NCBI RefSeq assembly: GCF_001294535.1
Contig: NZ_LGIC01000013.1
Span: forward strand, 1 to 64,000
Source of the DNA: Cypionkella psychrotolerans
Lineage (GTDB): Bacteria > Pseudomonadota > Alphaproteobacteria > Rhodobacterales > Rhodobacteraceae
Direction of reading: 5' to 3'
DNA: 64,000 bases
This document shows, piece after piece, positions 1 through 64,000 of this stretch. A program made the position numbers and the translations under genes. The notes beneath the pieces were generated by a model that ran no database searches, had not been told where the DNA came from, and saw only the letters and a program-made list of their open reading frames with translations. Every line of letters begins with the position of its first letter. Position 1 is the stretch's first letter.

Positions 1-498
1 CTCGGAAACTGCTGCAGGATAAGCCCGCACAAAGCAGGCGTCACTGTGAGGCAGATCAAGTGCGAAGAAATACGCCTTTTGCTCAACACCGCCGATCACA
101 ACCATCGCCTCGCCAAAATCCGCTTGGGCGTGGCCCGGGGCATGAGCCAGCGGCACAAACATCTCTCGGCTGCGTCGGCCATGTTCGCGGACATAATTCT
201 TCACCGTCGTGTAGCCGCCCTTGAACCCGTGCTCGTCACGCAGCCGCTCAAAAATACGCTTGGCCGTATGCCGTTGCTTGCGGTTCCGACTAAGGTCCTC
301 CTGCAACCACTGGTCGATGAAGCCCGTGAATGCATCCAGCCTGGGCCGCTTTATCGCCGTTGTCCGCTGATACCCTGGCGGAACCGAAAAACTCATCATC
401 TTCTTCACGCTTGCACGCGAAACACCAAAATGAAGAGCGGCGGCGCGTTCGCTCAGGCCTTCGCGGCGCGCAAGGCGCACCTTTCTATAAAGTTCCAC
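1..498 (-). CDS. istA: IS21-family transposase IstA, N-terminal part
   Basis: Reading from a GTG at 498 towards base 1 gives 166 codons with no stop. The first residues MELYRKVRLARREGLSERAA form the resolvase-like helix-turn-helix region of IstA. They are followed by the pattern YTTVKNYVREHGRR, typical of the link to the DDE core, and by HAQADFGEA, which carries the first catalytic Asp. The frame is open at base 1, so the remainder of the catalytic core and istB must lie outside. Whether the complete element is active cannot be judged here. IstA is the DNA-cleaving and joining subunit that works with the ATPase IstB. Confidence 0.85.
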   Translation of the reverse strand, partial: MELYRKVRLARREGLSERAAALHFGVSRASVKKMMSFSVPPGYQRTTAIKRPRLDAFTGFIDQWLQEDLSRNRKQRHTAKRIFERLRDEHGFKGGYTTVKNYVREHGRRSREMFVPLAHAPGHAQADFGEAMVVIGGVEQKAYFFALDLPHSDACFVRAYPAAVSE

Positions 499-637
499 GC
501 TGAAAATCCCCCGCCCTCCCCGTCACCAGAAAGAGCCAAAGTGGCAAAGTTTTACTCTGCCCGCAGCAAGACTATCCCGCCACTTCCGTGGCAAACTTTT
601 GCACTGCCGTTCTCAGACGGCGTGTTCCACGAGAACA
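1..637 (-). mobile_element. IS21-family insertion sequence, upstream end only
   Basis: The istA start and the sequence upstream of it are present. Two imperfect direct repeats, GTGGCAAAGTTTTACTCTGCC at 541-561 and GTGGCAAACTTTTGCACTGCC at 588-608, match the multiple terminal repeats IS21 elements carry at their ends. I place the outer boundary at 637 because the minus strand would then begin TGTTCTCG, fitting the TG...CA ends of the family. The exact base is an inference, and the rest of the element lies left of the window. Confidence 0.6.
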
Positions 638-930
638 GATCTGTTTTGCTCGCAAACACCGCGTCAACTGACGGAGCTTGACGGTCTCGGCGGTCGGAAG
701 TGTGGTAGTCAATCAAATGGGCTGTAAAGCTGCCTGAAGCGGATATTCGCAGCGCTGAAGTTTGGTGTTGCTCATCCTCAACTACACTGGCGTCAGCACG
801 CAGACGTTGAAGGCGTCGTCGCTTTTGCCGTTGCCGTTGCCGGAGCGGACAGCGACAGGTGTTGGCTGCGGACGCGCAACAACTGGCGGCACCTCAAGCT
901 ATTACCTGCGCCAGGTTTCGGGAAATTGCA
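499..930. other. Non-coding stretch: IS21 end and unassigned element DNA
   Basis: Bases 499-637 are the terminal region of the IS21 element with its two internal repeats. For 638-930, downstream of the nucleotidyltransferase gene, I see no convincing gene on either strand. The minus strand around 790-870 reads a short peptide ending in FNVCVLTPV that could be a remnant of an older gene, but it has no start or known context. Confidence 0.4.
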
Positions 931-1938
931 TCAGCCCAGCCATGCCGCCACGTCAGGCATCAGCTTGAGCGTGGTTGCGATCCGCTCCTGCCACCGCGGA
1001 CCTCGGGACAGCGCATCCTGGTAGGCGTCTTGCAGTTCATCAGGCCTGTCGTCGAGGAGCGCCTCTATCAAAAAGCGCGCCTGCCTGCGATCTTTCTCGG
1101 CCTTGATCCTGTCGCGGGCTTCACGGCGGGCGGCGACGATCAGCTTGTGGATCGCAAATCGCTCAGGTCGCGGGATTTGAACCAATACGCCAGACCGGTA
1201 AAGCACTGCGGCAGGGATGGGTTCGGCGATCAGATAATTCAGGTGGTGCAGCGCCTGTGCAGACACGCCAAGGGCTGCGAGGGGTCGCACACCTTCGTCA
1301 CCAAAGGCCGGTGTCAGAAACTCCACCAGTGCAGCGCCTTTGCTCTGACGCCAGCGCCATGCCGGCCCTGGATCAAGTGTCGGCACCGGCTCGAAAGCAA
1401 AGTCGGCCAACACTTTCTCCATGGGTGGATCGGCCTGATCATCCAGTGCAAGCGACAGACGCTCAAAACTGGCGATATCGAGATCTCCGGTTTGTGCCAG
1501 ATCGTCGAAGCGGTAACGCAGGCCCAACTCTCCTTCATAGAGTCGGAATGCATGGGTGCCCACGACGGTGCCCCCCAGTCGGAAAACACCGGCGGTCGCC
1601 ATTGCGGCCAACAGGCTGCCGGTGGCGGCATCGTGGCTCATAAGGCGTTCTGCGCGCAGAATACGCACCAGCCGCGCCCTCTCGGCAGCACGGCCTTCAG
1701 ACGCGAGCTTCAGCTCTCGATGTCGCGTGATCCGCGCCAGAAGATCAGGGTTCTCTTCTCCGATATAGGTTTTGCGCACATCTGTGCCGATCCGAAAACT
1801 GTCATACCAATAGACGTGCCTGTTGCGCTCGACCCGCGTGGGCGTGCCGCGCAGGCCAGAGGTGCGATCATCCAGCAGCAAGCGCAGCAGATCATGATAG
1901 GCGGCATGTGCTGTGGCAGAGTGGCGGTCAAGTGGCAT
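931..1938 (-). CDS. GSU2403-type nucleotidyltransferase-fold protein
   Basis: 335 aa. The region at residues 121-154 has the nucleotidyltransferase signature: a GG followed after about 28 residues by Asp-Leu-Asp (TGDLDI), the metal-binding D-x-D of the polymerase-beta superfamily. Overall composition and the C-terminal Arg/Ala-rich helices resemble the GSU2403/NTP_transf_8 group, recalled from memory and not searched. The biochemical role of that group is not established to my knowledge. ATG 1938 is chosen over TTG 1944 because it directly follows a GTTCAACG repeat and retains the whole domain. The gene has its own upstream repeat array (1939-2002), so it is probably transcribed apart from the HTH operon 115 bp away. 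By analogy with AbiEii and MNT toxins it could be a toxin or defence effector; this is inference. Confidence 0.7.
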   Translation of the reverse strand: MPLDRHSATAHAAYHDLLRLLLDDRTSGLRGTPTRVERNRHVYWYDSFRIGTDVRKTYIGEENPDLLARITRHRELKLASEGRAAERARLVRILRAERLMSHDAATGSLLAAMATAGVFRLGGTVVGTHAFRLYEGELGLRYRFDDLAQTGDLDIASFERLSLALDDQADPPMEKVLADFAFEPVPTLDPGPAWRWRQSKGAALVEFLTPAFGDEGVRPLAALGVSAQALHHLNYLIAEPIPAAVLYRSGVLVQIPRPERFAIHKLIVAARREARDRIKAEKDRRQARFLIEALLDDRPDELQDAYQDALSRGPRWQERIATTLKLMPDVAAWLG

Positions 1939-2002
1939 GTTCAACGCTCTCGGATTTCGTTGAACATCGCAAAGCGTTCAACGAAAGACAAGTGTGTTGA
2001 AC
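1939..2002. promoter_or_regulatory. Four alternating GTTCAACG half-sites upstream of the nucleotidyltransferase
   Basis: The half-sites are GTTCAACG 1939-1946, CGTTGAAC 1958-1965, GTTCAACG 1976-1983 and TGTTGAAC 1995-2002. Orientation alternates and centres are 19, 18 and 19 bp apart. The first one touches the ATG of the gene read on the minus strand, so a bound protein would block transcription or translation start. An operator for autoregulation or for the neighbouring HTH protein is the simplest reading. Confidence 0.65.
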
Positions 2003-2059
2003 ATAGCTGATGTCCAGCGTTCCAGTGATCGAGGTGACCAGAGGCGCGTCACGCGTCTT

Positions 2060-2245
2060 TCACCGCCGAGGGCTACGCCGTTGCGCATCCAAAGCCTCGC
2101 GCAGCACCTGCACCACAGGCAGGCTTGGTGTGGGCACCCCATCGTAACAGATCGCACGCAGGAGCTCGACCCAACCTTTCTCTGCCTTGGTCAGCGGTCC
2201 ATCTTGCGGCGCAGCAAAATCGTCAAACCTCTTGGGGGCGCTCAT
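2060..2245 (-). CDS. Small hypothetical protein, 61 aa
   Basis: The ATG at 2245 overlaps the TGA of the preceding HTH gene by four bases, indicating translational coupling. The product is charged and probably soluble, with a predicted amphipathic centre (KAEKGWVELLRAIC) and a basic C-terminus. I do not recognise the family. Position between a regulator and a nucleotidyltransferase suggests an accessory or antitoxin-like partner, but only the operon layout supports this. Confidence 0.55.
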   Translation of the reverse strand: MSAPKRFDDFAAPQDGPLTKAEKGWVELLRAICYDGVPTPSLPVVQVLREALDAQRRSPRR

Positions 2246-2640
2246 TTGCCAAAAATCCCACGCAGGGTTGTGCGGCTGCGCGTGGTGACGCGAGGATCGC
2301 CACCTTCAGATGCATCGCGGATCTCATCTAACCATCCACGCTCGTTGACGGTCACGGGGCTGCCGAGGATCTCTACGATGGCAGCCGCAGATGTGCTGCC
2401 GACCGTTTGATCAAGAGCCAACCGCAGCAAGTGGGCTGGATCACAGTCGATCGCTTTTGCCAGAGCAGGCACCCGGTCGAGCGGTAGCTTGGCTGCACCG
2501 GATCTGATCATCGACAGCACATTTGCATTTTTAAACCCGGCTTCAAAAGCCATCTCAGACTGAGTTTTGGGCTTCATTTCCAGAATGCGTCGGTCGAGAA
2601 ACTTCACCAGCGCGGTGTCCTTATGAGGTTTGGTCGTCAT
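2242..2640 (-). CDS. XRE-like helix-turn-helix protein
   Basis: 132 aa. Residues about 24-62 fit a Cro/C1-type helix-turn-helix: TQSEMAFEAGFKNANVLSMI, then a third helix and the LPLDRVPALAKAIDCDP stretch common in XRE regulators. The C-terminal half is unassigned. A clear AAAGGA ribosome site precedes ATG 2640. It is first in a two-gene operon with the 61-aa protein and lies divergent from fic across 283 bp, so it is the best candidate for binding one or both repeat arrays in this element. Confidence 0.75.
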   Translation of the reverse strand: MTTKPHKDTALVKFLDRRILEMKPKTQSEMAFEAGFKNANVLSMIRSGAAKLPLDRVPALAKAIDCDPAHLLRLALDQTVGSTSAAAIVEILGSPVTVNERGWLDEIRDASEGGDPRVTTRSRTTLRGIFGK

Positions 2641-2841
2641 CGCTATCGTCCTTTGCTGCTATTTCGTATCTTCTATATAGCAGGTAAAGACGCGACAGTT
2701 CGTCCGTAAGCGCATGATAGTAATGGGAAAATACGTTGCAAAAGTAGAGACCTAGCAACTGACCCGCCCCAAACAGAACACAGTAAAGGTCCGACGAAAG
2801 GCGGCAACTGATTTGCAGATTGACAGTTGCGGCAATATTGC
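2641..2841. other. Divergent intergenic region between HTH gene and fic
   Basis: AT-rich relative to flanking genes. It carries a TTGACA at 2820-2825 that could be a -35 box for fic, though I see no good -10 at the usual distance. The minus-strand promoter for the HTH gene must also be here, but no clear boxes could be assigned. Confidence 0.3.
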
Positions 2842-2904
2842 GCGACAAAAGAGCGACATATTCCGCGACACTTGTGCGTCACGAGGAGCGACACATGCGC
2901 GTCA
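2842..2904 (+). promoter_or_regulatory. Array of six phased GCG(A/T)CA repeats upstream of fic
   Basis: GCGACA at 2842, 2853, 2865 and 2888 and GCGTCA at 2876 and 2899, each 6 bp, with start-to-start distances of 11, 12, 11, 12 and 11. The sites therefore fall on one face of the helix, with a 23-bp double unit. The array ends 19 bp before the likely fic start. Such an iteron-like arrangement normally serves cooperative binding of a regulator or initiator protein; the binder is unknown. Confidence 0.75.
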
Positions 2905-2923
2905 CCACAATGGGATACTTTTG

Positions 2924-4273
2924 ATGATCAACGCTGATCATGACATCCAGAAGGCGCTTCTCGCAGCGCTTCCGACAGACCTGACCGTGACATCAATCAG
3001 CCAGATTGAACAACGCCTGATGGACCAGGGCGTCACAGTCAGCCGTAGAACCTTGCAGCGCCACTTGGGGCTGCTCGAAGTCACTGGTCAGGTTATCAAA
3101 GAGGGCCGCAGTGTTGCCGTCACATATCGCATCGCTGAGCCTGCAATGTCTGTGGCGGCTACAGGGATCGCCATGTCATCTGCGGGCCGTGAAGTTTGGA
3201 ACCTTGTTGCTCAGCCGGTGATTGCCAAACGCCCGGTGACCTACAACCAAGACTTCCTTGACCACTACACCCCCAACGCCACCTTCTATCTTCCTGACAG
3301 CATGCGCAGCCAGCTGCACGACATGGGCAGGACCGGCACAGCGAACAGACCCGCTGGCACCCACCTGCGCGACGTGATCGGTCGCCTGATGATCGACCTG
3401 TCCTGGGCGTCGTCGAAGCTGGAGGGTAACACCTACACCCGCCTCGATACCGAAAACCTGATCCGCTTCGGCACAGCTGCCCAAGGAAAAGATCTGATCG
3501 ACGCGCAGATGATCCTGAACCACAAAGCTGCCATCGAATTGATTGCCGAGTCGCCAGAGGAGATCGGATACGACAGCTACAGCTTCCTCAACCTGCATGC
3601 CCTGCTATCAGAAAACCTGATGGCGGACCCTGCCGCCTCCGGTCGGCTGCGTCGTCGCCCCGTGGACATTGGCGGCAGCGTTTATACGCCGCTGGCCATC
3701 CCGCAGCGCATCGAGGCGAACTTCCAGACCATCCTCGACAAAGCCGGTCAGATCAGCGACCCGTTCGAGACCTCGTTCTTCCTGATGGTCCACATCCCAT
3801 ATATTCAACCGTTCGAGGATGTGAACAAGCGGGTTTCACGGCTCGGTGCGAACATCCCATTGATCAAGCACAACCTTTCGCCATTGTCGTTCATCGACAT
3901 GCCCGAGGAGGCTTATTTCCGGGGCACTCAGGCCATCTACGAGTTCAACCGCACCGAGTTGCTGGTGGATGTCTACCTGGCCGCCTACGAGCGCTCCTGC
4001 CAGCGCTACGCGGCGATCGTGCAGTCACTGCCAGAACCCGATCCGCTGCGCCTGAGATATCGTGAAGCGATCCGCGCCGCAGTGCGTGATGTTGTTCTGG
4101 ATGGTCATGCGGTGATCGCCGATTATGTTGCGGCTGACACTGATCCCGATGTGCTTACGCTACTCCAAGCCATCGTCGATGCCGAAGTTGCGAACCTGCA
4201 CGAAGGCAACGCGCTCCGCTTCGGTATCAGACGCAGTCAGTTCGAACAGTGGAAGCAGCAATCTGGCAGATGA
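2924..4273 (+). CDS. Fic-domain protein with N-terminal winged helix and degenerate active site
   Basis: 449 aa from ATG 2924; TTG 2921 or a start further upstream are alternatives, as no ribosome site decides. Residues about 20-70 form a winged-helix-like segment (ISQIEQRL...SRRTLQRHLGLLEVTG). Residues 163-168 (SSKLEG) match the (S/T)xxxE(G/N) inhibitory helix of Fic enzymes. The Fic core motif at 295-306 reads QPFEDVNKRVSR: compared with HPFxxGNGRxxR the catalytic His is Gln and the first Gly is Val, while Phe, Asn and both Arg remain. Related QPFxDVNKRTSR proteins exist as a subfamily, so the change is probably inherited. Canonical Fic proteins transfer AMP to target proteins; loss of His makes classical AMPylation doubtful. 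A toxin, regulator or other transferase role is possible. Confidence 0.85.
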   Translation: MINADHDIQKALLAALPTDLTVTSISQIEQRLMDQGVTVSRRTLQRHLGLLEVTGQVIKEGRSVAVTYRIAEPAMSVAATGIAMSSAGREVWNLVAQPVIAKRPVTYNQDFLDHYTPNATFYLPDSMRSQLHDMGRTGTANRPAGTHLRDVIGRLMIDLSWASSKLEGNTYTRLDTENLIRFGTAAQGKDLIDAQMILNHKAAIELIAESPEEIGYDSYSFLNLHALLSENLMADPAASGRLRRRPVDIGGSVYTPLAIPQRIEANFQTILDKAGQISDPFETSFFLMVHIPYIQPFEDVNKRVSRLGANIPLIKHNLSPLSFIDMPEEAYFRGTQAIYEFNRTELLVDVYLAAYERSCQRYAAIVQSLPEPDPLRLRYREAIRAAVRDVVLDGHAVIADYVAADTDPDVLTLLQAIVDAEVANLHEGNALRFGIRRSQFEQWKQQSGR

Positions 4274-4348
4274 TATGTTTCGATCTGCCCACGCCTTGAT
4301 CGACGAAGGTTAGCGAAGCGCAGTCTTCTGTATTCTGCGCCCAGTGTG

Positions 4349-4391
4349 GCGGGACCGGGGACCAGGGGGCCGGGCAGAAACCCGGTCCCGC
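4349..4391. repeat. Inverted repeat with GGGACC motif, left of DUF927 gene
   Basis: GCGGGACCGGG at 4349-4359 pairs perfectly with CCCGGTCCCGC at 4381-4391, and a further GGGACC lies in the loop side. It sits between the convergent ends of fic and the DUF927 gene. No T-run follows on either strand, so an ordinary intrinsic terminator is unlikely. The same GGGACC word recurs at 6246-6309 on the other side of the gene. Confidence 0.65.
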
Positions 4392-4399
4392 GCCCAAAA

Positions 4400-6148
4400 T
4401 CAAATCGGCTTATATCGCATCACATCGGCAATCTTCAGCGTGTAGAGCCGTGGGCGTCCAGGGATGGCACGCGGAGCCTTCTTCATATGCCGACCATCTT
4501 CACCAAGTAGGAGCAACGACATTTTCATCAACGCCGTTGCTGCCGTAGCGGCCGTAGAGCCAGGATAAATTTGGTGCCAGCAATCGGCGGTGAGAAAAAC
4601 TCGACTTGCATCTTTCCATCCAATCGGATCGCTCGAAACCAGAGTGCCCACTTCCGGCAAGGTGTCGAGCTTCGCAGTCAGAAATTGCTGAATGGGCACA
4701 ATCACGTTGGCAAGCCCTTCGTGCTTCGCGCCATGAATTCTGTCGTGCCAGTCGAGGAATGCAGCAGTCGCGAATTTATGAGCATCACCTTCGTCCCAAC
4801 CAGTCAGCTTAAAGGCAGTTGCCAATTCTCCCGCAACGCCCACAAGGGCAAAACGCTGCGCAACTCTGCTGACAACCCCGTCGGACTCCTGAGGAAGCTT
4901 CCCAAGAGACTCCTTGCATAGCTTTGCGAAAAGGGTGCGCACCACGTTATCAACCTTGTCTTGGTGGTCAAGCATTCCTCTGACAAAAGCATGTCCCACT
5001 GCTCCATGGCTCGTCTTGGCCGCGGCTTTCAGCATGTCAGCAAACATTGCCGCAGTTTCCGAACCATGAAGATCATCGAATGCGCCATGTGCTCGGCTGT
5101 CGGCTTCGATGTCGATTAAACGTGCTTCTTGTCCGGCCATCTGCCTCTGACCAGCTTCCTTCAGCTTTTCTGCAACACTGATTTCGCCCGATGAAATCAA
5201 CGCAAGCCGCCAACGCTGAATTTCATCCGGTGTGATGCCCTTGGTCATGCGTGCTTTTCCCGTGCCGTTTGCCAGCATGTAGATGGTCTCCTGCAGCGCA
5301 CGGGCTGAAATTTCGGCAATCTCATCTAGCGGCAGCAGGATGTCGTTGAGATTTGCAGCGATACTTTCCAGGCCATTGCTCGTTGCCCGCCACTGGGTGA
5401 TGAGATCCGCACTTCCCCAAACAGAAGCTGCAAGGTGAAGCAGGGTTGTTTTGCCGGAAGACGATGCACCGCGGAAGTGGAGGCCGCCGCCATCCATCCC
5501 CACACACGCCAGGAGCGGGCCGGAGAAGGCCAGAGACACTGCCAGGACCATCATGGGGTTTCCCCGGCACTTCATGCCGATGTCAGTTTTCCAAGTGCTC
5601 AAGCTGCCGTTTGTGACCAGATGCGCAGCAGGCCCACGCGCCAAGTCCAGCAGCGGCAGAAACGCGCCCTGACCAATCACATTTTTGCCGAGAGCAAACG
5701 CGGACCGGTTCTCACCAACCCAACCCAAGCGCGACACCGACGTCATGCGCCGTGTGGGCTTCCACCGGCCGAGAAGGGCGAGCAGAAGTTCCTTGCACTT
5801 GCGCTCAGGACCCAGCTCCAAGCCATGATTGACAAGTCGGGCAACAACGTCCCCGGGGGCGCGGGTGACGTGCGCATTCATGACCGGAACATCATGCCAA
5901 ACGCCATCGGGACTCTTGACGGAGATAAGCTTGCCCCATCCTGTGCCAGCCAGGTCGGCAAAACCAGCATCAACACGAAGCGGCGAGCAAATGAAAATCG
6001 GCTCACCAGCTTCTTCTTCCGCCAGTGCGTATACGCCATCGTCAAAAAGAGCGTAGCCATCTGGCAGTGAACTGGTCAGTTCTAGTGTATCCGAGTCGAC
6101 CGTGGCAGGCTGCGCCGGGAAGTCGGAAATCTGCACTACGTTGTTCAT
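4400..6148 (-). CDS. DUF927-type P-loop ATPase (probable replicative helicase-like protein)
   Basis: 582 aa. Walker A GASSSGKT at residues 227-234 and Walker B LLPLDE at 271-276. The stretch before the P-loop (SRLGWVGENRSAFALGK) and the spacing match DUF927 proteins, which occur in phages, plasmids and integrative elements, often as helicase partners of primases or initiators. No primase domain is visible. It lies between two GGGACC inverted repeats and downstream of a candidate HUH initiator on the same strand, which suggests a shared role in element replication. This is inference from family and context. Confidence 0.75.
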   Translation of the reverse strand: MNNVVQISDFPAQPATVDSDTLELTSSLPDGYALFDDGVYALAEEEAGEPIFICSPLRVDAGFADLAGTGWGKLISVKSPDGVWHDVPVMNAHVTRAPGDVVARLVNHGLELGPERKCKELLLALLGRWKPTRRMTSVSRLGWVGENRSAFALGKNVIGQGAFLPLLDLARGPAAHLVTNGSLSTWKTDIGMKCRGNPMMVLAVSLAFSGPLLACVGMDGGGLHFRGASSSGKTTLLHLAASVWGSADLITQWRATSNGLESIAANLNDILLPLDEIAEISARALQETIYMLANGTGKARMTKGITPDEIQRWRLALISSGEISVAEKLKEAGQRQMAGQEARLIDIEADSRAHGAFDDLHGSETAAMFADMLKAAAKTSHGAVGHAFVRGMLDHQDKVDNVVRTLFAKLCKESLGKLPQESDGVVSRVAQRFALVGVAGELATAFKLTGWDEGDAHKFATAAFLDWHDRIHGAKHEGLANVIVPIQQFLTAKLDTLPEVGTLVSSDPIGWKDASRVFLTADCWHQIYPGSTAATAATALMKMSLLLLGEDGRHMKKAPRAIPGRPRLYTLKIADVMRYKPI

Positions 6149-6245
6149 TTTCTTATCCTTCAGATGAAAACACCGAGTAACCCCTCGGCAAGGCAGGTTT
6201 ATTCACAGCCAACCAACTGCGTTGTTGTTCTTGGATCGAGGTGTC

Positions 6246-6309
6246 GGGACCATGGGACCGGGGGACCGGCTTGATTTTTGCTGGAGAGCTGCAGCGGTCC
6301 CATGGTCCC
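6246..6309. repeat. Long inverted repeat with GGGACC motifs, right of DUF927 gene
   Basis: GGGACCATGGGACCG at 6246-6260 is perfectly complementary to CGGTCCCATGGTCCC at 6295-6309, a 15-bp stem with a 34-base loop that contains another GGGGACC. A further CGGGAC follows at 6313. It lies between the candidate initiator gene and the DUF927 gene. It could be a replication origin, nicking site, operator or strong mRNA structure. Confidence 0.7.
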
Positions 6310-6321
6310 AGCCGGGACGGT

Positions 6322-7077
6322 TCAGCTCACGCGGCCTGGAAGCTGGTGATCAAGGTTGGCGGCCGCGTCGGCGCGCGCTGCCGTTTGGTAATCTCTGGCA
6401 TCCTGAAGCAATGAGCGTGAAACCCACCAAAGCCGGGCATCAGCATCCAATCTGAGCAGACGACGCGTCAACCGATGATCCATCGTGATGTAGGTCCACC
6501 AGCCGTCTGCGTAGAAGATGTCCCTGTGGTAGAATTGGCGAGAGCCTGAGTGGCTGGCGACCTTTCCGACAGCTTTGCGCATGGCTTCACGAACCAAGCC
6601 GGGATCCACCGCTCCAGCGATATAGACACCATGAATGTGCGGACGCTTTTCCTTTCGCGAGGTCTCAAGGATCAGCAGAATGGGGAGGTTTTGCAGGCCG
6701 CGACTGACGAGCTCACGGTTCATTCGCTGACCGATAGCTCGCATAGGATCTTCTGTAGTCAGGATGAACTTTTCGAATGCCGCAGAGAAGTTCAGCGTTA
6801 CTGCGCGGCCACCGCTGCCGGCTGCAAACCTGATCATTTCTCGGTGGCGTTCGCCGACTGTCAGATCCCTCCAGCGCTTCATAACAGGAGAGTGGGCAGT
6901 GCTGATAGTGACTGAATTGCGACGTGCTTTGTGCTTGGCCAAGACGTTCTTCCTTCTGTATGATAGGGGTGTTGATGGTTTGAAAAGGTTGCAACTGGAC
7001 ATCGTCAGGCGTGCGTCCGCATTTCCCCTTGCAAACAAGGGGATTTCGAAGATTTCGGCCTTCAGAATTTTGGACAT
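6322..7077 (-). CDS. Candidate HUH-type replication initiator or relaxase-like protein
   Basis: 251 aa from ATG 7077; several later Met codons are possible starts because the first 60 residues are not clearly folded. Residues 92-98 (AVTLNFS) resemble motif 1 of rolling-circle initiators. RPHIHGVY with H147 and H149 is a good HUH metal-binding motif 50 residues later. Tyr candidates follow at RQFYHRDIFY and in DARDYQTAAR. The spacing is like phage and plasmid Rep proteins, but I cannot place it in a named family. With the DUF927 ATPase and the inverted repeats next to it, a replication module of the element is the favoured reading. Confidence 0.5.
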   Translation of the reverse strand: MSKILKAEIFEIPLFARGNADARLTMSSCNLFKPSTPLSYRRKNVLAKHKARRNSVTISTAHSPVMKRWRDLTVGERHREMIRFAAGSGGRAVTLNFSAAFEKFILTTEDPMRAIGQRMNRELVSRGLQNLPILLILETSRKEKRPHIHGVYIAGAVDPGLVREAMRKAVGKVASHSGSRQFYHRDIFYADGWWTYITMDHRLTRRLLRLDADARLWWVSRSLLQDARDYQTAARADAAANLDHQLPGRVS

Positions 7078-7202
7078 TATTGCCGGGCACGCGGGCAGGG
7101 TTTACCTGCCTGCGTCTGCTGTGTTCTTCGGTGTGATGTAGTCACCCGAGCGCCCGTCAGTCTCCGCCGCTAGGCGGGTGTGATCGTGGCGTTTCGGGAC
7201 AT

Positions 7203-8138
7203 CTAGGCGCTTGCGGGTGATGACGCTGTCAGATCGAGCCCAATCAAGTGCTTCACGGCCCGGGCCACAAATTCCGGCTCAGGTGCATTCAAAGCGCGCG
7301 CCATCGCCCGTAGGGCAACGACGTCAATCTCAGCGGATCCGCCTTTGCGCAACGTTTCAACCCACTGAGCAGTTCGCTGCGTCACATCCGCCAAAGCGTT
7401 TGCGTCGACCCGCAGGACGGTCATTGCGCGTTGCAGGGCTGTGTCGAAGCTCAGATCCGGGTTGGCAAAGATCTCGGTGGCGACGCTTGCGACATCGCGT
7501 GTTTCAGCGTTGCGGTTCGCAGTAAAGCCGCGCCGTCGTGACAGCCAGCTGAGCGCGTCCTTCGGGTTCAGGGTCAAAGCTTTATCGTCATCGCGTCGGG
7601 TGCCTTCGCGCGCCGCAAACTCCAACTTAAATCCCTCTTTGCTCAGAGACGTGCGGACCGCCGGGACCGTCATATTGGAGAGCAATGACAACGCGCGCAC
7701 CGACACGCCGCTCCAATCCTCGAATTCGTAGAGTTCCCATCTTGCCAGAAATGTTTCAAACATGCGGCGCAGAGGGAAGTCGTTGAGCTTGCAGAACGGC
7801 GAAGGCTCGCCATGCAAATCTGTCTGCGGGAAGCCGTTCAGCACGCCGCATGCCAATTCATAATGTGTCTCATCGGATGCCATTTCCAGCCCATCAAGTT
7901 GGTAGGCATACGCGTAAGCGGCGCGTGCATAGTCGTAGAGACCGTATTGTTCAATCTTGATGGCGGTGCCGCCTAGGTTTTCGATCTCCTCGCTAGGGTC
8001 TCCCCCAAGGTATTGTTGTGCAAAACCGCTGGCTTTCGGACCGGTGTAGTCGAGGATAGAGGCTTGGCACATGATCGCCACGCGTAGCTGATCCTCGATC
8101 TCGGCCCAAGTGTAGGGGATGTGGTTGTTGGTGCTCAT
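7203..8138 (-). CDS. Hypothetical island protein with probable DNA-binding segment
   Basis: 311 aa. The N-terminal half is rich in acidic and aromatic residues and is not recognised. Residues about 140-205 (VSVRALSLLSNMTVPAVRTSL, then NPKDALSWLSRRRGF) look like the two halves of an excisionase or MerR-like winged helix, as found in proteins of other alphaproteobacterial islands. It has its own upstream region facing the small ORF at 8297. A role in controlling excision or element gene expression is plausible but not shown. Confidence 0.55.
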   Translation of the reverse strand: MSTNNHIPYTWAEIEDQLRVAIMCQASILDYTGPKASGFAQQYLGGDPSEEIENLGGTAIKIEQYGLYDYARAAYAYAYQLDGLEMASDETHYELACGVLNGFPQTDLHGEPSPFCKLNDFPLRRMFETFLARWELYEFEDWSGVSVRALSLLSNMTVPAVRTSLSKEGFKLEFAAREGTRRDDDKALTLNPKDALSWLSRRRGFTANRNAETRDVASVATEIFANPDLSFDTALQRAMTVLRVDANALADVTQRTAQWVETLRKGGSAEIDVVALRAMARALNAPEPEFVARAVKHLIGLDLTASSPASA

Positions 8139-8296
8139 CGTCGTGCCTCTCGCTCTGTATTTAGTGATGTCGCTCTTATAGCCGTATTATCGGCCTTGCG
8201 TCAAGATAATAATATAGATATGATATCTGCATCACTTTATGCCAACCTCATTCCATAGGAACGCGAGGTTGGCGCGACTTAGGACCAGAAGAGACT
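8139..8296. promoter_or_regulatory. AT-rich divergent promoter region
   Basis: Between the 311-aa protein (minus) and the 67-aa protein (plus). The stretch around 8200-8232, dense in ATA/TAT, is among the most AT-rich short segments in the window and includes TATGATAT-like words that could serve as -10 boxes in either direction. No defined operator was recognised. Confidence 0.35.
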
Positions 8297-8500
8297 ATGA
8301 TCACCAAGTCGGCGAAACAGCGGGATATCGAAATCGAACGGCTGCGCGCAGCTTTGCTGAAGGTGGCGAAGTTGGTAGATGCTGATCCCGTCTATCTTCC
8401 GCTTTTCGAACGCTTAGAGGTCGAGATTGCCTTGGACCAGTCGATGGGTGACGCGATCACGCGGGCGCGTCTGATTGCGCGTCAGAGGGCGATGGTCTGA
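8297..8500 (+). CDS. Small hypothetical protein, 67 aa
   Basis: ATG 8297 follows an AGAAGAG purine run at a good distance. The product is helical and charged (EIERLRAALLKVAKLVDADP) with no membrane segment. Its last 19 bases overlap the 3' end of the convergent integrase gene. I do not recognise it. Confidence 0.5.
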   Translation: MITKSAKQRDIEIERLRAALLKVAKLVDADPVYLPLFERLEVEIALDQSMGDAITRARLIARQRAMV

Positions 8501-9750
8501 ACGACCTGCTGCAGGTGCTCCAACGTGGCGCCCTGGCCGTAACGTTCTCTGCCCAAAGCATGACCAAACAAATCACGACGGATCCGTTCATCAACGCCTG
8601 CCGCCAACATCCGGTCCTCGAATGCGTGCCTGAGGCTGTAGAGCGTGTGGCCAGGTGTCTCCATCAGCCCGTTTTCACGCATGAACTTGTTGACCGTCGC
8701 TGACAGTGAAGGGTTGTCGCGATAGCGCGGAAAGCCATCAGGACATTCACGAAACGCCTCCAGACTTACTCCTGTAAGCGGGATCACGCGCTTGGCGTGC
8801 TTGCTTTTCAGCTGGCGGCCCACAGGCTCGATCGAAATATGCGGCACCCTCGCCGCCAAGTTGATATGTGCGCTCAGCAATCCAGCGCCCTCACTCGGAC
8901 GATATCCGGTGTTAACCATTCCCAGCACGATGCAGCGTGCCTCGGTATTCAAGCCACCCAAAGCGCCGGGTGCCAGGATCTTCTCTTTGATCCACTCCAC
9001 GGAAAACGGTGGCCGCTGACGTTGCTCGCCCTCTTTGATCGCCAGATCGGATAGCGGCAACACAAGGCCCAGCCGCTTCAGCCGGTTCACCGTCTTGAAG
9101 ATGTCGCCTAAGTGAACGAGGTCCTTGTTGCCGCTGTTGGCGGTCAGATCCTCAAGCTCTATCCGCTCCATCCACCAATTGCGGAAATCAAGCATGTCAT
9201 CGCCCGTGATCCTGGCAAGAGCCTTGTCGCCGATGAGATCAACGAAGTTGTTCACCGCCTTCACTCGGGGGTTTTTCCAGCGTCGCAGCTGATCCTCGCT
9301 CTTGCCGAAGGTTTTATCCTTGGCGAGCGTCCAGTAAAGCTCCAGCGCCTTGCTTACCGTAATCTCTGGCTCAACGGCTCCGCCAAGAATGGCCGCCGCC
9401 TCGATCAAATTCGGGCCTGATCTTGTCTGCGGCACCGCCTCAATTCGAGTGAGCAGTTCGTCGCGTTCCAATTTGGCGACATCGGCCACTTTCATAAACC
9501 GGAAGCCGCGGGCAGAGGCCAGCTCCCGAGCGGCCGCAAACCTCGTTTCAGCATCACTGCTATCGCCCGCGAGAAGCGCTTCCCATCCTTCGACCATGTT
9601 GGCCCAAGCCGTAACCTCCTTCGTGGCCGCAAGCGCCTCCGAGTCAGTGTGCAGACTTACCCAGACAAACTGACGGGGCTCTACAGCCGCGTAGCGCTTG
9701 GGCACACGCTTATAAAGATACTGGGTTTTGCCACGCTTCTTGATTGCCAT
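8482..9750 (-). CDS. int: Tyrosine recombinase integrase of the element
   Basis: 422 aa from ATG 9750; the frame is open upstream but MAIKKRGKTQYLYKRVPKRY is the usual beginning of integrases with a DUF6538-like N-terminus. Catalytic residues visible: R284 in NTGYRPSEG, K315 or K317 in the following beta region, R374 in YSLRH (Tyr371 stands at the first position of the HxxR box, seen in other members), H397 in LFGHAL and the nucleophile Y404 in RERYGQG. It lies 173 bp from the tRNA-Ser 3' end on the same strand, the usual position next to the attachment site. It would catalyse site-specific integration and excision. Confidence 0.92.
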   Translation of the reverse strand: MAIKKRGKTQYLYKRVPKRYAAVEPRQFVWVSLHTDSEALAATKEVTAWANMVEGWEALLAGDSSDAETRFAAARELASARGFRFMKVADVAKLERDELLTRIEAVPQTRSGPNLIEAAAILGGAVEPEITVSKALELYWTLAKDKTFGKSEDQLRRWKNPRVKAVNNFVDLIGDKALARITGDDMLDFRNWWMERIELEDLTANSGNKDLVHLGDIFKTVNRLKRLGLVLPLSDLAIKEGEQRQRPPFSVEWIKEKILAPGALGGLNTEARCIVLGMVNTGYRPSEGAGLLSAHINLAARVPHISIEPVGRQLKSKHAKRVIPLTGVSLEAFRECPDGFPRYRDNPSLSATVNKFMRENGLMETPGHTLYSLRHAFEDRMLAAGVDERIRRDLFGHALGRERYGQGATLEHLQQVVQTIAL

Positions 9751-9922
9751 GATGTCGCTGACCTCGCACTGCCGCGTTACAATGGTCGAATCGGCATCGA
9801 GTGTAAAGCAAAGTGTAGCGCAAATTGTATAGCAATTTCCCACTAGAACGTCGAACGCGTAGGCTCTCAGTTAACTTTTTCCTGTATTTTCAATGACTTG
9901 CACGGTTAAACAAATGTGAAAA

Positions 9923-10012
9923 TGGCGGATCGATAGGGATTCGAACCCTAGAGACGGTTCCCCGCCTACACACTTTCCAGGCGTGCGCCTTCGACCACTC
10001 GGCCACCGATCC
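9923..10012 (-). tRNA. tRNA-Ser (anticodon GGA), integration target
   Basis: Minus strand folds as a class II tRNA. Acceptor GGATCGG pairs with TCGATCC, the anticodon loop CTGGAAA carries GGA, a long variable arm follows, and the T arm has GGTTCGAATCC. The CCA end is encoded at 9923-9925. The integrase gene follows the 3' end, so the crossover most likely lies in the T arm/acceptor part and the tRNA was restored on integration. Confidence 0.95.
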
Positions 10013-10111
10013 GTTGCGGGTGTTTAGCCTGCAACGCCAAGCGGGCGCAAGGGGGGGCGATTTGGTTTTATTGGCGATTTGGTGGGATTTTTGCCCATGG
10101 GCTGCCTGTGG

Positions 10112-10834
10112 TCAATCGACCAGCAGCAGGTTGACCCGGCGGTTTTGTTTGCCTTTGTTCTCGATGCGGCCGATCTCAATCCGGCCGATCTCGGCGGTGC
10201 GGGCGACATGGGTGCCACCGCAGGGTTGCAGATCAATCTGCGCCTCGCCCTGGCCGATCCGCACCAGACGGATTTGGCCCTGCCCCATCGGTGGGCTGAC
10301 CGACATGGTTTTGACAAGCTGCGGATTGGCCAGCAATTCGGCATCGCTGATCCATGTGTCTGTGACCGGAAGATCACGCTCGATCAATAGGTTAAGTGCA
10401 GTGTTCAACGCGGCTACATCGGTGGGCGGCTCTGGCATCATAAAATCAAGACGGCCTTTATCAGCGCCGATCTGCCCGCCGGTCACCGGCAGGGGGATCA
10501 CCACCGACAACAAATGTAGTGCTGTATGCACCCGCATATGGCGGTGACGGCGGTGCCAGTCGAGGCGCTGGGTGATTTTGCTGCCCACCGGTGGCAAGGC
10601 GGTGGCCTCGGCTGGCACCAAAGCGATCAGCCCGCCTTCAACTTTGACTGCCGTTGCAATCGGCATCCGCCCGCCCGCCCAAACGATCAAGCCACTGTCC
10701 CCCGGCTGCCCGCCTGCCGTAGCGTAGAAGATTGAGACATCCAGCACGATGCCGCCCTCGGGGGTATGCGCCAGCACGGTCGCCTCCGCCTCGCGCAGAT
10801 AGGCGTCGTAGCGAAACAGCAAGGTGGTGGTCAT
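10112..10834 (-). CDS. AlaX-type alanyl-tRNA editing protein
   Basis: 240 aa. The two metal-site motifs of the AlaRS editing domain are present: HTALH near residue 100 and CGGTH near residue 205, with ATAGGQPGDSG in the N-terminal part. The family hydrolyses mischarged Ser-tRNA(Ala) (or Gly-tRNA(Ala)) in the cytoplasm. The length fits the medium AlaX class without the C-terminal domain. Its ATG overlaps the stop of the channel gene by four bases, making it last in the cysK-channel-alaX operon. Confidence 0.88.
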   Translation of the reverse strand: MTTTLLFRYDAYLREAEATVLAHTPEGGIVLDVSIFYATAGGQPGDSGLIVWAGGRMPIATAVKVEGGLIALVPAEATALPPVGSKITQRLDWHRRHRHMRVHTALHLLSVVIPLPVTGGQIGADKGRLDFMMPEPPTDVAALNTALNLLIERDLPVTDTWISDAELLANPQLVKTMSVSPPMGQGQIRLVRIGQGEAQIDLQPCGGTHVARTAEIGRIEIGRIENKGKQNRRVNLLLVD

Positions 10835-13320
10835 GCGTCGGTGTCCTTGGCTTTTGGGCGGCTTGATGGGGCGGCGTCCGGCTCGGCCAAAAACACAGCG
10901 ACGGCGTCCAACGCAGCTTGTTCCTCGGCCTTGGCTTCGGCATCCGCCGCCGCCTCATCCGCCAGACGCTTCAGGTAATCGCGATGCGCGTTGGTGAACA
11001 AGATGCCCTCGGCGTGGAACCGCTCGGCAATCTGGTGGTTGATCTCCGAGCGCACCGGCACCTGAAAATAGATATCCCGCACGATGACGCGGATCTCAAA
11101 ATTCATCAGCTCGCCGGTGAAGCCCATCAGCGCGATGATCGGCGGCGGTGTCAAAATCGCCAGAGGTTGCGCCTCAACGATCTCACGTAGGATCGCCTCC
11201 ACCCGGCGGCTGTCCGAGGTGAACGGCACCGAGACCGGCACAATCATCCGGCCCGACATGTTGAACCGGGTCCAGTTCGTCACCCGCCCGGTGATCAGAT
11301 CCGAATTCGGCACGATCACGTCCGAGCGGTCAAAGGTCTGGATCCGGGTCGAGCGCACCGAGATCGCCTTGACGATGCCCGAGGTGGTGCCGACCTCGAT
11401 CCAGTCGCCCTCAGACACCGGGCGTTCGACCAGCAAGATCACGCCCGAGACAAAGTTCGACACAATCGTCTGCAAGCCAAAACCGATGCCGACCGACAAG
11501 GCCGAGGCCACCAGTGCGAAGCCCGACAGATCAATCCCCGCCGCCGTGATCGCCAGCAGCGCCGACAAAAACACCCCGGCATAGCCCACGCCCGAGATGA
11601 TGGCGTTCTTGCCGCCCTGATCCAGCGAGGTGCGCGGCAGGATCGAGGATTTCAAGCCCCCCTGCACCAGTCGCATCACCGCATAGCTGACCCCGAACAC
11701 CGCGACGAGGATGATGAAGCTGGTCGGCGATATCCGCACGCCACCCAAGGAGACGCCAGAGCGGAACGCCGCCCACAGATCCACCAGATCGACCACCCGC
11801 GCGCCCCAGATCAGCGCCAGCAGCGGCAGCGCCGCACAGGTGATCACCAGACCGGCGATGATCGGCATCAAGCCATCGTGCCGGGCCTCAGGCGTGCGCG
11901 CCACCGTCACATACAATTCGGCAAAGAAGCCTTGCAGCACGACCACCATCGCAAACAGCGACAAGGTGTTGATCGCAGGCCAGATCAGCGCATTGGCGGC
12001 ACTGACATAGCCGATCACGCCCAGAGCCGGGGCAACCACCGCGATTGCGATGGCGGCAGAAGATACCCAATAGATCAGCTCAAACCGGAACGCGCCGTCC
12101 GTGCCGCTGCGCCCCACCGCGCTTTGCCGCCGCAAGATATGGCCCAGCCGATAGAGCGCAACCGCCGCGAAAATCTGCAACGGCACCACGATCACCGAAA
12201 TCGCCGCATCCGTTGCCTGCGCCACCTGCTGCGCGCGATCTGCCCCGATGTTGCTGGCAGCCCCGCCTAGAAAATTCGCAGCCCTCGGCACGATCCACGC
12301 CGCCACCAGATCGTAAACGGCAACCGAGACCCCCAGCAACACCGCTTGCAGCCGCCCCTCGGCGCGGCCCTCGGGCCCAAGTCCAATGGCGCTTTCCGTG
12401 GCAGGATCGGTTGGGAAGATATGATGCGCCAGCCAGCGTGTCAGGAAAATCACCAACACCACGGCGGGCAGCGCTGCAAACAGCGACAGGATGATCGGCC
12501 CAAACAGCGAGGCCCGCTCCAGCGCCATATACAGCAACACCGCCCCCACCACGGGCAAAGCCACTTGACCCAAAGACACAAAGCCCGAGATCAGATTGCG
12601 CCCGCGCATGTGGGTTTTCGTCAGCAGCCAGTAGGTCAACCGCCGCATCCAATGGCCGCCGCGCACCAACAACAGCAGCGCCGACAGCACCAGAACCACA
12701 ATCAACGGCGCATTGTCGCGCAGTTGATCGACGTTCATCGGCCGGGTGAAGCGCCAGCGGGTTTCATCCCAGATCCACTGCCCCATCCAGCGGAACATCG
12801 ACGCCGCCGTCGGCCAGTTCACCGGGTTCAGCGCCGAGGGAGACAAGCGCAGCAATTTATCGGCATGACGCTCGCGGATCAGCTTATCAATCGACGCGAT
12901 GGTGCTGTCGGCACGGGTGGTGGCCTCGGTGGCGGTCAGCACCGGCGCTTGCAGCTTGGCCAACTCCGCGCTCAGCTCACCCCGCCGCTTGGCGATCATC
13001 GCATCCTCGGTCTGACCCTCAGCGGGCACCGGGCCCAGCGCGGCAATTTGGTTTTTCACCGTGGCGATCTGGTCGGCGTTGCTGCCTTGTGCGGCGCTGA
13101 AGGTCGAGCGCCATTTTACCATCTCGGCGCGCATACTGCTCAAGCGTTCGTCATCAATCTGCGCTTTGACGACAACATCCTCGATCTGCGACACCGTGGT
13201 GTCGAAGGTCTTGTAATCCTCAGGTTTAAGCGCGTCTTGCGCAAGGGCTGGGCCAGCCTGCCCCAGCGCCGCCAGCAGCGCCAGAACCAGCAGCGCCCTG
13301 CGCAGCATCAGACCAATCAT
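10831..13320 (-). CDS. DUF3772-containing mechanosensitive channel of the MscS superfamily
   Basis: 829 aa inner-membrane protein. A signal peptide (cleavage near GPALAQ) leads to a coiled, periplasmic DUF3772 region up to about residue 200. About ten hydrophobic segments follow, then the MscS core with the pore helix region (SALSVGIGFGLQTIVSNFVSG) and the beta domain RSTRIQTFDRSDVIVPNSDL. The C-terminus is Ala/Glu-rich. Large MscK-like members release solutes on hypo-osmotic shock. The start overlaps the cysK stop by four bases. Confidence 0.88.
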   Translation of the reverse strand: MIGLMLRRALLVLALLAALGQAGPALAQDALKPEDYKTFDTTVSQIEDVVVKAQIDDERLSSMRAEMVKWRSTFSAAQGSNADQIATVKNQIAALGPVPAEGQTEDAMIAKRRGELSAELAKLQAPVLTATEATTRADSTIASIDKLIRERHADKLLRLSPSALNPVNWPTAASMFRWMGQWIWDETRWRFTRPMNVDQLRDNAPLIVVLVLSALLLLVRGGHWMRRLTYWLLTKTHMRGRNLISGFVSLGQVALPVVGAVLLYMALERASLFGPIILSLFAALPAVVLVIFLTRWLAHHIFPTDPATESAIGLGPEGRAEGRLQAVLLGVSVAVYDLVAAWIVPRAANFLGGAASNIGADRAQQVAQATDAAISVIVVPLQIFAAVALYRLGHILRRQSAVGRSGTDGAFRFELIYWVSSAAIAIAVVAPALGVIGYVSAANALIWPAINTLSLFAMVVVLQGFFAELYVTVARTPEARHDGLMPIIAGLVITCAALPLLALIWGARVVDLVDLWAAFRSGVSLGGVRISPTSFIILVAVFGVSYAVMRLVQGGLKSSILPRTSLDQGGKNAIISGVGYAGVFLSALLAITAAGIDLSGFALVASALSVGIGFGLQTIVSNFVSGVILLVERPVSEGDWIEVGTTSGIVKAISVRSTRIQTFDRSDVIVPNSDLITGRVTNWTRFNMSGRMIVPVSVPFTSDSRRVEAILREIVEAQPLAILTPPPIIALMGFTGELMNFEIRVIVRDIYFQVPVRSEINHQIAERFHAEGILFTNAHRDYLKRLADEAAADAEAKAEEQAALDAVAVFLAEPDAAPSSRPKAKDTDA

Positions 13321-14351
13321 GCGTCTTCAAACACCGTCGGGATATTCGACGGCGCGCGGTCCAGCCATTTCGGCACCGGCAGACCCTTTTCCTTCAGGAA
13401 GGCCGGGTTATAGAGCTTGGACTGATAGCGGTTGCCGTAATCACACAGGATGGTGACGATGGTATGCCCCGGCCCCATTTCCTGCGCCATCCGCACCGCG
13501 CCCGCGATGTTGATGCCCGACGAGCCGCCCAGACAAATCCCCTCATCCTCCAGCATTTCAAAGCACAACGGCAGCGCCTCGGCATCCGGGATGCGATAGC
13601 TGAAATCGGGGGTAAAGCCTTCGAGGTTGGCGGTAATCCGCCCCTGCCCGATGCCTTCGGTGATCGAGGTGCCGGGCGCATCAAACTTGCCGGTGGTGTA
13701 GAACGCGTGCAACGCAGCCCCCTCCGGGTCCGCGAGGCCGATTTTCACGCCCTTCGGCTGCAACGCCATGCCAACCCCGGCCAGAGTCCCACCCGAACCA
13801 ACCGCACAGATGAACCCATCGACCTTGCCGCCGGTTTGTTCCCAAATCTCTGGCCCAGTCGTCTCAATATGGCTCAAACGATTGGCGACATTGTCAAACT
13901 GATTGGCCCAGATCGCACCATTCGGCTCAGTCCGTGCCAAAGCCTCGGCCAAGCGACCCGAATAGCGCACATAGTTGTTGGGGTTCTTATAGGGTGCCGC
14001 TGGCACCTGCACCAATTCCGCCCCCGCCAAGCGGAGCATGTCTTTTTTCTCCTGAGATTGTGTCTCAGGAATAACAATCACAGTGCGAAACCCCATGCTG
14101 GCACCGACCAGCGCGAGGCCAATCCCGGTGTTGCCCGCCGTGCCTTCCACAATGGTGCCGCCCGGCTTCAACTGGCCTTTGGCGACCGCATCGCGGATCA
14201 TATACAAGGCCGCGCGATCCTTCACCGACTGACCGGGGTTGAGAAACTCACATTTGCCCAAGATCGTGCAACCGGTGATCTCAGACGCCCGTTTCAGCTT
14301 CAAAAGCGGGGTGTTGCCAATCGTGTCAGCCAGGTCACTGTGAATCCGCAT
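13317..14351 (-). CDS. cysK: Cysteine synthase A (O-acetylserine sulfhydrylase family)
   Basis: 344 aa from ATG 14351, preceded by AAAGGA; an upstream extension to 14504 is open but lacks family features. PLP lysine in NPGQSVKDRAA, the phosphate-binding GTAGNTGIGLA and the SGGTLAG loop are all present. It makes cysteine from O-acetylserine and sulfide. The NPGQSVKD variant with an extended C-terminus is frequent in Rhodobacteraceae and related to but distinct from enteric CysK. It heads the operon with the channel and editing protein. cysK has been tied to tellurite tolerance in Rhodobacter, and trgAB is present 16 kb away. Confidence 0.88.
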   Translation of the reverse strand: MRIHSDLADTIGNTPLLKLKRASEITGCTILGKCEFLNPGQSVKDRAALYMIRDAVAKGQLKPGGTIVEGTAGNTGIGLALVGASMGFRTVIVIPETQSQEKKDMLRLAGAELVQVPAAPYKNPNNYVRYSGRLAEALARTEPNGAIWANQFDNVANRLSHIETTGPEIWEQTGGKVDGFICAVGSGGTLAGVGMALQPKGVKIGLADPEGAALHAFYTTGKFDAPGTSITEGIGQGRITANLEGFTPDFSYRIPDAEALPLCFEMLEDEGICLGGSSGINIAGAVRMAQEMGPGHTIVTILCDYGNRYQSKLYNPAFLKEKGLPVPKWLDRAPSNIPTVFEDA

Positions 14352-14526
14352 GGGAAAACCATCCTTTATACCGTTGCTAAAGGAATAGGCGAGCGGGCGG
14401 GCAAACTCAAGCGCACGGCTGTCGAAAAGGAAAACCACACGGCTTGTGCAAGCCCGCGCCGAACTGCGTTCCAGCAATCCCGCGCTCGGCCAAACAACTC
14501 CCACCCTTCGGCTTTCATCTTGGCCT

Positions 14527-14545
14527 AAATATCCCCGCCGGAGGC
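14527..14545 (-). repeat. 19-base intergenic motif GCCTCCGGCGGGGATATTT, copy 1
   Basis: Exact reverse complement of the copy at 47255-47273. From memory this word and its extension GGCCAAGATGAA are extremely common between genes in Rhodobacteraceae; the extension is present here too. Function unknown. Confidence 0.75.
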
Positions 14546-14593
14546 TTCAACGCCGACCGCAAAAACTGCCCCCGCAAAACACCTCCACGATCC

Positions 14594-14612
14594 CGATTTT
14601 TGAGAAAAATCG
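14594..14612. repeat. Dispersed hairpin module CGATTTTT-gag-AAAAATCG
   Basis: Perfect 8-bp stem with a 3-base loop, the reverse complement of modules at 30815-30833 and 35252-35270. The flanks CCACGAT/ATCGTGG allow an alternative pairing. Downstream of the aminotransferase stop. Confidence 0.7.
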
Positions 14613-14793
14613 TGGCCTCTTCATCGCCGGAAGGCGCAGATTGCCCCAACGGAAAAGATGAACAACCCCCTAATGCCGGGACATAACCATTTGAAATTAA
14701 ATAAAACGCAAGATGTCCACGCGTGGACACCCGATAGAAAAGGGCGGAGCCTTGCAGCCCCGCCCCCAATTCCTCTCAAAACCCGGCTTCAGA

Positions 14794-16179
14794 TCACTTA
14801 AACAACCCGTCCGCCTTCAGACCCGCATAGCACTCATCCAGCGATGTCTTCGCCCGCGCGATCAGCACGTCAATTTCGTCCGGCGTGATCACCAGCGGCG
14901 GCGCGATGATCATCCGATCCCCCACATGCCGCATGATCAGATTGTTGGCAAAGCAGCGCTCGCGGCAACGATAGCCGACCGTCCCGGTATCAGAAGAAAA
15001 CTTCGCCCGCTTCTCTTTGTTCGGGGTCAGCGCAATCGAACCCATCAACCCCACCAACTGCGCATCTCCGACCATCGGATGATCCGCCAGCGCCGCCCAT
15101 TTCGCGGCCAGATAGGGATGCGCCACGTCGCGGACATGCTCGACGATCTTTTCTTCCTGCATGATCCGCAGGTTCTCCAACGCCACCGCCGCCGCGACCG
15201 GATGGCCGGAATAGGTGTAGCCGTGGTTGAACTCATCGGTGCCGATCACCGCCGCCACCTCATCGCAGACAATCGAGCCACCAATCGGCTGATACCCGGA
15301 AGACAACCCCTTCGCGATGGTCATGATATGCGGCTTGATGCCAAAGGTCTGGCTGCCGAACCAGTTGCCGGTGCGGCCAAACCCGGTGATCACCTCATCC
15401 GCGATCAGCAGGATGCCGTATTTGTCGACGATACGCTGGATTTCCGGCCAGTAGGTCGACGGCGGCACGATCACCCCACCCGCACCCTGAATAGGCTCGC
15501 CGATGAAGGCGGCGACGTTTTCGACGCCAAGGTTCAGGATCATCGCCTCCAATTCCTGCGCCCGCATCAGCCCGAAAGCCTCGGGCGTCATATCGCCACC
15601 CTGATCCCAATAGTTCGGCTCGCCGATATGGACCACGCCCGCAATCTTGCCACCATGCGCATGGATGCCTGACATGCCGCCCAAAGACCCGCCACCGATG
15701 GTCGAGCCGTGATAGCCGTTGGTCCGCGCGATGATGATGCGCTTTTCCGGCTGGCCCTTGATGTCCCAATAGCGCCGCACCAGACGGATATTGGTGTCAT
15801 TGGCTTCCGAGCCCGAGCCTGCAAAAAAGGTGTGGTTCATGCCTTCCGGGGCCAGTTCGGCGATCTTGGCAGCCAAAGCGATGGCCGGCACATGGCTGGT
15901 CTGGAAGAAGGTGTTGTAATAGGCCAACTCATCCATCTGCCGTTTGGCAACTTCGCCCAGCTCCGGGCGGCCATAGCCGATGTTGACGCACCACAGCCCG
16001 GCCATGCCGTCGATGATCTTGTTGCCTTCCGAGTCGGTCAGCCAGACGCCCTTGCCCTGCGTCATGATCCGCGCGCCCTTGCGGCCCAGCGCGGCGTTGG
16101 CGGTGAAGGGGTGCATGTGATGGGCGGCATCCAGCGCCTGAAGTTCAGCCGTCGGCATGTGGTTGGTGATTTTGTTCAT
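14794..16179 (-). CDS. Class III (omega-amino acid) aminotransferase
   Basis: 461 aa. The PLP lysine is in TIAKGLSSGYQP, the cofactor Asp in LLIADEVITGFGRTG, and the phosphate loop in GSGSEANDTN. The N-terminus with GLWCVNIGYGR is typical of pyruvate-dependent transaminases for putrescine, beta-alanine or similar omega-amines. The substrate cannot be fixed from sequence. The GntR gene 121 bp upstream on the same strand and a palindrome between them suggest induction by an amine-derived ligand. The polyamine-type binding protein at 37 kb may or may not be linked. Confidence 0.88.
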   Translation of the reverse strand: MNKITNHMPTAELQALDAAHHMHPFTANAALGRKGARIMTQGKGVWLTDSEGNKIIDGMAGLWCVNIGYGRPELGEVAKRQMDELAYYNTFFQTSHVPAIALAAKIAELAPEGMNHTFFAGSGSEANDTNIRLVRRYWDIKGQPEKRIIIARTNGYHGSTIGGGSLGGMSGIHAHGGKIAGVVHIGEPNYWDQGGDMTPEAFGLMRAQELEAMILNLGVENVAAFIGEPIQGAGGVIVPPSTYWPEIQRIVDKYGILLIADEVITGFGRTGNWFGSQTFGIKPHIMTIAKGLSSGYQPIGGSIVCDEVAAVIGTDEFNHGYTYSGHPVAAAVALENLRIMQEEKIVEHVRDVAHPYLAAKWAALADHPMVGDAQLVGLMGSIALTPNKEKRAKFSSDTGTVGYRCRERCFANNLIMRHVGDRMIIAPPLVITPDEIDVLIARAKTSLDECYAGLKADGLFK

Positions 16180-16264
16180 CGCATGACCCTCTTGATACGC
16201 GCGGCCATGCCCGAATCCGGTGGCCTTTGGATCAGGATATGATCAAACGCAGCGGCGTTCAAGA

Positions 16265-16278
16265 AATTTGATCAAATT
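16265..16278. promoter_or_regulatory. Palindrome AATTTGATCAAATT, probable GntR operator
   Basis: Perfect 14-bp palindrome between the GntR gene and the aminotransferase gene. A second, partial site (TATGATCAAAC) lies about 26 bp closer to the aminotransferase start, near 16239. Spacing and position fit control by the adjacent GntR protein. Confidence 0.55.
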
Positions 16279-16300
16279 ATTTAGAGGCAGCTTTGCGAGC

Positions 16301-16969
16301 CTAAATTTCACCGCGTTGCAAGGCCGCGCGGACCTGATCAACACCTTGCGCAATGTCGCGCTGCATCGCGGCTGACAACCCGGCGGCATCGCCTGCCCGC
16401 ATCGCCGCAAGGGCCTCTTTGTGCGAATCCGGCAGGCTGGTGGCGCCACTGCGCGACGACACCACCCGCAGGCTGGGGCCAAAGCGCAGCCAAAGCGAAC
16501 GCGCCATATCCAACAGCACCCCCGCCCCTGCCGCCTCATACAAGGCGAAATGGAAGGCGTGATTGCTTTTCAGATAGCCCGAGACATCGTCGGCGCGGAT
16601 CGCGGCATCGACGGCTGCATCCAAGGCTTCCAGCTTGGCGATCAATGCGGGGGTGATCACGGCAAGGCCCGCCAAATGCGGCTCAATCGTCAATCGAGCG
16701 AAGGCGACTTGATCGAGGTCGGCGGCACTGAGGCGCGGCACGGTTACACGGCGGTTGCCCTGCGGCAGCAATGCGCCTTCGGCAGCCAAGCGGCGGATGG
16801 CTTCGCGCACTGGAGTCATTCCGGCCTCTAAACCTGCGGTCAGGCCTTGGATCGTCACGGGCTGACCGGGCTGCAGCACGCCAAACAGGATCATGTCGCG
16901 CAGGCGGGCGTAGATGACCTCGTGGGTCGGGATTTTACGGCTGTCGTCGGTCATGCGGCCTGCACTCAT
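16301..16969 (-). CDS. GntR-family transcriptional regulator (FadR/FCD type)
   Basis: 222 aa, or 217 from the internal ATG at 16954. The winged helix at about 15-75 carries the LQPGQPVTIQGLTAGLEAGM and TPVREAIRRLAAEG signatures. The C-terminal all-helical FCD domain has the NHAFHFALYEAAG and SHKEALAAMRAGD segments with metal-site His residues. It likely represses or activates the aminotransferase gene immediately downstream and itself through the palindrome at 16265-16278. Confidence 0.88.
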   Translation of the reverse strand: MSAGRMTDDSRKIPTHEVIYARLRDMILFGVLQPGQPVTIQGLTAGLEAGMTPVREAIRRLAAEGALLPQGNRRVTVPRLSAADLDQVAFARLTIEPHLAGLAVITPALIAKLEALDAAVDAAIRADDVSGYLKSNHAFHFALYEAAGAGVLLDMARSLWLRFGPSLRVVSSRSGATSLPDSHKEALAAMRAGDAAGLSAAMQRDIAQGVDQVRAALQRGEI

Positions 16970-17023
16970 TGCTCTGAGCGCCGTTTATGACGGCAATGGC
17001 CTGCGTTGCAAGCCCGGCGTTTA

Positions 17024-18601
17024 TCAGGCGGCGGGATGATAAGCGAAACGGGTGAAATCGGCACTCCAGCCTTGCCCAGTCAGATCATAGGCCACAATGC
17101 CAACAAAGGCCCCGGTGAACGAAGCATGTTCGCCGCGCCCGCCTTCATCCGAGATCACCGAGGCATCGAGCAGCGGGCCAAGCGGTTGCGCCGCGCCACC
17201 TTGCGCCCAGAAGAATTGCTGGCTGGCGCGATCCACTTTGACCGACAGGGTGATCGGGCCATCTGGCAGCGGCACCGGGTCGGTGAAGGTCAACGCCTCG
17301 GTCGGATCGCCGATGCAAGAGATGATGCGGGCGCAACGGCCAATCTGGGGTTCATCGGTGATCAAAGCGGCGTGGAATTTGTGGCGGTTGTAATAGGTGG
17401 TGAGGCCCGCCGCGCGTTGCCAGTTGGGCGGATCGGCCAAAATGGTGGTCTCGGCATGGTAGGCTTGGTCTTCTTGGCGGCGCGCGACGAGGGCTTGTTC
17501 GAACCACGAGCCGAGACTTTCGCGGCCTGTGAGGCGCATGGCTTGTCCGGTCATCTGGAAAATCCGCGCAGGATATGGGGTGCGCAGCCATTGGAATTCG
17601 GCAGGCAGGCTGTTGGTCAGATCATGCGCCGTTGGCGGCCCCGGCACGCGCGCAGGCCCAGGCAGGGTGGCAGGCGGCACCAGCCCGCCGCCCTCAAGGT
17701 AAAGCCAATCCTCCACCCACATACATTTGGCCAGCCCGGTTTCGCGCCCCATCGCACAGAACGCGCCATGCGGCCCCTGCACGGGCCGCCCACAGAGGTA
17801 GCTGTGGAAGGCCTCGCCCTCAGGCGTTTCGACATATTGGCCATGCCCGACGCGCTGGATCGGATTGCCGGGGGCGAAACGGGCGGTCATCAGGTGTTGG
17901 TTGGGGTGGGTTTCGTAAGGCCCGTGCAGCTTGCGCGACCGTGCCATCGTCACCGCGTGATCATAGCCGGTGCCACCCTCAGCGATGGTCAGGTAATACC
18001 AGCCGTTGCGTTTGAAGAGATGCGGCGCTTCGGTCAGGCCCAGAGATGTGCCGGTATAGATCGTGGTCACCTCACCCAGAAGGCCGCGCTCGGGGTGCCA
18101 TTCCTGCACTTCAATGCCATCAAAGCGATCCTGCGCGGGGTTGAGGCCACTGCCGATGGGCCGATGGTTCCAGCGCATGTTGGTGAACCATTTGCGGCCA
18201 TCGTCATCGTGAAACAGCGAGGGGTCAAAGCCCGAGGAGGTGACATAGATCGGGTCCGACCAATAGCCGTCAATCGCTTCAGCGGTGACGATGTAGTTGT
18301 GCGCATCCTTGAACGCACCGTCGAGGCGTTTGACATCCGTGTAAACCAGCCAGAACTTGCCATCGGCATGACTGAGGCAAGGGGCCCAAACCCCGCAGCT
18401 GTCAGGATTGCCGCGCATGTCCAACTGGCTGGCACGGTTGAGCGGACGCGCCACAAGCCGCCAATTCACCAGATCGCGGGAGTGGTGGATTTGCACGCCA
18501 GGATACCACTCAAAGGTTGAGGTGGCGATGTAGTAGTCGCCGCCCACCCGGCAGATCGACGGATCGGCATTAAAGCCGCGCAGCACCGGGTTCTCGATCA
18601 T
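17024..18601 (-). CDS. Glycoside hydrolase family 43 enzyme (beta-xylosidase/arabinofuranosidase type)
   Basis: 525 aa from ATG 18601, which has AGAGGA at the right distance. The five-blade propeller begins NPVLRGFNADPSICRVGGDYY with the catalytic-base Asp. The transition-state Asp and general acid Glu are most likely in SSGFDPSLFHDDDG and LTEAPHLFKRNGWYYL. A C-terminal beta-sandwich (about 330-525) fits the GH43 subfamily 11 type. No signal peptide, so it acts on imported oligosaccharides in the cytoplasm. It is the last gene of the ABC importer arm. Family is sure, substrate is not. Confidence 0.85.
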   Translation of the reverse strand: MIENPVLRGFNADPSICRVGGDYYIATSTFEWYPGVQIHHSRDLVNWRLVARPLNRASQLDMRGNPDSCGVWAPCLSHADGKFWLVYTDVKRLDGAFKDAHNYIVTAEAIDGYWSDPIYVTSSGFDPSLFHDDDGRKWFTNMRWNHRPIGSGLNPAQDRFDGIEVQEWHPERGLLGEVTTIYTGTSLGLTEAPHLFKRNGWYYLTIAEGGTGYDHAVTMARSRKLHGPYETHPNQHLMTARFAPGNPIQRVGHGQYVETPEGEAFHSYLCGRPVQGPHGAFCAMGRETGLAKCMWVEDWLYLEGGGLVPPATLPGPARVPGPPTAHDLTNSLPAEFQWLRTPYPARIFQMTGQAMRLTGRESLGSWFEQALVARRQEDQAYHAETTILADPPNWQRAAGLTTYYNRHKFHAALITDEPQIGRCARIISCIGDPTEALTFTDPVPLPDGPITLSVKVDRASQQFFWAQGGAAQPLGPLLDASVISDEGGRGEHASFTGAFVGIVAYDLTGQGWSADFTRFAYHPAA

Positions 18602-18617
18602 GGTTATCCTCTGGCTC

Positions 18618-18654
18618 ATATATCCTAAGGGGGTCCGGGGTTGGGAAACCCCCG
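18618..18654. repeat. ATATCCTAAGGGGG motif with hairpin
   Basis: ATATCCTAAGGGGG is followed by a GC-rich imperfect stem, CCGGGGTT against AACCCCCGG. A similar layout, ATATCCTGAGGGGGG plus hairpin, is at 35185-35226. Such hairpins recur between genes in this family of bacteria. Here it separates the oxidoreductase stop from the GH43 start and may adjust relative expression. Confidence 0.5.
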
Positions 18655-18663
18655 GTTCCAGCC

Positions 18664-19797
18664 TTAGCGCAGCAACGCCCGCGCCTGATCCGGCCCCAAA
18701 GCGGCGGGGCGGGTGCAGGTGGTGGTCAGGGTGATGAACTCCCCCGTCTCGCCCGACCGCAAAGCCGCCGTCATCACATCGACGCCGTGCAGGGTCCGCT
18801 CCAGCGAGCAGCGCGCATCGCGGCCTTCGGTGATCGCCAGCACCATATCGGCCATGCCCGCGGTGCGGTAATTCGCCTGATCCTCGCCGCGATGGCCCTT
18901 CTGGTTGACGATGCTGAACGGATGATCCCAAGCCGCAACCGTCTGCAGCACACCGTCGCGCCCCGCCATTTCCAGCGGTCCGCCGAAGAAGTTCGGGTCA
19001 GGGACATAAAGCGTGCCCTCGCTGCCGTAGAGTTCAAAATGATTGCGCTTGTGGTGCCAGACATCCCAGCTTGCCGAAAAGCTAATGGTGGCGCCTGAGT
19101 GAAACTCCAGCAACGCCTGAATATTGCTGGGGGTTTTCACCGCAATCTCTTGCCCTGCCCGATCGCCGGACCCGATGGTGCGGGTCGGGGTGGCCGATGA
19201 GGTCAGCGCCCCCACACGACGCACCGGGCCAAGCAGGTTGATCAGATTGGCGATGTAATAGGGGCCCATATCCATGATCGGGCCTGCGCCGGGCAGGTAG
19301 AAGAACTCCGGGCTGGGGTGCCAGCTTTCGGGCCCATGGCCTTGGATCGCGGCGCAGCCGGTGGTGATCGTGCCCAGCTTGCCCTCGTCAATCAGCGCCC
19401 GGGCCTGCTGATGGGTGCCGCCCAAGAACGTATCGGGGGCGCAGCCCACGGCAAGGCCCTTGCTGGCCGCGAGGTCACGCAGGGCCACACCTTCCGCCAG
19501 CGTCAGCACCAGCGGCTTTTCGGAATAGGCGTGCTTGCCTGCCTCCAAAATCCGGCGCGTCACCGCATAATGCGCGTCGGGGATGGTCAGATTGATCACC
19601 ACATCGACGTCCTTATTCGCCAGCAGGTCATCGACCGATTGCGCTTTGACGTCGAACGCTGCCGCGCGCGCCTGCGCCGTTGCCATGTTCATATCGGCCA
19701 CGGCGCGCACTTCCAGCCCTTTGAACAAAGGCGCCAGCCGCAGGTAAGAGGTTGAGATATTGCCGCATCCGATGATGCCAATGCCCAAGTTTGCCAT
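18664..19797 (-). CDS. Gfo/Idh/MocA-family oxidoreductase, copy 1
   Basis: 377 aa. The N-terminal Rossmann domain begins LGIGIIGCGNISTSYL. SEKPLVLTLAEG holds the conserved E-K-P of the catalytic site. The C-terminal domain has GPIMDMGPYYIANLINLLGP. Such enzymes use NAD(P) to oxidise or reduce sugars and inositols, including making and using 3-keto sugars. Ten bases separate it from the isomerase gene upstream. Together they mirror the pair at 28551-30770 on the other strand. Confidence 0.88.
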   Translation of the reverse strand: MANLGIGIIGCGNISTSYLRLAPLFKGLEVRAVADMNMATAQARAAAFDVKAQSVDDLLANKDVDVVINLTIPDAHYAVTRRILEAGKHAYSEKPLVLTLAEGVALRDLAASKGLAVGCAPDTFLGGTHQQARALIDEGKLGTITTGCAAIQGHGPESWHPSPEFFYLPGAGPIMDMGPYYIANLINLLGPVRRVGALTSSATPTRTIGSGDRAGQEIAVKTPSNIQALLEFHSGATISFSASWDVWHHKRNHFELYGSEGTLYVPDPNFFGGPLEMAGRDGVLQTVAAWDHPFSIVNQKGHRGEDQANYRTAGMADMVLAITEGRDARCSLERTLHGVDVMTAALRSGETGEFITLTTTCTRPAALGPDQARALLR

Positions 19798-19806
19798 GAT
19801 CTATCC

Positions 19807-20556
19807 TTACAGCTTTTCCGCCGAGGCCAGCGAGCGGCTTGCAAAGCGCGCGTGGTCGGTGGGGTTGTCATGCTCCATCACGAAGTTCGTGACGCCGATT
19901 TTGCGCAAAGCGGGCAGGATCGTCGCCCAGTCCACGACGCCATAGCCAAGATCGGCCCAGCCATCTTCGGCGAGATTTTCGCCCTTGGCCGCGATGTCTT
20001 TGACATGGGCGGCGATGAGGCGGGACTTATGGGTGTCAATCCACGCCAACGGGTCCGCACCACCGCGCACCACCCAAGCCACGTCCATTTCCCATGCGAG
20101 GTCCGGCCCGCCCTCAAACAAAGCGGTTTGCGGAATGGCACCGTCGGCAGTTTTGACGAATTCAAAGTCGTGGTTGTGCCAGCCGAATTTCAACCCGGCA
20201 TCGCGGATCGGTCCACCCGCCTTTTGCAACCGCGCGCCCAGATCGCGCCAGCCTTTGCCAGTGGTGGGGCGCTCATCGGGATGAATCCACGGCACGATCA
20301 CCTGTTCCATACCCAAAGTCTTGGCGACTGTGATCGCCCAATCCGGGGTATCTTCGACTTGCGCCAGCCCGAAATGGCCGGAAGGCATTTTCAGCCCGCA
20401 GGCCTGCAAACCCGCATGCAGATCGCTCAAGCCCGCTGGGTCGGCATAAAGCCCGCCGAAGCCTTCGACGGCGCGGTAGCCGGTGGCGGCCAGCATTTCC
20501 AAGGTTTTCGCCAAGGGCGGGAAGTTGCGCGAGGAATAGAGTTGGTAGCTGAACAT
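19807..20556 (-). CDS. Sugar phosphate isomerase/epimerase (AP endonuclease 2 fold), copy 1
   Basis: 249 aa from ATG 20556, which has GAGGAGG seven bases upstream. Typical xylose-isomerase-like TIM barrel pieces: YRAVEGFGGLY, KFGWHNHDFEF with metal ligands, LAWEMDVAW, AAHVKDI and NFVMEHDNP. Proteins of this type often act with Gfo/Idh oxidoreductases on keto-sugar intermediates. The exact reaction is unknown. Confidence 0.85.
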   Translation of the reverse strand: MFSYQLYSSRNFPPLAKTLEMLAATGYRAVEGFGGLYADPAGLSDLHAGLQACGLKMPSGHFGLAQVEDTPDWAITVAKTLGMEQVIVPWIHPDERPTTGKGWRDLGARLQKAGGPIRDAGLKFGWHNHDFEFVKTADGAIPQTALFEGGPDLAWEMDVAWVVRGGADPLAWIDTHKSRLIAAHVKDIAAKGENLAEDGWADLGYGVVDWATILPALRKIGVTNFVMEHDNPTDHARFASRSLASAEKL

Positions 20557-20566
20557 ATGTGCCTCC

Positions 20567-22960
20567 TCAGGCAGTCGGACCATAGGTCGCGGAATGAAGG
20601 TCTCGGATGGTGAAACGGGGCGCAGCACCAGGTTGCGCGGGGGTAAAGGTGATCGTGGCGGGATAGCCGGGGAACAGCGTCACGGCGTTGTGCGAGAACC
20701 GCCCCGGCTGATCGGATTCGACGGCAACAAACAGCGCGAGGGCCTCGGCGGTGAGGGTGATTTCGTAGATGCCATTGGTTTCGCTGACCTGATGGGTCAG
20801 ATGCGCGGGCAGAAGATCGTAGTGTTTGTAAGGCTTTGGCGCGAAAGTATCGCCAGAAATCTGCGTGCTGCCGTCGGCCCAAGTGTAGGCCAGCATTTCT
20901 TGCACGCCGAGATCGGTGGTGTTGATTTTCAGCGCCAGCACGGCGGTTTCAGCGACATTTACTGTCGCTTCCGCCAAGGGCCGCGTGCTGCCATCCATCG
21001 CCACAGCCATCGCTTTCACCGTCACATCCAGCGCCGTGCCATCGTTGATCGCGCGCAATTCGATGCCGCCCGCGACCGGAACCGCCGAGACAAACACCGT
21101 TTGGAAAAACTGTTTCGCCATATGATGCAACAGTTTCCAGCCACCGCCGTGATCAAGGCTCGACCACGAACACACCGGCCAAGTGTCGTTCAACTGCCAG
21201 ATCAGCGCGCCCATGCAATGCGGTTTCAGACTGCGCCAATGCGTGACGGCGGTTTTGATCGCCAAGCCCTGCTGGACTTGGCTGAGATAGACGAAATTCT
21301 CGAAATCCACCGGAAAGCGGAAATAGCGGAACATGGTTTCCGCGATCCGCGCGTTGCCACCGGCATTTTTCTGATGGCTCTCCATCACCGGGGCGGCGAT
21401 GTTGAAATCCTTGGGGTCGGCGAATTTGCGGATCACGTCCATCGACGGATAGCTTTGAAAGCCAAACTCTGAACAAAAGCGAGGGCTTACATCTCGGTAA
21501 TGATCAAAATCGCGGCCCTCGTGCCAGACCGACCAAAAGTGCATATCGCCCTTGCTGTCATCATGCCAAGCATCGCCGAAATCCATCGGGCCGGGGCTGG
21601 GGCTGGAGGGCCACCACACCGCCCCCGGCACCGCTGCCTTCAACGCGGTTTCAATCGTGCGGTTCAGACGGTCATAGCCGACCAGATAGAGATCGCGGTT
21701 GGCGCGGGTTTCAGGGAACCATGTCAGCGCCCCGATCAATTCATTATCACCGCACCACAGCACCAGACTTGCGTGATAATGCAACCGCTTGGCTTGTTCG
21801 GCCACCTCAATCGCCACATCCGCCAGAAACGCGCTATCGGCAGGATAGATATGGCAAGAGAACATGAAATCCTGCCAGACCATCAGGCCGAGTTCATCGC
21901 AAAGATCGTAGAACCAGTCCGGCTCGTAGCGCCCACCGCCCCAGACCCGGATCATATTCATATTGGCATCGACTGCTGATTGCAGCAGATCGCGGGTGGC
22001 TTCAGGGGTGATGCGGCCCGACAAAGCATCCTGCGGGATCCAATTCGCGCCCTTGGCAAAAATATCGCGACCATTGATGCGGAACTTGAAACCAAGGCCT
22101 GCGGCGTCTTTGACATTGACCAAGGCGGCATCGCGCAGGCCGATACGACGGATCAAGACTTGATCGCCAAATTCGATCACCAGATCATGCAGCGGCTGCG
22201 CGCCCTGCCCTGCGGGCCACCACAAAGCCGGGTTTTCCACCACCAGCGCTGCTATCGCCTGCCCGCGCTGCACTTTGGCTTGGGTGGTCACGCCGTGCAG
22301 CGCAAAGGACACTTCGGCTCCCTCAGCTTCACCTTCGACATCCGCCGTCACCGTCACCACGGCGCGATGGGCGGAATGCGACTGCGCAACCCCCACCGCA
22401 GTGATGCGCGTTTGGGCCCGCGGTTCGAGATAAAAGTCGCCGTAAACACCGAAGCTGCCGAGAGCGATGTTCCAATCCCAGCCAAAATCGCAAGACGGCT
22501 TGCGCAGCATATTCCCGTTATGGATCGGAGTGTTGTTGGCCGAAAATGGCACGAAATATGGCTGGGCGGTCTGGCGCTTGGCGGCCTCTATCTCGGGCGC
22601 GCGGAAGGTGATCGCGATATCATTCGCCCCCAATCGCAGCGCTGCAGACAGATCAATGCGGTAGCTTCGGAACATGTTGTCCGATGCCAACACCGTGACA
22701 CCATTCACCGCGATTTCCGCCACCGTGTCGAGCATCGACACCACCAGCACAAGGTCAGTGCGGCTGGTGCTAAAGCTGCGCTTGGCGACCCAATCGCGGC
22801 CACAAATCCAGCGCAGATCGTATTCGTTGCGGCCCCAATAGGGATCGGCAATCGCTCCCGCTGCGTGCAAAGCGGTGATGCCATCCCCCGGCAGCGAGAA
22901 GCCGACAGAATATGCTCCGCTTTCATCGCAAAGCGTCCAGCCCTCGGCCAAATTCATCAT
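20567..22960 (-). CDS. GH2 beta-mannosidase
   Basis: 797 aa counted from ATG 22960; GTG 22978 would overlap the ATPase gene. Jelly-roll domain, immunoglobulin-like domain and TIM barrel in order. The general acid E407 is in WCGDNELIG and the nucleophile E498 in CSEFGFQSYPS. NGRDIFAKGANWIPQD and RVWGGGRYE are beta-mannosidase signatures. No signal peptide: cytoplasmic cleavage of imported beta-mannosides. Its start touches the stop of the ATPase gene, so it is co-transcribed with the importer. Confidence 0.9.
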   Translation of the reverse strand: MMNLAEGWTLCDESGAYSVGFSLPGDGITALHAAGAIADPYWGRNEYDLRWICGRDWVAKRSFSTSRTDLVLVVSMLDTVAEIAVNGVTVLASDNMFRSYRIDLSAALRLGANDIAITFRAPEIEAAKRQTAQPYFVPFSANNTPIHNGNMLRKPSCDFGWDWNIALGSFGVYGDFYLEPRAQTRITAVGVAQSHSAHRAVVTVTADVEGEAEGAEVSFALHGVTTQAKVQRGQAIAALVVENPALWWPAGQGAQPLHDLVIEFGDQVLIRRIGLRDAALVNVKDAAGLGFKFRINGRDIFAKGANWIPQDALSGRITPEATRDLLQSAVDANMNMIRVWGGGRYEPDWFYDLCDELGLMVWQDFMFSCHIYPADSAFLADVAIEVAEQAKRLHYHASLVLWCGDNELIGALTWFPETRANRDLYLVGYDRLNRTIETALKAAVPGAVWWPSSPSPGPMDFGDAWHDDSKGDMHFWSVWHEGRDFDHYRDVSPRFCSEFGFQSYPSMDVIRKFADPKDFNIAAPVMESHQKNAGGNARIAETMFRYFRFPVDFENFVYLSQVQQGLAIKTAVTHWRSLKPHCMGALIWQLNDTWPVCSWSSLDHGGGWKLLHHMAKQFFQTVFVSAVPVAGGIELRAINDGTALDVTVKAMAVAMDGSTRPLAEATVNVAETAVLALKINTTDLGVQEMLAYTWADGSTQISGDTFAPKPYKHYDLLPAHLTHQVSETNGIYEITLTAEALALFVAVESDQPGRFSHNAVTLFPGYPATITFTPAQPGAAPRFTIRDLHSATYGPTA

Positions 22961-22961
22961 C

Positions 22962-24044
22962 TCAGACCCGCTGTTCACTGGCGGTATCGAAGATCGAGGC
23001 CTTTGAGATATCCACCTTCAGATGCACCGGCGTCCCTGCTGCCATCCGGCGTTCGACCGGCACACGGACCGACATTTTCAGACCACCCTCGGCCTCCAGC
23101 CAGACAAGGGAATCCGCACCCATCGGCTCGTCAATCTCGACCACCGCCGGGATCGTCAGGCCGGGTTCCGAGTGGTCCTGAATGTGCAGATGCTCGGGAC
23201 GTAGGCCGAGGATGGCTTTGGGGCGATCCAAGATCGCACCGCCCTCATAGCCCGCGAGGTTGATCTTGGTGCTGGCGAATTGGAACGCCGCCCCGCCGTC
23301 AATCGTAGCCCCATGCAGGAAGTTCATCGACGGGCTGCCGATGAAACCGGCCACGAACAGGTTCGACGGCCGGTTGTAGATTTCCTGCGGCGCGGCAAGT
23401 TGCTGGATGATACCGCTGCGCATCACCGCGATACGGTCGGCGAGGGTCAAAGCCTCAATCTGGTCATGCGTGACGTAAACCATCGTGTTGTTCAAACGGC
23501 TGTGCAAGCGCTTGATTTCCACACGCAATTCGCTGCGCAGCTTGGCATCCAAGTTCGACAAAGGCTCGTCAAACAAGAACACATCGACATCGCGTACCAA
23601 GGCCCGCCCGATGGCCACCCTTTGCCGCTGACCGCCCGACAAAGCCGCAGGTTTGCGATCCAACAGCGGCTCAATCTGCAAAATCCCCGCCGCCCGCGCG
23701 ATGCGTTTGTCGATTTCTTCCTTCGGCATCTTGGCGTTCTTCAGCCCGAACGACAGGTTTCCCCGCACCGTCATCTGCGGATAAAGCGCGTAGGATTGAA
23801 ACACCATGCCGATGCCGCGATCCGACGGCTCGGCCCAAGTGACGTTCTTGCCCTTGATCCAGATCTCACCATCGGTGATGTCCAACAGCCCGGCCAAACA
23901 GTTCAGCAACGTGGATTTCCCGCAGCCCGAAGGCCCCAGCAGAACGATAAACTCGCCCTCGGCCACGTCGATATTCATGTTTTTCAGCACCGAAACCGAA
24001 CCGAAATTCAAGCTCAGGTCTTTGACTTGGATGGAATGGGTCAT
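22962..24044 (-). CDS. Sugar ABC transporter ATP-binding protein (UgpC/MalK type)
   Basis: 360 aa. Walker A GPSGCGKST, signature LSGGQRQRVAIGRALVRD, Walker B VFLFDEPLSNLDAKLR and the H-loop VYVTHD are intact. The C-terminal OB-fold (LRPEHLHI, EPMGADSLV) is the regulatory domain of CUT1 sugar importers. It energises the two permeases encoded just upstream, with a 3-bp gap. Confidence 0.92.
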   Translation of the reverse strand: MTHSIQVKDLSLNFGSVSVLKNMNIDVAEGEFIVLLGPSGCGKSTLLNCLAGLLDITDGEIWIKGKNVTWAEPSDRGIGMVFQSYALYPQMTVRGNLSFGLKNAKMPKEEIDKRIARAAGILQIEPLLDRKPAALSGGQRQRVAIGRALVRDVDVFLFDEPLSNLDAKLRSELRVEIKRLHSRLNNTMVYVTHDQIEALTLADRIAVMRSGIIQQLAAPQEIYNRPSNLFVAGFIGSPSMNFLHGATIDGGAAFQFASTKINLAGYEGGAILDRPKAILGLRPEHLHIQDHSEPGLTIPAVVEIDEPMGADSLVWLEAEGGLKMSVRVPVERRMAAGTPVHLKVDISKASIFDTASEQRV

Positions 24045-24047
24045 GGG

Positions 24048-24959
24048 TCAGCCTTTCACGGCGCCAGCAGCAATGCCGCGAACAAAGAGTTTGCCAGAGA
24101 CGAAGTAGATGATCAGCGGCACGAGGCCGGTCAGCAAAGTCGCCGCCATGTTGACGTTATATTCCTTCACCCCCTGCACCGAGTTGACGATGTTGTTGAG
24201 CTGCACCGTCATCGGGTAAATCTCGGGCTTGGTGAACACGACGCCGAACAGGAAGTCGTTCCAGATGCCGGTGATTTGCAGGATCAGCGCCACCACGAAA
24301 ATCGGCAGGCTCATCGGCACCATGATCTGAAAGTAAATCCGCCAGAACCCGGCGCCATCGACGCGCGCGGCTTTGAACAATTCTTCCGGCAAGCTGCTGA
24401 AATAGTTGCGAAACAGCAGGGTCAGGATCGGCATCCCGAAGATCGTATGCACAAGGATCAGACCGTAAAGAGTGCCGTAAATATGCATCTCACGCAGCAA
24501 GATCACGATCGGATACAGCATGATTTGATAGGGGATGAACGAGCCGAAAATCAGGATGGTGAAGAACACTTCACTCCCTTTGAAGCGCCAGTTCACCAAC
24601 GCATAGCCGTTCACTGAAGCCACAATGATCGAGATGATCACCGAAGGCACCGTGATCATCACCGAGTTCCAGAAACCGCGGCTCAGCCCATCACAGTTCA
24701 ACCCGGTGCAAGCCTCGGACCATGCTTTGACCCAGGGTTGAAAGGTGATCTCGACGGGCGGCGCGAAGATATTGCCCATGCGGATTTCCGGCATGCCTTT
24801 GAGCGAGGTCATCACCATCACCCAGAGCGGCAAAAGGTAGTAGACCGACACCACAAACAAGGTGCCATAGAGCATGATATTGCCGCCCGAGAACCGAGTT
24901 TTCGGCTTCGCCCCGCGTGGCCGCACGACCGTCGCGCTGTGAATTGCTACATCAGCCAT
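24048..24959 (-). CDS. Carbohydrate ABC transporter permease (MalG type)
   Basis: 303 aa from ATG 24959, which overlaps the previous gene by 8 bases; ATG 24974 is an alternative. Six predicted membrane helices; the EAA loop is in ELFKAARVDGAGFWRIYFQIMVP. The C-terminal RGIAAGAVKG is the usual ending of this subunit. It pairs with the MalF-type permease to form the channel. Confidence 0.9.
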   Translation of the reverse strand: MADVAIHSATVVRPRGAKPKTRFSGGNIMLYGTLFVVSVYYLLPLWVMVMTSLKGMPEIRMGNIFAPPVEITFQPWVKAWSEACTGLNCDGLSRGFWNSVMITVPSVIISIIVASVNGYALVNWRFKGSEVFFTILIFGSFIPYQIMLYPIVILLREMHIYGTLYGLILVHTIFGMPILTLLFRNYFSSLPEELFKAARVDGAGFWRIYFQIMVPMSLPIFVVALILQITGIWNDFLFGVVFTKPEIYPMTVQLNNIVNSVQGVKEYNVNMAATLLTGLVPLIIYFVSGKLFVRGIAAGAVKG

Positions 24960-25845
24960 GCTTTTTGCCCCCAAATTCCAGATAGGCCCAAGGCACCAGC
25001 ACGATCAGCACCGACAGCAACATCATCGTGCTGGCGGCAAAGCCTTGGCCGAGGTTTTGCGCGGTGAACATGTAGCGATAGACATACATCGCGGGCACTT
25101 GGCTGGCATTGCCCGGCCCACCCGAGGTTTGTGCCACCACCAGATCATAAAGCTTGATGATGCCTGCCGCGACGATCACCAAAGTGGTCATAAACACCGG
25201 GCGCATCATCGGTATCACCACATAGATATAGGTTTTCCATTTCGGGATGCCGTCAACGCGGGCAGCTTTCCAGATATCTTCGTCAATGCCGCGCAGGCCC
25301 GCCAGCATCAGACACATGGTAAATCCGGTGCCCTGCCACAGCCCTGCGATCAGCAGGCCATAGAGAACCGTATTCGGATTGTGCAAAGGATCGAAGGTGA
25401 AGGTCTCAAACCCAATCCGGCGCACCACTTCTTGAATCCCCATCTCGGGGTTCAAAATCCACTGCCAGACAAGACCGGTGACGATGAAAGACAATGCAAA
25501 CGGATACAGCATGATGGTGCGGAAGGCGTCTTCAAAGCGGATTTTCTGATCCAGCAGCACAGCCAGCACGAAACCCATCACGATGGTGAAAATCAGCGAC
25601 ATCACGCCATAAAACGCGAGGTTCCAGATCGCGGCATTCCACAGATCGTTCGACCAAAGCCGCTTGTATTGGTCGATGCCAACAAACTCCAGCCTCGGTA
25701 ACAGCTTGGAATTGGTGAAGGAATACAGCACCGTCCACAACGTACCGCCGACAAACACCACCATGGTGGTCAGCACCATCGGCACCGCCGCGACCTTGGC
25801 GTTCAGGTTGCGAAACAGCCGCAGCCCCCTTGGTTTTCCTGCCAT
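24952..25845 (-). CDS. Carbohydrate ABC transporter permease (MalF type)
   Basis: 297 aa from ATG 25845 with GAGAAGG upstream. Six membrane helices, and the EAA loop in DIWKAARVDGIPKWKTYIYVVIP. The segment GNASQVPAMYVYRYMF is common in this subunit of oligosaccharide importers. A terminator-like hairpin at 25882-25919 separates it from the binding-protein gene, so the permease is probably expressed at a lower level. Confidence 0.9.
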   Translation of the reverse strand: MAGKPRGLRLFRNLNAKVAAVPMVLTTMVVFVGGTLWTVLYSFTNSKLLPRLEFVGIDQYKRLWSNDLWNAAIWNLAFYGVMSLIFTIVMGFVLAVLLDQKIRFEDAFRTIMLYPFALSFIVTGLVWQWILNPEMGIQEVVRRIGFETFTFDPLHNPNTVLYGLLIAGLWQGTGFTMCLMLAGLRGIDEDIWKAARVDGIPKWKTYIYVVIPMMRPVFMTTLVIVAAGIIKLYDLVVAQTSGGPGNASQVPAMYVYRYMFTAQNLGQGFAASTMMLLSVLIVLVPWAYLEFGGKKHG

Positions 25846-25881
25846 GCTCTGCCTTCTCCCCCGCAAATCCGCACTTGGTCA

Positions 25882-25919
25882 CAAAAGCGCCGCCCGAACG
25901 GGTCGGACGGCGCTTTTGC
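25882..25919 (-). terminator. Hairpin between binding-protein and permease genes
   Basis: CAAAAGCGCCG at 25882-25892 pairs with CGGCGCTTTTG at 25909-25919, and a T-run lies in the 3' arm on the minus strand. A partial terminator here would give more binding protein than permease from one promoter, as in other sugar importers. Confidence 0.7.
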
Positions 25920-25929
25920 AGTGGAAGGC

Positions 25930-27159
25930 TTAAAGCCCGGTTTTCAGGATTTCGACGTAACGCGCTTGGGCATCTTCTGGGGTCATATCGCCGCTCCAGA
26001 ATTCGCTCTGCATGTCACCCAGTTGGGTTTGCACATCCGGCGACCAGACCTGATCGCCTGCGGGCACGACGTTGCCGGATTTCAGGATCTCCAGACCCTT
26101 CTTCATGCAGTCGTTGGCAGCGGACATGTCGATATCACCCCGGATCGGCAGCGAGCCCTTCTTCAGGTTGAAAGCGACTTGCACATCCGGGCTGACCAAC
26201 AGCGCAGCCAGACGCTTCTGTGCGGCTTCCTTCTCAGGGTCCGCCAGTTTCGGGAAATAGAATGCATCGCCGCCCGTCGAAAGGTAAGCGTTCAGCCCAA
26301 GACCCGGCAGGCAGGTGTAATCTTTGCCCGCAACCTTGCCCGCCACCGCGAATTCGCCCTGCGCCCAGTCGCCCATGATCTGACCCGCCGCTTCACCGGT
26401 GATCACCATATTGGTGGCTTGGTTCCAGTCTTGCACCGTCGATTTCGACGCCAGTTTGCGCGCGTCGGCAGAGGCTTGGAACACTTTCAGCATTTCGGGC
26501 CCAGCGGCGGCTTCCATATCTTTGTCGACGTTGACCTTCTTCCACAGATCAAGCCCGCCGATACCGACCGCAATCGCGTTGAACGCAAGGTTCGATTGCC
26601 ACGCCTGACGCCCCAAAGCCAAGGGGATCTTACCAGCGGCCTCAACCTGCGGTGCCGAGGCGACAAATTCGGTCCAGTTGGTCGGGATCGGGATGCCCAA
26701 ATCTTCGTAAATCTTGTTGTTGATCCACAGCCATTCTGGCGAGTGGATGTTCATTGGCGCACAATAGACCTTGCCATCAATCGTGCAGCCATCCAGCAGC
26801 GAGATCGGGTTGATCACGTCACGCCATTTCTGAGCCTCGGCCACATCGGTCAGGTCCAGCATCAAGCCAGCCTGCACCAGCTCCAGCGCTTGCTGGCCGT
26901 GGTTGAACTGCGTCGCCCCCATCGGATCACCGCCAGTGATGCGTGCGATCATCACCGGGCGGGCGGTATCGCCGCCGCCTGCAATCGCGCCGTCAACCCA
27001 ATGATCGCCCGACGCGTCAAAGGCTTTCGCAAGCTCAGCCACCGCCGCCGCTTCGCCGCCAGAGGTCCACCAATGCGTAACTTCCAGATCGGTGGCATTG
27101 GCCCCAGACGGCAGCGCAACCGACAACAACAGGCCAGCGGCCAGTTTCCAATTCTTCAT
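25930..27159 (-). CDS. Sugar ABC transporter substrate-binding protein
   Basis: 409 aa from ATG 27159 with GGGAGGA upstream. A signal peptide with an A-x-A-like end (PSGANA) precedes TDLEVTHWWTSGGE, the typical start of CUT1 binding proteins. NMVITGEAAGQIMGDWAQGEF is the domain-2 signature. Periplasmic; it delivers the glycoside to the permease pair. First gene of the left arm, directly behind the tandem LacI operators. Confidence 0.92.
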   Translation of the reverse strand: MKNWKLAAGLLLSVALPSGANATDLEVTHWWTSGGEAAAVAELAKAFDASGDHWVDGAIAGGGDTARPVMIARITGGDPMGATQFNHGQQALELVQAGLMLDLTDVAEAQKWRDVINPISLLDGCTIDGKVYCAPMNIHSPEWLWINNKIYEDLGIPIPTNWTEFVASAPQVEAAGKIPLALGRQAWQSNLAFNAIAVGIGGLDLWKKVNVDKDMEAAAGPEMLKVFQASADARKLASKSTVQDWNQATNMVITGEAAGQIMGDWAQGEFAVAGKVAGKDYTCLPGLGLNAYLSTGGDAFYFPKLADPEKEAAQKRLAALLVSPDVQVAFNLKKGSLPIRGDIDMSAANDCMKKGLEILKSGNVVPAGDQVWSPDVQTQLGDMQSEFWSGDMTPEDAQARYVEILKTGL

Positions 27160-27500
27160 GTGATCCTCCCAGATCGTTTGGTATTCTGCCAAATCGCTTG
27201 ATATTCTTGTCGTCTATATCGTTATAGTTCGATCCTATAACGTTATAGTTTTCTCAATCAAGCAATCTTTTCGCTTGTCGGTTGTAAAATTCTGCGCCTT
27301 GATTGCGGCTGGTATGTGCAGGATCTTCGGCTTGGGCGTTGCTGCTTGCGTGCGAGGAAGCCTCTGAAATTATGGGCAAGTTGGCGCGGATTACGATCAC
27401 TCTGAACCGGACATCCGCCGCAGGTCGCAAAGGGAAAGGGCGAATCACTGGGCTGGAAGATTGCGCGGATTACCGCCAAAAGAAGCGGCAGGCTTCGGGA
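27160..27500. other. Divergent control region of the glycoside locus
   Basis: Contains the operators at 27214-27248. The part from 27260 to 27500 has no convincing gene; a frame open from 27303 runs into the LacI gene, but its first 66 codons do not look like a regulator N-terminus and are taken as leader. Confidence 0.55.
27214..27248. promoter_or_regulatory. Tandem LacI-type operators
   Basis: CTATAACGTTATAG at 27235-27248 is a perfect 14-bp palindrome with the central CG of LacI-family operators. CTATATCGTTATAG at 27214-27227 is a second copy with one changed position. They are 21 bp apart, two helical turns, and lie 55-90 bp upstream of the binding-protein start. Confidence 0.75.
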
Positions 27501-28541
27501 ATGGATGCGATGACAGAATCACCCCTGCCCCTTGTCGGGGCGGAACGACCCACGCTGAAAACCATCGCAGCCGCCACCGGCCTTGCGATTGCCACGGTCA
27601 GCCGTGCGCTGAAAGATGCCCCCGATATTGGTGAGGAAACCAAGCGCCGGGTGCGCGAAACTGCGTTGAAACTCGGCTACCGGCAGAACCGCGCAGCTGT
27701 GCGTTTGCGCACAGGAAAGACCAATGTGATTGCCCTGCTGCTGTCCACCGAATCCGATGTGATGAACCACACCTCGAAACTTCTATACTCCATCGCTGAT
27801 GCCCTGCGCGGCACCGCCTACCATCTGGTGGTGATGCCGTTCTTCCGCGACCAAGACCCGATGGACCCGGTGCGCTACATAGTGGAAACCGAAAGCGCCG
27901 ATGGCATCATCCTGAACCAGACCAAGCCCGACGATCCGCGCATCCGCTATATGACCGAGCATCACATTCCGTTTGCCACGCATGGCCGCACCGATATGGG
28001 GCTCGATCACCCGTATTTCGACTATGACAATGAAAGCTTCGGTCGCCTTGCCGTGCAGGCCCTAGCTGAACGGCAGCGCCGCCATGTCTATATGATCGCC
28101 CCGCCGCGCAACCACATGTACGCCCGCCATATGATCATGGGGGCCAGCCAAGAGGCCGCCGCGCGGGGTATGCGGTTTGAATTGGCTGATGGCGTCACGT
28201 CGGACAGTTCCGCCGATGACATCGAAGCCGACATTGCACGTCGCTTTTCTAGGACGGCACCAGATGCGATCATCGCAGGCTCCACCACCGGGGCGATTGC
28301 GGCGGTGGCAGGGGCGGAAAGCGCAGGCTTGCGCATCGGCCAGGATTTCGATGTTGTCTCAAAAGAAGCCATCCGCCTGTTGCACCGCTTTCGCAAAGAG
28401 ATGATCGTGGTGAACGAGGATGTGGCCCGAGCCGGAAATTTTCTGGCCCGCGCTGTTATGGCCGCGATAGAGGGTCGCGCGCCGGATGAAGGACAAGCAC
28501 TGGAAGTGCCGCAAGCGTCGGACTTCCGCACGGGAAACTAG
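27501..28541 (+). CDS. LacI-family transcriptional regulator of the glycoside locus
   Basis: 346 aa from ATG 27501 (ATG 27510 is also possible). DNA-binding domain TLKTIAAATGLAIATVSRAL with the hinge RQNRAAVRLRTGKTNVIALL. The periplasmic-binding-like domain includes ADGIILNQTKPDDPR and DAIIAGSTTGAIAAV. It sits between the two divergent arms and most likely binds the palindromes at 27214-27248, releasing them on a sugar ligand. Confidence 0.9.
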   Translation: MDAMTESPLPLVGAERPTLKTIAAATGLAIATVSRALKDAPDIGEETKRRVRETALKLGYRQNRAAVRLRTGKTNVIALLLSTESDVMNHTSKLLYSIADALRGTAYHLVVMPFFRDQDPMDPVRYIVETESADGIILNQTKPDDPRIRYMTEHHIPFATHGRTDMGLDHPYFDYDNESFGRLAVQALAERQRRHVYMIAPPRNHMYARHMIMGASQEAAARGMRFELADGVTSDSSADDIEADIARRFSRTAPDAIIAGSTTGAIAAVAGAESAGLRIGQDFDVVSKEAIRLLHRFRKEMIVVNEDVARAGNFLARAVMAAIEGRAPDEGQALEVPQASDFRTGN

Positions 28542-28550
28542 GGAGAGATT

Positions 28551-29606
28551 ATGAAGACGATCAAAGGACCGGCGCTGTTTTTGGCGCAATTCGCAGCCGA
28601 CGCGGCCCCGTTCAACAGCTTCGATTCGATCACCAAATGGGCCGCCGATTGTGGCTACAAGGGCGTGCAGGTGCCGTCATGGGATGCGCGGCTGATTGAT
28701 TTGGACAAAGCAGCCAGCTCAAAAACCTACTGTGATGAATTGAAGGGCATCGCCGCGCAGAATGGCGTCGGAATCACCGAACTTTCGACTCACCTGCAAG
28801 GCCAGTTGGTCGCCGTCCATCCCGCCTATGACACTCAATTTGATGGCTTCGCCGCCCCCGAAGTGCGTGGCAATCCGAAGGCCCGGCAGGCTTGGGCGGT
28901 GGATCAGGTCACCAAAGCCCTGACCGCCAGCAAGAACCTTGGCCTCACCGCCCATGCCACCTTTTCGGGCGCGCTGGCCTGGCCTTATCTCTATCCATGG
29001 CCGCAGCGCCCGGCGGGTCTGGTTGAAGAAGCCTTTGATGAACTCGCCCGTCGCTGGACGCCGCTTTTGAACCATGCCGATGCCTGCGGCATTGATCTGG
29101 CCTACGAAATTCACCCCGGCGAAGACCTGCATGACGGCATCTCGTTTGAGATGTTCCTAGAGCGCGTCAACAACCACCCCCGCGCCAACATGCTGTATGA
29201 TCCCAGCCACTACGTTCTGCAACATCTTGATTACCTTGAGCATATCGACATCTACCACGAGCGGATCAAGATGTTCCACGTCAAGGATGCCGAGTTGAAC
29301 CCCACAGGCCGCCAGGGCGTCTATGGTGGCTTTCAGTCTTGGATCAATCGTGCGGGCCGCTTCCGCTCGGTCGGCGATGGGCAGGTCGATTTCGGCGGCA
29401 TCTTCTCAAAACTCACCCAATACGGCTTTGACGGCTGGGCGGTGGTCGAATGGGAATGCTGCATCAAACACCCCGAGGACGGCGCGCGCGAAGGGGCTGC
29501 CTATGTCGCCAAACAGATCATCCGCGTGACCGAGAAAGCGTTCGACGACTTCGCAGACGCAGGCACCGACCGCGCCGCCAACCGCCGCATGTTGGGATTG
29601 GAGTAA
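28551..29606 (+). CDS. Sugar phosphate isomerase/epimerase, copy 2
   Basis: 351 aa, nine bases after the LacI stop with GGGAGAGA ahead. TIM-barrel features: WAADCGYKGVQVPSWDAR, IDLAYEIHPGEDLHDG, NMLYDPSHYVLQHLDYLE, KMFHVKDAEL and AVVEWECCIKHPE, the metal-binding Glu, Asp and His residues of the xylose-isomerase-like fold. It is longer than the copy at 19807 and not a close duplicate. Likely handles an intermediate made by the adjacent oxidoreductase. Confidence 0.87.
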   Translation: MKTIKGPALFLAQFAADAAPFNSFDSITKWAADCGYKGVQVPSWDARLIDLDKAASSKTYCDELKGIAAQNGVGITELSTHLQGQLVAVHPAYDTQFDGFAAPEVRGNPKARQAWAVDQVTKALTASKNLGLTAHATFSGALAWPYLYPWPQRPAGLVEEAFDELARRWTPLLNHADACGIDLAYEIHPGEDLHDGISFEMFLERVNNHPRANMLYDPSHYVLQHLDYLEHIDIYHERIKMFHVKDAELNPTGRQGVYGGFQSWINRAGRFRSVGDGQVDFGGIFSKLTQYGFDGWAVVEWECCIKHPEDGAREGAAYVAKQIIRVTEKAFDDFADAGTDRAANRRMLGLE

Positions 29607-29609
29607 ACC

Positions 29610-30770
29610 ATGGCGATCACCGCAGCCCATACCGCCCGCAGCCCCCGCATCCGCCTTGGCATGGTCGGCGGCGGCCGCGGCGCTTTCATCGGCGCCGTCC
29701 ACCGCATAGCCTCACGCATTGACGACCAATACGAACTGGTTGCAGGCGCGTTTTCATCCGACCCCGACCGCTCCGCCGCCTCTGCCGCCGATCTGGGCGT
29801 GGCACGCAGCTATGGCAGCTTTGCCGAGATGGCGCAGAAAGAGGCGCGTCGGAAGGACGGCATTGAGGCCGTCGCCATCGTCACCCCCAACCACATGCAC
29901 GCCCCCGTCGCCTTGGAGTTCCTGAAACGCGGCATCCATGTCATCTGCGACAAACCGCTGACAGCGACGCTGGCGGAGGCGAAAAAGCTGGCGAAAGCCG
30001 CCGAAGCCTCGGGCGTGGTGTTTGCGTTGACCCACAACTACACCGGCTATCCGATGATCCGCCAAGCCAAAGCCATGGTGCAGGCGGGCGATCTCGGCGA
30101 CATCCGGCTTGTGCAGGTTGAATACGCGCAAGATTGGCTGGCGCATGAGGTCGACAACAAACAAGCCGATTGGCGCACCGATCCGGCCCGTTCCGGTGCG
30201 GGCGGATCGACGGGGGATATCGGCACCCATGCCTTCAACCTCGCCAATTTCGTCAGCGGTCTGACGCTGGCCGAACTCGCCGCCGACCTGCAAAGCTTCG
30301 TCCCCGGCAGGCGCGTTGATGACAACGCCCATGTCCTGCTGCGCTATACCTCTGGCGCGCGCGGGATGCTGTGGTGCAGCCAAGTCGCGGCAGGCCAAGA
30401 AAACGGCCTGCGCTTGCGGATGTACGGCACCAAAGCCGGGATCGAATGGGAGCAAGAGAACCCCAACTACCTCTGGGTCACCCCCTTGGGCGCGCCGCGC
30501 TATCGGTTGACCCGTGGCGGCGCAGGCTCGGGCGAAGCAGCCGCCCGCCTGACGCGCATCCCCCCCGGCCATCCAGAGGGCTATCTGGAAGGCTTTGCCA
30601 ATATCTACGCCGAGGCAGGCCGCGCCATTATTGCCCGCCGCGACGGCAGCCTACTGGACAGCGCGGTCAGCTTTCCGGGGCTGAAAGAGGGCCTTGAAGG
30701 CGTCGCTTTTGTCGATGCCTGCGTGCGCTCATCGGCCAGAAACGGCGCTTGGACCACGCTGGCGCTGTAA
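29610..30770 (+). CDS. Gfo/Idh/MocA-family oxidoreductase, copy 2
   Basis: 386 aa, start 3 bp after the isomerase stop. Rossmann start RLGMVGGGRGAFIGAVHRIA, CDKPLTATLAEAKKLAK with the catalytic-site KP, and the C-terminal GSTGDIGTHAFNLANFVSGL. Different from copy 1 in both halves. The pair isomerase plus oxidoreductase on each arm suggests two successive redox/isomerisation steps on the liberated sugar, as in 3-keto-glycoside routes. This is inference. Confidence 0.88.
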   Translation: MAITAAHTARSPRIRLGMVGGGRGAFIGAVHRIASRIDDQYELVAGAFSSDPDRSAASAADLGVARSYGSFAEMAQKEARRKDGIEAVAIVTPNHMHAPVALEFLKRGIHVICDKPLTATLAEAKKLAKAAEASGVVFALTHNYTGYPMIRQAKAMVQAGDLGDIRLVQVEYAQDWLAHEVDNKQADWRTDPARSGAGGSTGDIGTHAFNLANFVSGLTLAELAADLQSFVPGRRVDDNAHVLLRYTSGARGMLWCSQVAAGQENGLRLRMYGTKAGIEWEQENPNYLWVTPLGAPRYRLTRGGAGSGEAAARLTRIPPGHPEGYLEGFANIYAEAGRAIIARRDGSLLDSAVSFPGLKEGLEGVAFVDACVRSSARNGAWTTLAL

Positions 30771-30780
30771 CACCGCCTAC

Positions 30781-30844
30781 CCCCGCGCAACCGGAATTTT
30801 CGAAAATTCCGGCACGATTTTTCTCAAAAATCGGTTGCGCGGGG
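30781..30844. repeat. Cloverleaf-like palindromic element between convergent genes
   Basis: Outer stem CCCCGCGCAACC (30781-30792) with GGTTGCGCGGGG (30833-30844). Inside are a perfect 22-base palindrome at 30791-30812 and the hairpin CGATTTTT-ctc-AAAAATCG at 30815-30833. It fills the gap between the oxidoreductase and trgB stops and abuts the trgB stop codon. Likely a bidirectional terminator; its hairpin modules recur at 14594, 35252 and, as a relative, 58239. Confidence 0.8.
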
Positions 30845-31990
30845 TCAGGCCTTGCGCAACCGATCCCGGTTCTGTGCCAGCCAAAACGCGGTCAGCACGG
30901 TCGGCGCGTTGGAAATCTCTCCCGAAGCCACCAGCGCCATCAGCCGATCAAAGCTGATCAGATGGCCGCGAATATCTTCCGCCTCGCCCTCCACCCCAAA
31001 CACCCCCGCCGCCGTATCGGGCAGATCGGTCAGCGCAACAAATGAATACAAGAACTCCGCCGAACACCCCGGCGTCGGATAGTAGCTGGCGACCGGCAGC
31101 AGATCGGTCAACACCAAGCCTGCCTCCTCCACCGCCTCACGCCGCGCCGCCTCAACCGGCGTTTCCCCCGGGTCAATCCGACCCGCAATCGCCTCAATCT
31201 GCCAAGGCTGCGGATCGCCGCGCAGATAGGGCCCGGCACGGAACTGATCGACCACCAGCACCCGGTCACGCAGCGGATCATAGGGCAGCACCGTCACCGC
31301 ATCGCAGCCGATGAACCCGGCCCGCGTCACCTGCGGGCTCATACTGCCGTCAAAGCGGCGGAAGCTGACGTCGATTTCTTCCATCGCGAAAAACCGCGCG
31401 TAGGGTTCGCGCAAAGCCGCCACCGACACATCCCCCACCCCGGCGCGATGGCGCAGGTCTGTCGGTGAAGCACCAGATGCCCGCACCCGAGACGCCCCGC
31501 GCGCCAGCATCTGCTCAAACCGTGCCGCTACCGCGCGCGGCGGCTTCACCCCGAACAGCGCCAGATAATCCTTGGCCATCGCCACAAATTCAGCGCCAAA
31601 TTGCGGCTGCCACTGCTCCAACGCCCAAACACCGCCGCGCTCACACTGCGACGCGCAAGCCTCGGGGTGAAACACCACGGCCTCAACCACCGCGTCGTGT
31701 TGCATCACCGCCATGGCGCGGCCGCTATACCCAAAACCGCCCTCAAAGAAATCCATCCGCGCCACATCGGCCTCAGAGCCAGCCGTGACCAAAATCCCCT
31801 CGGCCCGCGCGCCGGGCTCGGCAATCAGGACGGGAAAACTGCGATCCTTCACCCAATACAGCGCATGATCTGCCAGCCAAGCCGGGGTGGCCACCACCTC
31901 ATGCCCCAGCACGGCCTCGAGCAACGGCAGGTGCCGCAAGGTGCCGCAGAAGAAATACGGATGGTTCACGACCAGCGCTTCCCGGCCCAT
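30845..31990 (-). CDS. trgB: TrgB: Nudix ADP-ribose pyrophosphatase with N-terminal gamma-glutamylcyclotransferase-like domain
   Basis: 381 aa. Residues about 8-110 (FFCGTLRHLPLLEAVLG) look like the AIG2/GGCT fold. The C-terminal half has a full Nudix box GRIDPGE then REAVEEAGL around residues 265-290, plus the ADP-ribose-specific region GCSAEFLYSFVALTD. TrgB of Rhodobacter sphaeroides is known from the tellurite-resistance locus trgAB and as an ADP-ribose pyrophosphatase. The start overlaps trgA by 25 bases. Symbol assigned from domain layout and its pairing with trgA. Confidence 0.85.
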   Translation of the reverse strand: MGREALVVNHPYFFCGTLRHLPLLEAVLGHEVVATPAWLADHALYWVKDRSFPVLIAEPGARAEGILVTAGSEADVARMDFFEGGFGYSGRAMAVMQHDAVVEAVVFHPEACASQCERGGVWALEQWQPQFGAEFVAMAKDYLALFGVKPPRAVAARFEQMLARGASRVRASGASPTDLRHRAGVGDVSVAALREPYARFFAMEEIDVSFRRFDGSMSPQVTRAGFIGCDAVTVLPYDPLRDRVLVVDQFRAGPYLRGDPQPWQIEAIAGRIDPGETPVEAARREAVEEAGLVLTDLLPVASYYPTPGCSAEFLYSFVALTDLPDTAAGVFGVEGEAEDIRGHLISFDRLMALVASGEISNAPTVLTAFWLAQNRDRLRKA

Positions 31991-32406
31991 TCGGTGATCA
32001 AGCCAGCGACAATGCCACCCACCAAGATCACCCCCAGCATATCCGGCACCAACAGCATTTTGCCGTAATCAAACATCAACTGGAACACCCCCAAAACCGC
32101 TTCCATCGGGCCGTCATACATCATCCGCATGGATTTCTTGATCATGAAGTACAGCGAAAACGCCAACAGCGCCCAGAACACCAACAAGAGCGCCGTCACC
32201 AGCCCCGCGTTGATCGCCTCGCGGTAGCCTTTGCGGGTCAGCTTGCCCATCACCAGCCAGCCGGTGATGAAGCCAATCGCCGCTGTGATCTCGCGGAAAT
32301 AGCCCAAGGGCGTGCCCTCGGGCAGATATTTGACAAAAGTCTGCGCTGCGAGAAAGCCCAGCAGCGCATAGGCCACCGCGGCGACAAGTTTAGAGGCAGT
32401 GGGCAT
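31966..32406 (-). CDS. trgA: TrgA-family membrane protein
   Basis: 146 aa with AAGGA ahead of ATG 32406. Four hydrophobic stretches (LVAAVAYALLGFLAA, ITAAIGFITGWLVMG, LVTALLLVFWALLAFSLYF, MLGVILVGGIVAGLI) make it an inner-membrane protein. Sequence style and adjacency to the Nudix gene match TrgA, linked with tellurite tolerance in Rhodobacter. Mechanism unknown. Located 27 bp after cfa. Confidence 0.82.
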   Translation of the reverse strand: MPTASKLVAAVAYALLGFLAAQTFVKYLPEGTPLGYFREITAAIGFITGWLVMGKLTRKGYREAINAGLVTALLLVFWALLAFSLYFMIKKSMRMMYDGPMEAVLGVFQLMFDYGKMLLVPDMLGVILVGGIVAGLITEWAGKRWS

Positions 32407-32433
32407 GGCGATCCTTCTTGGCTGTAGCTCAGA

Positions 32434-33666
32434 TCACGCCGTCCCCACCTCTGCAATCGGGCGGGTCAGCGTGATCTGCGTTACATCGCAGTTTCCGCCC
32501 TCAAACGTGCCAGCACAAGAGGCGAGATAAAAGTTCCACATCCGCCGGAATCTCTCATCAAAGCCAAGCCCAGCCGCTTCGGCCCAGCGCGCATTGAACG
32601 TGGCATACCAGCGCCGCAGCGTCTGGCTGTAGCTTTTGCCAAACTCAATGGAGCCTTTGACCCGCAGCCCGGCGCGTTCCGCCTCACGCTTCAGCACCGA
32701 GGGGCTGGGTAGCATCCCGCCGGGAAAGATGTATTTCTGAATGAAATCAACGCTTTTACGATAGATTTCAAATCGTGCCTCTTGCACGGTGATGATCTGT
32801 AACGTCGCATTGCGCCCCGGCTTCAAGCGATTGCGCACGGTGTCAAAATATACCGGCCAGTATTTCTCACCCACCGCCTCGAACATCTCGATACTGGCGA
32901 TGCCGTCGTAAAGCCCAGTCTCATCGCGGTAGTCTTGCAGCTTGATCTCTACCTTATCCTGCAGCCCCAACCGTTGCATCCGCGCCACGGCAAAATCATG
33001 TTGCGCTTGGCTGATCGTCAAAGCCGTCACCCGCAGACCACGCTCTTTCGCGGCATATTCGGCAAACCCGCCCCAGCCGCAGCCGATCTCCAGCACATGA
33101 TCACCGGGCTGCGCGCCCATCTGATCCACCATCGAGGCATATTTTTGCGCCTGTGCGGTCTCAAGGCTTTCCTGCCCAGTGCGGTAAATCGCTGACGAGT
33201 AGGTCATGGTATCGTCCAGCCACAGGCGGTAAAAGTCATTGCCCAGATCATAGTGATGCGCGATGTTCTTCTTGGCTTGGCGTTTCGAGTTCGATTGCAG
33301 CCAGAACCGAAACCGCTCATACGCCCGCACCAAAGCCATGCCGGGGAAGGCATCGTAGACCTCGCCATTGCCCTCATGCACCAGATCCATGAAGGTCATC
33401 AGGTCAGGGCTGGACCAGCCGCCCTCGACATAGGCCTCGCAAAACCCCAGATCGCCCTCGCGGATCAGCCGCGCGAATAGATCCGGGTCGTGTACGGTAA
33501 TCTCCGCCACTGGCCCCGGATTTTGCCCCTCGACGCGAAAACGGCGGCCATCCGGTAGGACGAAATCCAACCGCCCGTTGCGCAGCTTTTGCGCCAGTTC
33601 GAATACGGCGGAAAAATAGCGCGGCAGGTGCTTTTCGCCTTTGGTCGTCGTCAACACCTCCATCAT
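32434..33666 (-). CDS. cfa: Cyclopropane-fatty-acyl-phospholipid synthase
   Basis: 410 aa. SAM-binding motif VLEIGCGWGGFAEYAA, preceded by KKNIAHHYDLGNDFYRLWLD, and FIQKYIFPGGMLPS later, all diagnostic of CFA synthases. It adds a methylene bridge to unsaturated acyl chains of membrane phospholipids. Its ATG overlaps the photolyase stop by four bases and it has GGGAGAGA as ribosome site. Relatives in Rhodobacter respond to singlet oxygen, which fits the photolyase neighbour. Confidence 0.93.
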   Translation of the reverse strand: MMEVLTTTKGEKHLPRYFSAVFELAQKLRNGRLDFVLPDGRRFRVEGQNPGPVAEITVHDPDLFARLIREGDLGFCEAYVEGGWSSPDLMTFMDLVHEGNGEVYDAFPGMALVRAYERFRFWLQSNSKRQAKKNIAHHYDLGNDFYRLWLDDTMTYSSAIYRTGQESLETAQAQKYASMVDQMGAQPGDHVLEIGCGWGGFAEYAAKERGLRVTALTISQAQHDFAVARMQRLGLQDKVEIKLQDYRDETGLYDGIASIEMFEAVGEKYWPVYFDTVRNRLKPGRNATLQIITVQEARFEIYRKSVDFIQKYIFPGGMLPSPSVLKREAERAGLRVKGSIEFGKSYSQTLRRWYATFNARWAEAAGLGFDERFRRMWNFYLASCAGTFEGGNCDVTQITLTRPIAEVGTA

Positions 33667-35111
33667 TCTCTCCCATCTTTCTCGGTTTGCCCCGCAGCGC
33701 GACCCCGCGCAGCATAGGCCTCCAGTGCCCGCGCCCGCCCATCGGCGAGGCTGAAAATCGGGTCCGGGTAAGTCTGCGTCACCGCGAGGTTCCAGCGCCT
33801 TGGCACCGCTGCAAAATAGCTCTGCGCCTCTGGCCCCGGCTTGGCCGATATCTCTGCAATCCAGCGTCGCCGATATGCCCCATCGCTGTCAAATTTTTCA
33901 GCCTGTCCGGCGGGGTTGAACACGCGAAAATAGGGTGCCGCATCGGGGCCAGAGCCTGCCACCCATTGCCAGCCCATCGCATTGGCGGCCTCATCCCAAT
34001 CGGTCAGACACTCGGCAAACCAAGCCTGCCCCAGCCGCCAATCGGTCAGCAGATGCTTGGTCAGATATGAGGCCACCACCATCCGCGCCCGGTTGTGCAT
34101 TCGCCCGCTGACATACATCTCGCGCATCGCCGCATCGACAAACGGCTCGCCGGTCATGCCACGCCGCCACGCTTCGGCTTGGCGGTTGTCACTGCGCCAC
34201 GGGAAATCCTCCCAACCCTCACGCCAGCTTTGCGTCAGGATATGCGGCGAGTGGTGCATCAGATGATAAGCAAACTCGCGCCAGACCAGTTCCTTGCAGA
34301 ACTGCTCCGCCCCGGCATCACCCTGATGCAAGGCACGCTGCCCCGCCGCCCAAATGGTGCGAGGCCCGATCTCCCCCCAAGCCAAATTCTCCGACAGCCC
34401 CGAGGTCGCACCAATCACCCCCGGAAAATCCCGCGCCGCCTTGTAGCGAACCACCGAACTGTCGATAAATTCATCCAGCCGCGCGAGGGCCGCAGCCTCG
34501 CCCACCCGCTGATGCGGCAAGCACACCACCGCCCCGCGCCGCATCGCAGCGCCCATCTGCCAATCGGCCAGATCTTCTGAGGCAGGCCAAATATCAGGCG
34601 CACGCATCGCCGTCACCGCAGGCACCGGAGGCGAAAACCCACGCGCCGACACAGCCTTCCAGAACGGCGAATAGACCTTGTAATAGCCGCCCTGCCCGGT
34701 CGCGACTTCCCAAGGCTCGATCAACAGCGCCCCCGGAAAGCTTTCGGCGACCAGCCCCTTCGCCTTCAGCGCCGCCTTCACGCCGGTATCGCGCGCCACC
34801 GCCTGCGGATCATACATCCGCTGCCACATCACCCCCGCAGCCCCGGTTTCAGCAATCAAACCCTGCAACACCGCCAAAGCATCGCCACGCCGCAGGATCA
34901 GCCGTTGCCCCATCGCGGCAAGCGTTTGGGCAAACCGCGCAACCCCCAAGCCCAGCCGCCATTTCGCCGCAGCCCCCAAAGCCTCGGCCTGAGCATCCAG
35001 CACAAACACCGGCAACAACGGCCGACCCGAGGCCACAGCCGCCGCCAACATCGGGTGATCTGAAAGCCGAAAATCCCGCCGAAACCACAAAATCAAAGGC
35101 TGATCTGCCAT
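33663..35111 (-). CDS. phrB: Deoxyribodipyrimidine photolyase
   Basis: 482 aa from ATG 35111 (ATG 35123 also open). N-terminal antenna domain LILWFRRDFRLSDHPML. The FAD domain has FCKELVWREFAYHLM, RRGMTGEPFVDAAMREM, GRMHNRARMVVASYLTKHLL and NAMGWQWVAGSG, including the Trp residues of the electron path. It repairs cyclobutane pyrimidine dimers using light. First gene of the phrB-cfa-trgA-trgB run, with a candidate stress promoter just upstream. Confidence 0.93.
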   Translation of the reverse strand: MADQPLILWFRRDFRLSDHPMLAAAVASGRPLLPVFVLDAQAEALGAAAKWRLGLGVARFAQTLAAMGQRLILRRGDALAVLQGLIAETGAAGVMWQRMYDPQAVARDTGVKAALKAKGLVAESFPGALLIEPWEVATGQGGYYKVYSPFWKAVSARGFSPPVPAVTAMRAPDIWPASEDLADWQMGAAMRRGAVVCLPHQRVGEAAALARLDEFIDSSVVRYKAARDFPGVIGATSGLSENLAWGEIGPRTIWAAGQRALHQGDAGAEQFCKELVWREFAYHLMHHSPHILTQSWREGWEDFPWRSDNRQAEAWRRGMTGEPFVDAAMREMYVSGRMHNRARMVVASYLTKHLLTDWRLGQAWFAECLTDWDEAANAMGWQWVAGSGPDAAPYFRVFNPAGQAEKFDSDGAYRRRWIAEISAKPGPEAQSYFAAVPRRWNLAVTQTYPDPIFSLADGRARALEAYAARGRAAGQTEKDGRE

Positions 35112-35132
35112 CACATCCCACATCGTTTCAAC

Positions 35133-35162
35133 TGCTTACGCAGCCACCGCCCGATCAGATCA
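35133..35162 (-). promoter_or_regulatory. Candidate ECF sigma (RpoE-type) promoter of the phrB operon
   Basis: On the minus strand TGATCT (35157-35162) is followed after 18 bases by TAAGCA (35133-35138), which lies about 22 bases before the photolyase ATG. This resembles the TGATC...TAA pattern I recall for the singlet-oxygen sigma factor of Rhodobacter, whose targets include a photolyase and cfa. Pattern match by eye only. Confidence 0.45.
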
Positions 35163-35184
35163 CTTGCCCGTCCGCTCTGCTCAA

Positions 35185-35226
35185 ATATCCTGAGGGGGGA
35201 GCGGAGCGGGGGGCGCACAGCCCCCC
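35185..35226. repeat. ATATCCTGAGGGGGG motif with hairpin
   Basis: Same arrangement as at 18618: ATATCCTGAGGGGGG, then the stem GGGGGGC (35208-35214) with GCCCCCC (35220-35226) around GCACA. It lies between the photolyase promoter and the paired hairpins behind the desulfurase-like gene. Confidence 0.55.
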
Positions 35227-35270
35227 CGATTTCCGCCACGGAAATCGTCCACGATTTTTCTCAAAAATCG
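35227..35270. repeat. Two tandem hairpin modules downstream of the desulfurase-like gene
   Basis: CGATTTCCG-cca-CGGAAATCG (35227-35247) and CGATTTTT-ctc-AAAAATCG (35252-35270). The first matches the module at 58239-58259, the second the modules at 30815 and 14594. It ends at the stop codon of the gene read on the minus strand, so it may terminate that transcript. Confidence 0.75.
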
Positions 35271-36503
35271 CTACAGCACCCGGTCCAGCGCCCTGATCAA
35301 CTGCGCAACCTCCGCCGCCGAGGTGTAATGCACCAAAGACATCCGCAGCACGCCCTGCTCCAGATCAACACCCATCGCCGTCAATGGCCGCACCGCATAG
35401 AAATCGCCCGCCCAGCACGCAATCCTCGCGCGTCCCAAAGCCTCTGACACAGGCTCCGCCGCGCGGTCCAACACCACTGCCACGGTTGGCGCACGGTCCT
35501 CGCCGCGACGCGGCCCGATCAACCGCAGATCATTGCGCGCCGCCAGATAATCCAGCAGCGGTGCCACCACTGCCACCTCATGACTGCGCATCAGATCATG
35601 CACTGCCCGGTTCCGCTGCGCCGCATCAGCCTCTGCCCCGAAATGATGCGCGTGCAAAGCGTCAATGTAATCCGCCATCCCGGCACAAGCCGCGATCTGC
35701 GCATGATCCGGTCCGGCGGGGGTGAAGCGTTTATACAGCGACCCTGCGTTGAAATAATGCCCCTGCGCCGGTAATTCCGCGCCGAATTCCTCAGAGATCA
35801 GCATGATGCCCTGATGCGGCCCATAGGTCTTATAGGCCGAAAACAGATACACATCGCAGCCCAAAGCCGCAAAATCCGGCAGCCCATGCGGCGCGTAAGA
35901 CACCCCATCCACCACCACCCGCGCCCCAGCCGCCTTGGCCTGTGCGGAAATCGCCGCCACATCGTTGATCTCAGCCACCACGTTCGAGCAATGCGGCAGA
36001 CACACCAGCCGTACTTTGCCATCCGCCAGCAGTGCGCTCAAATCCGCCGGGTCCAAACTCCCGGTCTGCGGATCAATCTGCCACTCGCGCACCTCAATAC
36101 CCTCGTCGGCCAACCGCCGCCACACCCCAGAATTCGCCTCATGATCCTGATTTGTCACCACAATCGCGGCCTTCGCCCCTTTCAGCCACACCCGCACCGC
36201 CTGCGCCAACACATAAGTATTGGCGCTGGTCGAGGGCCCAAACGACACCTGCTCCGCCTTCACCCCCATCAGCCCCGCCAGCCGCGCGCGCGCCTCGTCC
36301 ATCTCGGCCCCGCCCGCCTGCGCCCCCGGATAGGGGCCATAGGGCTGCACTTTGCGATCCAGATAAAACCGATGCAGCCGGTCCACCACCTGACGGCAGG
36401 GGTAAGATCCCCCGGCATTCTCAAAAAAAGCATGGCTCGACAGCACCGGGCTGTCAAAAGCCGGAAACTGGCTGCGCACGAAATTCAGATCAAGCTTGGT
36501 CAT
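35271..36503 (-). CDS. Cysteine desulfurase-like PLP protein
   Basis: 410 aa from ATG 36503 with GAGAGG upstream. Fold type I aminotransferase class V: FFENAGGSYPCRQVVD at the start, QDHEANSGVWRRLAD, VDGVSYAPHGLPD with the cofactor Asp and YLFSAYKTYGPHQG with the PLP lysine. It resembles the cysteine desulfurase-like (Csd-related) group whose substrate is uncertain; the Cys loop of IscS is not seen. No Suf or Isc genes lie nearby. Confidence 0.85.
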   Translation of the reverse strand: MTKLDLNFVRSQFPAFDSPVLSSHAFFENAGGSYPCRQVVDRLHRFYLDRKVQPYGPYPGAQAGGAEMDEARARLAGLMGVKAEQVSFGPSTSANTYVLAQAVRVWLKGAKAAIVVTNQDHEANSGVWRRLADEGIEVREWQIDPQTGSLDPADLSALLADGKVRLVCLPHCSNVVAEINDVAAISAQAKAAGARVVVDGVSYAPHGLPDFAALGCDVYLFSAYKTYGPHQGIMLISEEFGAELPAQGHYFNAGSLYKRFTPAGPDHAQIAACAGMADYIDALHAHHFGAEADAAQRNRAVHDLMRSHEVAVVAPLLDYLAARNDLRLIGPRRGEDRAPTVAVVLDRAAEPVSEALGRARIACWAGDFYAVRPLTAMGVDLEQGVLRMSLVHYTSAAEVAQLIRALDRVL

Positions 36504-37019
36504 CAAACACCTCTCATTGCGGTTCAGACAAACGGCCCAGCTGGAGTCCACGGGTTTTGCAAAGGCCGTGGCAGGTCTTCCAGCCAAGCCGCAGCCCCGC
36601 ATAGGTGCTGTGGCAGACCCCGCTTAAGAGCGGGTTCGAAGCAAACTTAACCAAGGATGGCCAAGGCGTAAACCCGGCAAATTTCAAACTGAGACACTGC
36701 CAAATTCCCGACGCTTGGAGTGCGGTTGTGCGTCCGCCCCGCCCAAATACCCGATGCGGCTCGGGGCTGGCCCCAAAAACCGCTGGCTCCCAAAGCCGCT
36801 GGCTCGTCTAAAGCCGCAAGGCCAGTCAGCCAAAGCGCAGCGAATAGTGCCACGCCCGCGTGCTTTGACCAAAATTCAACCAGACGCCCGCTGCAAAAGC
36901 CGCGCAACCCGAGCGAACCTGCAATAAGGTCTTGAGCCAACCCGACGCCCGCTCTAGCCTTGCGCCATCCTCAGGCCGCAGCAGACATAAGTGGCCCCCT
37001 AACAGCCGGAAGGAACCCC
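36504..37019. other. Intergenic region without recognised genes
   Basis: 516 bases between two divergently oriented genes. It contains both promoters and a small stem CCCGCTTAAGAGCGGG near 36618. Short open frames exist on both strands but lack ribosome sites and family features. A small RNA cannot be excluded. Confidence 0.4.
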
Positions 37020-38069
37020 ATGCGCCTCACGAAACTTTTCGTCAGCACGGCCATCGCGCTCAGCTTCGCCAGTCTTGCCCATGCCGCCGACCCAGACCTC
37101 ACCGTCTTCGACTGGGCGGGCTTTGAGAATCAGGCGCTGATCGAGGCTTACGTTGCCAAAAACGGCGATATGCCGACCTATTCCTTCTTCGGCGACGATG
37201 ACGAAGCCTTCCAGAAAGTCTCCAACGGTTTCAAAGCCGATGTCGCCCATCCCTGCGCGCAGATGGTGCAGAAATACCGTGACGCGGGCCTGATCGAGCC
37301 GTGGGATGTCAGCAAAATCCCGCTCTATGGCGAGATCGGCGAGCGCTACAAGAACTCCAAGATCTTCGCCGATGACACGGGCGTGTGGTATATTCCCACC
37401 GACGGTGCCTATACCGCCGTGGCCTATAACACCGATCTGGTGAAGCCCGAGCAGGTCGCCTCGCTGCAAGTCTTCGTCGATCCGGCCTTCGCAGGCAAAA
37501 TCTCGCTGCCCGACAACACCGATGACACCTGGTCGCTGGCCCTGCTGGCCACAGGCGTTTCGGATTGGACCCATGTGACCGACGAACAATTTGCCGCCGC
37601 CGCCGCTTGGTTGCGTCTGGCCCATGCCAATGTCCGCACCTACTGGGCCGATCCGTCGGAGCTGGCGCAGCTGATGAAAACCGGCGAAGTGGTGATCGCT
37701 TGGACGTGGAACGATGGCGTCGCCAATATGAAAAAAGAAGGCGTGCCAGTTGCGTTCCAGCGCACCCCGAAAGAGGGCGTCGCCAACTGGTTCTGCGGCT
37801 ATGTCAACTTCAAGGACGGTCCCGGCAAGGAAGAAAAAGCCTATGATTTCATCAACGCTTGGCTGGACCATGGCTCGGCCAAGGGCTTGCTCGACAACTT
37901 CGGCTACGTCCACGCCAATGATGTGGCGATGAAGGACATCCCGCTGGAGGAGTTGAAGGCGCATGACGTCGATCCGGTCGATGGTATTTTGCTGTCGCAG
38001 GTACCGATTGACCCCGCAATGCGCGACCGCATGACGCAAGAGTTTGAGATGATCAAATCCGGCTTCTGA
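37020..38069 (+). CDS. Polyamine-type ABC transporter substrate-binding protein (orphan)
   Basis: 349 aa from ATG 37020 with GGAAGGA upstream. The signal peptide ends near SLAHAADP. PotD/PotF-like features: LTVFDWAGFENQALI, SNGFKADVAHPC, GVWYIPTDGAYTAVAYNTD and AWTWNDGVANMKKEG. Periplasmic binding of a spermidine/putrescine-like or related amine ligand. No permease or ATPase is adjacent and a terminator follows at once, so it must serve a transporter encoded elsewhere. Confidence 0.85.
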   Translation: MRLTKLFVSTAIALSFASLAHAADPDLTVFDWAGFENQALIEAYVAKNGDMPTYSFFGDDDEAFQKVSNGFKADVAHPCAQMVQKYRDAGLIEPWDVSKIPLYGEIGERYKNSKIFADDTGVWYIPTDGAYTAVAYNTDLVKPEQVASLQVFVDPAFAGKISLPDNTDDTWSLALLATGVSDWTHVTDEQFAAAAAWLRLAHANVRTYWADPSELAQLMKTGEVVIAWTWNDGVANMKKEGVPVAFQRTPKEGVANWFCGYVNFKDGPGKEEKAYDFINAWLDHGSAKGLLDNFGYVHANDVAMKDIPLEELKAHDVDPVDGILLSQVPIDPAMRDRMTQEFEMIKSGF

Positions 38070-38086
38070 TCCATTGCGAAACTGCC

Positions 38087-38116
38087 AAAACGCCCGCAAT
38101 CCATTGCGGGCGTTTT
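38087..38116 (+). terminator. Intrinsic terminator after the polyamine-type binding protein
   Basis: AAAACGCCCGCAAT (38087-38100) pairs perfectly with ATTGCGGGCGTTTT (38103-38116), with the T-run in the 3' arm. It lies 18 bp after the stop codon. Confidence 0.9.
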
Positions 38117-38205
38117 GCTTTGCGCGGGCGCGCCTCGCAAGAAACCACGGCAATCCTTAACAAAGTGTTAAATCAACACCGACAACCCATTGATATAAAA
38201 CATAT

Positions 38206-38228
38206 AAAAAAGGTCCCGAGTTGGGACC
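38206..38228. other. GGTCCC/GGGACC hairpin with A-tract upstream of ssrA
   Basis: AAAAAA then GGTCCC-gagtt-GGGACC. Read on the minus strand it is a terminator-like hairpin followed by six Ts, yet no minus-strand gene is visible ahead of it. The AT-rich TTGATATAAAACATATAAAA just before it may hold the ssrA promoter. Confidence 0.4.
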
Positions 38229-38271
38229 GCACACCACCTTGCGCCGCCAGTCCCCTGCCCCTATATTCACC

Positions 38272-38595
38272 CTGTCCGGGGTAACTCGGACTATGGCGAT
38301 AAACGCACCCATAATAAACGGCTCGGACCCGGGGGCGGTACCCGGCGACTCCACCAATTCACCCTTTCATTTGGGGCGTGTGGGGTCGAAACAGGATCGA
38401 CGAACGTCTAAAGGGGCCAGCTTTTGCTCGGTGAGGTACCACCGTTATCGGTCCAAACGTACAGTTGCAAATGACAACCGTGCTCCGGCAATGGCTTTGG
38501 CTGCGTAAGCAGTTCGAGTCGCCGAAACTAAGCCCTTGCGCTTAGCCGCGTAAGGCGGGGTCCGCCGGAACCTGGCAACAGAATCCGGCACTTTT
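38272..38595 (+). ncRNA. ssrA: tmRNA, circularly permuted two-piece form
   Basis: The gene order is inverted relative to one-piece tmRNA. The acceptor end ...CGACTCC-A-CCA (CCA at 38354-38356) comes first, then a 25-base spacer (38357-38381). The 5' tRNA-like end GGGGTCGAAACAGGATCGACG then starts at 38382; its GGGGTCG pairs with CGACTCC. The tag frame at 38467-38508 codes ANDNRAPAMALAA plus stop, giving the degradation tag AANDNRAPAMALAA with the tRNA-borne Ala. The 3' end near 38595 is set by the stem GCCGGA/TCCGGC and a T-run; the 5' end is estimated. The T-loop region (CCGGG-ggcggta-CCCGG) is not the standard TTC loop. It rescues stalled ribosomes with SmpB. Confidence 0.93.
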
Positions 38596-38779
38596 ACCTC
38601 TTTGTTTTCAAAATATTGCGCGCTGGTTTGTCGTCGCATTCTGCGCAAAATATCCAGCACTAGCTTGTCCGCGCTTGACGCATCCGCCCGAATTTCCTAT
38701 CCAAACTCATGGGGTCCGCGAACACCCCGTGAGGCTTAGGCTCAAGGCTCGCATCCCATGTCACCGCACAGGATGCCCC

Positions 38780-39580
38780 ATGCCCGGACCAAACCAGATC
38801 ACCCCCGCCCAGCTGATGCGCCTGATCGGCCTGCCCGATGCCCCGACCATCGTCGATATCCGCATTGCCGAAGACCTCACCGCCGATCCCCGGTTGATCC
38901 CCGGCAGCTTCACCTTGCCGCATGATCGCTTCGATCCCGCCCCGACCAATCTGCTGGGCCAAAAAGTCATTGTCGTCTGCCAAAAGGGCCGCAAACTTTC
39001 CGAAGGCGTCGCAGCCCTCCTGCGCAGCCAATCGATTGACGCGCAGGTTTTGGAAGGTGGCTCAATGGCTTGGGCCGGGGCAGGCCTTCCAATGATCGCG
39101 TTCAAAGCCCTACCGCCAACAAACCTCTGGGTCACCCGCCACCGCCCCAAAATCGACCGCATCGCCTGCCCTTGGCTGATCCGCCGCTTCATCGACCCCA
39201 CCGCCCGCTTCCTGTTCGTCGCCCCGTCCGAGGTCCAATCCGTCGCCGACCGTTTCAACGCCACCCCCTTCGACATCGAAGACTGCTTTTACAGCCACCG
39301 CGGTGACACCTGCACCTTCGACAGCCTGATAACCGAATTCGCGCTGCACATCGATGCTCTGCAACGCCTTGCCCTGGTCGTGCGTGCCGCAGACACCGAC
39401 CGTCACGACCTATCCCCCCAAGCCGCTGGCCTGCTTGCAATTTCTGTCGGCCTGTCCCGGCAATACCGTGACGACCTTGAACAACTGGCCGTCGGAATGA
39501 CAATCTACGATGCCCTCTACCGCTGGGCGCGCGATGGTCATGATGAAGGCCACGACTGGCCCGTAGGCCGCAGCGTATGA
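38780..39580 (+). CDS. Rhodanese-ChrB fusion protein of the chromate module
   Basis: 266 aa from ATG 38780 with AGGA ahead. Residues about 5-105 are a rhodanese domain with the active-site Cys in VVCQKGRKLSEG and the GGSMAWAGAGLP ending. Residues about 110-260 match the ChrB C-terminal domain (WVTRHRPKIDRIACPWLIRRFID). ChrB-type proteins sense or aid resistance to chromate. Its stop overlaps chrA by four bases, so the two are translated together. Confidence 0.85.
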   Translation: MPGPNQITPAQLMRLIGLPDAPTIVDIRIAEDLTADPRLIPGSFTLPHDRFDPAPTNLLGQKVIVVCQKGRKLSEGVAALLRSQSIDAQVLEGGSMAWAGAGLPMIAFKALPPTNLWVTRHRPKIDRIACPWLIRRFIDPTARFLFVAPSEVQSVADRFNATPFDIEDCFYSHRGDTCTFDSLITEFALHIDALQRLALVVRAADTDRHDLSPQAAGLLAISVGLSRQYRDDLEQLAVGMTIYDALYRWARDGHDEGHDWPVGRSV

Positions 39581-40821
39581 CCACGCTCCCCGACCTCACC
39601 CGCGCCTTTGCCCGCATTGGCATCCTGTCCTTCGGCGGTCCCGCCGCCCAAATCGCCATGATGCACCGCGAATTGGTCGACGAGAAACACTGGGTGACCG
39701 AGGAGGAGTACCTCTCGGCCCTGTCGTTCTGCATGCTGCTGCCCGGCCCCGAGGCAATGCAACTCGCCACATGGATCGGCTGGCGCAAACACGGCACAAT
39801 CGGCGGGCTGATCGCCGGCGGGTTGTTCGTCCTCCCCGGCGCGCTCATCGTCCTAGCGTTATCAATGATCTACGCCGCATGGGGCACCCTGCCGCTCGTC
39901 GCCGCTATGTTCACAGGCATACAAGCCGCCGTCTTGGCCGTGGTCATCGAGGCCCTGTTGCGCGTCTCCAAACGCGCCCTGAAAGCCCGCGCACAATGGA
40001 TCACCGCGGCTCTCGCCTTCGCAGCCCTGTTCTTCTTCGCTGCCCCTTTCCCCGTCGTGATCCTTGCCGCTGGCCTCTGGGGATTTTTTACTGCAAAATC
40101 AAATTCTTCCACCACCACAGCCATGCCCACCCCTTGGGCGGAATCCCTGCGCGCCACGGCGATCTGGGGCGCGGTCTGGCTGGTGCCGCTTGCCCTGATT
40201 GTGCTGTTCGCCCCCGCTATTCTCGCCGACATCGCTTTGTTCTTCTCCAAACTCGCGATGCTGACCTTCGGCGGTGCCTATGCGGTGCTGACATGGATGG
40301 CACAGGATGTGGTGCAGCAAAAACAATGGCTTACCCTACCACAGATGATCGACGGCTTGGGCCTTGCCGAAACCACCCCCGGCCCGTTGATCCTTGTCAC
40401 CGAGTTTGTCGGCTACCTCGCCGCCGCCAAACAGGGCATTGCCATGGGCCTCGCAGGCGCGCTGATCACCCTCTGGATGACCTTCGCCCCCTGCTTTCTG
40501 TGGATATTTGCAGGCGCGCCGTGGATCGAACGCCTCACCCACGCCCCGCGCCTAAGCCAAGCGCTCAAATCCATCACCGCCGCCGTCGTCGGCGTCATCG
40601 CCAATCTGTCGCTGTGGTTCGCGGCCCATGTGATCTTCGCCAGCGTCACCCCGCTCAGTCTCGGCCCGCTGCAACTGATCTGGCCCGACCCCACCAGCCT
40701 CAAAGCCCTACCTACCGCCCTTGCAGGCATAGCCGCCTACCTGCTGCTGCGCCGCCACTGGCCGCTGCTGGGGGTCCTCGCCCTCTGCGCGATAACTTCC
40801 GCTGCAGTTGCAGCATTCTAA
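39577..40821 (+). CDS. chrA: Chromate transporter ChrA
   Basis: 414 aa in two homologous halves, each with the CHR signature: FARIGILSFGGPAAQIAMMHRELV near residue 10 and FFSKLAMLTFGGAYAVLTWM near 220, each followed by GL..ETTPGP-like or LLPGPEAMQLATWIG segments. About ten membrane helices. It expels chromate from the cytoplasm. Overlaps the rhodanese-ChrB gene by ATGA. Confidence 0.92.
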   Translation: MTTLPDLTRAFARIGILSFGGPAAQIAMMHRELVDEKHWVTEEEYLSALSFCMLLPGPEAMQLATWIGWRKHGTIGGLIAGGLFVLPGALIVLALSMIYAAWGTLPLVAAMFTGIQAAVLAVVIEALLRVSKRALKARAQWITAALAFAALFFFAAPFPVVILAAGLWGFFTAKSNSSTTTAMPTPWAESLRATAIWGAVWLVPLALIVLFAPAILADIALFFSKLAMLTFGGAYAVLTWMAQDVVQQKQWLTLPQMIDGLGLAETTPGPLILVTEFVGYLAAAKQGIAMGLAGALITLWMTFAPCFLWIFAGAPWIERLTHAPRLSQALKSITAAVVGVIANLSLWFAAHVIFASVTPLSLGPLQLIWPDPTSLKALPTALAGIAAYLLLRRHWPLLGVLALCAITSAAVAAF

Positions 40822-40883
40822 GCCGCCCCCCTTCCCTTTAGGCCCGAATCCCCTATGGTGGCAGCATTACGAAGGGGTGGCTC

Positions 40884-41333
40884 ATGGCGAAGTCGATTGA
40901 TTACGGAAACCTCATGCACCGCGCGATGCGGGGATTGATTCAAACCGTTCTCAAGGATGTGTCGGTCCACGGTCTCCCCGGCGCGCATCATTTCTTCATC
41001 ACCTTTGACACCACGGTTGAGCAGGTTGTGATGGCCGACTGGCTGCGCTCACGCTACCCCGGTGAGATGACGATTGTGGTGCAACATTGGTTTGAAGACC
41101 TGATCGTCACCGACGAAGGCTTTGAAATCACGCTGAATTTCGGCAACCAACCCGAGCATCTTGTGATCCCTTTCGACGCCGTGCGCACCTTTGTTGACCC
41201 GTCGGTTGAGTTTGGTCTGCGGTTTGAAACTCATGAAGACGAAGACGACGAAGATGAAGACCCCGAAGACGATCCGCCGCCGCCACAGGGCGAAGCGCAG
41301 ATCGTCCGGCTGGATAAATTCCGCAAGCAATAG
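40884..41333 (+). CDS. sspB: SspB-family ClpXP adaptor
   Basis: 149 aa. The compact beta-rich domain (residues 5-110) includes HHFFITFDTT, YPGEMTIVVQHWFEDLIV and HLVIPFDAVRTFVDPSVEFGLRF, features of the SspB fold that binds ssrA tags. A flexible acidic linker (DEDDEDEDPEDD) follows, and a basic C-terminus (VRLDKFRKQ) that would dock on ClpX. It delivers tagged proteins to ClpXP. It lies 2.3 kb from ssrA on the same strand. Confidence 0.88.
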   Translation: MAKSIDYGNLMHRAMRGLIQTVLKDVSVHGLPGAHHFFITFDTTVEQVVMADWLRSRYPGEMTIVVQHWFEDLIVTDEGFEITLNFGNQPEHLVIPFDAVRTFVDPSVEFGLRFETHEDEDDEDEDPEDDPPPPQGEAQIVRLDKFRKQ

Positions 41334-41359
41334 ACTTGGATGTTTTACAGGAGGCTGCG

Positions 41360-41914
41360 ATGCCCAAAGAAACCACACTGTTCTTGCGTCAATTCCTGAG
41401 CAATCCGCTGCAAGTCTCCTCTGTGGTGCCATCTTCTCGTTGGCTGGCCCGCGCCATGGCGCAAGGTTTAGGGCCAAATTCGGGGCGTGTGGTTGAATTC
41501 GGGCCCGGAACCGGCGTTCTGACCAGCGGCATTTTGGAAACCGGCCTGCCGCCGGAAAACCTGACTCTGTATGAGATGAGCCCCAGCTTTACCGAGTTGC
41601 TGCGGCAGAAATTCCCCAACATCACCGTGCACAACGCTGCCGCACAATCGGTTGTTGGCAACGTCGAGCCCGGCGTTGAGGCGGTGATTTCCGGCCTGCC
41701 GCTGCTGTCGATGCCCATAGCGGTGCGCGAATCCATCGTGAAGGCCGCGTTTGAAATCCTCGGCCCCAATGGAACTTATGTCCAATTCACTTACGGCGCC
41801 AAGCCAGCATTGTCGACCGAACAGTTGGGTCGGTTGGGTCTAAAGGTTATCGCGGGGCCGAAAGTCTGGCTAAATATCCCGCCTGCCCGGATTTTCATCT
41901 TCCAGCGCGCCTGA
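41360..41914 (+). CDS. SAM-dependent methyltransferase, phospholipid N-methyltransferase-like
   Basis: 184 aa from ATG 41360 with AGGAGG upstream. FLRQFLSNPLQVSSVVPSS and ARAMAQGL precede the SAM motif VVEFGPGTGVLTSGIL, the layout of PmtA-type enzymes that methylate phosphatidylethanolamine. The later region VISGLPLLSMP is also seen there. Several alphaproteobacteria have more than one member, so the substrate is not certain. Confidence 0.8.
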   Translation: MPKETTLFLRQFLSNPLQVSSVVPSSRWLARAMAQGLGPNSGRVVEFGPGTGVLTSGILETGLPPENLTLYEMSPSFTELLRQKFPNITVHNAAAQSVVGNVEPGVEAVISGLPLLSMPIAVRESIVKAAFEILGPNGTYVQFTYGAKPALSTEQLGRLGLKVIAGPKVWLNIPPARIFIFQRA

Positions 41915-42005
41915 GTTCGGAAAATTTTGGTATACCTCTGCATACCGATTGAATTTTTGAGCCTGCCACGCTAAGCCGCAGGCATCTTAATTTGGAGGCT
42001 TGCAG

Positions 42006-43400
42006 ATGTCCGCCACTCGCACCGAAACCGACAGCTTTGGCCCGCTGGAAGTTCCCGCCGATAAATACTGGGGCGCGCAAACCCAGCGCTCGATCCAGAA
42101 CTTCCCGATTGGCTGGGAGCGTCAGCCGATTGCCATCGTCCGCGCCTTGGGCGTGATCAAAAAGGCCTGCGCGCTGGTCAACATCGCGCAGGGCGACATT
42201 GATCTAGGCTTGGGCGAGACGATTGCCAAAGCCGCGGAAGAAGTCATCGACGGCAAATTTGATGATAACTTCCCGCTGGTGGTCTGGCAGACCGGCTCCG
42301 GCACACAGTCGAACATGAACGCCAACGAAGTGATCTCAAACCGCGCGATTGAGATGCTGGGCGGCGTGAAGGGCAGCAAAAAGCCGGTGCATCCGAACGA
42401 TCACGTCAATATGGGGCAATCGTCGAACGACACCTTCCCCACCGCGATGCATGTCGCTATCGGCATGATGGCGCGCGATGTGCTGCTGCCGGGTTTGGTC
42501 AAGCTACATGCGGCTTTGGATGCTAAGGCCATTGAATTTAAAGACATTATCAAAATAGGCCGCACCCATACGCAGGATGCGACGCCCTTGACCCTGGGGC
42601 AAGAATTCTCCGGCTATGCCAAGCAAGTCGATAAAGGCATCGCGCGGGTCAAGATGTGCCTGCCCGATATCTATGAGTTGGCCCAAGGCGGCACCGCCGT
42701 TGGCACCGGCCTGAACACCCGAGTCGGCTGGGATGTGCGGGTTGCTGCGGCGATTGCCGAGATCACCGATCTGCCCTTCGTCACCGCCCCGAATAAATTC
42801 GAAGCACTCGCCGCCCATGACGCCATGGTGATGTTCTCAGGCGCGCTGAAAACTGTCGCCGCTTCGCTGTTCAAAATCGCCAACGACCTGCGCCTTTTGG
42901 GCTCCGGCCCGCGTTCCGGTTTGGGCGAATTGATCCTGCCAGAGAACGAGCCCGGAAGTTCCATCATGCCGGGCAAGGTCAACCCGACCCAAGCCGAAGC
43001 TTTGACCATGGTGTGCGCGCAGGTGATGGGCAATGACGCAGCTGTGGGGTTTGCGGGATCGCAGGGGCATTTCGAATTGAATGTCTACAACCCGATGATG
43101 TCCTATAACGTCTTGCAAAGCATGCAGCTTTTGGGCGATGCGGCGGGGTCGTTCACCGACAATATGGTTGTCGGTACCCAAGCCAATATCGCCCGCATCG
43201 ACAAGTTGATGAAAGAATCGCTGATGCTGGTGACGGCTTTGGCCCCCACCATCGGCTATGATGCGGCCACCAAAGTCGCCAAAACCGCGCATAAAAACGG
43301 CACCACCCTGCGCGAGGAAGCCATCGCTTTGGGTTATGTTGACGGCGAAACCTTTGACCGCGTGGTGCGGCCCGAGGATATGATTGGGCCGAAAGGCTAA
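42006..43400 (+). CDS. fumC: Class II fumarate hydratase
   Basis: 464 aa; ATG 42006 is preferred over 42000 because GGAGG then has proper spacing. [24 protein letters not shown] at the start, [27 protein letters not shown] and the signature [13 protein letters not shown] are diagnostic. It interconverts fumarate and malate in the citric acid cycle without an iron-sulfur cluster. Followed directly by two small genes. Confidence 0.96.
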
Positions 43401-43588
43401 TGGCTGAGATTATCAACCTGCGCGCGGTGCGGAAGGCCAAAGATCGGCTTGAAGCCCGCTCGCAGGCGGATGCCAATGCGGTGAAATTTGGCCGCCGCAA
43501 AGGTGATAAGGCGCTGGAAGCTGCGCGTTTGGATAAAGAAAAGCGCGACCTTGATGGCCACGCACTGACCCCGAAAGACCCGGAATGA
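43400..43588 (+). CDS. DUF4169 protein
   Basis: 62 aa. The ATG shares its first base with the fumC stop. Highly charged, begins [16 protein letters not shown], the hallmark of DUF4169, a small family found behind fumC in Rhodobacterales. Function unknown. Confidence 0.85.
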   Translation: MAEIINLRAVRKAKDRLEARSQADANAVKFGRRKGDKALEAARLDKEKRDLDGHALTPKDPE

Positions 43589-43800
43589 GCGGCAGGCCCG
43601 TCAAACATTCGGTGACGCTGAAGGGCCACCGCACCTCGATCTCGCTGGAAGCCGCATTTTGGGACGGCTTTTGCGAAATTGCCCGCGCGCGCGGCCAAAC
43701 CCTGAACGCCCTAGCCGCAGAAATCGACGCGGGCCGCGCGGATGACATCGGCCTCGCCTCGGCCATTCGGGTGTTTGTGCTGGCTCAGTTACGCGGTTAA
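43585..43800 (+). CDS. Ribbon-helix-helix domain protein
   Basis: 71 aa, start overlapping the DUF4169 stop by four bases. KHSVTLKGHRTSISLEAAFWDGFCEIARARGQTLNALAAEID fits the RHH_4 type fold. Possibly a DNA-binding regulator; these two small genes travel with fumC. Its stop overlaps the convergent P450 stop. Confidence 0.85.
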   Translation: MSGRPVKHSVTLKGHRTSISLEAAFWDGFCEIARARGQTLNALAAEIDAGRADDIGLASAIRVFVLAQLRG

Positions 43801-45140
43801 CGCCGACTGATCCGCAGCCAAATACCGTCTTTCGCCCGCACCGTCAGATGCGCCACGGGCACAGCCTCACGCCCCGCCACACATTCAAACCGGAACGCCC
43901 GCGCCAAAAGTGCCAGCAACAGGGTGCCTTCGACCATCGCAAAGCCCGCTCCCGTGCAAACCCGTGGCCCCGCCGAAAACGGCATATAGGCATCGCGGGC
44001 GCAGGCGCGATTTTCTTCAGTTTGCCAACGGTTTGGGTCAAATTCATCGGGGCGCTCCCAGATGCGTTCGTGGCGGTGCAAATGCCACGGGCTGAGCACA
44101 ATTTGCGCCCCCGGAGCCACCTTACGCCCCCGCATCTCCTCGGGCACCGCATTTTCGCGCACCATCATTGGCACCGGAGGATACAGCCGCAGCACCTCGC
44201 GAAACACATCGCGGGTGAAGCGCAATTTGGGCAGGGCAGAAAATTCCGGCCGATCGCCCAAAGCCAGCGCCTCGCCTGCGACCTTTTCCTGCACATCGGC
44301 GTCCATTGCCAGCATCAGCAGCGCCCATGACAAAGCCGAAGCGCTGGTTTCATGCCCGGCCAGAAAGAAAATCGCCACCTGATCGACCATCTCAGCGGTT
44401 TCAAACCGTTCTCCTGTCTGCGGATCGGCGGTTGTCATGATCTTGGTCGCCAAATCATCCGGCGCCGTCCCCGCCGCAATCTCAACCGCGCGTCCTTCCG
44501 TCAATCGCGTGATCAGCCCTCGGATCACCGCCGCCGAACGCTTGGTGGCAGGGCGATGAAACCGCGGCACCCATTTCGGCAAGGGTAGAAAAGCCGCAAG
44601 GTTGAGAATGGGTTGCGCGCGCTGATAAGTGCGGAATTCGGCGAAAACCGCCGCAGCCACCTCATGCTCAATCGGGATTGAGAACAGCGTGCGGAAGATC
44701 ACATCCGCCGCTGCGTGGCTCATCTCCGCCTCAACCTCGACCTCCCCCAACGGCATCCGCGCCAACGCCGCCTGCCCCGCCGCCCACATCGCGGGAAAGG
44801 TGTCACGCAGCCGCCCACCTTCAAATGCCGGATCAATGATGCGACGCTGACGCTTCCAGACCTCGCCATTGGTCACAAAAACCGAATTGCCGAGCAGCGG
44901 GTTCAGCCCCTCACGGATGCGGTTGGATTTGGGGAAATCATCGGGCCGCTCGATCAAAACCCGGTTCACCAAAGCCGGATCGTTGCACATATAGCTGCGG
45001 AAGAATGGCGTGCGGAACTCGGCCATCCAAGCCCGATAGAGCCGCACGGGCTGTGCCGACAGGATATCGGCGCGGAACAACCGCAGATATTGCAGCAGCG
45101 AAACCTTGTCGGCGCGCGGGCGCGGCTTGGGCGGGATCAT
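43797..45140 (-). CDS. Cytochrome P450
   Basis: 447 aa. I-helix FFLAGHETSASALSW, ExxR in REVLRLYPPVP, and the heme loop FSAGPRVCTGAGFAMVEG with the Cys ligand. No N-terminal membrane anchor, so probably a soluble bacterial enzyme needing ferredoxin partners, none of which are nearby. Substrate unknown; the lipophilic-substrate hydrolase upstream overlaps it by four bases, so the two may act together. Confidence 0.93.
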   Translation of the reverse strand: MIPPKPRPRADKVSLLQYLRLFRADILSAQPVRLYRAWMAEFRTPFFRSYMCNDPALVNRVLIERPDDFPKSNRIREGLNPLLGNSVFVTNGEVWKRQRRIIDPAFEGGRLRDTFPAMWAAGQAALARMPLGEVEVEAEMSHAAADVIFRTLFSIPIEHEVAAAVFAEFRTYQRAQPILNLAAFLPLPKWVPRFHRPATKRSAAVIRGLITRLTEGRAVEIAAGTAPDDLATKIMTTADPQTGERFETAEMVDQVAIFFLAGHETSASALSWALLMLAMDADVQEKVAGEALALGDRPEFSALPKLRFTRDVFREVLRLYPPVPMMVRENAVPEEMRGRKVAPGAQIVLSPWHLHRHERIWERPDEFDPNRWQTEENRACARDAYMPFSAGPRVCTGAGFAMVEGTLLLALLARAFRFECVAGREAVPVAHLTVRAKDGIWLRISRR

Positions 45141-46357
45141 GCCATATCCCGGTAGCCAGAAGCCGGGCGGGTGATGCGGTTTTTTGAGGGGGCGCGGTCG
45201 CGGTAACGGTCGGCCAAACTAAGCGGTCCGGCGGTGATTTGGAAGTAATCGTAGTCTCCGGGGCGATCAAAGGCGCACAGGTATTGAAAATGCAACCGGA
45301 AAAACTTCCAGCGCAACTCTTTCCACCGTGTGGGCGACAGGGTTTGGCTGAACGCGGCAGAGATTACCAAGGGCCAGCGTTTGTCCGGCGGGGCCACGCC
45401 GGTCACCGCCACCGGATCGCATAACGCAAAGGCGCAGCCATCGCCGGGGGCGGTCACATCGACCCAAACCAGTTCCTCGCTTGCGGAGAGATAGTGCAGA
45501 TCCGCTCGCAGACGCTTGGCTTTCGGCAAGAAGGACACCATCGGCACCACTTGGCCCAGCGACAAAAACCCCAACCGCGCCGCCTTTGCGGGCAGTCCTT
45601 CCCGCAACAAGTCGGCCAGAATAGACACCGCCAGATGCGCGCCCGAGGAATGGCCAACCACCAGAATCTCATCAAAACCCGCCGTCATAGCGTCGCGGAT
45701 CGAAAGACGAAACGCCGTCATCCGGGCTTCGAGTTCCGGCGGATTGGCCCCGCCCGCCTGCGCCGAATAGGCGTAATCATGCATGAGGTAATAGGCGAAA
45801 ACCTTGTTATCCCAGCGCTTGAAGGCTCGCAGCAGCGCCCAGATCACCCCCAGACCCGCCACCCAACCCAAGGCCGGATGCGCATAAGCCACCAATTCAC
45901 TGACGCCCCAACCTGCCAAGCAAGCCAAAAGCAACTCTGCCAGCAGAAACACAAACGGATAGAGGGCCGCGATCATCGGCCCCTTGCGCAACCCCGCCAG
46001 TCGAAACACCGCGCCCGAGCCGATATAGGCGTAGGCGGTGAGCAGCAGTTGCAGATAGGTCGCCAGAATCCCCCGCGCCATCGAGGTTTTGACGATATCA
46101 GACCACACCAGCACCTCGACATCCGCCTCGGTCACCGCCCCATCCATCGTGCCGGTCACATGCCAACCATAAGGACCACCAGTCTTTTTCGGTTTCAAAG
46201 CAAGCTGATAGCCCGAGATCTGCGCCTGCGCTTGGCCTTCCTTGCGGTAAAGCTCGCGGTAGCGGCGCGGATGAATTGGATCGTAGCCGGGGATATAAAA
46301 CACCCGCCTGCGCTGCACGCGCTGATCGGGAAATGCTTGCGGGGTGATCGGTTCCAT
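45137..46357 (-). CDS. Alpha/beta-hydrolase-like membrane-associated protein
   Basis: 406 aa. VVGHSSGAHLAVSILADLL has a GxSxG nucleophile elbow. Two hydrophobic segments at about 95-165 (LATYLQLLLTAYAYIGSG, PMIAALYPFVFLLAELLLACLAGWG) would anchor it in the membrane. VFYIPGYDPIHPRRYRELYRKE at the start suggests a lipase/esterase-like role. I do not know a characterised homologue. Coupled to the P450 by ATGA overlap. Confidence 0.7.
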   Translation of the reverse strand: MEPITPQAFPDQRVQRRRVFYIPGYDPIHPRRYRELYRKEGQAQAQISGYQLALKPKKTGGPYGWHVTGTMDGAVTEADVEVLVWSDIVKTSMARGILATYLQLLLTAYAYIGSGAVFRLAGLRKGPMIAALYPFVFLLAELLLACLAGWGVSELVAYAHPALGWVAGLGVIWALLRAFKRWDNKVFAYYLMHDYAYSAQAGGANPPELEARMTAFRLSIRDAMTAGFDEILVVGHSSGAHLAVSILADLLREGLPAKAARLGFLSLGQVVPMVSFLPKAKRLRADLHYLSASEELVWVDVTAPGDGCAFALCDPVAVTGVAPPDKRWPLVISAAFSQTLSPTRWKELRWKFFRLHFQYLCAFDRPGDYDYFQITAGPLSLADRYRDRAPSKNRITRPASGYRDMA

Positions 46358-46419
46358 CGTGCCTCTGTCCAGTTGACGGCATCATGGCAGAGGAATTGGG
46401 CGATTTTAAGAGGAGAATT

Positions 46420-47160
46420 CTAGCCCAGATTGGCGAGGAAGGGCACATTCTCCAACAGCCAGTAGGAGAAGGATGAAAAACCACCCGTCAGCATCAACAG
46501 GCCGATGGTCCACAGCAGCAGGCCCATGATCTTCTCGATCCGCTCGGCGTGGCGCTTCATGAAGGCCACGAAGGGGGCAAGGCGGGTGAAGAAGGCGGCG
46601 ACCAACAGGAAGGGGATGCCCAGACCCGCCGCATAGACCGCCAGCAGGGTCATGCCACGCGCGACATTGCCTTCTTGTGCGGCGAGGGACAGGATCGCAC
46701 CCAGTTGCGGGCCGATGCAGGGTGTCCAGCCGAAGGCAAAGGCGAGGCCGAGCACGTAAGCGCCGAAGGCCGAGCCGCCTTGATCGCCTGCGTCCAAGCG
46801 CATCTCACGGTCGAGAAAGCCGATGCGGTAGATGCCGATGAAATGCGCCCCGAAGATCATCACCACCACGCCTGCGATGGTGGCGAAGGTGCTGGCATTG
46901 CCGAGGAAAAACGCGCCAAAGGCCGAGGCGGCGAGGCCGAGCAGCAGGAATACGGTCGACAGGCCAAGCACGAAGAACAGCGCAGCCAACAGCGGCGAGC
47001 GCCCGGTTTTCATCTCGGACACCGAGATGCCCGACATATAGGCCAGATAAGGCGGCACGATGGGAAGCACGCAAGGCGACAGGAATGACAGGATACCGGC
47101 CACAAGGGCCACCAGCATCGCCGGGATCAGGCTTGCGTCAAAGATGTCGATGCCAAACAT
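46420..47160 (-). CDS. ccdA: Cytochrome c biogenesis protein CcdA
   Basis: 246 aa with GGAG ahead of ATG 47160. Six membrane helices; the two redox Cys are in LSFLSPCVLPIVPPYLAY and FGWTPCIGPQLGAIL. It passes electrons from cytoplasmic thioredoxin to periplasmic thiol proteins needed for cytochrome c assembly. Confidence 0.93.
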   Translation of the reverse strand: MFGIDIFDASLIPAMLVALVAGILSFLSPCVLPIVPPYLAYMSGISVSEMKTGRSPLLAALFFVLGLSTVFLLLGLAASAFGAFFLGNASTFATIAGVVVMIFGAHFIGIYRIGFLDREMRLDAGDQGGSAFGAYVLGLAFAFGWTPCIGPQLGAILSLAAQEGNVARGMTLLAVYAAGLGIPFLLVAAFFTRLAPFVAFMKRHAERIEKIMGLLLWTIGLLMLTGGFSSFSYWLLENVPFLANLG

Positions 47161-47254
47161 GGGGACTCCGTTTTGACTGATCTAACGCAGTTGGCGGCTA
47201 AGGTCACGCTGTTGGACCTCACGTCTGCGTGCGGCATTTTGGGCTGGCGTCGTA

Positions 47255-47273
47255 GCCTCCGGCGGGGATATTT
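47255..47273 (+). repeat. 19-base intergenic motif GCCTCCGGCGGGGATATTT, copy 2
   Basis: Identical to 14527-14545 in opposite orientation; 23 bp ahead of the TusA-like start. See copy 1. Confidence 0.75.
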
Positions 47274-47296
47274 GAGCGCAGAGGATGGGCTTGGTT

Positions 47297-47524
47297 ATGG
47301 ATTGGGACGTGGAGTTGGATTGCTTGGGGCTGCTCTGCCCCCTGCCCGTGCTGCGGGCGCGCAAGCGGTTGCTTGGAATGACGGCAGGACAGGTTTTGCG
47401 GGTGCTGGCCAGTGACAAGATGGCGGCGATTGATCTGCCGCATTTCTGCGTCGAGGTTGGGCATGATTATCTGGGGGCCAGCGCGATCGAGGGCGGCAGC
47501 GCCTATCTGATCCGGCGCGGATAG
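47297..47524 (+). CDS. TusA-family sulfurtransferase-like protein
   Basis: 75 aa from ATG 47297; ATG 47285 (four residues longer) cannot be excluded. LDCLGLLCPLPVLRARKRL has the CPxP active-site Cys of TusA proteins, and the rest follows the beta-alpha-beta-alpha fold. It carries persulfide sulfur to acceptors such as tRNA thiolation or cofactor pathways. It is divergent from ccdA and convergent with rne. Confidence 0.88.
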   Translation: MDWDVELDCLGLLCPLPVLRARKRLLGMTAGQVLRVLASDKMAAIDLPHFCVEVGHDYLGASAIEGGSAYLIRRG

Positions 47525-47529
47525 AGAAA

Positions 47530-47553
47530 GGGCGGCGGGTTTCCCCACCGCCC
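47530..47553. terminator. Hairpin terminator between tusA-like gene and rne
   Basis: GGGCGGCGGG (47530-47539) and CCCACCGCCC (47544-47553) pair with one mismatch around TTTC. On the minus strand it is followed by TTTCTCT, so it mainly serves rne. Confidence 0.75.
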
Positions 47554-47573
47554 CATCGAACAATTTTTAAGCT

Positions 47574-50309
47574 TTAGCGACCCAAAGACCACCAGCCGCG
47601 CTTTTTCGGCTTGGCAGGGCCATCGTCGTCGGCGGGCTCCACCGCGGCGTCGACAAGACCCGGATCGACGTGCAGGCTGGCCGCAGGTGCCGCCTCAACC
47701 AAACCCGGATCGGCTTGCAGAACCGGGGCACTTGCCACCGGAGCGGCCTCTGCGACCACTTCAACCGCGACCGAGGCGGGCGCTTCAGCCTCAACCACCA
47801 CTTCGGCTTTCGGCTTGGCGCGGCTGGTGCGGCTGCGCGTCGGTTTCGGCTTGTCTTCAGCCACAACTGGGGCGTCCGCGACCGGAGCTTCCGCCGCAAG
47901 TTCCGCCACGGGTTCTGCTTTCACGGCGCTGCTGCGCGAGCGGCTGCGGGCAGGCTTGACCGCCTCAGCCACGGGCGCTTCCGCTGCTGCCACCGCCGCC
48001 GATTTGCTGCCACGCGGCGCGCGGGTGCGGGTTGGCTTTTTCACTTCAACCTCAGGAGCGGCCTCTACCGGGGCCTCGGCTGCGACTTCGGTGACGGCCA
48101 AAGGCGCATCATCGCCCGCCTCGTCATCACCCTCATCGTCGCCGTCGTCACCTTCCGCATCCGCGCCGGCGATAGCCTCACCCGGCTGACCGGGCTTCTT
48201 GCGACGACGCCGACGGCGGCGCTTCTTACCGGTGCCGCCGTCGCCATTCGCCACCGCAGGAGCGGTGGCTGCCGCAGCAACGGGGGCCGCTTCAACCACT
48301 TCGGCTTCTTCAACATCATCCACATCGTCGATGATATCTTCGTCTTCTTCTTCCGCCACCGGCGCGCCCATCAGCGAGGCATTGCCCGAGATCACCGACG
48401 ATACTTCCGGCACCACGCGGGTCGCGGTCTTGAATTTCTCAATCGAGAAATCCGGGCTGATCATTGCGGGATCACATTCAATCCGCACCGCCATGCCATA
48501 CCGTGCCTCAATCAAGGCAATATGCTCGCGCTTACCGTTGATCAGGAAGTTGACGATGCCAATCGGCGCGCGCAGCAGCACCTCTTTCGAGCGTTTCCGC
48601 GTGCCTTCTTCTTCCAACGCGCGCAACACTTGCAAGCCAAGGCTATCATCCGAGCGGATCAGCCCGGTGCCATGGCAATGCGAGCAGGGCTGTGTGGTCG
48701 ATTCCAGCATCCCCGGACGCAGCCGCTGACGCGACATTTCCATCAGGCCAAAGCCAGAAATCCGCCCAACCTGAATCCGCGCGCGGTCGGTTTTCAGCTT
48801 ATCTTTCAGCTTCTTCTCGACGGCTGCGTTGTTGCGACGCTCTTCCATGTCGATGAAGTCGATCACGATCAGGCCCGCCAAATCGCGCAGACGCAGCTGA
48901 CGCGCGACTTCTTCGGCGGCCTCAAGGTTGGTCTTCAAAGCGGTGTCCTCGATGGACCCCTCTTTGGTGGCGCGACCGGAGTTCACGTCGACCGCCACCA
49001 GCGCTTCGGTGATGCCGATCACGATATAGCCGCCGGATTTCAGCTGCACCGTTGGGTTGAACATGCCGCCGAGATAGCTTTCGACCTGATATTTCGCGAA
49101 CAGCGGGGTGGGATCATCATAGCGCACCACCGCTTTGGCGTGGCTTGGCATGATCATCCGCATGAAGTCTTTCGCGGTGCGGTAACCCGCCTCGCCTTCA
49201 ACCAAAATCTCGTCAATCTCGCGGCTATAGAGATCGCGGATCGTGCGTTTGATCAGATTGCCTTCCTCGTAGATCGCGGCGGGCGCAATCGACTTCAGGG
49301 TCAGTTCGCGGATCTGTTCCCACAACCGCATCAGATATTCGTAGTCGCGCTTGATCTCGGGCTTGGTGCGCTTGGCACCAGCCGTCCGAATGATCAGGCC
49401 CGCGCCTTCCGGCACTTCGATTTCGGTGGCGATCTCTTTCAGCTTTTTGCGGTCAGCGGCTTGGGTGATCTTGCGGGAAATCCCGCCGCCGCGCGCGGTG
49501 TTCGGCATCAGCACGCAATAGCGGCCCGCAAGGCTGAGGTAGGTGGTGAGGGCAGCGCCCTTGTTGCCGCGCTCTTCCTTGACCACCTGCACCAGCATGA
49601 TCTGCCGGACCTTAATCACTTCTTGGATTTTATAGCGCCGGGCCCGAGGCTTGCGCGGCGCGGAAATTTCTTCCGACACATCTTCTTCGGCGATGGATTC
49701 GATCTCATCGTCGGTGTCCGAGGCGTGATCAATCGAGCGATAGACCGCGTCGCCTTCCTCGGCATCCACCGAGGCGACGTTGTGGGTATGGCTGTGATCG
49801 TGATGATCGTGGTCGTGATGCGGCTGTTCCACCACATCGGCGGGCGCGGATTGCACCAGCGCATCGGCACCAGTTTCATCCCCAAGATCCACCACATCCA
49901 TGCTGCTGATCTCGGACGACTGTACAGCGTCGCCCTCAACGGCTTCAGCGCGCGGGCGCTGCTGTTGCGGCTTGGGACGCGGGCGCGAGCGGCGGTTGTC
50001 TTCTTCATCCTGCGCGCGGTTGAAGGCGCGTTCTTCGTCCAGCAGGGCTTTGCGATCGGCCACGGGGATCTGGTAATAATCCGGGTGAATTTCGGCAAAA
50101 GCCAAGAAGCCATGACGGTTTCCACCATATTCGACAAAGGCCGCCTGCAGCGAAGGCTCCACGCGGGTCACTTTGGCAAGGTAGATATTTCCGGCAAGCT
50201 GGCGCTTGTTTACGGTTTCAAAATCGAATTCTTCGACCTTGTTTCCATCGACCACAACAACCCGAGTTTCCTCGGCATGGGTGGCGTCGATAAGCATTTT
50301 CTTTGACAT
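47574..50309 (-). CDS. rne: Ribonuclease E
   Basis: 911 aa. MSKKMLIDATHAEETRVVVVDG and the S1 domain start the protein. The S1 domain is split by an insert of roughly 125 residues (about 105-225) rich in acidic residues and with a run HHDHDHHDHSHTH. Catalytic Asp residues lie in VDVNSGRATKEG and LIVIDFIDM, the 5'-sensor region is intact, and the Zn-link is PCSHCHGTG. The C-terminal 290 residues are a low-complexity Ala/Glu/Arg scaffold expected to bind degradosome partners. Inserts in S1 are known for alphaproteobacterial enzymes. Main endonuclease of mRNA decay and rRNA processing. Confidence 0.95.
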   Translation of the reverse strand: MSKKMLIDATHAEETRVVVVDGNKVEEFDFETVNKRQLAGNIYLAKVTRVEPSLQAAFVEYGGNRHGFLAFAEIHPDYYQIPVADRKALLDEERAFNRAQDEEDNRRSRPRPKPQQQRPRAEAVEGDAVQSSEISSMDVVDLGDETGADALVQSAPADVVEQPHHDHDHHDHSHTHNVASVDAEEGDAVYRSIDHASDTDDEIESIAEEDVSEEISAPRKPRARRYKIQEVIKVRQIMLVQVVKEERGNKGAALTTYLSLAGRYCVLMPNTARGGGISRKITQAADRKKLKEIATEIEVPEGAGLIIRTAGAKRTKPEIKRDYEYLMRLWEQIRELTLKSIAPAAIYEEGNLIKRTIRDLYSREIDEILVEGEAGYRTAKDFMRMIMPSHAKAVVRYDDPTPLFAKYQVESYLGGMFNPTVQLKSGGYIVIGITEALVAVDVNSGRATKEGSIEDTALKTNLEAAEEVARQLRLRDLAGLIVIDFIDMEERRNNAAVEKKLKDKLKTDRARIQVGRISGFGLMEMSRQRLRPGMLESTTQPCSHCHGTGLIRSDDSLGLQVLRALEEEGTRKRSKEVLLRAPIGIVNFLINGKREHIALIEARYGMAVRIECDPAMISPDFSIEKFKTATRVVPEVSSVISGNASLMGAPVAEEEDEDIIDDVDDVEEAEVVEAAPVAAAATAPAVANGDGGTGKKRRRRRRRKKPGQPGEAIAGADAEGDDGDDEGDDEAGDDAPLAVTEVAAEAPVEAAPEVEVKKPTRTRAPRGSKSAAVAAAEAPVAEAVKPARSRSRSSAVKAEPVAELAAEAPVADAPVVAEDKPKPTRSRTSRAKPKAEVVVEAEAPASVAVEVVAEAAPVASAPVLQADPGLVEAAPAASLHVDPGLVDAAVEPADDDGPAKPKKRGWWSLGR

Positions 50310-50761
50310 ATCAATCCATTGCGCCTGTCATGCGAAAACCCGCTTGGCGGACCAAAGCGGGTGTTTGACACAAAGAGGCGACTTGTTCGGGCGGCTGCGC
50401 GCAACGCAAATAAGCGGGCTGTGCCCGGTGGGCACCCCTCGCCTTGAATTGCCAATGTCGCGCACATCATCGCGGTTCACGTTTGGACAGCTTACGCCGC
50501 CCACCTAAAAAAGCCCGGTTTGATCCTGTGTTATCAGTCACTTACGAGCAATAATCCGGCCTTGCGGCCGATCCGACCACCCCGGTTTTCGGCGCGGTGA
50601 GCGCGCCAGATTGCTGAGGCAGAGAATTCTTTGACGATATAAAATCGCTTGACTGTCACCCTAACGGGAAACGGGCAGCGATGACAATGGGTGATTTGCG
50701 TTGGTTGCAGGGTGCAGGCTGGGTGGTTCTGCGCTTGGCGCGGAACCAGCCACCCTGCCGC
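50310..50761. other. rne upstream region and end of the two-component operon
   Basis: 452 bases without a convincing gene. The rne promoter and a leader, often long in rne genes because of feedback control, should lie here. A GC-rich imperfect hairpin at about 50711-50757, directly after the regulator stop on the minus strand, may end the dctB/dctD-like transcript. Confidence 0.4.
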
Positions 50762-52090
50762 TTAAACATAATCTTGCCGCTGCAAACCATACTTCGCCAT
50801 CTTTTCGTTCAGCGTCCGGCGTGGCAGGCACAATTCATCCATGACGCCGGTAATCGAACCCTTATGCCGCCGCATGGTGTTGTCGATCAACATGCGCTCG
50901 AACGCCTCGACATAGTCTTTCAGCGGCTTGCCCTCAGTGGTCAGCGCAGGCCCGGAAGCCTCGTTATCCGCCATCAGCAGCGAGGCAATCGAGCCGGACC
51001 CCCGCCGATTCTGCAACACCGCGCGTTCCGCAATATTGACCAGTTGCCGGACATTGCCCGGCCATGGCGCTTGCAACAGTTGCGCGGCTTCTTGCGCCGT
51101 CACCTGTGGCGCATCGCAGCCATATTCCTCGGCAAATTGTTCCGAGGATCGGGTGAACAGCGTCAGAATATCCTCACCACGCGCCCGCAGGGGCGGGCAG
51201 ATGATGGTCATCGCACCCAAGCGATAGAACAGATCGGACCGCAACACATCTTCCAGCGTCTTATCAGGCGCATGTTCATTGCAAATCGCAATGATCCGGG
51301 TTTCCGGCGGCGTGCCCTGCTCGTTGATCAAGGTCAGCAGCCGCGATTGAAGCGGATGGCTCAGTGCCTCAATATCCTCAAGACACAGCGTTCCGCCGCG
51401 AGCTTCTTCCACCAAAGGCAGATTGCCATCATCCGAGGGGCCAAACAGCTTGGCCGCCAGTTGATCTTCACTCCAAGCCGCACAAGACACGGTGACGAAT
51501 TTCTTCGACCCGCGCGGCCCAACCGCGTGCAACGCATGCGCCACCAAGGTCTTGCCTGTGCCCGTCTCGCCATCAATCAAGACATGGCTATCGGCCTGAC
51601 CAAGATCGAGAATATCCTCGCGCAGCCGCTCCATTGCCGGGCTGGCACCAACCAGTTTCTTCATCAGGATCGAGCCATCCGACAACTCACGCCGCAAAGC
51701 CCGGTTGTCCAAGGTCAAGCGCCGCGCCATGGTCGCGCGCTTTGCAAGTTCGGTCATCCGGTCCGGGTTGAATGGCTTTTCGAGGAAATCATAGGCTCCG
51801 ACGCGCATCGCCTCAACCGCCATCGGCACGTCACCATGACCGGTGATCAGAATCACGGGAAGGCCCGAATCCATGCCCATCAGCCGTTTCAAAAACGCCA
51901 TCCCGTCCATACCCGGCATCTTGATGTCCGAGACCACGACCCCCGGCCATTCCGGGCCCAACGCCTTCAACGCTTCTTCCGCGCTCGCGTAGGTTTCGGT
52001 GTCAAACCCCGACAGGGCCAGCCACTGGCTGATCGAGGCACGCATATCCGCCTCGTCGTCCACAATCGCCACTTTCATCGCCCGTGCCAT
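50762..52090 (-). CDS. NtrC-family response regulator (DctD-like) lacking GAFTGA
   Basis: 442 aa from ATG 52090 with GAGG ahead. Receiver domain with phospho-acceptor D55 in VVVSDIKMPGMDG and LEKPF. AAA+ domain with Walker A GETGTGKT (174-181), an altered Walker B GGTLCLEDIE, and the Arg-finger region LRSDLFYRLGAM...PPLRARGED. Between LFGPSD and ARGG, where GAFTGA should stand, about ten residues of the loop are missing. The Fis-type helix-turn-helix is at the C-terminus. GAFTGA contacts sigma-54, so this protein probably does not activate sigma-54 promoters. R. capsulatus NtrC likewise lacks it and works with the housekeeping sigma factor. Pairs with the kinase gene 7 bp upstream. Confidence 0.88.
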   Translation of the reverse strand: MARAMKVAIVDDEADMRASISQWLALSGFDTETYASAEEALKALGPEWPGVVVSDIKMPGMDGMAFLKRLMGMDSGLPVILITGHGDVPMAVEAMRVGAYDFLEKPFNPDRMTELAKRATMARRLTLDNRALRRELSDGSILMKKLVGASPAMERLREDILDLGQADSHVLIDGETGTGKTLVAHALHAVGPRGSKKFVTVSCAAWSEDQLAAKLFGPSDDGNLPLVEEARGGTLCLEDIEALSHPLQSRLLTLINEQGTPPETRIIAICNEHAPDKTLEDVLRSDLFYRLGAMTIICPPLRARGEDILTLFTRSSEQFAEEYGCDAPQVTAQEAAQLLQAPWPGNVRQLVNIAERAVLQNRRGSGSIASLLMADNEASGPALTTEGKPLKDYVEAFERMLIDNTMRRHKGSITGVMDELCLPRRTLNEKMAKYGLQRQDYV

Positions 52091-52097
52091 GCCGCCC

Positions 52098-53861
52098 TCA
52101 TTCCGCTGCTTTTGCTTCTTTGCCCAAAAGGGGCAGTTGAACTTCGAACACCGCACCACCGTTTTCGGCGTTATGCGCCGTCAGACGCCCACCCAGATCG
52201 GTCACAATTCCCGAAGAGATCGCTAGACCCAGGCCCACGCCCTCGCCCGGCTTTTTCGTCGTGTAGAACGGCTCAAAGATCGAGCCGATATCACCGATGC
52301 CAATGCCGTTATCGCGCACACCTAAAGTGGCGCTCTCGCCCACCGTCAACAAGAGGTCGATCTGCGGGTCGAGCGTGTCTTTGGTGGCATCCAGTGCATT
52401 TCTCAACAAATTGATAATCACCTGCTCCAGTCGCAGCCGATCCGCCATCACCATCACCGGTTGACGCGGCACAGTTCGGGTTATCTTCACAACGCGCTGC
52501 TTCAACTGTGGTTCCATCATCGCCAAGGCCGACGAGATACAGGCGCGCAGATCGACAGGCTCGAACGCCTCGCCGCCCTTGCGGGCGTAGGATTTCAGCT
52601 GCCGGGTGATCGCGCCCATCCGGTCAATCAGATCATCAATACGCTGGAAACTCGACAAAGCCTCATCCGGTCGCTTGCGCTGCAGCAGCAGCCGTGCGCC
52701 GGCGAGATAGGTTTTCATCGCGGCAAGCGGCTGGTTCAACTCATGGCTGACAGCCGCCGACATCTCACCCAAAGCCGCAAGTTTCGACGATTGCGCCAGC
52801 GTCAGTTCGGCCACTTCCAGCGTTTTCTGAACCTTTTCCCGCTCGGCAATCTCGCGGGAAAGCCGCGCGTTCAACAGCCGCAATTCCGCCGATTCGCGCT
52901 GGAACGACACGCTTTGTGACCATGCCCGGCGTGACAGCACATAAAACGTCAGCGCGGTGAAAATCGCGAATCCCATGATTTCCAAGGCAATCACACCGTT
53001 CACCCGCTCACGCACCGAATCGTAAGCGGTGAAGGTCACCATCTTCCAACCCTGAAACGGCACCCGCGCCTCGGTGCGCAACACCGCTTCGCCGGACACA
53101 TAGGCATCCGGCGGATTCTGCGCCCAATCTGCAGCCCCCTTCAGGGCGCGATCCAAGGCCGAGGGGCTATCGGTCGGTGAAAGCGCCTGCGCCACCGGCT
53201 TGCTTCGCCAAGAAGGCTCGGTCGCAAGGATCACGGTGGCTTCCGAATTGGCCACCAACACCGCATCCTGCAACCCCGCCCAAGCGCGTTCGTGCTTCAT
53301 CATATCGACCGCAACCACGATCACGCCCTGCACCTGACCATCCGCCTCAATCACCCGCGAATAGGTGAAATCATAGGCGCCGCCGGGCTGTGGCGTGACA
53401 GAGAACACCGTGTCCTTGGTGCGCTTGGCATCGACGAAATAGCTGTCATTGCGGTGCGAGGTGCCCAGCAGGTTGCGATTGGTCGCCCCCACCGTCCAGC
53501 CGTCTTTGTCCAACAGCAGGATCGAGGCGACGCCGATTTCCTTTTGCACCTCGATCAGCCGCAAGGTGGTGCGGGAAAACGAATTCTTTTTCAACGAGTC
53601 GCGAATCGCCGGATCATCGGCCAGCAACAGCGGCACCACCGCCGTGCGCTGCACTTCTGACAGCATATTGCCGGAATAGAGCGCCAAGCGCAGTTCGGCC
53701 CGGTTGCGGGTGGTCTCAGTAAAGCGTTCTGACAGCCAGCGGTTGGTGATCAGGACCACGCCGACTGCCAGCAAGATCAATAGGGTAGCAGCCAGCCGAA
53801 TCCGCCAGGATTTCCCCGGCGCTGCATCTGACATACGTTTGGATCGGCTGCGGCTTTGCAT
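52098..53861 (-). CDS. DctB-like sensor histidine kinase
   Basis: 587 aa. Two membrane helices (about 22-40 and 300-320) enclose a periplasmic double-CACHE-type sensor with LLLDKDGWTVGATNRNLLGTSHRNDSYF, the dicarboxylate-sensor style. A coiled segment leads to the HisKA box LAALGEMSAAVSHELNQPLAAMKTYLAGA and the HATPase boxes INLLRNALDATKD, GVRDNGIGIGD and GVGLGLAISSGIV. Likely senses an extracellular acid and phosphorylates the adjacent regulator. No TRAP or DctA transporter lies in the window, so the ligand is open. Confidence 0.9.
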   Translation of the reverse strand: MQSRSRSKRMSDAAPGKSWRIRLAATLLILLAVGVVLITNRWLSERFTETTRNRAELRLALYSGNMLSEVQRTAVVPLLLADDPAIRDSLKKNSFSRTTLRLIEVQKEIGVASILLLDKDGWTVGATNRNLLGTSHRNDSYFVDAKRTKDTVFSVTPQPGGAYDFTYSRVIEADGQVQGVIVVAVDMMKHERAWAGLQDAVLVANSEATVILATEPSWRSKPVAQALSPTDSPSALDRALKGAADWAQNPPDAYVSGEAVLRTEARVPFQGWKMVTFTAYDSVRERVNGVIALEIMGFAIFTALTFYVLSRRAWSQSVSFQRESAELRLLNARLSREIAEREKVQKTLEVAELTLAQSSKLAALGEMSAAVSHELNQPLAAMKTYLAGARLLLQRKRPDEALSSFQRIDDLIDRMGAITRQLKSYARKGGEAFEPVDLRACISSALAMMEPQLKQRVVKITRTVPRQPVMVMADRLRLEQVIINLLRNALDATKDTLDPQIDLLLTVGESATLGVRDNGIGIGDIGSIFEPFYTTKKPGEGVGLGLAISSGIVTDLGGRLTAHNAENGGAVFEVQLPLLGKEAKAAE

Positions 53862-53907
53862 CGCGTAAGTTTAAGCCCGCCCAAGCCCGGCCTCAAGCCG
53901 AAGGGAC

Positions 53908-54576
53908 TCAGGCCAGCGCCATCCCGCCCATCAGGCTGGCAAACAGCGCAGCACCATCGGTGCCGCCTGTACGGGCATCCACCACCCGCTCCGGATGCGG
54001 CATCATCCCCAGCACGCGACGGTTGGCCGAGAGCACGCCCGCGATGTCAGCCGCAGCGCCATTGGGATTTTGGGTATAGGTGAAAGCGATGCGATCTTCG
54101 GCGCGCAAAGCAGCCAGCCCTTCGGCATCAATGGTATAATTGCCGTCGTGATGCGCCACCGGCACCGCAATCTGCTGGCCTTTGGCGTAAGCACTGGTGA
54201 ACGCGCTGTCAGCCGTGGCCACTTGCAAGCCAACGGTTTTGCAGATGAACTTGAGGCCCGCATTCCGCATCAAGGCCCCCGGCAGCAGTTGCATCTCGGT
54301 CAACACCTGAAAGCCGTTGCAAATCCCCAGTACATAGCCACCCCGGTCCGCATGGCTGCGAATGGCCGCCGCAATCGGCGACTGCGCCGCAATCGCGCCG
54401 CAGCGCAGATAGTCACCAAAGGAAAACCCGCCCGGAACCCCGACGACATCGGTGCCTGCTGGCAGCGCCGTGTCCTTGTGCCAGACCCGCGACACCTCAA
54501 AACCGACGCGCTCAAATGCTACAGCAAGATCACGGTCGCAGTTCGAGCCGGGAAAGGTGACGACGGCGGCTTTCAT
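53908..54576 (-). CDS. purQ: Phosphoribosylformylglycinamidine synthase, glutaminase subunit
   Basis: 222 aa from ATG 54576 with GGAGAG upstream. Class I amidotransferase: [19 protein letters not shown], nucleophile Cys in [16 protein letters not shown], and the His-Glu pair in [12 protein letters not shown]. Supplies ammonia to PurL in the PurQSL complex of purine synthesis. purL is not in the window. Confidence 0.96.
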
Positions 54577-54703
54577 GGGCAGCTCTCCGATAAATTGGGA
54601 TGGCCCGCGCATAGCGCAATCCACGCGGTGCTTCCAGCCAAAAATCCGGTTGAAGCCCCAGCACGGAATTCGCGCGAAAATCGAGTTGTTGCACGCGCCT
54701 TAT

Positions 54704-54943
54704 TTAGATCAATTCGACCCGGTAGCTTTCAATCACCGCATTCGCCAACAGCTTGTCACACATGGCGCGGGCAGCAGCCTCGGCAGCAGCTTTGTCTGTC
54801 TCTGCCAAATCAAGCTCGATCACTTTACCCTGCCGCACGCCGTTCACCCCAGCAAAGCCCAGCGTGCCAAGCGCGTGACGCACCGCCTCGCCTTGCACAT
54901 CCAGAACGCCAGATTTCAGCATGACCGTTACGCGCGCTTTCAT
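54704..54943 (-). CDS. purS: Phosphoribosylformylglycinamidine synthase subunit PurS
   Basis: 79 aa from ATG 54943 with GAGGAGA ahead. KARVTVMLKSGVLDVQGEAVRHALGTLGF and the C-terminal LLANAVIESYRVEL are typical. It bridges PurQ and PurL. It lies 63 bp after purC and 127 bp before purQ. Confidence 0.95.
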   Translation of the reverse strand: MKARVTVMLKSGVLDVQGEAVRHALGTLGFAGVNGVRQGKVIELDLAETDKAAAEAAARAMCDKLLANAVIESYRVELI

Positions 54944-55006
54944 AGCAATCTCCTCAAAGGGGCGGGGTTGCCGCCCGATACCGCCGCTTGCCCTGACGGG
55001 CAAGCC

Positions 55007-55771
55007 TTAGTTGATCAAAGTCGGCTTCACCGTATGCGTGACGTTGGAGGGCAACACGCCCAAGCGCCGCGCGAGTTCGGTGTAGACATCGGGCAGCGGT
55101 CCCGGCTCGGGGATCGGTTGGCCGTCGCCACGATCAACCAGACCGCGCAGATCCCACAACCGGCAGCTGTCCGGGCTGATCTCATCGGCGACGATCAGGC
55201 GCATGTAATCGCCTTCCCAAATCCGCCCGACTTCGATGCGGAAATCCACCAAGCGGATGCCGACGCCCAGCATCACGCCGGACATGAAATCATTCACCCG
55301 CAACGCCAGCGCGATCACGTCATCCAGATCCTGCTGGGTGGCCCAACCAAAGGCGACGATATGTTCTTCCGCGACCATCGGCAGCGACAGGCGGTCATCT
55401 TTCAGGTAATATTCGACAATCGGGCGCGGCAGTGGGGTGCCTTCGGGGATGCCGAGACGCTCGGAAATTTCACCAGCAGCAAAGTTGCGCACCACGACTT
55501 CCAGCGGGATGATTTCGGCCATCCGCACCAGTTGCTCGCGCATGTTGACGCGGCGGATGAAATGGGTGGGCACGCCGATGGCATTCAACCCCGACATGAA
55601 AAACTCTGACAGACGGTTGTTCAACACGCCCTTACCTTCGACCGCAGCCGGGGTGGCTTCGGCTGCGGTGGGCGCGGAATCGTCCTTGAAATATTGGATC
55701 AGAGTGCCCGGTTCCGGTCCTTCATACAGGATCTTCGCCTTGCCCTCGTAAACCTTCTTCCTGCGCGCCAT
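55007..55771 (-). CDS. purC: SAICAR synthetase
   Basis: 254 aa from ATG 55771 (the frame is open further upstream but without family similarity). RKKVYEGKAKILYEGPEPGTLIQYFKDD, PLEVVVRNFAAGEISERLG and LVDFRIEVGRIWEGD are signatures. It joins aspartate to CAIR in purine synthesis and heads the purC-purS-purQ operon. Confidence 0.96.
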   Translation of the reverse strand: MARRKKVYEGKAKILYEGPEPGTLIQYFKDDSAPTAAEATPAAVEGKGVLNNRLSEFFMSGLNAIGVPTHFIRRVNMREQLVRMAEIIPLEVVVRNFAAGEISERLGIPEGTPLPRPIVEYYLKDDRLSLPMVAEEHIVAFGWATQQDLDDVIALALRVNDFMSGVMLGVGIRLVDFRIEVGRIWEGDYMRLIVADEISPDSCRLWDLRGLVDRGDGQPIPEPGPLPDVYTELARRLGVLPSNVTHTVKPTLIN

Positions 55772-56013
55772 GAATGCTCCGATGCCAAACGGGCACGGGG
55801 GCGGCCAACGCCACCCCTGCCCTTTTTCCCGGCTATATGCCAAGCTGCGACGAGGAGCAAGGTATACGGGGCAAGGCGTAGGACGGCTTGATCTTCGACG
55901 GGAATGCGGGGCGGTGGTGCTTGTCCAGCTGCGGTACAAAAAAGGAAACTGAGGGTGGGACGCGAGGCTGAAGCGCAGATGACATTTGCCGGGCAGAGCG
56001 GCGGGGGAAAATC

Positions 56014-56539
56014 GTGTTGGAAGCGACGGAGCTGCTCCTGCGCAGTGCGCTCAAAGCCCGTATCCCCCGCGCCGATCTGGCGGGCTTTGCTGTTGAGGGC
56101 GACGATCTGGTGGTGCTGACGCCTGCGGGCGCGTTGCGGGTTTCTTTGGGTGCCGCGCAGGCAGCACTTTGGCTGAAGACGCTGCAAAAGCCCGCCCCTA
56201 GTCTTGCCGCCAAGCTGGGGATCAGCCCGCAAAACCCGGCCTTTGTGATCGGCAATCTCAGCGATGCGGCGCTGATTGCCGCCTTGCAAGGCTGCACTTT
56301 GGGTGATGCGGCGCTGTTCGTCGCTGAATTGCCGGATCAGGCAGCGTTTGAGGTCGCCTTGGCGGTGATCCTCCCGCAGCCGCAGGCACGGTTCTGGGGG
56401 GGGGACGCGGAAAGGCACGACGCGGGGGTTTTCCGAGGCAGATTTGCGCGCGCAGATGCGGGGTGCCGCGTTCATCGACAGCAAATCCTGTGCGGTCTCG
56501 GCGCTGCACACTACCACCGGCTACGCTCGGGTGCGCTGA
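56014..56539 (+). pseudogene. Hypothetical protein gene interrupted by a frameshift at a G9 run
   Basis: From GTG 56014 the frame codes about 130 coherent residues (LLLRSALKARIPRADLAGFA ... AVILPQPQARFWGG) up to a run of nine G at 56396-56404. After it the same frame degenerates. Skipping one base restores a sensible ending, GFSEADLRAQMRG, then AAFIDSKSCAVSALHTTTG and YARVR, with a TGA at 56537-56539. The full product would be about 174 aa, family unknown to me. A G8 tract would make it intact, so this is a recent mutation, phase variation, or a sequencing error. It is divergent from purC and lies ahead of the F1-ATPase inhibitor gene. Confidence 0.7.
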
Positions 56540-56638
56540 TGGCCGATCTGCCACAGCCCAGCCGTGGCTTTTTATCTTGAACGGCGGGCGCGGGATGGGC
56601 ATATGGTGGATAACTTTCCATGACCCAGAGGGCCAGCC

Positions 56639-56953
56639 ATGACCACATTTGACGACCGCGAACACGCTTTTGAATCCAAATATGCCCACGATGCCGAAAT
56701 GCAGTTCCGTGCTGAGGCGCGGCGCAACAAGCTGACCGGTCTGTGGGCGGCGGGATTGCTGGGCAAATCCGGCGATGAGGCGGCAGAATATGCGATGTCG
56801 GTTGTGCATGCTGATTTCGAAGAAGCCGGCATTGAAGATGTGGTGCGCAAGGTCGCGGGCGATCTGGGCAGCTTGTCGAGCGCCGATGCCGTGCGCGCCA
56901 AGATGGCCGAACTGCTGCCGGTGGCCAAAGCCGAGCTGATGAACGAGTTTTAA
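56639..56953 (+). CDS. F1-ATPase inhibitor zeta subunit (DUF1476)
   Basis: 104 aa. TTFDDREHAFESKYAHDAEMQFRAEARRNK at the start and LWAAGLLGKSGDEAAEYA define DUF1476, a four-helix protein shown in Paracoccus denitrificans to block ATP hydrolysis by F1 through its N-terminal segment. The ATP synthase genes are elsewhere. Followed by a terminator at 56981. Confidence 0.93.
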   Translation: MTTFDDREHAFESKYAHDAEMQFRAEARRNKLTGLWAAGLLGKSGDEAAEYAMSVVHADFEEAGIEDVVRKVAGDLGSLSSADAVRAKMAELLPVAKAELMNEF

Positions 56954-56980
56954 GCCCACCTGCGACAGCAGCATTTCAAG

Positions 56981-57013
56981 AGGCCGCCGCCGGGTTTGGT
57001 GCGCGGCCTTTTT
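56981..57013 (+). terminator. Terminator after the zeta subunit gene
   Basis: AGGCCGC (56981-56987) pairs with GCGGCCT (57003-57009), the loop can pair further, and TTTTT ends at 57013. Confidence 0.7.
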
Positions 57014-57169
57014 GCTGCGGCGTTTACGGATGCGGCTGGCTTTGCGGCACATCATGTGCTGCGGCGCATAGTGTTATGAGGAATATAGATTTGCCTCGCT
57101 CCGCCGCGCATGGCAAACACAGGGTCAACGTGAAACATAGGTTCGCTCTGAACCAGACGAGGTCTGCCG

Positions 57170-58186
57170 ATGTCCCAAGATGCGCTTTCGAAACTGCTCG
57201 CCAGCCGCGATTGGCTGATGGCCGACGGGGCCACCGGCACCAATTTGTTCAACATGGGTTTGGAATCAGGCGAGCCGCCAGAGTTTTGGAACACCGACAA
57301 GCCCGACAATATCCGCACTCTGTATCGCAATGCGGTGAATGCCGGATCGGATATTTTCCTGACCAACACCTTTGGTGGCAATGCCAGCCGTTTGAAACTG
57401 CACGCAGCCCAAGGCCGGGTGCGTGAGTTGAACCGGGTGGGTGCTGCTTTGGGGCGCGAGATTGCCGACGCCTCGGGGCGTGTGGTGGTGGTTGCGGGCT
57501 CGGTCGGGCCGACGGGGGAGATTTTTGAGCCGATGGGCACGCTGACACATCGCGTCGCGGTCGAGATGTTCCATGAGCAAGCCGAGGGCTTGAAAGAAGG
57601 CGGCGCGGATGTGCTGTGGGTGGAAACCATGTCGGCACCCGAGGAATATGCGGCGGCTGCAGAGGCTGCAGCTTTGGCGGGCATGCCATGGTGCGGCACG
57701 ATGAGTTTCGATACCGCAGGGCGCACGATGATGGGGATGACCTCGTCCGCGATGGCCGAGATGGTGGAAAAGCTGGCCAATCCGCCGATTGCGTTTGGCG
57801 CGAATTGCGGTGTCGGGGCCTCGGATCTGATGCGGACTGTGCTCGGGTTTGCGGCTGTTGGCTCGGCGCGGCCGCTGATTGCCAAGGGCAATGCCGGGAT
57901 TCCGAAATATCATGATGGCCATATCCATTACGATGGCACGCCGGAGTTGATGGGGGAATATGCGGTGCTGGCGCGCGATGCCGGGGTGCGGATCATCGGC
58001 GGTTGCTGCGGGACGATGCCGGAGCATTTGGCGGCGATGCGCAAGGCGTTGGAGAACACGCCGAAGGGTCCGCTGCCGACGCAAGAGGATATCACCGCCA
58101 AGCTGGGGGCGTTTTCTTCGTCCTCAGACGGCACCGGGGATACGTCGGCCGATCCGAAACGTGAGCGGCGCAATCGGCGCGGGTGA
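57170..58186 (+). CDS. bmt: Homocysteine S-methyltransferase (betaine-homocysteine methyltransferase type)
   Basis: 338 aa. LMADGATGTNLFNMGL at the start, ETMSAPEEYAAAAEA, AFGANCGVGASDL and IIGGCCGTMPEHLAAMRK supply the zinc-binding Cys residues. The family transfers methyl groups to homocysteine to make methionine. With the corrinoid gene 1.3 kb downstream it could be the homocysteine module of a split methionine synthase, as genetics showed in Phaeobacter, rather than a betaine-dependent enzyme; sequence alone does not decide. Confidence 0.88.
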   Translation: MSQDALSKLLASRDWLMADGATGTNLFNMGLESGEPPEFWNTDKPDNIRTLYRNAVNAGSDIFLTNTFGGNASRLKLHAAQGRVRELNRVGAALGREIADASGRVVVVAGSVGPTGEIFEPMGTLTHRVAVEMFHEQAEGLKEGGADVLWVETMSAPEEYAAAAEAAALAGMPWCGTMSFDTAGRTMMGMTSSAMAEMVEKLANPPIAFGANCGVGASDLMRTVLGFAAVGSARPLIAKGNAGIPKYHDGHIHYDGTPELMGEYAVLARDAGVRIIGGCCGTMPEHLAAMRKALENTPKGPLPTQEDITAKLGAFSSSSDGTGDTSADPKRERRNRRG

Positions 58187-58217
58187 TGTGAAGCGGGGCG
58201 CTTGGCCCAAGTGCTAC

Positions 58218-58259
58218 GGAATTTGAGAAATTCTGGCACGATTTCCGTTTCGGAAATCG
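58218..58259. repeat. Two hairpin modules between convergent genes
   Basis: GAATTT-gag-AAATTC (58219-58233) and CGATTTCCG-ttt-CGGAAATCG (58239-58259). The second has the same stem as 35227-35247. The flanks GGCACGATT and AATCGGTTGCGC match those of the element at 30781-30844. It probably terminates bmt and the radical SAM gene. Confidence 0.72.
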
Positions 58260-58278
58260 GTTGCGCCGGGGCTGGCCG

Positions 58279-59364
58279 TCAGAACAGGCTGAGCTGATCG
58301 CCCGCCCGTGCCGGGGCTGCAAAGAGATCGCAGCGCATCGGCGGCAGCTTTACCGACAGACCCAACCGATCCACCGCCACCCGGAACCGCCGCGCCATCA
58401 GATCTGCCCACGGCCCCTCTCCCCGCATCCGTTTGCCAAAGGCCGGGTCGTACTCCATCCCGCCATGCAATTCGCGCACCCGTGCCATCACCTTGGCGGC
58501 GCGGTCGGGGGCGTGTTCGGCCAGCCAATCTTGGAACAATTGCGACACCTCACGCGGCAGGCGCAGCGAGATGTAACTCGCCGCCGTCGCCCCGGCATCG
58601 CGGCAGGCGGTCAGGATCGGTTCCAATTCATGATCGGTCAGGCCGGGGATCATTGGCGAAACCATCGCCCGCACCGGAATCCCCGCCTGCGCCAAGCGAG
58701 AGATCGTCAGCAGACGCCGCTTGGGTGCCGCCGCCCGAGGTTCCATCTTGCGCGCGAGGTCTGTATCCAGCGTGGTCACCGAAACCCCGACGCGGCACAG
58801 GCCCTGCCCTGCCATCTCGGACAAAAGATCAATGTCGCGCTCGATCAAAGTGCCTTTTGTGGTGATTGCCAGTGGATGCTTGAACGCGCGCAGCACTTCA
58901 AGCACTTCGCGCATCACGCCATATTCGGTCTCGATGGGTTGATAAGGGTCGGTATTGGTGCCCAGAGCCATCACCGCGACCTTATAGGATTTCGCCCGCA
59001 GCTCTTTTTCCAACACCGCGCCAATCCCCGGACGGGCGATCAGTTTGGTTTCAAAATCCAACCCCGGCGACAGGTTCAAAAACGCGTGGCTCGGGCGCGC
59101 AAAGCAATAGATGCAGCCATGTTCGCAGCCGCGATAAGGGTTGATCGCGCGGTCAAACGGCAAGTCGGGCGAGGTGTTGTAGCTGACAGCCGAACGCGGC
59201 ACGTCCAGCCGGACCTCGGTGCGCAACACCCGTTCCTCAGGCGGCTCCCAGCCATCCTCAAACGCCAGCCGCGCGGCACCTTCAAACCGCCCCACCACAT
59301 TGCCCAATGCGCCGCGCCCGCGCGGGCGCACCCCCGGCATGATTGTGCTCTCTGACTTATCCAT
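58279..59364 (-). CDS. Radical SAM protein of the PA0069 type
   Basis: 361 aa. The iron-sulfur motif CEHGCIYC lies in NPYRGCEHGCIYCFARPSHAF near residue 80. MALGTNTDPYQPIE and ITTKGTLIERDIDLL are shared with the PA0069/SPL-like group. The C-terminus carries the DPAFGKRMRGEGPWADLM segment. Role unknown; related to spore photoproduct lyase-like enzymes by fold. It is transcribed towards bmt and away from the corrinoid gene. Confidence 0.9.
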   Translation of the reverse strand: MDKSESTIMPGVRPRGRGALGNVVGRFEGAARLAFEDGWEPPEERVLRTEVRLDVPRSAVSYNTSPDLPFDRAINPYRGCEHGCIYCFARPSHAFLNLSPGLDFETKLIARPGIGAVLEKELRAKSYKVAVMALGTNTDPYQPIETEYGVMREVLEVLRAFKHPLAITTKGTLIERDIDLLSEMAGQGLCRVGVSVTTLDTDLARKMEPRAAAPKRRLLTISRLAQAGIPVRAMVSPMIPGLTDHELEPILTACRDAGATAASYISLRLPREVSQLFQDWLAEHAPDRAAKVMARVRELHGGMEYDPAFGKRMRGEGPWADLMARRFRVAVDRLGLSVKLPPMRCDLFAAPARAGDQLSLF

Positions 59365-59517
59365 CCCGCCAAACTAGAACATATCAAGAACAATCCCAAG
59401 CGATTTCTGCATTTCCTGCCCTACAAAGTCGGCTTTCTGTTGGCGCATGTCGCTATTCGAACAGTGTCTGGCGGGCTTTGGCCCCATCACACTGACAACC
59501 GCCCAAGGAGTTCCCAG

Positions 59518-60213
59518 ATGGCCGACGACGAAATCATCCTTGCTGATCTTTCCGATGACGAACTGGTTATGCAAATGCATGACGACCTCTACGATGGTCT
59601 GAAGGAAGAGATCGAAGAAGGCGTTAACATTCTGATCAGCCGTGGCTGGACGCCCTATGACACGCTGACCAAAGCTTTGGTTGCGGGCATGACCATCGTG
59701 GGCGCTGACTTCCGCGACGGCATCCTGTTCGTGCCAGAAGTGCTGCTGGCGGCCAATGCGATGAAGGGTGGCATGTTCATCCTCAAGCCGCTGCTGATCG
59801 CCACCGGCGCGCCGCGGATGGGCAAAATGGTGATCGGCACCGTCAAAGGCGATATCCACGACATCGGCAAGAACCTTGTCGGTATGATGATGGAAGGTGC
59901 GGGCTTTGAGGTGCGCGATCTTGGCATCAACAACTCGGTTGAGAAATATCTCGCCGCTTTGGAAGAAGAAAAGCCCGATATCCTTGGCATGTCGGCGCTG
60001 CTGACCACCACGATGCCCTATATGAAAGTCGTGATCGACACGATGAAAGAGAAGGGCATGCGCGAGGACTATATCGTTCTCGTCGGCGGTGCGCCGCTGA
60101 ACGAAGAATTCGGCAAGGCGATTGGCGCGGATGCCTATTGCCGCGACGCCGCCGTGGCTGTGGAAACCGCCAAGGCCTTGGTTTTGCGCAAGCACAACCA
60201 GTTGACCGCTTAA
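59518..60213 (+). CDS. Corrinoid (B12-binding) methyl-carrier protein
   Basis: 231 aa from ATG 59518 with AAGGAG ahead. An N-terminal four-helix cap (about 1-90) leads to the cobalamin-binding domain with GDIHDIGKNLV, the DxHxxG cobalt-ligand motif, and VLVGGAPLNEEF. It shuttles methyl groups between methyltransferases. Candidate partners: the homocysteine methyltransferase upstream and the DUF1638 protein downstream. A strong terminator follows. Confidence 0.92.
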   Translation: MADDEIILADLSDDELVMQMHDDLYDGLKEEIEEGVNILISRGWTPYDTLTKALVAGMTIVGADFRDGILFVPEVLLAANAMKGGMFILKPLLIATGAPRMGKMVIGTVKGDIHDIGKNLVGMMMEGAGFEVRDLGINNSVEKYLAALEEEKPDILGMSALLTTTMPYMKVVIDTMKEKGMREDYIVLVGGAPLNEEFGKAIGADAYCRDAAVAVETAKALVLRKHNQLTA

Positions 60214-60237
60214 ATCAGCCGAGACGCTGGTTCTTTA

Positions 60238-60265
60238 GCCTCGGGGTCTTGCCCCGAGGCTTTTT
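60238..60265 (+). terminator. Intrinsic terminator after the corrinoid gene
   Basis: GCCTCGGGG (60238-60246) pairs with CCCCGAGGC (60252-60260) around a 5-base loop, followed by TTTTT. Confidence 0.92.
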
Positions 60266-60301
60266 AATTGCCACGTTAAGAGGACAATAAGGAGGATGCC
60301 A

Positions 60302-60457
60302 ATGCCGCTCCCAACCTTTCTGGCCCTGATTTTCGGGGTAATTCTTGCTGCCGGAGCTTCAATTGCCGTGATTCAGGTTACGGGCTTGTCGTTTGTCTGG
60401 CTCGGGCTGTTGGCCCTGTGCCTCGCGTTGTTCGTCCGTACCCTGCGATGGCACTGA
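60302..60457 (+). CDS. Small membrane protein, 51 aa
   Basis: ATG 60302 follows GGAGG with six bases of spacing; it is too short for routine gene calling. The product has two hydrophobic segments (TFLALIFGVILAAGASIAV and LSFVWLGLLALCLALFV) separated by a short polar turn, and ends RTLRWH. Its last 10 bases overlap the DUF1638 start, so translation of the two is coupled. Family unknown to me; possibly membrane anchoring or assembly in the corrinoid system. Confidence 0.75.
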   Translation: MPLPTFLALIFGVILAAGASIAVIQVTGLSFVWLGLLALCLALFVRTLRWH

Positions 60458-61089
60458 TCAGCGATGATCTGCTGACCGCTGAGGGTCTGGCACCTGCGCA
60501 TCTGGGCCGGGTGTTGCTGATCGCTTGCGGCGCTTTGGCGCATGAGGTGCTGGCACTGAAGCGCGTGAATGGTTGGGATCATCTCGATCTGCAATGCCTG
60601 CCTGCCAATCTGCATCTCTATCCCGACCGGATCACGGAGGCGGTGACGCGCGCGGTGGAAGCGCAGCGAGGAGCATATGACAGCATGTTCGTGCTCTATG
60701 CCGATTGCGGTACCGGCGGGCTGTTGTTGGCGCGCTGTCAGGAATTGGGCGTTGAGATGATTGAGGGCCCGCATTGCTATTCGTTCTTTGAAGGCAATGC
60801 GGTGTTTGCCGCCCATCCCGATGAGTTCACCGCGTTTTATCTCACCGATTTTCTGGTGCGGCAGTTTGATGCTTTTGTCTGGCGGCCGATGGGCCTCGAT
60901 CGCCACCCGCAACTGCGCGATATGTATTTCGGCAATTACACCAAGCTGGTCTATCAGGCGCAGACCAATGATCCAGCGCTGGATGCCAAGGCCGAAGACT
61001 GCGCCCGACGGCTGGGGCTGGCCTACGAGCGGCGGTTCACTGGCTATGGCGATCTGGCGGTGGTGATGGCGCAGGCGGCGGCGACATAA
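60448..61089 (+). CDS. DUF1638 protein
   Basis: 213 aa from ATG 60448. VLLIACGALAHEVLAL, LQCLPANLHLYPDRI, VLYADCGTGG and EGPHCYSFF are the conserved boxes with Cys and His residues of DUF1638. The family is regularly found next to corrinoid and methyltransferase genes; its function is not established. Possibly a metal- or cofactor-dependent partner of the corrinoid protein. Confidence 0.88.
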   Translation: MALISDDLLTAEGLAPAHLGRVLLIACGALAHEVLALKRVNGWDHLDLQCLPANLHLYPDRITEAVTRAVEAQRGAYDSMFVLYADCGTGGLLLARCQELGVEMIEGPHCYSFFEGNAVFAAHPDEFTAFYLTDFLVRQFDAFVWRPMGLDRHPQLRDMYFGNYTKLVYQAQTNDPALDAKAEDCARRLGLAYERRFTGYGDLAVVMAQAAAT

Positions 61090-61239
61090 ATCCGCCGAAG
61101 CCTTGACTGTGCGACGCAAATTCCGCGCGGGTTTTGGTGTGTCGATTGGCAATGCCGCGCGCAGGGTCTATTGTGTCGTCATGAGCAAAATCGCCGTCAC
61201 CCTGTTTGCAAACCACCCACGCCCGATGTCGGTCTTGGC

Positions 61240-61620
61240 ATGAGTCTTGAAGATTTTCCGCGCCGCTTTGCGCAGGCCTTCACCGCGCAAGATGCCGCTG
61301 GTCTTGCCGCGCTGATTGCGCCTGATGGCACGCTACAAAGCCTGACCGGGCTTTGGGCGGAATCACCAGAAGAAATCGAAAGCGCCTTTGCGGCAGAAGC
61401 GGCGGGAATTTTTGCCCGCGCGCGTCTGGTCACCGGCAAGGCACAGATCCGGGCGTTGGGACCGCATAATGCCTTATTGCGCCAGCGCTACACCGTGTCG
61501 GGGGCACGGGATCAATCCGGTGCCGATCTGCCGCGCTTTGGCGCGATGTTGGTGGCGGTGTTGGAGGTCGGCCCTGCGGATTGGCTGGCGTTGAACCTCA
61601 GCTTTACCGCCCTGCCCTAA
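61240..61620 (+). CDS. SnoaL/NTF2-like protein
   Basis: 126 aa from ATG 61240. FPRRFAQAFTAQDAAGLAALIAPDG and AVLEVGPADWLALNLSF fit the cone-shaped SnoaL/DUF4440 fold with alternating helix and sheet. No catalytic assignment. A 20-codon frame at 61181-61243 ends in an ATGA overlap with this start and might couple translation. Confidence 0.75.
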   Translation: MSLEDFPRRFAQAFTAQDAAGLAALIAPDGTLQSLTGLWAESPEEIESAFAAEAAGIFARARLVTGKAQIRALGPHNALLRQRYTVSGARDQSGADLPRFGAMLVAVLEVGPADWLALNLSFTALP

Positions 61621-61632
61621 GCCAGCCCAAGC

Positions 61633-63270
61633 TTATGCCAACAAAGCCCGCGCCGCCTCGCGCGCGGCTTCGGTGACCCGGTCGCCGGCCAACATGCGGG
61701 CGATTTCCTCGATGCGGGCCTCGGCTCCCAAAGCCAACACGGTGGACAGGGTCTGGCCTTTGCTGACACGTTTTTCCACCCGCCAGTGATGGCCGCCCAA
61801 GGCCGCGACCTGCGGGCTGTGGGTGACTACCAGAACTTGCGCAGAGCTGGCGAGGGCTTTCAGGCGACGTCCGACGGCATCTGCAGTGGCCCCGCCCACC
61901 CCCCGATCAATCTCATCGAAGATCATCGTCAGTCCGGGGGTGTTGGCGGTCAGGCACACTTTCAGCGCCAGCAAGAAGCGCGACAACTCACCGCCCGAGG
62001 CGATCTTGTTCAGCGCCCCAGACGGTGCTCCGGGGTTAGTGGCGACGGTAAATTGTACCGCATCGGTGCCATCGGGGCCAGGATCACCCGCAGAGATTTC
62101 GGTGGTGAACACCGCGCGTTCCATTTTCAGCGGCGCGAGTTCGGCGGCCATAGCTTTGTCGAGACGCGCAGCGGCGGTTTTGCGGGCTTTTGACAGCGCC
62201 ATCGCTTCGCGCTGATAGGCGAGTTCCGCCTCAGCCAGCGCCTTTTCCAGCTTGGCAAGACCCGCAGCTCCACCGTCAATCGCCGCCAGTCGCGCGCGGG
62301 CGTTTTCGGCGAAATTGCCAAGATCATCCGCCAGCACACCATGCTTGCGGGCCAAAGCGCGGATGGCAAACAAGCGTTCTTCCAAGTTCTCCAGATCGCC
62401 GGGGCGGAAATCTAATCCGCGCAGGCAAGACTCAATCCCGTCTTGCGCCTCGCCCAATTCCACCAAGGCGCGGCCCAAGGCAGTCAGCGCAGTATCAAGG
62501 CGGCCTTCGGCCTTGTCAGCCGCCGCCTCCAGCCAGCGCAGCGCGTCGCTGATGGCATTCTCGGCCCCTTCGCTCAGCGCCGAATGGGCGCGCTGCACGT
62601 CGGTGCGAATACGCTCGGCCCCCTGCATGGCGCGGCGGCGGGTGTCCAAGCTGGCCTCCTCGCCCGGTTCGGGGTTCAGCTTATCAAGTTCGGCGACGGC
62701 ATGACGCAGGAAGTCTTCTTCGACCTGCGCGCGCTCCAGTGCCGCGCGGGCCACTGCCAAAGCGTCACGCGCCTGTGCTTGCGCCCGCCATGCGCTGCGC
62801 GCGGCGGCGGTATCGAGGCCTGCAAAGCTGTCCAAAAGGTTGCGGTGGCCGCGTGGGTTCAGCAATCCCCGGTCGTCATTCTGGCCATGCAGTTCGACCA
62901 GAGTATCCGACAAATCGCGCAGCACATCGCCCGACACCCGGCGGTCGTTGACGAAGGCGGTTTTGCGGCCATCGGCGGTGTTGACGCGGCGCAGGATCAA
63001 TTCATCGGGGTCATCGAAGCCTGCCTCAGTCAGCACCGCGCGGGCAGCATGACCGGGGGGAAGATCAAACTCCGCCACCACTTCGCCCTGTGCTGCCCCT
63101 GCCCGCACAAGTTCAGCCCGACCGCGCCAACCCAACACAAAGCCCAAAGCATCGAGCAAAATCGACTTGCCCGCCCCGGTTTCCCCGGTCAGCACGTTCA
63201 GGCCCGGAGCAAACTCCAAGGTCAGCCGATCAATGATCAGCACATCGCGGATATCAAGGCTGCGCAGCAT
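61633..63270 (-). CDS. recN: DNA repair protein RecN
   Basis: 545 aa. SMC-like: Walker A LTGETGAGKSILLDAL at the N-terminus, LVELHGQND, two long coiled regions, the signature KIASGGELSRFLLALK and Walker B LTMIFDEIDRGVGGATA. It holds broken DNA ends during double-strand break repair. It lies 50 bp after bamD on the same strand, the usual order in Rhodobacterales. Confidence 0.95.
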   Translation of the reverse strand: MLRSLDIRDVLIIDRLTLEFAPGLNVLTGETGAGKSILLDALGFVLGWRGRAELVRAGAAQGEVVAEFDLPPGHAARAVLTEAGFDDPDELILRRVNTADGRKTAFVNDRRVSGDVLRDLSDTLVELHGQNDDRGLLNPRGHRNLLDSFAGLDTAAARSAWRAQAQARDALAVARAALERAQVEEDFLRHAVAELDKLNPEPGEEASLDTRRRAMQGAERIRTDVQRAHSALSEGAENAISDALRWLEAAADKAEGRLDTALTALGRALVELGEAQDGIESCLRGLDFRPGDLENLEERLFAIRALARKHGVLADDLGNFAENARARLAAIDGGAAGLAKLEKALAEAELAYQREAMALSKARKTAAARLDKAMAAELAPLKMERAVFTTEISAGDPGPDGTDAVQFTVATNPGAPSGALNKIASGGELSRFLLALKVCLTANTPGLTMIFDEIDRGVGGATADAVGRRLKALASSAQVLVVTHSPQVAALGGHHWRVEKRVSKGQTLSTVLALGAEARIEEIARMLAGDRVTEAAREAARALLA

Positions 63271-63320
63271 CCCCTACCCTTTGCAGACCAATCGGGCGCC
63301 TGCGCCGCAGCGCAGGGGTA

Positions 63321-64000
63321 TCACAACCATTCACCCTTGATCGTCTGCCGGTAAATTTGTGACAGCCAGCTGGTGCCTTTGGCTTCCGGCGACAGACCTT
63401 GCTTTTTGAGCAGGTTGAAGGCGTCTTGGTAGAACGGCGAGGATTGGTAGTTATAGCCCAAGATCGCGCCTGCGGTCTGCGCCTCATCGGTCAGACCCAG
63501 CGCAAGGTAAGCCTCAACCAGCCGCTCCAACGCCTCAGCGGTGTGGGTGGTGGTCTGGAAATCCTGCACCACCGAGCGGAAACGGTTGATCGCGGCCGTG
63601 TAGTTGCCGCGCTTCAGGTAATAGCGCCCGATCTCCATATCCTTCGCGGCCAAGTGATCGAAGGCCAGATCAAACTTCAGCGTGGCCGATTTGGCATATT
63701 CACTGTCGGGATATTCCTCAATCACCACGCGCAGGGCTTGCAACGCCTGATAGGTCAGGCCCTGATCGCGGCCAACCTCGTCGATCTGGTCGTAATAGGA
63801 CAAGGCCAGCAGGTAGGATGCATAGGCCGCGTCCTCATCGCCGGGGTAGAAATCGAGATAGCGCTGCGCGGCAATGCGGGCTTCTTCGTATTTCTTGTTC
63901 TTGTGCTGGGTGAACGCCTGCATGATCAGCGCACGTTTGGCCCATTCGGAATAGGGATAAAGCCGCTCTACCGCTTCAAAATCCGCCAAGGCATCTTCGT
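63321..64000 (-). CDS. bamD: Outer membrane assembly lipoprotein BamD, C-terminal part
   Basis: 226 codons are visible, open at the window edge; the signal peptide and first TPR lie outside. LADFEAVERLYPYSEWAKRAL, YEEARIAAQRYLDFYPGDEDAAYA and KRGNYTAAINRFRSVVQDF are TPR-like repeats of BamD. Part of the Bam complex that inserts outer membrane beta-barrels. Confidence 0.92.
   Translation of the reverse strand, partial: EDALADFEAVERLYPYSEWAKRALIMQAFTQHKNKKYEEARIAAQRYLDFYPGDEDAAYASYLLALSYYDQIDEVGRDQGLTYQALQALRVVIEEYPDSEYAKSATLKFDLAFDHLAAKDMEIGRYYLKRGNYTAAINRFRSVVQDFQTTTHTAEALERLVEAYLALGLTDEAQTAGAILGYNYQSSPFYQDAFNLLKKQGLSPEAKGTSWLSQIYRQTIKGEWL

Follow-up and report, generated by a model that had tools for sequence, protein, structure and literature searches.

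How an integrated DNA element might replicate is the question raised by a compact set of genes and repeats in Cypionkella psychrotolerans (assembly GCF_001294535.1, contig NZ_LGIC01000013.1, positions 1-64,000 of the forward strand; this whole stretch of 64,000 nucleotides is the window below). On the minus strand, the gene for a 311-aa protein of unassigned family (7203..8138) is followed in the same direction by the gene for an HIH-bearing protein and then by that for a DUF927 protein, and the word GGGACC recurs on both sides of the last. A first-pass annotation had read the HIH and DUF927 genes and the repeats as a candidate replication module that would let the element replicate once excised, with the stem upstream of the DUF927 gene as a suitable origin or nick site. 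We examined which part each component is likely to play.

The integrative element and its DUF927 helicase

The right end of the element is a tyrosine integrase (453 aa, 8482..9843, minus strand; Phage_integrase, 9.8e-8; phrog_1, 3.5e-27) beside tRNA-Ser(GGA) (9923..10012, minus strand). This tRNA gene is the probable attachment site; the alignments of four relatives to the window (G004, G005, G007, and G009) stop at 9915-9923, which is its 3' end. One of these genomes, G005, retains a remnant of a related integrase further along (66% over 369 nt), and G001 carries the same integrase at the same tRNA (84.6% over 1752 nt) with different genes behind it. The window starts at a contig end and so lacks the element's left end. 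A search of the element's own genome with the 22-base word of the tRNA 3' end (up to 2 mismatches) gave no second copy, and a left end sought through the G005 flank was rejected (34 weak matches in the own genome, the best at 70% over 482 nt, read as paralogous transporters). Of nine window proteins searched, none matched a terminase, although the left part of the element is not covered here. Pfam, PHROG, and NCBIfam models returned no match for the 311-aa protein, relatives of which occur in two further DUF927-bearing stretches (G118 and G449). We consider it likely that 4349-8138 is a module for the replication of an integrative element with tRNA-Ser as its insertion site, in agreement with the original proposal and on the strength of the family relations of the DUF927 protein and the repeats tied to its gene.

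The DUF927 protein (582 aa, 4400..6148, minus strand) was confirmed by its Pfam match (DUF927, 8.5e-62; 209.8 bits vs a PF06048 gathering score of 22.6) and by phrog_1139 (7.8e-60, covering positions 357-788 of the 895 in the profile). Its PDB matches were 8tch_A (7.9e-19, a pathogenicity-island protein), which we take to be SaPI Rep, and 5dgk_A (2.5e-8, 'active helicase'), presumably SCCmec Cch; a profile of three DUF927 sequences reached the two structures at 1.1e-26 and 6.4e-13, respectively. The NCBIfam model NF047345 (SCCmet_Cch1) was matched at 1.8e-14, with 53.2 bits against a cut-off of 700, so the protein is a relative of Cch1 and not a Cch1. A structure model of this protein was discarded for its low quality (pLDDT 45.7). 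Judged by these matches, the DUF927 protein is related to the staphylococcal island helicases (8tch, 5dgk), and, like SaPIbov1 Rep or SCCmec Cch, it may initiate replication as a self-loading helicase. No primase model of Pfam, PHROG, or NCBIfam matched the HIH and 311-aa genes that precede it.

In the published passages available, Cch is described as a DUF927 protein akin to SaPIbov1 Rep, and iterons directly 3' of the rep gene of SaPIs are said to be recognised by the C-terminal domain of Rep (PMC7581432); in part of another study, the origins of PICIs are described as lying 3' of rep, where an AT-rich region separates two sets of iterons (PMC6092414). An excerpt of a third study presents the DUF927 genes carried by Vibrio islands as conserved and dispensable for mobilization, with a role called puzzling or elusive (PMC7449626). 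The window protein shares its domain family with SCCmec Cch (pattern 1) through the 5dgk and NF047345 matches. Its bit score of 53 vs 700 sets it apart, and the window element has a tyrosine and not a large serine recombinase; a HUH gene beside Cch is not mentioned in the published passages available.

Repeat arrays beside the helicase gene and its relatives

GGGACC inverted repeats flank the DUF927 gene, as the first-pass annotation had reported. The 3' cluster (4349..4391; GGGACC at 4351 and 4358 on the plus strand and at 4384 on the minus strand) has its closest copy beginning 10 bp past the DUF927 stop codon and forms an inverted repeat with all 11 bp paired (arms 4349-4359/4381-4391, 21-nt spacer). 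The 5' cluster (6246..6309) sits between the HIH and DUF927 genes, with copies at 6246, 6254, and 6262 (plus strand, period 8) and at 6296 and 6304 (minus strand), and is a perfect 15-bp inverted repeat (arms 6246-6260/6295-6309, 15/15 paired, 34-nt spacer). Across the window GGGACC is scarcer than expected (15 observed vs 34.6 expected), and 8 of the 15 copies fall in these two spots; the pattern GGGACCN{2,4}GGGACC was observed 3 times (0.02 expected). The Poisson P multiplied by the number of sites, computed after the clusters had been seen, came to 2.5e-4 where 3 copies fall within 43 bp and to 6e-9 where 5 fall within 64 bp. Blind tests of the window flanks gave equally good repeats in 294 of 300 shuffles downstream and 22 of 300 upstream (exact 7-mers), and, for the downstream flank, in 225 of 500 (6-mers) and 4 of 60 (8-mers with one mismatch). 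The significance of the window's arrays rests on the 6-mer word and its conservation in relatives. The AT content is 43% between the inverted sets at 6246-6309 and at most 24% in any 25 bp of the 3' cluster.

We further compared DUF927 relatives at E <= 1e-20; 29 of 389 family genomes contain them, the own genome included. When the DNA past the stop codons of 25 of these genes was read, many of the 25 had short repeats there, mostly at 9-bp spacing and with differing words. In a blind test, which set the top recurring 7-mer of each 300-bp interval against 300 dinucleotide shuffles, 21 of 46 DUF927 genes were significant downstream, compared with 1 of 43 on the upstream side and, within genes, 0 of 92 intervals; the remaining 25 genes, including that of the window, lacked a significant downstream array. 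This test omitted L114 and L124-L128 (duplicates or pieces), and additional DUF927 places in G302, G444, and G370 had no locus and hence lie outside the counts. Four or five of the 21 significant genes are doubtful (L111, L085, L121/L122): L111 is a poly-C run, the significance of L085 does not come from GGGACC, and L121 and L122 have an identical AT-only word. The near copies L118 and L120 were non-significant in the 7-mer test, and L095 and L113 have stop codons within the DUF927 gene. A 6-mer test (250 bp, 25 loci) placed eight loci at 0/500 shuffles and also above the intervals of their own genes, and a ninth, L102, at 0/500 without exceeding its own gene; an 8-mer test with one mismatch placed 8 of the same 25 loci at 0/60 shuffles. 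The GGGACC group was absent from the loci flagged among the 25 in the 6-mer test and did not reach 0/60 in the 8-mer test, in which L085 was at 1/60 with a different word.

The iteron cores of 15 loci were picked by eye. Six of these (L091, L093, L094, L096, L099, and L103) have a stretch of 60-80% AT between the iterons, around which the sets are inverted in L096, L099, and L103 and run in the same direction in L091 and L093. Two sets flanking an AT-rich region, the PICI layout, occur in, for example, L096, L099, and L103 and in the plasmids L132 and L134. At the level of sequence, these comparisons show that putative iteron arrays go with the DUF927 helicase gene.

The six helicases with nearby GGGACC words fall into one clade (SH-aLRT 99) in a tree made with a quick method, without bootstrap and with L111, L113, L118, L120, L121, and L122 omitted; L099 and L103, sister rows of this tree, both carry GGTCCAA. 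The putative iteron word is thereby shown to agree with the helicase clade. A strict form of the array, GGGACCNNGGGACCNNGGGACC, was present in 2 of 295 family genomes, at the DUF927 module in both, while the backwards control pattern matched twice in a single genome (G285). G051 and G118 carry the module but gave no match to the strict array. Measured from the first base of the stop codon, copies of GGTCCC or GGTCC lie at 21-47 nt in G051, G323, and G449, as do two of the window's three 3' GGGACC copies; a downstream cluster is absent in 2 of the 6 clade members (G118 and G342), and the four GGGACC loci examined lack an AT-rich core (24-28% AT maximum per 25 bp). In G051 and G118, where start codons were assigned by eye, a GGGACC cluster also separates the HIH gene from DUF927, and in G342 one lies upstream of HIH. 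Thirteen stretches of viral contigs with GGGACC arrays, in which hmmsearch gave no HIH or DUF927 match, were set aside as unrelated tandem repeats. The G051 contig (24,759 bp) was considered as an excised circle and rejected, as its ends do not overlap; its coverage is 1019.97, a figure for that contig alone.

DUF927 matches in the databases comprised 57 plasmid and 10 phage entries, from which a sample of 7 plasmids was examined. The circular plasmids pMNOD05, pSR-7, and pMARC5 carry DUF927 together with arrays, which lie downstream of the gene in pSR-7 (GGTACCACC), pMNOD05 (TGTCACACC), and a Photobacterium record (GTTACAC words) and upstream of it in pMARC5. Iterons around AT-rich DNA were found in L132 and L133, and upstream of the gene in L134. 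For pSR-7, pMNOD05, and pMARC5, the PLSDB tables, which are incomplete (37 of 43 features for pSR-7), list no further initiator, and MOB-suite assigns pMARC5 a replicon type. No array stands out in L130 and L135 (two DUF927 genes), and L129 has three repeat copies only, at 19/300 shuffles. Other initiators do accompany DUF927 on several plasmids, namely RepB on L129, RepM on L130, and RPA on G449:C7. The DUF927 frame of this last contig (33,980 bp) stays open across both contig ends, so it was read as circular; it was rejected as proof of DUF927-driven replication, with an RPA initiator and ParA aboard.

The HIH protein and a possible nicking role

The HIH-bearing protein (251 aa, 6322..7077, minus strand) is a candidate Rep-type single-tyrosine HUH endonuclease with AVTLNF as motif 1, RPHIHG as motif 2, and GWWTYITMD as motif 3. 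An upstream Glu, both His of HxH, and a downstream Trp and Tyr are invariant in 12 aligned family members; the order Glu, HxH, then Tyr is that of Rep-type and not relaxase-type HUH enzymes. The Lys of the YxxK motif 3, which is usual but not universal in HUH Reps, is Met in the window protein and Lys in 10 of the 12 aligned sequences. No meaningful match to Pfam, PHROG, NCBIfam, or family profiles was obtained for the window protein. Six of the 12 family members match REP_ORF2-G2P (PF23343; best 1.1e-4, a weak E-value), the window protein not among them, and three match a phage replication-initiation family (best 0.0018). The structure prediction was weak (pLDDT 59). With this model, the first 28 Foldseek rows were all AAV2 Rep domains from six entries, headed by AAV2 Rep68 at 7.4e-4 with a TM-score of 0.30 and an rmsd of 10.8 (all AAV2 rows: TM-scores <=0.30, rmsd 8-13.5). 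VIA-align placed SIRV1 ORF119, which we take to be a HUH Rep, B19 NS1, and IS608 transposase at Z 5.4-6.3, a range that proves little, as a SAM-AMP lyase (6.2) and PII-like folds (5.4) lie within it. Taken together, the motifs and family matches suggest that the protein is probably a HUH-type Rep, as the first-pass annotation had supposed.

The HIH family is rare, occurring in 7 of 195 relatives and in 7 of 394 family, 7 of 390 order, and 3 of 299 phylum genomes (all counts including the own genome), and searches of viral contigs, plasmids, and phages gave no match. An HIH gene adjoins DUF927 in only 4 of 29 loci (L085-L113; window, G051, G118, and G342), so it looks accessory; it is absent within the flanks examined at the other 25, and in G449 a distant relative lies about 4 kb from DUF927 on the same contig. 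The HIH protein most likely acts as an accessory nickase, which only a minority of DUF927 modules possess.

These data bear on whether the element replicates as a rolling circle, with the HIH protein as the main initiator nicking in the 6246-6309 stem-loop and DUF927 merely unwinding, which we regard as unlikely. Such a scheme would fit the HUH motifs with a conserved Tyr after them, the AAV2 Rep domains at the head of the Foldseek list, and the single-stranded folding of 6240-6315 (z -4.1). It would also fit the presence, in 4 of 4 clade members where HIH adjoins DUF927, of another GGGACC set close to the HIH gene, compared with no set upstream of DUF927 in the 2 without it, a contrast that leaves some room for a nick site. 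Against this, many of the 25 DUF927 loci without HIH nonetheless have arrays, HIH genes with no adjoining DUF927 have downstream arrays in 0 of 7 cases (upstream 1 of 7, a weak one), the motif 3 Lys is replaced by Met in the window protein, and no shared nick sequence was seen by eye in the gaps between iterons of the 15 loci. Because the repeat word tracks the helicase clade and DUF927-free HIH genes mostly lack arrays, the nick-site reading of the stem is disfavoured, and arrays adjoining DUF927 helicases with no HUH gene in the flanks examined do not support it; 6246-6309 is better read as putative inverted iteron sets of the DUF927 helicase.

A candidate iteron origin

We consider it probable that the module is an iteron origin, at which the DUF927 helicase reads the GGGACC iterons and the island replicates in the style of SaPIs and PICIs. 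The integrase would excise the element as a circle, and the DUF927 protein would bind the iterons flanking its own gene, probably by its C-terminal domain, assemble there as hexamers, and unwind the DNA, so that host polymerases could copy the opened circle; nicking by the HUH protein may serve another replication mode or strand transfer. Excision, binding, loading, replication, and nicking by the HIH protein are all steps that we infer. Evidence against an iteron origin comes from the window arrays, which are short, lack AT-rich DNA, and failed the blind repeat tests, from G118 and G342, which have no downstream cluster, from the other initiators on several DUF927 plasmids, and from the Vibrio-island DUF927 genes, which could be dispensed with in mobilization (PMC7449626). 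The original replication reading was nonetheless largely right as to a likely replication module, a probable HUH-type protein, and repeats that are not plain terminators, and is not supported as to the nick-site hairpin.

The module resembles SaPI/PICI rep-ori systems (SaPIbov1 Rep; E. coli PICIs) in its DUF927-type initiator helicase, as described for SaPIbov1 in part of one study (PMC7581432), and in short repeats directly 3' of the gene, those of the window being weak in blind tests (passages of PMC6092414 and PMC7581432); several DUF927 relatives also have two sets around AT-rich DNA. Unlike these systems, the window has no primase gene adjoining DUF927; it does have a candidate HUH gene in front of DUF927, flanking GGGACC words without an AT-rich core, and a tRNA-Ser element in its family of Alphaproteobacteria.

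The GGGACC words could instead be operators at which the DUF927, HIH, or 311-aa protein would control the operon, with replication uninvolved, which appears quite improbable. The 6246-6309 cluster does lie within the DUF927 leader, and iterons frequently serve as operators too; however, arrays are mostly found past the DUF927 stop codon (21/46 vs 1/43 upstream), which is a poor operator placement for DUF927, and some loci have AT-rich DNA between the sets. Plain transcription terminators or chance GC-rich palindromes are very improbable, for although 4349-4391 is GC-rich, lies directly past a stop codon, and folds as 4345-4395 with a z of only -1.8, an intrinsic-terminator scan (GC-rich stem plus T run) matched neither it nor 6246-6309, relatives show direct 7-9-bp spacing with clade-specific words, and the strict array is confined to DUF927 modules among 295 genomes.

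Among the open-access matches listed (titles and abstracts), neither DUF927-helicase iterons in proteobacteria nor a HUH-DUF927 pair was reported. The parts are of known kinds; the generality of the DUF927-side repeat arrays and the HUH partner look new. An array beside the gene would offer a clonable candidate origin for many DUF927 elements and, if the iteron reading is true, the satellite-type origin would extend to plasmids and islands carrying defence genes, which hints that this virus-satellite style may be more widespread than thought.

The HUH partner raises the question of why an island would keep two initiators. A tentative and rather doubtful possibility is a two-initiator replicon, in which the same word GGGACC would be read at two sites by a Y1 HUH nickase and by a ring helicase of the DUF927 family encoded separately from it. 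The Reps of AAV and other parvoviruses and of CRESS-DNA viruses, which have short GC-rich iterons, similarly pair a HUH nuclease with a ring helicase in expected activities, and the fold search on the weak HIH model leads to AAV Rep and B19 NS1. The window differs in having two separate genes and DUF927 instead of an SF3 helicase, and we suggest a functional resemblance without claiming common descent. If true, the two-initiator replicon would be a split-gene counterpart of these viral HUH-helicase Reps, and the integrated island could switch between bubble-type and rolling-circle replication.

Putative cargo and the contig start

The region at 931-4273 of the window encodes a Fic protein that matches SoFic and PDC-S04, a nucleotidyltransferase (PF12281) and an HTH gene; one relative of the HTH gene was found on the module-bearing contig of genome G051 (L033), and another in genome G538, where it lies close to an HIH gene (L032). 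These three genes are likely cargo. At the contig start, translation revealed an open frame on the reverse strand (window 1-500), which we take from its translated sequence to resemble an IS21-type transposase; such a transposase-like frame would explain the contig break at this point.

Defence genes beside related modules

In the relative G051, the HIH gene, the DUF927 gene and GGGACC words are located on the same contig, C99, whose title states a coverage of 1019.97. This contig also carries the type I-D CRISPR-Cas genes Cas1b, Cas3d, Cas7d and Cas6d (L008 20-8873, also L034). In a second relative, G118, a type I restriction specificity subunit and a HEC-05 candidate defence gene lie close to the DUF927-HIH module (L009 18-5365).

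Other HIH genes and repeat arrays

By-eye inspection of further HIH loci showed that an ORF of ~150 aa, similar in sequence among loci, precedes the HIH gene in L010, L012, L030 and L031, and that phage tape-measure-like genes (L012, L030 and L031) and terminase-like genes (L012 and L030) occur near HIH genes. The examined stretch of a viral contig (L043), in which hmmsearch found neither DUF927 nor HIH, contains a tandem array of dozens of GGGACC words (11205-12048).

The circular plasmid pMARC5 (NC_019367.1), in which DISARM genes and DUF927 occur together, has an iteron array upstream of DUF927, not downstream. In the Photobacterium record (NZ_AP024859.1), arrays of the GTTACAC type, with AT-rich DNA, lie downstream of DUF927; this record is linear (9.8 kb) and carries a protelomerase and a phage-like protease gene.
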